Made by a program: the position numbers and the translations under genes
Part shown: piece by piece, positions 1 through 13,790 of the stretch
Numbering within the stretch: position 1 is the first letter of the stretch
Layout of the letters: every line of letters starts with the position of its first letter
Origin: a bacterium
Lineage (GTDB): Bacteria > Blakebacterota > Blakebacteria > Blakebacterales > Blakebacteraceae
Reading direction: 5' to 3'
Assembly: GCA_025774205.1 (NCBI GenBank)
Contig: JALGWK010000060.1
Location: 1 to 13,790, forward strand
Length of the DNA: 13,790 nt
Notes under the pieces: generated by a model
Told to the model about the DNA's origin: nothing
What the model saw: only the letters and a program-made list of their open reading frames with translations
Database searches by the model: none

Positions 1-322
1 TTCGCAGGGCATATTCATCCTGCCTCGAGCCGGCGAATACCAGGTGGGTGTGGCAGTCAATGAGACCGGGGGTGACCAGACCTCCCGAGGCTTCGACCAC
101 GATCGCGGCGGAATGCTCTACGGCCTCTTCGAGTCCGTCTTCCGGACCGACATAGAGGAGTTTACCCTCCGCAGAAGCCAGCGCCGCGTCGGGAATGAGT
201 TCCGGAATGAAGGTACTCCGTTCGAGGCCGGGGTCCCCCCCCGCCGGAGAATCGGCGGGACAGGCGGTATAGAGCTGGCCGATCCCGGTGGCGATGAGAT
301 CGGCTGAGGGTTTTGTGCGCAC
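1..322 (-). CDS. hutI: Imidazolonepropionase HutI, N-terminal 107 residues (runs off the left edge)
   Basis: HutI is a cytosolic metal-dependent amidohydrolase that opens 4-imidazolone-5-propionate to N-formimino-L-glutamate, the third step of histidine degradation. The visible part has the family's N-terminal beta-rich region, then [20 protein letters not shown] at about residues 81-100. The HTH there is the metal-binding HxH-type motif of the amidohydrolase superfamily, and the LVFAGSRxxEYALR context is typical of HutI. The start is GTG at 322-320, with an AAGGAAG Shine-Dalgarno at 335-329, 8 bases from GGA to GTG. It gives [13 protein letters not shown]..., a normal HutI beginning. The gene follows hutU on the same strand. 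The hutU frame as read overlaps this gene by 161 bases, which is probably an artefact (see hutU). An 8-base C run at 236-243 lies inside the gene, but the frame stays intact across it. The metal-site residues further downstream are outside the window. Confidence 0.93.
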
Positions 323-1982
323 TGGAGTCTTCCTTCGCGGCGGACCGGCTACCTTGCTCTTCGGCGACGACGGCTGCCTCATCGTACCCGGCGTGCAGGT
401 GCCGGACCACTCCTATCGCCGGATCGTTCGTGAGCACCCGCTCGAGCCGTGCCGCCGCTTCCGGAGTACCGTCAGCTACGATTACCTGCCCGGCGTGCGT
501 GGATAAACCGATACCCACTCCGCCGCCGTTGTGGATGCTTACCCAGGTGGCGCCGGAGGCGGTATTGAGCATGGCGTTCAGCAGGGGCCAGTCGGCGATC
601 GCGTCGGAGCCGTCTTTCATCCCCTCCGTCTCCCGGTAGGGACTGGCCACTGAACCGGTGTCGAGGTGGTCGCGGCCGATGACGATTGGAGCCTTCAGCT
701 CACCACTGGCGACCAGTTCGTTCATCGCCACTCCGAAGCGGGCCCGCTCCCCGAGTCCGAGCCAGCAGATACGTGACGGGAGACCCTGCTGAGGTACCCG
801 ATCCCGGGCCAGCGTTATCCAGCGTCGCAGCACCTCGTCCTCCGGGAAGAGTTCCAGCACCAGGTCGTCGGTCCTGAGGATGTCGTCCTGTTCACCGGAG
901 AGCGCGACCCAGCGGAACGGTCCCCTCCCCTCGCAGAACATGGGCCGGATAAATGCGGGTACGAAGCCGGGGAAATCGAAGGCGTTGACGACCCCGGCCT
1001 TACTCGCCTGTCCGCGGATGTTGTTGCCGTAATCGAAGGTGATCGCGCCCCGTCGCTGCAGTTCAAGCATGGCTTCGACATGACGGGCTATCCCCTGGTA
1101 CGACTGCTCGATATACCGATCGGGATCACTGCTCCTGAGCGCCTCCGCCTGCTCGAAACCGAGTCCGGGCGGCACATACCCGTTCAGTTCGTCGTGCGCC
1201 GACGTCTGATCGGTCAGCATGTCGGGAACGATGTCCCTTTCCAGCATCCTCTCCAGCATATCCACGGCATTGCCGAGCCAGCCGATACTGACGGCCTCAC
1301 CTGATTCCCTGGCGGAAAGAGCCCGATCGATGGCGGTGTCCAGATCCACTTCCTTCTCGTCGAGATACCCGTGCGCAAGCCTCCGGTCGATCCGGCTCTC
1401 TTCCACTTCGGCGAAGAGGGCCGCGGCTCCGCAGAAGACGGCCGCCAGCGGCTGGGCGCCTCCCATCCCGCCCAGGCCTGCTGAGACGAGCAGACGGCTC
1501 TTCATATCTCCATCGAAGTGTTTCGTTGCAGCGGCCGAGAAGGTCTCATAGGTGCCCTGTACGATCCCCTGGGTACCGATATAGATCCAGGAACCGGCCG
1601 TCATCTGACCGAACATGGTGAGCCCGAGTTTTTCGTATTCCCTGAAATGGTCCCAGTCGGACCACTGGGGCACGATATTGGCATTGGCGATCAGGACCCG
1701 GGGAGCATCAGGATGAGTCCTGAACACCCCGACCGCCCGCCCCGACTGCACCAGCAGGGTCTCATCCGCCTCCAGATCCTTCAGCGCTCTGATAATGCGA
1801 TGATAATCGTCCCACGATCTGGCGGCCCGACCCGATCCCCCGTAGATCACGAGGTCTTCAGGCCTCTCGGCGACCTCCGGATCGAGGTTGTTCATCAGCA
1901 TGCGCATGGCCGCTTCCGCGCCCCAGGTCATGCATGTCAGCTCGGTGGTCCTCGGTGCTCTTACCGGGGTGTAGTCAGCCAT
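162..1982 (-). CDS. hutU: Urocanate hydratase HutU (3' end probably frame-shifted; true stop likely near 349)
   Basis: Urocanase is a cytosolic NAD+-dependent enzyme that hydrates urocanate to 4-imidazolone-5-propionate, the second step of histidine degradation. Family signatures run the full length: [11 protein letters not shown] (about 47-57), [20 protein letters not shown] (125-144), the glycine-rich [13 protein letters not shown] (167-179), [13 protein letters not shown] (346-358), [14 protein letters not shown] (404-417), whose Cys406 matches the catalytic Cys410 of the Pseudomonas enzyme, and [13 protein letters not shown]. The ATG start has GGAG about 11 bases upstream. Urocanases are normally about 550-560 residues; this frame gives 606. 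Similarity ends near residue 544 ([15 protein letters not shown]), and the last 62 residues are mostly the hutI start read in another frame. A TAG at 351-349 in a different frame would end the protein at normal length, just upstream of the hutI Shine-Dalgarno. A one-base loss near 350-365 is therefore likely. The gene starts 31 bases after the TPR lipoprotein stop, so co-transcription is plausible. Confidence 0.95.
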
Positions 1983-2013
1983 AGTCGCAGAATCTCCGTC
2001 TCCGGTTGATCAC

Positions 2014-2685
2014 TCAGAATGGCGAACCGTGCTGGGCGGTAAGCCGAGCCAGATCGTCGAACAGCATCTGGGCGCTTCCTCCATGGCTGATACCGGGTTC
2101 GATGGTATCAAGCTGGTCGATGCACTGCGCGTAGCCACCGCGTGTCCAGTACGCCTTGGCGAGCACCAGTCGCAGGTGGATATGGGTAATCGCGGTATTC
2201 CTTCTGAATGTCCACTGGATCGTCTCACTCTCCAACTCCTGCACACCGAAGGCCGTTTCCGCCCAGAATACGACCTGGTCCTGATCCCCGAGAGCGCTGT
2301 AGACGAACGCCCCGCCCGCCCAGATGTCAGGATCGTCCAGGCTCAGTTCCTTGGCAGAGACCAGCGCGTTCCGCGCCTCGTTGAACCGACCGAGGTAGGC
2401 CAGGGACCAGCCGCGACCATGGTGCGCGTCAGGGGTCTGCGAGAGCAGTCCGAGGGCATCATCGAACTTCGCCAGGGCTTCGGTGTACTGTGCGCTTGAA
2501 AAGAATGCCCACCCCGCGGCAACCAGCTTGTCTACCTCAGAAGTGCGGGTGGGGCCCTTGTCCCCGCAACCGCCGAGCAGGCTTCCGGTAAGGATCAACA
2601 GCCCCGAAAGGGCTGGTAAGGCCGACCGTGCCAGTGACCACCTCGTGCTCTTCGTTCGATTGCTCATGATTCCCGTTCCTGTCAT
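2014..2685 (-). CDS. TPR-repeat lipoprotein
   Basis: This is a predicted outer-envelope lipoprotein of 223 residues with tetratricopeptide-type helical repeats. The N-terminus has basic residues (SNRTKSTRWSLAR), a hydrophobic stretch (LPALSGLLILTG) and the lipobox LLGGC, with Cys40 as the predicted lipidated residue. Then come TPR-like units: AGWAFFSSAQYTEALAKFDD, AHHGRGWSLAYLGRFNEARN, a third around IWAGGAFVYSALGDQDQV, and a fourth around LAKAYWTRGGYAQCIDQLD. I chose ATG 2685 because AAAGGGGG lies 6 bases upstream. ATG 2667, with AGGA 9 bases upstream, is an almost equal alternative and leaves the signal sequence unchanged. The frame stays open back to 2859, but that part reads through a hairpin-rich spacer and is unlikely to be coding. 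Such proteins usually scaffold protein-protein contacts; the specific partner is unknown. It lies between the secreted peptidase and hutU. Confidence 0.82.
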   Translation of the reverse strand: MTGTGIMSNRTKSTRWSLARSALPALSGLLILTGSLLGGCGDKGPTRTSEVDKLVAAGWAFFSSAQYTEALAKFDDALGLLSQTPDAHHGRGWSLAYLGRFNEARNALVSAKELSLDDPDIWAGGAFVYSALGDQDQVVFWAETAFGVQELESETIQWTFRRNTAITHIHLRLVLAKAYWTRGGYAQCIDQLDTIEPGISHGGSAQMLFDDLARLTAQHGSPF

Positions 2686-2711
2686 GGTTCGCCCCCTTTG
2701 TGCCCTGTCAC

Positions 2712-2858
2712 GCAACAACCGTTGCATTCGAGCGGCGCCGTATCTCGACCGACTGCGTTGCGTCTCCTCGCCATAGCCACCGCTATGCCTCGTCGCCGCG
2801 CCTTGCCGGTCAAGCACGGCGGCACTCTCGGTGCAGACGTTTGTCACATGACATGACA
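2712..2858 (-). other. Structured intergenic element (three hairpins)
   Basis: The 173 bases between the peptidase stop and the TPR lipoprotein are dense in inverted repeats. The core is a long stem-loop at 2744-2814. Its outer arms, 2744-2753 and 2805-2814 (ctcgaccgac and gccggtcaag), pair over 10 positions with two G-U pairs in the transcript. The inner arms, catagc at 2772-2777 and gctatg at 2782-2787, pair perfectly around a 4-base loop. Between them, 17- and 18-base purine-rich strands (GCGACGAGG and GCGAGGAGACG on the minus strand) do not pair simply and would form a large internal loop. On one side lies gcaac-aacc-gttgc (2712-2725); on the other, a near-palindrome TGTCACATGACATGACA (2842-2858). 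It could be a dispersed intergenic repeat, an RNA processing or partial termination element, or a small RNA. There is no U-tract for a classical terminator. Confidence 0.5.
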
Positions 2859-5800
2859 CTATCGGAGGAGGAGCATCTTGCGGGTGATCACCGTCCGGCC
2901 CACTTCCAGCCGGTAGAGATAGATGCCGGTCGCGACCTGCCGACCTGAAACATCATCTCCCTCCCAGACGACGGTATGCGTTCCAGCGCCGGCCACCCCA
3001 TCCACCAGCGTCTGCACGACCTGGCCTCTCACATTGAGCACCGTGAGCCTGACACGTTCACCAACCGATGAGCCGGGTATCCGGTAACTGATGACCGTCC
3101 GCGGATTGAAGGGATTCGGCGCGTTGCCGAGCAGTTCCACACCCGAGTCGGTGCCACCGGTCGGCGCTCGTCCCCGGGCCAACCGATACCAGCCGCCGCC
3201 GGCGATCGAACCGCTGGCGGCGCCCCGTTCGATCACCACCTGGCCCGGTACGTCCTCCCAGGCGGAGCCGCTCCATCGTTCGAAATGGAACTCCTCACCT
3301 TCGCGGGCGAATCCGTGCACCGGGAGGGACAACCGGGAACCGCCCTGAGGTCCCTGCCAGTCCGCGGGCCCCAGGGAGACGACCGGCGCGCCCAGTACCG
3401 ACTCCGCGAGGTCAGGTGCCCCCGGCAATCCGACCGGGATCGAATCGTACGGGATCAGCATCAGGGTGGATCCCCGGTGCGTCCCCGGTGGGACATCGAC
3501 GATCACCGTCCCTGACCGTCCCCGTGAGATGAGCATCGCGGGTGCCCCGGCCCCGAGCTGCGCCACGGTCACGGTTGCCTCGTCGGTATCACTCAGGCCA
3601 CCGTACCGGTCGAACCCTGTGACCGAGAGGTCGACCTGACCCGACTGGAGGATGACCGGAGTGGGATCGACGATCGCGACTCTGCTGAGGGTCGCTTCGA
3701 AAAGCAGATCGGTCGCGCTTCCGCCGACAGGTGTCCAGGTCCCGCTGCTCAAGCCGTGATGCAGCGGTTCGTCTCCCGTCAGGTATACCTCGACCTGCAA
3801 GGGGAAGAGTGGATGCTGGATCAGGCCGACCCCGACTGTTGGAGTTGTGTCATCCAGGTAGGTGAACTCGGCCCGGATCATCCAGTCCCCGAGCAGGGGC
3901 TGCTGAGGATCACCGGTTCCGTAATTACTCAGAGGATTCCACGAACCGCCGGATGATTCACGGATGAAGGAACGGTCCAGTTTCTGATTCAAGTCGGCAT
4001 AACCGAACTCGTGATCGGAGGCGAGCACAGAGATCAGATAATCCTGGCCGACAGTGGTATAGGAACCGAGGTCTGGTACGGGCATCCAGGTCCAGCCCTC
4101 CTTCTGGAACCGGGGCGAGACGGTAGCATCGTAGATCGGTATTTCGTCTACGAGCCAGGTACCCGGGCTACCGCTGTTCTCGACCATGGTCCGGATGATG
4201 ATATAGGCATCCGAATCACCCCGGGTGTAAAGCCATACCCCGGTAATCTTTGCCGGCGTTACCTCGGGTGTTATGCGGGTTCCCACATGCCAGAATTCCG
4301 TCAACCCGAACAGACCGTTCACCAGGCCTGTCTCGTGCCTCACCAGGCCCTCCATACCCTGTGTTCCGTCTGCCTCGACCCGGAACTGATCGATCGTGCT
4401 TCCGGTCCCGTTGGTGAGGATGACGGCGGCTTCCGACCAGGTCGAACCCATACCCGTCACCGTTCCACCGGCGCCGGTGAGAGAAGAGACGTCCCATGTG
4501 CTGCCTGGATTCTTCCGCGCCACCGATGCCGTCACCCCGGTCGGCAGTCCATCGGGGAAGGAAAGGTCGAGATCGGAGACGTTCCAGTACCGCACCACTG
4601 CCGCTCCCCGTGGTTCCAGCATTACCCGGGCGGTAGAGGGGTAGAGGTTCTCATGGACCTGCGGTTCGATCCAGGCGGTCGCCGGCGCCATATCATAGGT
4701 GGCATCGCCGAGGTTGCCGCCTTCCAGGTAGAGGGCGGTGATGAAATCGTTGTAGACCGTCCCGAAATCAGGCAGTCCCTGGTCGGACAGCGAAGACTCG
4801 ATCCCCGCGATGCCGGACTTGGATTCGGTTGAGAGGGCCCGGATGTAGGTGTCGCCGAAACGGGTGCCGAGGTAGAAGGCCCACAGGGCTACCCGGGCGT
4901 AGTCAGCGGACAGCGAGCCGTATTGTCGCCACGAGAGGAGATCCACATTCGGGCGGGCCACATACCAGGCACTGCTCCTCAGACCGAAGCCGGTGATGTA
5001 GTAGGCATACTCAGACAGACCTTCGTTGATCGCGAGGATCTCGCTCGGATCGTTGTTGTACTGGATAAGGTGCTGGAACTCGTGGGCGATCGTGCCCTTC
5101 ACCAGATTCCTCCAGTACGTGGTTGTCGCCTGGTCATCCGGGTTCTCGAAACCGACCATCCGCGAGTTCACGTACAGTATCTCGGTATGGTTCGAGCGCT
5201 GTTTTACACCTCCCCCGAAATCGACCGGATCCGCGAATTGATTGGCGGAATAGAAATAACCTGAATAGAACGAGGTTCCCGCGGCAGCTGTCGCTTGTGT
5301 GGGGATGTTCGTCAGGAGGATGATGATCTTTTCATCATTGTCCACGTCCGGGACATCCCCGAAGACCTCCGTCACATGCTCGTAGATCCCCTTTGCAGGA
5401 TCGCGGGGACTGTTCGCCGCGGCGATCTCGAAGGCGGAGATGAATTCATCAAGGGCGGCTGAACCGACGACGACAAGCTCCTCCGATTCGACAAAGTAGT
5501 AGGCGTAGTCCCCCACCGCGCGGCATTCTGCCTCGACCTTGTATTGCTCGTAGGGGAAACCGAGACTCCTGGAGAAATCGACCGCCCAGAAATCCACAAC
5601 ATCGCCCACCTCATAGTCGACGCTGGCGGTGGTCGACTGCTCGCCCGCCGCGATACCGCCTTCGGCTATCAGTCGCGCGAGCCGGCGATGACCCTCCTCG
5701 AGGAGCGGAGTGGCAGAGATGAAGGCAGGTCTGGAGGAGAGCTGTGTTCCCTGCTCCCCGATCCGGGCCACTCCTTCGCTGATCCTCGTGATGTTCTGCT

Positions 5801-5888
5801 GGGCCGATACCCTGTCTGCGGTCATGAAGGGTACGAGCAGGACTGCCAGCAGAACGATCGCTCTGGTGTTGTTATGTATTGGTCTCAC
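2859..5888 (-). CDS. Secreted HExxH zinc metallopeptidase with C-terminal FlgD-type Ig-like domain
   Basis: This is a large exported protein of 1009 residues. A signal peptide covers about residues 1-29 (RAIVLLAVLLVPFMTADRVSA, predicted cleavage after VSA). The catalytic region has DVDNDEKIIILLTNI (181-195), then GTIAHEFQHLIQYNND. HEFQH at 269-273 is the zinc-binding HExxH, and a glutamate in NEGLSEYA (289 or 293) is the expected third ligand. This arrangement recalls hyicolysin-type (M30) and related gluzincins; I would not fix the family without a profile search. The middle (about 400-900) is beta-rich and looks like Ig-like modules. The last 88 residues (NAPNPFNPRTVISYRIPG to GIYLYRLEVG...KMLLLR) form the FlgD-type C-terminal domain common on secreted FCB proteins, often for sorting or anchoring. 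The start is GTG at 5888-5886, directly after the upstream TAA at 5891-5889, with GGAG 6 bases before it inside the upstream gene, so translational coupling is likely. Confidence 0.88.
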   Translation of the reverse strand: MRPIHNNTRAIVLLAVLLVPFMTADRVSAQQNITRISEGVARIGEQGTQLSSRPAFISATPLLEEGHRRLARLIAEGGIAAGEQSTTASVDYEVGDVVDFWAVDFSRSLGFPYEQYKVEAECRAVGDYAYYFVESEELVVVGSAALDEFISAFEIAAANSPRDPAKGIYEHVTEVFGDVPDVDNDEKIIILLTNIPTQATAAAGTSFYSGYFYSANQFADPVDFGGGVKQRSNHTEILYVNSRMVGFENPDDQATTTYWRNLVKGTIAHEFQHLIQYNNDPSEILAINEGLSEYAYYITGFGLRSSAWYVARPNVDLLSWRQYGSLSADYARVALWAFYLGTRFGDTYIRALSTESKSGIAGIESSLSDQGLPDFGTVYNDFITALYLEGGNLGDATYDMAPATAWIEPQVHENLYPSTARVMLEPRGAAVVRYWNVSDLDLSFPDGLPTGVTASVARKNPGSTWDVSSLTGAGGTVTGMGSTWSEAAVILTNGTGSTIDQFRVEADGTQGMEGLVRHETGLVNGLFGLTEFWHVGTRITPEVTPAKITGVWLYTRGDSDAYIIIRTMVENSGSPGTWLVDEIPIYDATVSPRFQKEGWTWMPVPDLGSYTTVGQDYLISVLASDHEFGYADLNQKLDRSFIRESSGGSWNPLSNYGTGDPQQPLLGDWMIRAEFTYLDDTTPTVGVGLIQHPLFPLQVEVYLTGDEPLHHGLSSGTWTPVGGSATDLLFEATLSRVAIVDPTPVILQSGQVDLSVTGFDRYGGLSDTDEATVTVAQLGAGAPAMLISRGRSGTVIVDVPPGTHRGSTLMLIPYDSIPVGLPGAPDLAESVLGAPVVSLGPADWQGPQGGSRLSLPVHGFAREGEEFHFERWSGSAWEDVPGQVVIERGAASGSIAGGGWYRLARGRAPTGGTDSGVELLGNAPNPFNPRTVISYRIPGSSVGERVRLTVLNVRGQVVQTLVDGVAGAGTHTVVWEGDDVSGRQVATGIYLYRLEVGRTVITRKMLLLR

Positions 5889-8228
5889 TTAGAACTCCGG
5901 GCCAAGTGCAATGTGCCAGCGGGGGGTGCCCCCGACCGTACGTAAGGTATTCTTCCAGGCCACGTCCATCCTCAGAATAAACAGGCCGAGATTCATTCGC
6001 GCTCCGAGTCCCACGCCGCTCTTGATGCCGCCGAAGGCGATGCCTTTGCCACTGGTGTCGAAAGGATCGAAGTCGGCTCCGTTCCAGGCCATTCCCATGT
6101 CCCAGAACAGGGCTCCCTGGATTTCACGGATCATAACCCGCAACGGCCAGCCCAGGGCCAGGATCTTCACCATCGGGAAGCGGAACTCGAAGTTCGTCAG
6201 CCAGAAGCGGTCTCCGGAGAACTCATAGAAGTCGAAGCCGCGCAAGGGAGCCTGGAAGCTCGCGAAGTACATGTTCTCTATCTGATACAGGTCGGCGGAG
6301 GAATAACGTGGCCCCCACCAGAATCCGTTACCGCCCAGGAAAAACTGCTGTGGCTGACGGCCGAAACTGGCGCCGCCGGCCAATCGCACGACAACATTCT
6401 GCTCCCGCCCCACCCGGAGATAGGAGCGATAGTCGGCATCGAGCGTAGTGAACTCCAGGGAGTGATCCAGCCAGGGCGGACTGTGTGAAAGGCTGACCCT
6501 GAACCGTCGACCGTTGATATATCCGGTGTACCCCGGAATCGTGTTGTCACCGACCAGACTGGCCCGGGGCATGAACACCTGACGGTGTGAGCGGGTGGCG
6601 GGGCCGGTCAGGTAGATCTTCCGGTAGATCCCGATGAACGTCGTCTCGAGATCGAACCTCAGGAACCGGCTGAAGGGATACGTCAGGAGAGCCACTGCTC
6701 CGGCGGTTCGATCCCCATAGATCGCGCGGGTGTTCCGTTCCGGGAGGTAGAAGTAGTTGTACCAGAATAGCGACACCCCGTAGTTCCACCTGCGCTTCAG
6801 GTTCCGGTAGGTGAACTGGTAATTGGAGTTGTCGAGGGTTGACCATAGGCTGACCATCATCGAGAGATGATGGTTGCCGAGAATGTCACTCATCTCCAGG
6901 TAGGAGGAGCCGGCCAGCCCCCAGAAACTGGAGTATCCGGCATTTGCCACGACGACGTCCGGCACGAGCTTCAGACGATAGGGACGGCTCGTGCTGGCCA
7001 GAACCCCCGAGCCGAGATCACGATCCAGCTCCACCTCATCCCGACCCGCACCACCGGGTCCTTCCCGATCGCCGAAGCCGCGGTCCACCGGGCGGAATCT
7101 CAGGCGGGAGTAATCACGCGCCAACAGGCTGAGCGATTCCCCGGATGGCCTGGCGCTCCGGGCCTCGCGATCCAGCCGCTCCTGTTCCATCGCTGTCATC
7201 AGTCTGGTCGGCGCCGGTGTTGCGTCGATCCTGCTGTACCGGGGATCCCTCATCAGGAAGACATCGAAACCGGCCCCATTGAGGGCACTGAAGACAACTT
7301 CGTTGGCCCCGGTTGAGAAGTGGGCTGTCTCGATCCCGTTCAGAGTGTTCGTGAGCGGCGTGATCTCGCCGTTCGTGAGATCAATTTCATAGAGGTTCCG
7401 GATACCTGACCGGTAGGAGAGGAAGAGCATGGTTTCATCATCGGGTCCCCAGTTCGGCGCGGTATCGGCAAAGGGGCCTGTCACGACAGGCCATGCCTCT
7501 CCACTCCCCGAATCGAGATCGAGGACCCAGATATTCTCCGGTCCGTATTCCACGGGGTGTCCCGGCGCGTCTGACTCCTGCCCGGGCAGGACCGCGTCGG
7601 AGACGAAAGCGAGCATCGTCCCGTCCGCGGACCAGGCCGGTGAACTCTCATACGCTTTCGATCGGGTCAGCCTGGTGAGCGATGAGTCATCAAGATCGTA
7701 GAGATAGAGATCCGCATACCCGCTGGTGATGCCAACGAAGGCTATCCTCCGGCCGTCCCCGTTCCAGGCCGGTGAGAACACCCCATCCATCTCCGGGTCG
7801 ATCGCCCGGGTGATCCGGCCGTTGTCGGCATCGACGAGGTAGATCCTGTCACGGATGCCCCCCTTGGCTGCCAGCGCCAGTTGACGACCATCGGGACTCC
7901 AGGCCACCCCACCCCGCAGGATATGCATCTGTTCGAACTGGCTGACCTGTTCTCCCTTGCCGAGGCGGGCCAGGACAGATCCATCGAGAGTCGAGAGGAT
8001 GTAGAGATCGAGGTACTCCCGGCGGTTGGAGATAAAGGCTATCCTGTCCCCGTCGGGACTCAGGGCCGGGAAGACATTGTACGTCGATCCATCCTCCTGG
8101 TGATCGGTCAGCGGAGTGGCAAATTCATCGGGATGAGCCCGATCCTCTATCTGCGGCCAGTAGGTCCGTTTCATGTACCGCAGCCACTCCTCAGAGACAT
8201 CCTCCACTCGTCGTCCGAGGGTGGTCAC
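5889..8228 (-). CDS. WD40-like/TolB beta-propeller plus outer-membrane beta-barrel: 3' fragment of a broken gene
   Basis: This is the downstream part of a gene whose front lies at 8279-8971. The frame is open to at least 8381 and reads AYKGGQAFFHYLAETYGRGR before the GTG at 8228, so 8228 is only the first possible start codon, not the real beginning. Residues about 45-340 hold about six TolB/WD40-like blades with the typical pattern FPALSPDGDRIAFISNR, VAWSPDGRQLALAAKG, FSPAWNGDGRRIAFVG, SSPAWSADGTMLAFVSD and APNWGPDDETMLFLSYR. A linker of about 80 residues follows, then a region of about 370 residues of alternating aromatic beta-strands (YQFTYRNLKRRWNYGVSLFW, FLGGNGFWWGPRY, FWLTNFEFRFP) ending in ...GPEF. 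A terminal phenylalanine on the last strand is the usual BAM recognition signal of outer-membrane barrels, as in surface-antigen (BamA-like) domains. Expected location: barrel in the outer membrane, propeller in the periplasm or outside. The stop TAA is followed directly by the GTG of the secreted peptidase. Confidence 0.85.
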   Translation of the reverse strand: MTTLGRRVEDVSEEWLRYMKRTYWPQIEDRAHPDEFATPLTDHQEDGSTYNVFPALSPDGDRIAFISNRREYLDLYILSTLDGSVLARLGKGEQVSQFEQMHILRGGVAWSPDGRQLALAAKGGIRDRIYLVDADNGRITRAIDPEMDGVFSPAWNGDGRRIAFVGITSGYADLYLYDLDDSSLTRLTRSKAYESSPAWSADGTMLAFVSDAVLPGQESDAPGHPVEYGPENIWVLDLDSGSGEAWPVVTGPFADTAPNWGPDDETMLFLSYRSGIRNLYEIDLTNGEITPLTNTLNGIETAHFSTGANEVVFSALNGAGFDVFLMRDPRYSRIDATPAPTRLMTAMEQERLDREARSARPSGESLSLLARDYSRLRFRPVDRGFGDREGPGGAGRDEVELDRDLGSGVLASTSRPYRLKLVPDVVVANAGYSSFWGLAGSSYLEMSDILGNHHLSMMVSLWSTLDNSNYQFTYRNLKRRWNYGVSLFWYNYFYLPERNTRAIYGDRTAGAVALLTYPFSRFLRFDLETTFIGIYRKIYLTGPATRSHRQVFMPRASLVGDNTIPGYTGYINGRRFRVSLSHSPPWLDHSLEFTTLDADYRSYLRVGREQNVVVRLAGGASFGRQPQQFFLGGNGFWWGPRYSSADLYQIENMYFASFQAPLRGFDFYEFSGDRFWLTNFEFRFPMVKILALGWPLRVMIREIQGALFWDMGMAWNGADFDPFDTSGKGIAFGGIKSGVGLGARMNLGLFILRMDVAWKNTLRTVGGTPRWHIALGPEF

Positions 8229-8278
8229 AAAGGCCTGGTCAAGATTGCCAAGGAGTCTCAGGCTTGCCAGGAGTTCCC

Positions 8279-8971
8279 CTATACGTCCGCGTCCGTACGT
8301 CTCCGCCAGATAGTGGAAGAACGCCTGCCCGCCCTTGTAGGCGAGAAATCCCCCGTAGATTTCGTCCAGGGGCGGAGCGGCAGACTGCCGGTCTGGGCCT
8401 GATTGATAAGGGCCGTTATGCCGGTGCCGTACAGCATGGCCATCGATACGGCGTGAACCAGTTCGTGATGGAGGACGTGACGGAAATCACGGTACGAGCC
8501 CTGGAAGGGAACCACGATCCGGTGTTTCAGGTACTCGGTGAAGCCCCCGACTCCCTCCGGGAGGATGTTCGGGATCACGTTGGTCTGCTGGAAGTCGTTG
8601 TGTGAGTTGTAGAGGATGACCGGGATCCGGTGGCTCAGGTCGAAGCGGAACTCCCGGCGGAGTTCGTCGTAGGCGAGTTCGGAGGAGACTGCCGCGAATT
8701 CGGCGATCTCCTGCCCCTCCTGGTGGTAGTAGATATCGAAGTGTTCAGTCTGGAAGACAGACCACTCGAAGTTGCGATACTGGACCTTGTTCTGCCCGAA
8801 CCAGGCATCCTGGGCCCGGATGGGCAGCACGAGCGTCACAGAGGTCATGAATGCCAGTATGGTGACCGTCGCGGCGGATCGTCCAGCTGACCTGATCTTA
8901 TTGACAGCGGCGCTGTCGCCGGTCGACACTGCAGCTGTTGCGGGAGCCGTTACGACAGAAAGGGCATGCAT
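8279..8971 (-). CDS. Peptidase-MA-like N-terminal part of the broken propeller/barrel protein
   Basis: This is the front part of the gene continued at 5889-8381. From ATG 8971 there is a leader with a hydrophobic segment (ATVTILAFMTSVTLVLPIRA, followed by QDAWFG), which I read as a signal peptide cleaved after IRA. Next come WSVFQTEHFDIYYHQEGQE, IPVILYNSHNDFQQTNVI, GGFTEYLKHRIVVPF and HVLHHELVHAVSMAM. HELVH at residues 169-173 is a zinc-peptidase HExxH motif. In relatives I remember, LPLW(F/M)xEGxAEY follows and supplies the third ligand. Here the frame reads TGSLPL and then leaves the family sequence (RPWTKS...), ending at 8279. The family sequence resumes in another frame as APPLDEIYGGFLAYKGGQ. 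The EG(L/M)AEY segment is absent from all frames, so more than one base is missing. GTG 8929 is an alternative start. Neither start has a clear Shine-Dalgarno. Confidence 0.75.
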   Translation of the reverse strand: MHALSVVTAPATAAVSTGDSAAVNKIRSAGRSAATVTILAFMTSVTLVLPIRAQDAWFGQNKVQYRNFEWSVFQTEHFDIYYHQEGQEIAEFAAVSSELAYDELRREFRFDLSHRIPVILYNSHNDFQQTNVIPNILPEGVGGFTEYLKHRIVVPFQGSYRDFRHVLHHELVHAVSMAMLYGTGITALINQAQTGSLPLRPWTKSTGDFSPTRAGRRSSTIWRRRTDADV

Positions 8972-8973
8972 CG

Positions 8974-9324
8974 ATGCGTCAGAGAGCCGGCTGCATATCA
9001 ATCCTCTGTCTGCTGACCGCGTGCACCGGTAATTCAAAGCTCCCCGCACCCGATCCGACCCTGGTGCAGATTTACTGCGATCTGGCGCTTCTGGCGGGAG
9101 ATGAGGGGCCGGCCGCCTCCGATTCGACACGCAGCGCGGTTTTCGAGAGCTACGGCTATACCCAGGAATCGTATGAAGGCGCCCTGCAGCCATATCAGGA
9201 TGATCCCCGCAGCTGGATCCGGTTCTTCCAGGCTGTTTCAGATTCGATCGAAATCCGCACCAGCTCACGCCCCCATCATCGATCCGATCAATCAGGGGGC
9301 TGGTCGTCGTACCAGACCTCATAG
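8974..9324 (+). CDS. Small lipoprotein, DUF4296-like
   Basis: This is a 116-residue predicted lipoprotein. ATG 8974 follows AAAGGG by about 9 bases. The signal sequence is MRQRAGCISILCLLTAC, with lipobox LTAC and Cys17 lipidated. After a short linker, PDPTLVQIYCDLALLAGDEG and RSAVFESYGYTQESYEGALQ, then YQDDPRSWIRFFQAVSDSIE, match the layout of DUF4296: a D-L-x-L-A helix, a Y/F-G-x-T-xE-x-(F/Y) helix, then a P-x-x-(W/L)-xx-(I/F) helix. That domain is common as single lipoproteins in Bacteroidota and relatives, with no known function. The assignment is from memory of the pattern and moderately sure. The gene starts 2 bases from the possible ATG of the divergent minus-strand gene, and its last 37 bases overlap the 3' end of the convergent GH99-like gene. 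The C-terminal tail (RTSSRPHHRSDQSGG...) falls mostly in that overlap and looks low in structure. Confidence 0.7.
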   Translation: MRQRAGCISILCLLTACTGNSKLPAPDPTLVQIYCDLALLAGDEGPAASDSTRSAVFESYGYTQESYEGALQPYQDDPRSWIRFFQAVSDSIEIRTSSRPHHRSDQSGGWSSYQTS

Positions 9325-10481
9325 ATCGCGCCGAGCATTATCCCCGTGCCCTTGTTCAGCATCGTAGCCTCAACATACCGGTTCAGATATGGGAAGTAGC
9401 GGATCCCACCCGTGTACGTCACCGGCAGAACAGTCCCGGCCACGTCATTGTTGTCCGCCACGATCTCTATCTGGGTGTCACGCTGCCAGTCATTGAAGGA
9501 ATTGAGCAACACGATGGCGGGATCACTGACCCGGGCGTTGGCGATCTGCCAGGCCTGCGCATATGTGCCTCCGACGGGACTTAGTGTGCTCGTCCATTCC
9601 CGGGAGATGATAGGCCGGACGATACCGGAACCGACCCGGTCGTTGTATCCGGGCATGACGCTCGGAATGAGGGGGATCGGTTCGGCAAGTTCGGAAATGA
9701 CTGTTTCGTACTGCTGCCAGAGTTGTGAGAGATCTTCAAGGTAACCGGTTCCGGCCGGATAGCCGTCATGGGCGCCAAGCAGTGCCAGGTCGATACCCGT
9801 GATGGCATCCATGGCACCGATCCTGCTCCTGTCAGGCTGGGCGACGGAGCCCCAGATGATCTCATCCCCGACAAGGTAGATATCCTCGCCTCCGGTCGAA
9901 TCGGCGTAGCTGAACCGCAGCGCGTTCAGAGCTGTCCGGGCATCCCCCATAATCTTGCGGCTCTGGCGGAGGAATACGACCGGTGTACCGTTGATGTGGA
10001 GATAGTTTGAGCGGGAGAAGAAATGGTCTTCGAACCAGAGCAGGTGGCTCAGAAGCGAGTCCCTGGCTGCCAGGCTCAGGCTGAAGGAGTCGACGTCGGG
10101 ATCACCCGCCAGAATCGTGGGTGTCTCGTAGAGGATGCACCACGACATGTCGTCAAAGGAGGATTCCTCCAGTACATGGTCCTTCAGGGTAGCGTGTCCC
10201 CAGCTGCCGGGACCGCGCCAGGGAACGGCGAAGAAGTCGATCCCCGCCTGCTGGGCCCATTCAACGTGGGCCTGGATAATTCCTGAGTTCCTGCTTGAGT
10301 ATTCACCCAGCAGCGGATGCTGCTCAGGTGTGAGGCGTATCCTCAGGTAGCTGCCGGCCCAGTTCCGGTTGTTCCCGTAGCCCCCACCGTTGGTGATGCC
10401 GCCATTGCACGCTGCCGTGAGTGTCAGCAGCGTAATCCCGAAGATGATCGGGGATATCCAGCTCCGTATTGCTCTGTCCAA
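9288..10481 (-). CDS. Lipoprotein with glycoside hydrolase family 99-like domain
   Basis: This is a 397-residue predicted lipoprotein. I chose TTG 10481-10479 as the start: AGGTGGAGG ends 4 bases upstream, and it gives a compact signal sequence (MDRAIRSWISPIIFGITLLT, then LTAAC) with Cys25 as the lipid site. The frame stays open to ATG 10691, but those extra 70 residues would bury the signal. The domain begins around EQHPLLGEYSSR (53-64), followed by HVEWAQQAGIDFFAVPWRGPGS. This 'wait for the stranger at A-G-I-D-F-F' pattern is characteristic of GH99 and GH99-like (WbsX-related) TIM barrels. Near the end NSFNDWQRDTQIE (327-339) occupies the place of the usual WNEWxEGTQIEP. GH99 enzymes act on alpha-mannosides; here the substrate is unknown, and the altered motif may mean another activity. 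The location is probably the periplasm or cell surface. The gene stands alone and converges on the DUF4296-like gene. Confidence 0.78.
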   Translation of the reverse strand: MDRAIRSWISPIIFGITLLTLTAACNGGITNGGGYGNNRNWAGSYLRIRLTPEQHPLLGEYSSRNSGIIQAHVEWAQQAGIDFFAVPWRGPGSWGHATLKDHVLEESSFDDMSWCILYETPTILAGDPDVDSFSLSLAARDSLLSHLLWFEDHFFSRSNYLHINGTPVVFLRQSRKIMGDARTALNALRFSYADSTGGEDIYLVGDEIIWGSVAQPDRSRIGAMDAITGIDLALLGAHDGYPAGTGYLEDLSQLWQQYETVISELAEPIPLIPSVMPGYNDRVGSGIVRPIISREWTSTLSPVGGTYAQAWQIANARVSDPAIVLLNSFNDWQRDTQIEIVADNNDVAGTVLPVTYTGGIRYFPYLNRYVEATMLNKGTGIMLGAIYEVWYDDQPPD

Positions 10482-10696
10482 GAGACCTCCACCTGCTGAG
10501 GCAGAATTAGATGCTGTAAAAGCCGCTCTCCGTTCCAGAAGAACATGGTACGGTGTTTTCCTGTCTGAATCGAGCAAAGAGCGAATCTGCCCCTGTCTGT
10601 GAAGGTAGTACGTATGTGGTCGTTCCCCGTTCACAGACATGCCTGGAAGACGTTTCAGAGGTCCTGGCATCAAGCTCTGAGGCCGGGACATTCGGC

Positions 10697-10726
10697 TTGA
10701 CCGCGACGCACATTCAACGATCTTAT
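10697..10726 (+). promoter_or_regulatory. Putative sigma70-type promoter of tRNA-Ala
   Basis: TTGACC (10697-10702, 5 of 6 to consensus) and TCTTAT (10721-10726, 4 of 6) are separated by 18 bases. The expected transcription start is about 10733, some 14 bases before the mature tRNA. Position and spacing fit a tRNA promoter; the call rests on sequence only. Confidence 0.5.
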
Positions 10727-10727
10727 G

Positions 10728-10741
10728 GTTCCTGCAGGAAC
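10728..10741. repeat. Perfect 14-base palindrome in the tRNA leader
   Basis: GTTCCTGCAGGAAC is a perfect inverted repeat beginning one base after the -10 element and ending 5 bases before the tRNA. It spans the expected start of transcription. It could be an operator for a dimeric repressor, a leader hairpin influencing 5' processing, or chance. Confidence 0.4.
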
Positions 10742-10746
10742 AACGT

Positions 10747-10822
10747 GGGGCCTTAGCTCAGATGGGAGAGCGCCTGACTGGCAGTCAGGAGGTCAGGGGT
10801 TCGATCCCCCTAGGCTCCACCA
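10747..10822 (+). tRNA. tRNA-Ala (anticodon GGC)
   Basis: This is a full 76-base cloverleaf with an encoded CCA end. The acceptor stem GGGGCCT/AGGCTCC contains G3-U70, the alanine identity pair. The D arm is GCTC/GAGC, and the anticodon stem CCTGA/TCAGG encloses loop CTGGCAG with anticodon GGC (reads GCC and GCU). The T arm is AGGGG-TTCGATC-CCCCT, the discriminator is A at 10819 and CCA is at 10820-10822. It sits alone between the GH99-like gene and the AT-richer stretch. tRNA 3' ends are common integration sites, but I see no second copy of its 3' end in the window and no integrase. Confidence 0.97.
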
Positions 10823-10832
10823 CCAAAATAAA

Positions 10833-10854
10833 GGGGTGGCATAGGAACCGCCCC
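10833..10854 (+). terminator. GC-rich hairpin after tRNA-Ala (possible terminator)
   Basis: GGGGTGG (10833-10839) can pair with CCGCCCC (10848-10854), 7 pairs including one G-U, around the 8-base loop CATAGGAA. It lies 10 bases after the tRNA CCA. It lacks the following T run of an intrinsic terminator, so it may only shape the tRNA 3' end. In the remaining gene-free bases up to 11153 I see only the promoter and palindrome listed separately. Confidence 0.35.
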
Positions 10855-11020
10855 CCAGGCCAGACCGCGCCTAGCGCTGCCCCGCCCTGTCACACCCCGC
10901 CATGCCTCGCCTCTGTTATTCTCCCGCCAATCTCTCACCACCTACGGGGTGTGCTCTACCTATCACTCCTTCTGTAACACAGGTGCTACTGCGGTTAGCT
11001 CAATCGCTGCTGGCTACTAT

Positions 11021-11049
11021 TTGAATTGTTCGCGGGGCAGTCTTCTAAT
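11021..11049 (+). promoter_or_regulatory. Putative sigma70-type promoter for the 11154 lipoprotein gene
   Basis: TTGAAT (11021-11026, 4 of 6) and TCTAAT (11044-11049, 5 of 6) are separated by exactly 17 bases. The predicted start near 11056 leaves a leader of about 100 bases before the ATG at 11154, long for a small gene and containing the palindrome at 11072-11081. Confidence 0.4.
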
Positions 11050-11071
11050 CCATGATCTGCAACGAATTAGA

Positions 11072-11081
11072 GATAATTATC
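11072..11081. promoter_or_regulatory. GATAATTATC palindrome, possible operator
   Basis: This perfect 10-base palindrome lies about 16 bases downstream of the predicted transcription start and is followed by GCG. A near-identical site, GATAAATTATC at 12179-12189, lies on the -10 element of the facing promoter in the same AT-rich stretch. On the minus strand that site reads GATAATTTATC followed by GGCG. Two such sites at two promoters hint at a shared regulator; ten-base AT-rich palindromes also arise by chance. Confidence 0.3.
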
Positions 11082-11153
11082 GCGTTCGTGCCCCCCTCAA
11101 TCCCTTCTGGCACGTATTCTGCGTTAATAAGTCTGTAACTAGGAGGTGAGATC

Positions 11154-11555
11154 ATGCTGAAGCGAACCATTACAATAGCCGTAGCCTGTGCCCTGCTGTT
11201 CCAGGTTTGTGGGTGTGCAGCCATGAGGAAGATTCAACCGGACAAAATGAATGACGATACTTTTTACCGACACATCACTATAACAACAGTCAACAGACAT
11301 GTAATGGATCGCTACAAAGTCGCAGTAAAGACGGATTCAAGTACAGTGTACTTAGAGTACAAAAATGGAGAGCATGAAGAGATGCCCGTTTCGAATGTTA
11401 GGCAAATTCGGGTAATGAGGTTCAGCCCGGTAAAGACAGTAGCAAGCGTTGCGCTTTTAGCGACAATTACTGGAATAGCCGTTACAGCCATAGCTGATTT
11501 TTTTTGGTCGTTAGATTGTTGTCTCGAAGGGGTGATTCTCTTTGGGGGTGGCTAA
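11154..11555 (+). CDS. Small hypothetical lipoprotein with a second hydrophobic segment
   Basis: I do not recognise this 133-residue protein. The start is firm: AGGAGGTG lies about 5 bases before the ATG. The signal sequence MLKRTITIAVACALLFQVC ends in the lipobox-like VCGC, with Cys21 as the likely lipid site. The body (about 35-90) is short beta-strands in the pattern YKVAVKTDSSTVYLEYKNG, then MPVSNVRQIRV. This recalls small lipoproteins that carry one 'treat X as Y, see location Z' type beta module, but no family can be named. A hydrophobic stretch at about 94-117 (VASVALLATITGIAVTAIAD) could be a membrane segment or glycine-rich hairpin. The tail has two adjacent cysteines (DCCLEG). A run of eight T at 11499-11506 makes the last 18 residues sensitive to an indel. 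Codon use is AT-richer than in the flanking large genes. Confidence 0.72.
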   Translation: MLKRTITIAVACALLFQVCGCAAMRKIQPDKMNDDTFYRHITITTVNRHVMDRYKVAVKTDSSTVYLEYKNGEHEEMPVSNVRQIRVMRFSPVKTVASVALLATITGIAVTAIADFFWSLDCCLEGVILFGGG

Positions 11556-11567
11556 GCATATGCAGCA

Positions 11568-11595
11568 GGGGCGGCCGCTGTCCGACGACCGCCCC
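11568..11595. terminator. GC-rich hairpin between convergent genes
   Basis: GGGGCGG (11568-11574) pairs perfectly with CCGCCCC (11589-11595) around 14 bases. GCAGC (11562-11566) and GCTGC (11600-11604) can extend the stem after a small bulge. It lies 12 bases after the plus-strand stop and 42 bases after the minus-strand stop at 11638, so it could terminate or stabilise both transcripts. Neither side has a T run. Confidence 0.4.
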
Positions 11596-11637
11596 GACCG
11601 CTGCGCAGGGATACCGGCCCCGCGCCTTACCGATGTA

Positions 11638-11841
11638 CTACTTCACCGATACCGTCCCCTCGACAAACAGAGTAAACACTCCCGTTGCGCCAGTGGTAGC
11701 CGTCCCGTTGAACACGGACAGATCTTCGCCCGCTGTGCCGAATGAACTGGTCTGACTGACCGGCAGATTAATCGGGTTAGACAGGATCGCGAGGTTCTCG
11801 GGGACAAAGTTGTTTTTCCGCACTATATCTCGAATGATCAC
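11638..11841 (-). CDS. Hypothetical 67-residue protein, overlapping the upstream small gene
   Basis: I do not recognise this product. It starts at GTG 11841-11839, which shares bases with the TGA (11840-11838) of the gene before it; such a 4-base GTGA overlap usually means translation by re-initiation. The N-terminal third (VIIRDIVRKNNFVPENLAIL) looks helical or extended; the rest is rich in T, G, S and V (GTATTGATGVFTLFVEGTVS) and predicts beta-strands. There is no signal peptide, no cysteine and no obvious catalytic motif. Together with its partner it resembles small beta-sandwich structural proteins, but that is only an impression. Its existence depends on the overlap arrangement and the open frame, so confidence is moderate. 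Confidence 0.5.
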   Translation of the reverse strand: MIIRDIVRKNNFVPENLAILSNPINLPVSQTSSFGTAGEDLSVFNGTATTGATGVFTLFVEGTVSVK

Positions 11842-12137
11842 CCCTCAACCACATTGATGTATTTAGACCCACTTTTACTATTAGCAAAGGTACACTTATC
11901 AACGTAAATGGAGATTCCAGTTTGTCCTGCTTCAGCACCGAATGCGTGTATTTCGAAAGAAACCAGCTGAACAGATCCCTGAGAAACCCATATACTCGGT
12001 TCGTTGCAGTATATCCGTATCCTGTGCCATCCAGAATCGGGCGCGGTTCCGGTTATCGTAACTGTTGCCCTTGAAGTATCGTCTCCATTTTCCAGCTGTT
12101 GGGACTCGAGTGATATTTCACTGATTGTAATTGCCAT
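11838..12137 (-). CDS. Hypothetical 99-residue beta-rich protein
   Basis: This is an unrecognised protein. It starts at ATG 12137 with GGGAG about 7 bases upstream, and a good promoter-like sequence precedes it (12184-12211). The sequence alternates polar and hydrophobic residues in strands: MAITISEISLESQQLENG, SRATVTITGTAP, WHRIRIYCNEPSIWVSQG, VQLVSFEIHAFGAEAGQ, TGISIYVDKCTF. This suggests a single beta-sandwich or jelly-roll-like domain. It has two cysteines (in IYCNE and DKCTF) and no signal peptide, so a cytosolic or assembled structural role is possible. It is the first gene of a two-gene unit with the 67-residue protein. Base composition is visibly AT-richer than in the large envelope genes, consistent with recent acquisition, although no mobility gene is nearby. 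Confidence 0.6.
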   Translation of the reverse strand: MAITISEISLESQQLENGDDTSRATVTITGTAPDSGWHRIRIYCNEPSIWVSQGSVQLVSFEIHAFGAEAGQTGISIYVDKCTFANSKSGSKYINVVEG

Positions 12138-12183
12138 TATCGTCTCCCAGACTGAGACAAATGAGACATACTAACGCCGATAA

Positions 12184-12211
12184 ATTATCATGGACTTATA
12201 AATCCCGTCAA
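12184..12211 (-). promoter_or_regulatory. Putative sigma70-type promoter of the two small beta-rich genes
   Basis: On the minus strand TTGACG (12211-12206, 5 of 6) and GATAAT (12189-12184, 5 of 6) are separated by 16 bases. The expected start is about 12177, giving a 40-base leader before ATG 12137. The -10 element is part of the imperfect palindrome GATAAATTATC (12179-12189, plus-strand reading), so a protein bound there would block the promoter. Confidence 0.5.
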
Positions 12212-12230
12212 TCGTGCCGGCAGGCGGCTA

Positions 12231-13107
12231 TCATTGAACCTCCTGAGGTCGTATCTGGAGCAAGGCGGCGGACAGGCCAGTAATGGTGAAACGGTAGATA
12301 TGCTGCTTATCGGGCTGAGAGACCGTGATCGTGATCGTCCCCGCCGTTCCGGCCATGGCGGTGATGATGTCCGCAGTCTGACCGGCGATGGTGGCTGAAG
12401 AATGATCCTCTGAAAGTTCGCTCGTAGTTGTACTGATCGCCTCCATCAAATCCGATGAGCAGGTCTATCCCATCAGTGTCTGATTGGATCTCAAAGCCGG
12501 GCTTGAGGGATATCTCCAGCGAGCCATCCCGATATTGCCATGACAGAATCCCGACACTGTCGTCGGCAGTATTGTTGGATCGAACCGAGACGCGTCCCTC
12601 AGAGTGGATGAAACCCTCTACCATGTCAGAGATCGAATCTGCGCTCACCAGGTACCCTGTCATGAGGCCCGACATGCTGAATGTGTAGGTATGCGGCATA
12701 CCGGTGCTGTCAAACGCTTCGATCACAACCCTGTCTGCGTCGTAAGCCTCCAGGGTGAATCTGTTGTTCGCCACAACCGGCAGGAATATGGCTGTTCCTT
12801 CCGTGTTCGGGTTCCATTCATTCTCGACTGGCTCATTGTCGTCGAATGTCCAGATAACCCGGACGGGATCATCACCCAGGTATTCATCCGCACGGAGATA
12901 GATCTGGACCGAAGCGCCGGACATCATCCAGGCAAGTTGACCGGTGCGATCTGTCGTCGGCTCCGTTTCAAAGGTGAAGATGATACTTGAGTTCAGATCG
13001 GTGACCGGGTCGCTTCTCTCCTGATAGATAAAATCCCGGAAGCCCTGGGTCTGTTGCTGGATGCCGACCGGCATACAGAGCAGGATCGCGATCAGTGCCG
13101 TATTCAT
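12231..13107 (-). pseudogene. Exported two-domain beta-rich protein with a +1 frame break near 12420
   Basis: Read as one gene, this gives about 291 residues plus one surplus base. ATG 13107 has GGAGAG 7 bases upstream (ATG 13113 is the alternative) and begins MNTALIAILLCMPVGIQQQ, a short hydrophobic leader without basic residues, so export is likely but not certain. Two similar units follow. The first ends VVIEAFDSTGMPHTYTFSMS, then GLMTGYLV. The second begins VGILSWQYRDGSLEISLKPG and should end ITITVSQPDKQHIYRFTITG, then LSAALLQI, but that end lies in the next frame. The first frame runs through LLIGFDGGDQYNYE and then becomes an unlikely His/Arg-rich tail (HHRRSDCGHHHRHGRNGG) ending at 12307. 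Skipping one base at about 12420 restores the domain to the TGA at 12231. This is either a sequencing indel, a degraded gene or, less likely, programmed +1 frameshifting. No known family recognised. Confidence 0.65.
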
Positions 13108-13167
13108 GCCCATTCTCTCCGATAATCCGATGGTGTGGTCGCAGAGGATCTGTTGTTCCCCGCACAA

Positions 13168-13196
13168 ATATTACTTTCTGATGGCACGCCATCCAA
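13168..13196 (-). promoter_or_regulatory. Weak promoter-like sequence with internal palindrome
   Basis: On the minus strand TTGGAT (13196-13191) and TAATAT (13173-13168) are 17 bases apart, with 3 of 6 and 4 of 6 matches. The perfect inverted repeat GATGGC-AC-GCCATC (13180-13193) fills the -35 edge and most of the spacer, a typical operator position. It could instead be a stem ending the upstream GWxTD-like transcript, but no T run follows. Confidence 0.3.
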
Positions 13197-13259
13197 CTGC
13201 CCATGAATAGACCTTGAAGTCTACTCTTGTGCCGCTTCCCTGGTAAGGCTGCCACGCCC

Positions 13260-13790
13260 TCAGTAATCCAGTGGCAATTTGCGTACTGTCAGTACCTTTG
13301 ATACGACCTGACCGCTCACCTGATCCGTTATGGTCACCTTGAGGTCATAAACACCATCCGGCAGGGCACTCAGGTCGATCTCCAGGCTGCTCCGGACATC
13401 TCTGCTGATACCCGTTCGGTTGATTTCAGTCTCCAGAATTGACCTCCGACCTCTGATGCCGAGCAGCTCTCCAAGTGACCGGATAAATCTTCTCTTGGGA
13501 CTATTAACCAGGGGTACCTCGGATACTGAGAATGTGCTTCGATAGCGCGTTCCCTCGTACCGGTCCTTAACCAGATTGTAGATCTCGAAGTAGATGAAGA
13601 GTGACTGGCTCCGGCTCAGTGTCCGGCCCGGTGAGGGGATAACCTCCAGGTCACCACGGATGAATCGACCTGTATGGCCCGGCCCCACCTCGATGATCCG
13701 CGCCGCGGACATGATATCACTCATCATGAGATTGAATCCCGAATAATCCGGGAGCGAGACCTCCTCCGAAACGGATGCCCTCATACCGGA
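13260..13790 (-). CDS. GWxTD-type protein, C-terminal part (5' end outside the window)
   Basis: The frame is open to the right edge (176 residues visible), so the methionine at 13784 is internal. The visible sequence, MMSDIMSAARI, then GRFIRGDLEVIPSPGRTLSR, QSLFIYFEIYNL, a basic linker with SLGELLGIRGRRS, SLEIDLSALPDGVYDLKVTI and TDQVSGQVVSKVLTV, has the layout of the C-terminal half of proteins with a GWxTD domain in FCB-type candidate phyla. There, the LSDI...(V)xPxPxR...LFIYFEIYNL block precedes a beta-sandwich built on LDLSxLxxGxYxLxVxVTD. The GWxTD motif itself would lie upstream, outside the window, so the assignment rests on this C-terminal pattern from memory. Function unknown; such proteins are usually exported. 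The stop at 13260 is 153 bases before the start of the next gene on this strand. Confidence 0.65.
   Translation of the reverse strand, partial: SGMRASVSEEVSLPDYSGFNLMMSDIMSAARIIEVGPGHTGRFIRGDLEVIPSPGRTLSRSQSLFIYFEIYNLVKDRYEGTRYRSTFSVSEVPLVNSPKRRFIRSLGELLGIRGRRSILETEINRTGISRDVRSSLEIDLSALPDGVYDLKVTITDQVSGQVVSKVLTVRKLPLDY

Follow-up and report, generated by a model that had tools for sequence, protein, structure and literature searches.

MITEs are usually regarded as remnants that local insertion sequences have left behind within a single lineage. RUP of Streptococcus pneumoniae, a 107-bp MITE with IS630-Spn1-like ends, is short and gene-free, carries terminal inverted repeats and a target duplication, and would form a hairpin if transcribed; an IS630-type transposase acting in trans has been proposed to mobilise it (PMC3049150). 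IS630 prefers the TA within 5'-CTAG-3' as its target (Tenzen and Ohtsubo 1991, cited in PMC2170065), and IS701 produces a 4-bp duplication and has ends like ---YACT (PMC2266710). Dispersed palindromes are also known as REP and BIME sequences and as CGTC-tagged palindromes, some of which are arranged as inverted dimers (PMC3733652).

The present study describes a 158-bp element within the window, by which we mean the whole 13,790-nucleotide stretch of Blakebacteraceae DNA that was analysed. The element likewise is short, lacks genes, and has terminal inverted repeats and a target duplication. Our preferred reading, which we hold to be probable, is that it is a non-autonomous transposable element (MITE) that inserts at CTAG-like sites, is moved in trans, and bears a structured apical core under selection.

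The element in the window and its genomic copies

Alignment of 13 genomic copies fixed the ends of the element (Table 1), which extends further than the interval 2712-2858 proposed by the first-pass annotation, although the structure reported there was present. The 71-base stem-loop with 10-base outer arms at 2744-2814 was found as described and is the central core of the element, the perfect 6-base inner hairpin lies where it had been placed (CATAGC 2772-2777 and GCTATG 2782-2787, with a 4-nt loop), and the two further inverted repeats that flank them are real, being the terminal inverted repeats of the one larger element. The termini of the aligned copies read TG...CA and adjoin CTAG-like tetramers, and the pattern of the element ends occurs exactly twice within the window. 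The window copy is an old one with decayed flanks.

Table 1. Coordinates of the element and its parts, numbered along the window
Feature	Position	Strand	Remarks
Whole 158-bp element	2701-2858	-	Purine-rich strand folds end to end as one hairpin
Left flanking tetramer TTTG	2697-2700		Decayed CTAG-like target duplication; from sequence and from empty sites at other copies
Right flanking tetramer CTAT	2859-2862		CTAG-like target duplication; from sequence
Left terminal inverted repeat, TGCCCTGTCACGCAACAACC...	2701-2743	+	
Right terminal inverted repeat, TGTCATGTCATGTGACAAACG... on the minus strand	2816-2858	-	
Conserved structured core, 80 positions	2741-2820	-	Match to covariance model R1, 67.4 bits
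P1 outer arm CTCGACCGAC	2744-2753		Partner 2805-2814; helix varies freely and covaries
P1 partner arm GCCGGTCAAG	2805-2814		Partner 2744-2753
P2 helix, GCGNN/NNCGC on the minus strand	2760-2764 with 2795-2799		NN positions covary between lineages
Purine-rich internal loop, GAGGA strand	2765-2769	-	Faces GACGA
Purine-rich internal loop, GACGA strand	2790-2794	-	Faces GAGGA
P3 inner hairpin, CATAGC-CACC-GCTATG on the plus strand	2772-2787		Stem variable and covarying

Folding depended on the strand. The minus strand of the whole element reached -87.5 kcal/mol (z -6.4, with none of 200 shuffled sequences folding equally well) and that of the core a z of -3.3, while the plus strand of the 147-base interval 2712-2858 was barely beyond chance (z -1.69). 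The two P1 arms, of 10 nt each, form eight Watson-Crick and two G.U pairs on the minus strand. The G/A-rich internal strands that had been noted between the arms also lie on this strand, and both flanking genes have it as their sense strand. GAGGA and GACGA could form a GA-C-GA/GA-G-GA arrangement of tandem G.A pairs around one Watson-Crick pair.

The neighbours had been called envelope-protein genes, and "envelope or secreted" is a fair description of them: one encodes a large protein with an FlgD-like C-terminal domain, the other a TPR lipoprotein. The downstream lipoprotein most likely starts 33 bp from the element at 2667, where an ATG is preceded by AGGA; its automatically assigned start at 2859 is an artefact that arises because the element contains no stop codon. 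The right target tetramer provides the TAG stop (2859-2861) of the upstream gene (2859-5888). Copies of the element are numerous, disturb the calling of start codons, and are found at the breaks between contigs. Elsewhere, the window holds a tRNA gene (10747-10819, plus strand; Rfam RF00005, 65.5 bits) and, on the minus strand, a glycosyl hydrolase family 99-like protein (9288-10691; PF16317), a urocanase (162-1982) in which the final ~60 residues seem to be read in the wrong frame, perhaps because of a frameshift into the following gene, and, within 5889-9322, a HELVH-motif protein (8279-9322) and a PD40/Omp85 protein (5889-8228) that resemble the two halves of a single gene interrupted around 8228-8400 by a frameshift, either true or a sequencing error.

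The element is multi-copy, dispersed, and intergenic. In its own 3.09-Mb draft genome (G000), 42 places matched the 147-base query, so the feature is not single-copy; 13 of these matches were near full length and, the query itself excluded, were 83-93% identical to it. The end sequence alone occurred 115 times, compared with once for a reversed control. Among 60 genomes searched, the sequence type of the window element was shared only by genomes of the same genus or family (G001-G003). In the sister genome G001, searching with the flanks recovered orthologous empty sites with a CTAG-like duplication at four loci, indicating clean insertion at CTAG-like sites: adjoining gyrB, GTGG-CAAG-[element]-CATG-GCG corresponds to GTAG-CAAG-GCG in G001, and at a second site GAGA-CAAG-[element]-CTAA-CGCC corresponds to GAGA-CTAC-CGAC. 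At a fifth locus a 62-bp derivative in G001 (L131) stands in the opposite orientation to a full element in G000 (L006), either because the two arose as separate insertions at a hot spot or through inversion plus deletion. Short derivatives that have both ends and lack the core recur in many copies, with 22, 36, or 62 bp between the duplications. Deletion between direct repeats of 6-7 nt reproduces the 22-bp class within one mismatch; as the other classes fit this model only with repeats of 4-5 nt and more mismatches, replication slippage is offered as a suggestion only.

Copies occur at divergent and tandem sites alike, and their purine-rich strand is sense to genes in eight cases and antisense in seven. 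This lack of a strand or context preference counts against any general effect on how neighbouring genes are expressed, and the proposal that the element could set the expression ratio of its two neighbours is not supported: no gene context and neither orientation is avoided, the insertions are young when judged by the sister genome, and nothing links the window copy to regulation.

Spread, fixed geometry, and covariation of the core

The pattern built for both flanks of the inner hairpin met the same architecture in an unrelated genome; some of its contig matches were a coding gene fitting by chance and were removed. Among the matches listed from GTDB species genomes were Aquisalimonas, Comamonas, Rhizobacter, Solimonas, and Woeseiaceae, together with several Planctomycetota, Gemmatimonadetes, Acidobacteriota, and Desulfuromonadales. 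The earlier characterisation of the feature as one of the structured repeats dispersed between the genes of environmental bacteria is apt, but its restriction to proteobacterial genomes was too narrow, the core being present in Planctomycetota, Acidobacteriota, Gemmatimonadetes, and others as well. By covariance model, the core was detected in 34 of 386 sampled bacterial genomes from about 30 families, often in at least 10 copies; these counts are lower bounds, since no more than 12 candidates per genome were scored. No convincing copy was found in plasmids or phages, and the 10 pattern matches in IMG/VR were at best weak by covariance model; one Comamonas megaplasmid carries Comamonas element ends. 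At four loci (L323, L324, L326, L312) a single element contains the core as an inverted dimer, an arrangement that recalls BIMEs. The cores at L176 and L204 have long outer arms of about 13-16 nt that are nearly perfect complements.

Geometry was fixed, and the sequence of the ends varied. Element length was 154-161 bp in 27 of 28 lineages, and the core was centred within 2 bp in all nine CTAG-bounded lineages measured of this length class. Where boundaries could be read, most copies lay between CTAG-like tetramers. The ends, which include TGTCCTGTCCCG, TGTCGTGAGTCA, TGCCCTGAACCT, and TGGTGTGATTCA in other lineages, share a loose TGtCC...AAAT-like motif, and the terminal repeats otherwise differ between lineages that share the core; in G003 conservation of the central 55 nt is 90-96%, inside elements whose ends are unrelated. 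The 100%-complete genome G355 has about 25 recent copies, and all 14 of the near-identical ones examined read CTAG-[158 bp]-CTAG. Recent copies always have CTAG, and a 4-bp duplication of CTAG and a 2-bp duplication of the TA within it both fit. In Comamonas composti (L298, L294-L297, L299, L300), with about 190 elements and 387 end sequences, the core occurs in a type of about 270 bp with TNA-like duplications, and several types of ~60 bp lack it; this use of another target indicates that the core is not tied to a single transposase. The density of elements in this species is very high for an isolate genome.

The helices of the core have been turned over by compensatory change. In an alignment of 44 divergent cores (A1), 19 of 25 pairs showed two-sided changes, and covariation was 0.554; shuffles gave 0.162 +/- 0.013, and slid partners gave 0.11-0.19. 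The letters of the search pattern are invariant by construction; P1, the NN positions of P2, the exchange of C-G for G-C in the purine loop, and P3 all lie outside it. In a second set, collected with the covariance model, the value was 0.650 with 24 of 25 pairs, to be read in light of the set having been fitted to that model. The Watson-Crick pair inside the purine loop swaps between C-G and G-C among lineages in both sets (column pairs 29/59 in A1 and 30/117 in the second). These compensatory changes, like the many genomic copies, are the opposite of what the first-pass annotation said would refute its reading. The structure itself is under selection, as core and length are common to elements of many phyla whose ends differ and whose helices have been replaced by compensatory change. 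What selection keeps is the core and the hairpin geometry rather than the terminal sequence, both recurring across phyla despite differing terminal repeats.

Mismatch tolerance was likewise asymmetric. On the purine-rich strand, the arms outside the core contained 89 G.T and 45 A.C oppositions (p 1.8e-4), and P1 contained 51 and 10, respectively, with related sequences counted. An element that functions only as duplex should lack such an asymmetry since its insertions face both ways, and the G.T excess on one strand suggests that the purine-rich strand probably works as a folded single strand.

Candidate mobilising enzymes and rival explanations

In the mechanism that we propose, the gene-free element would supply the ends and the folded core, and an enzyme encoded elsewhere would excise it and insert it at CTAG-like sites, duplicating them. 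The whole element is a single imperfect palindrome with the core (P1, P2, P3, and the fixed purine-rich internal loops) at its apex. The purine strand would act in its folded state, as single-stranded DNA during transposition or replication or as RNA, and would probably be a recognition structure that helps the element to spread or to be tolerated. CTAG specificity best fits an IS630/Tc1-mariner-like transposase, which we prefer as the putative enzyme for this reason. It is unproven because no autonomous partner was found: no element with matching ends was found in the own draft genome (which is incomplete), in Comamonas composti, in any of the collected loci, or even in the complete G355 genome with its recent copies, which counts against our reading; such a partner may have been lost. 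Also at odds with it are the ~270-bp Comamonas elements, whose TNA-like duplications an IS630-type enzyme does not explain, the ambiguity of the duplication between 4 bp and 2 bp, and the many-copy short derivatives without the core, by which the core may be dispensable for movement. A search of four family genomes for PF01609 and PF13546 transposases returned, all in G001, only one locus of IS1182 type and two others, whose ends are unrelated. Mobilisation by IS701 was rejected, with no PF13546 in G000-G003 and element ends that differ from the ---YACT consensus (PMC2266710).

The strongest rival holds that the core is an expressed structured RNA, either an mRNA-stabilising or processing element or a small RNA, that is spread by transposition and conserved for its function as RNA. 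The one-strand folding and G.T tolerance, the strong covariation, and the coincidence of the purine strand with the sense strand of both window neighbours would all be expected of it, but the lack of an orientation preference with respect to genes, of an Rfam relative, and of a consistent neighbouring gene leads us to regard it as rather unlikely. Rfam returned no match for the window element at the gathering threshold or at E<=5, and none for nine other loci.

Somewhat less probable is a mechanism in which an enzyme that recognises structure, of the HUH/RAYT kind or similar to an integron integrase, moves the element as folded single-stranded DNA. Such an enzyme would explain why end sequences vary freely while geometry is fixed, and the constant length and centred core despite divergent ends, the one-strand folding, the inverted core dimers as in REP/BIME arrays, and the failure to find a sequence-matched autonomous element are all consistent with it. 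The duplicated CTAG and long terminal inverted repeats, in contrast, are hallmarks of DDE transposons, unlike IS200/IS605; a loose shared end motif is what a sequence-specific transposase would need, and no GTAG tag is present. To a related idea we give about the same low credence, namely that the fixed 158-nt hairpin with its universal apical core marks a bacterial superfamily of minimal mobile elements that are recognised by the shape of their folded single strand and not by the sequence of their ends, are spread over many phyla, and are moved by any host enzyme that cuts CTAG.

We consider it improbable that the element is an ordinary MITE of one IS family whose core has no role and is conserved merely through recent horizontal spread. 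Hairpin-stable MITEs are well known (PMC3049150, PMC10969869) and some genomes hold near-identical recent copies, but in dozens of families the helices have been wholly turned over with the loops kept, and neutral spread would not maintain pairing between wholly different sequences. That the feature is an intergenic terminator or REP-like regulatory hairpin of its two co-directional neighbours, as a stable hairpin between them might suggest, is very improbable, being contradicted by the empty sites and running counter to the terminal repeats, the target duplication, the copies in divergent and tandem contexts alike, and the lack of a U-tract, which the first-pass annotation had already observed.

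Comparison with described elements

No earlier description was found in the open literature and Rfam searched; one under a local name is possible, as ISfinder and subscription journals were outside the scope of this search. The cross-phylum core can now be searched for by covariance model and tested for transposition, and it offers a way to learn which properties let an element without genes pass from one bacterium to another.

RUP differs from the window element in being AT-rich, described from pneumococcus, of different sequence, and without a cross-phylum core, and no matching IS was found for the window element. Among the IS630/Tc1-mariner elements (ISY100; PMC2170065), IS630 prefers the same target, TA within CTAG; the window element lacks a transposase gene. 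The CGTC palindromes resemble the window element in having no known transposase (PMC3733652); REPs, however, are 20-40 bp long without terminal repeats or target duplication (PMC3733652), and membership of the REP/BIME group was rejected for an element of 158 bp with long terminal repeats and a CTAG duplication. Prokaryotic MITEs such as QMITE2 of Coxiella are alike in size, ends, duplication, copy number, and the absence of an ORF; they are described as IS-derived, and a cross-phylum folded core inside differing ends does not appear in the passages searched of the source (PMC10969869). An autonomous partner sharing the ends is usual for a MITE but not strictly required. With a length under ~600 bp, no transposase gene, terminal inverted repeats, insertion documented by the four empty sites in G001 and the 14 CTAG pairs in G355, and many dispersed intergenic copies, the element is a MITE, and what is unusual in it is the structured core and fixed length common to many phyla within divergent ends.
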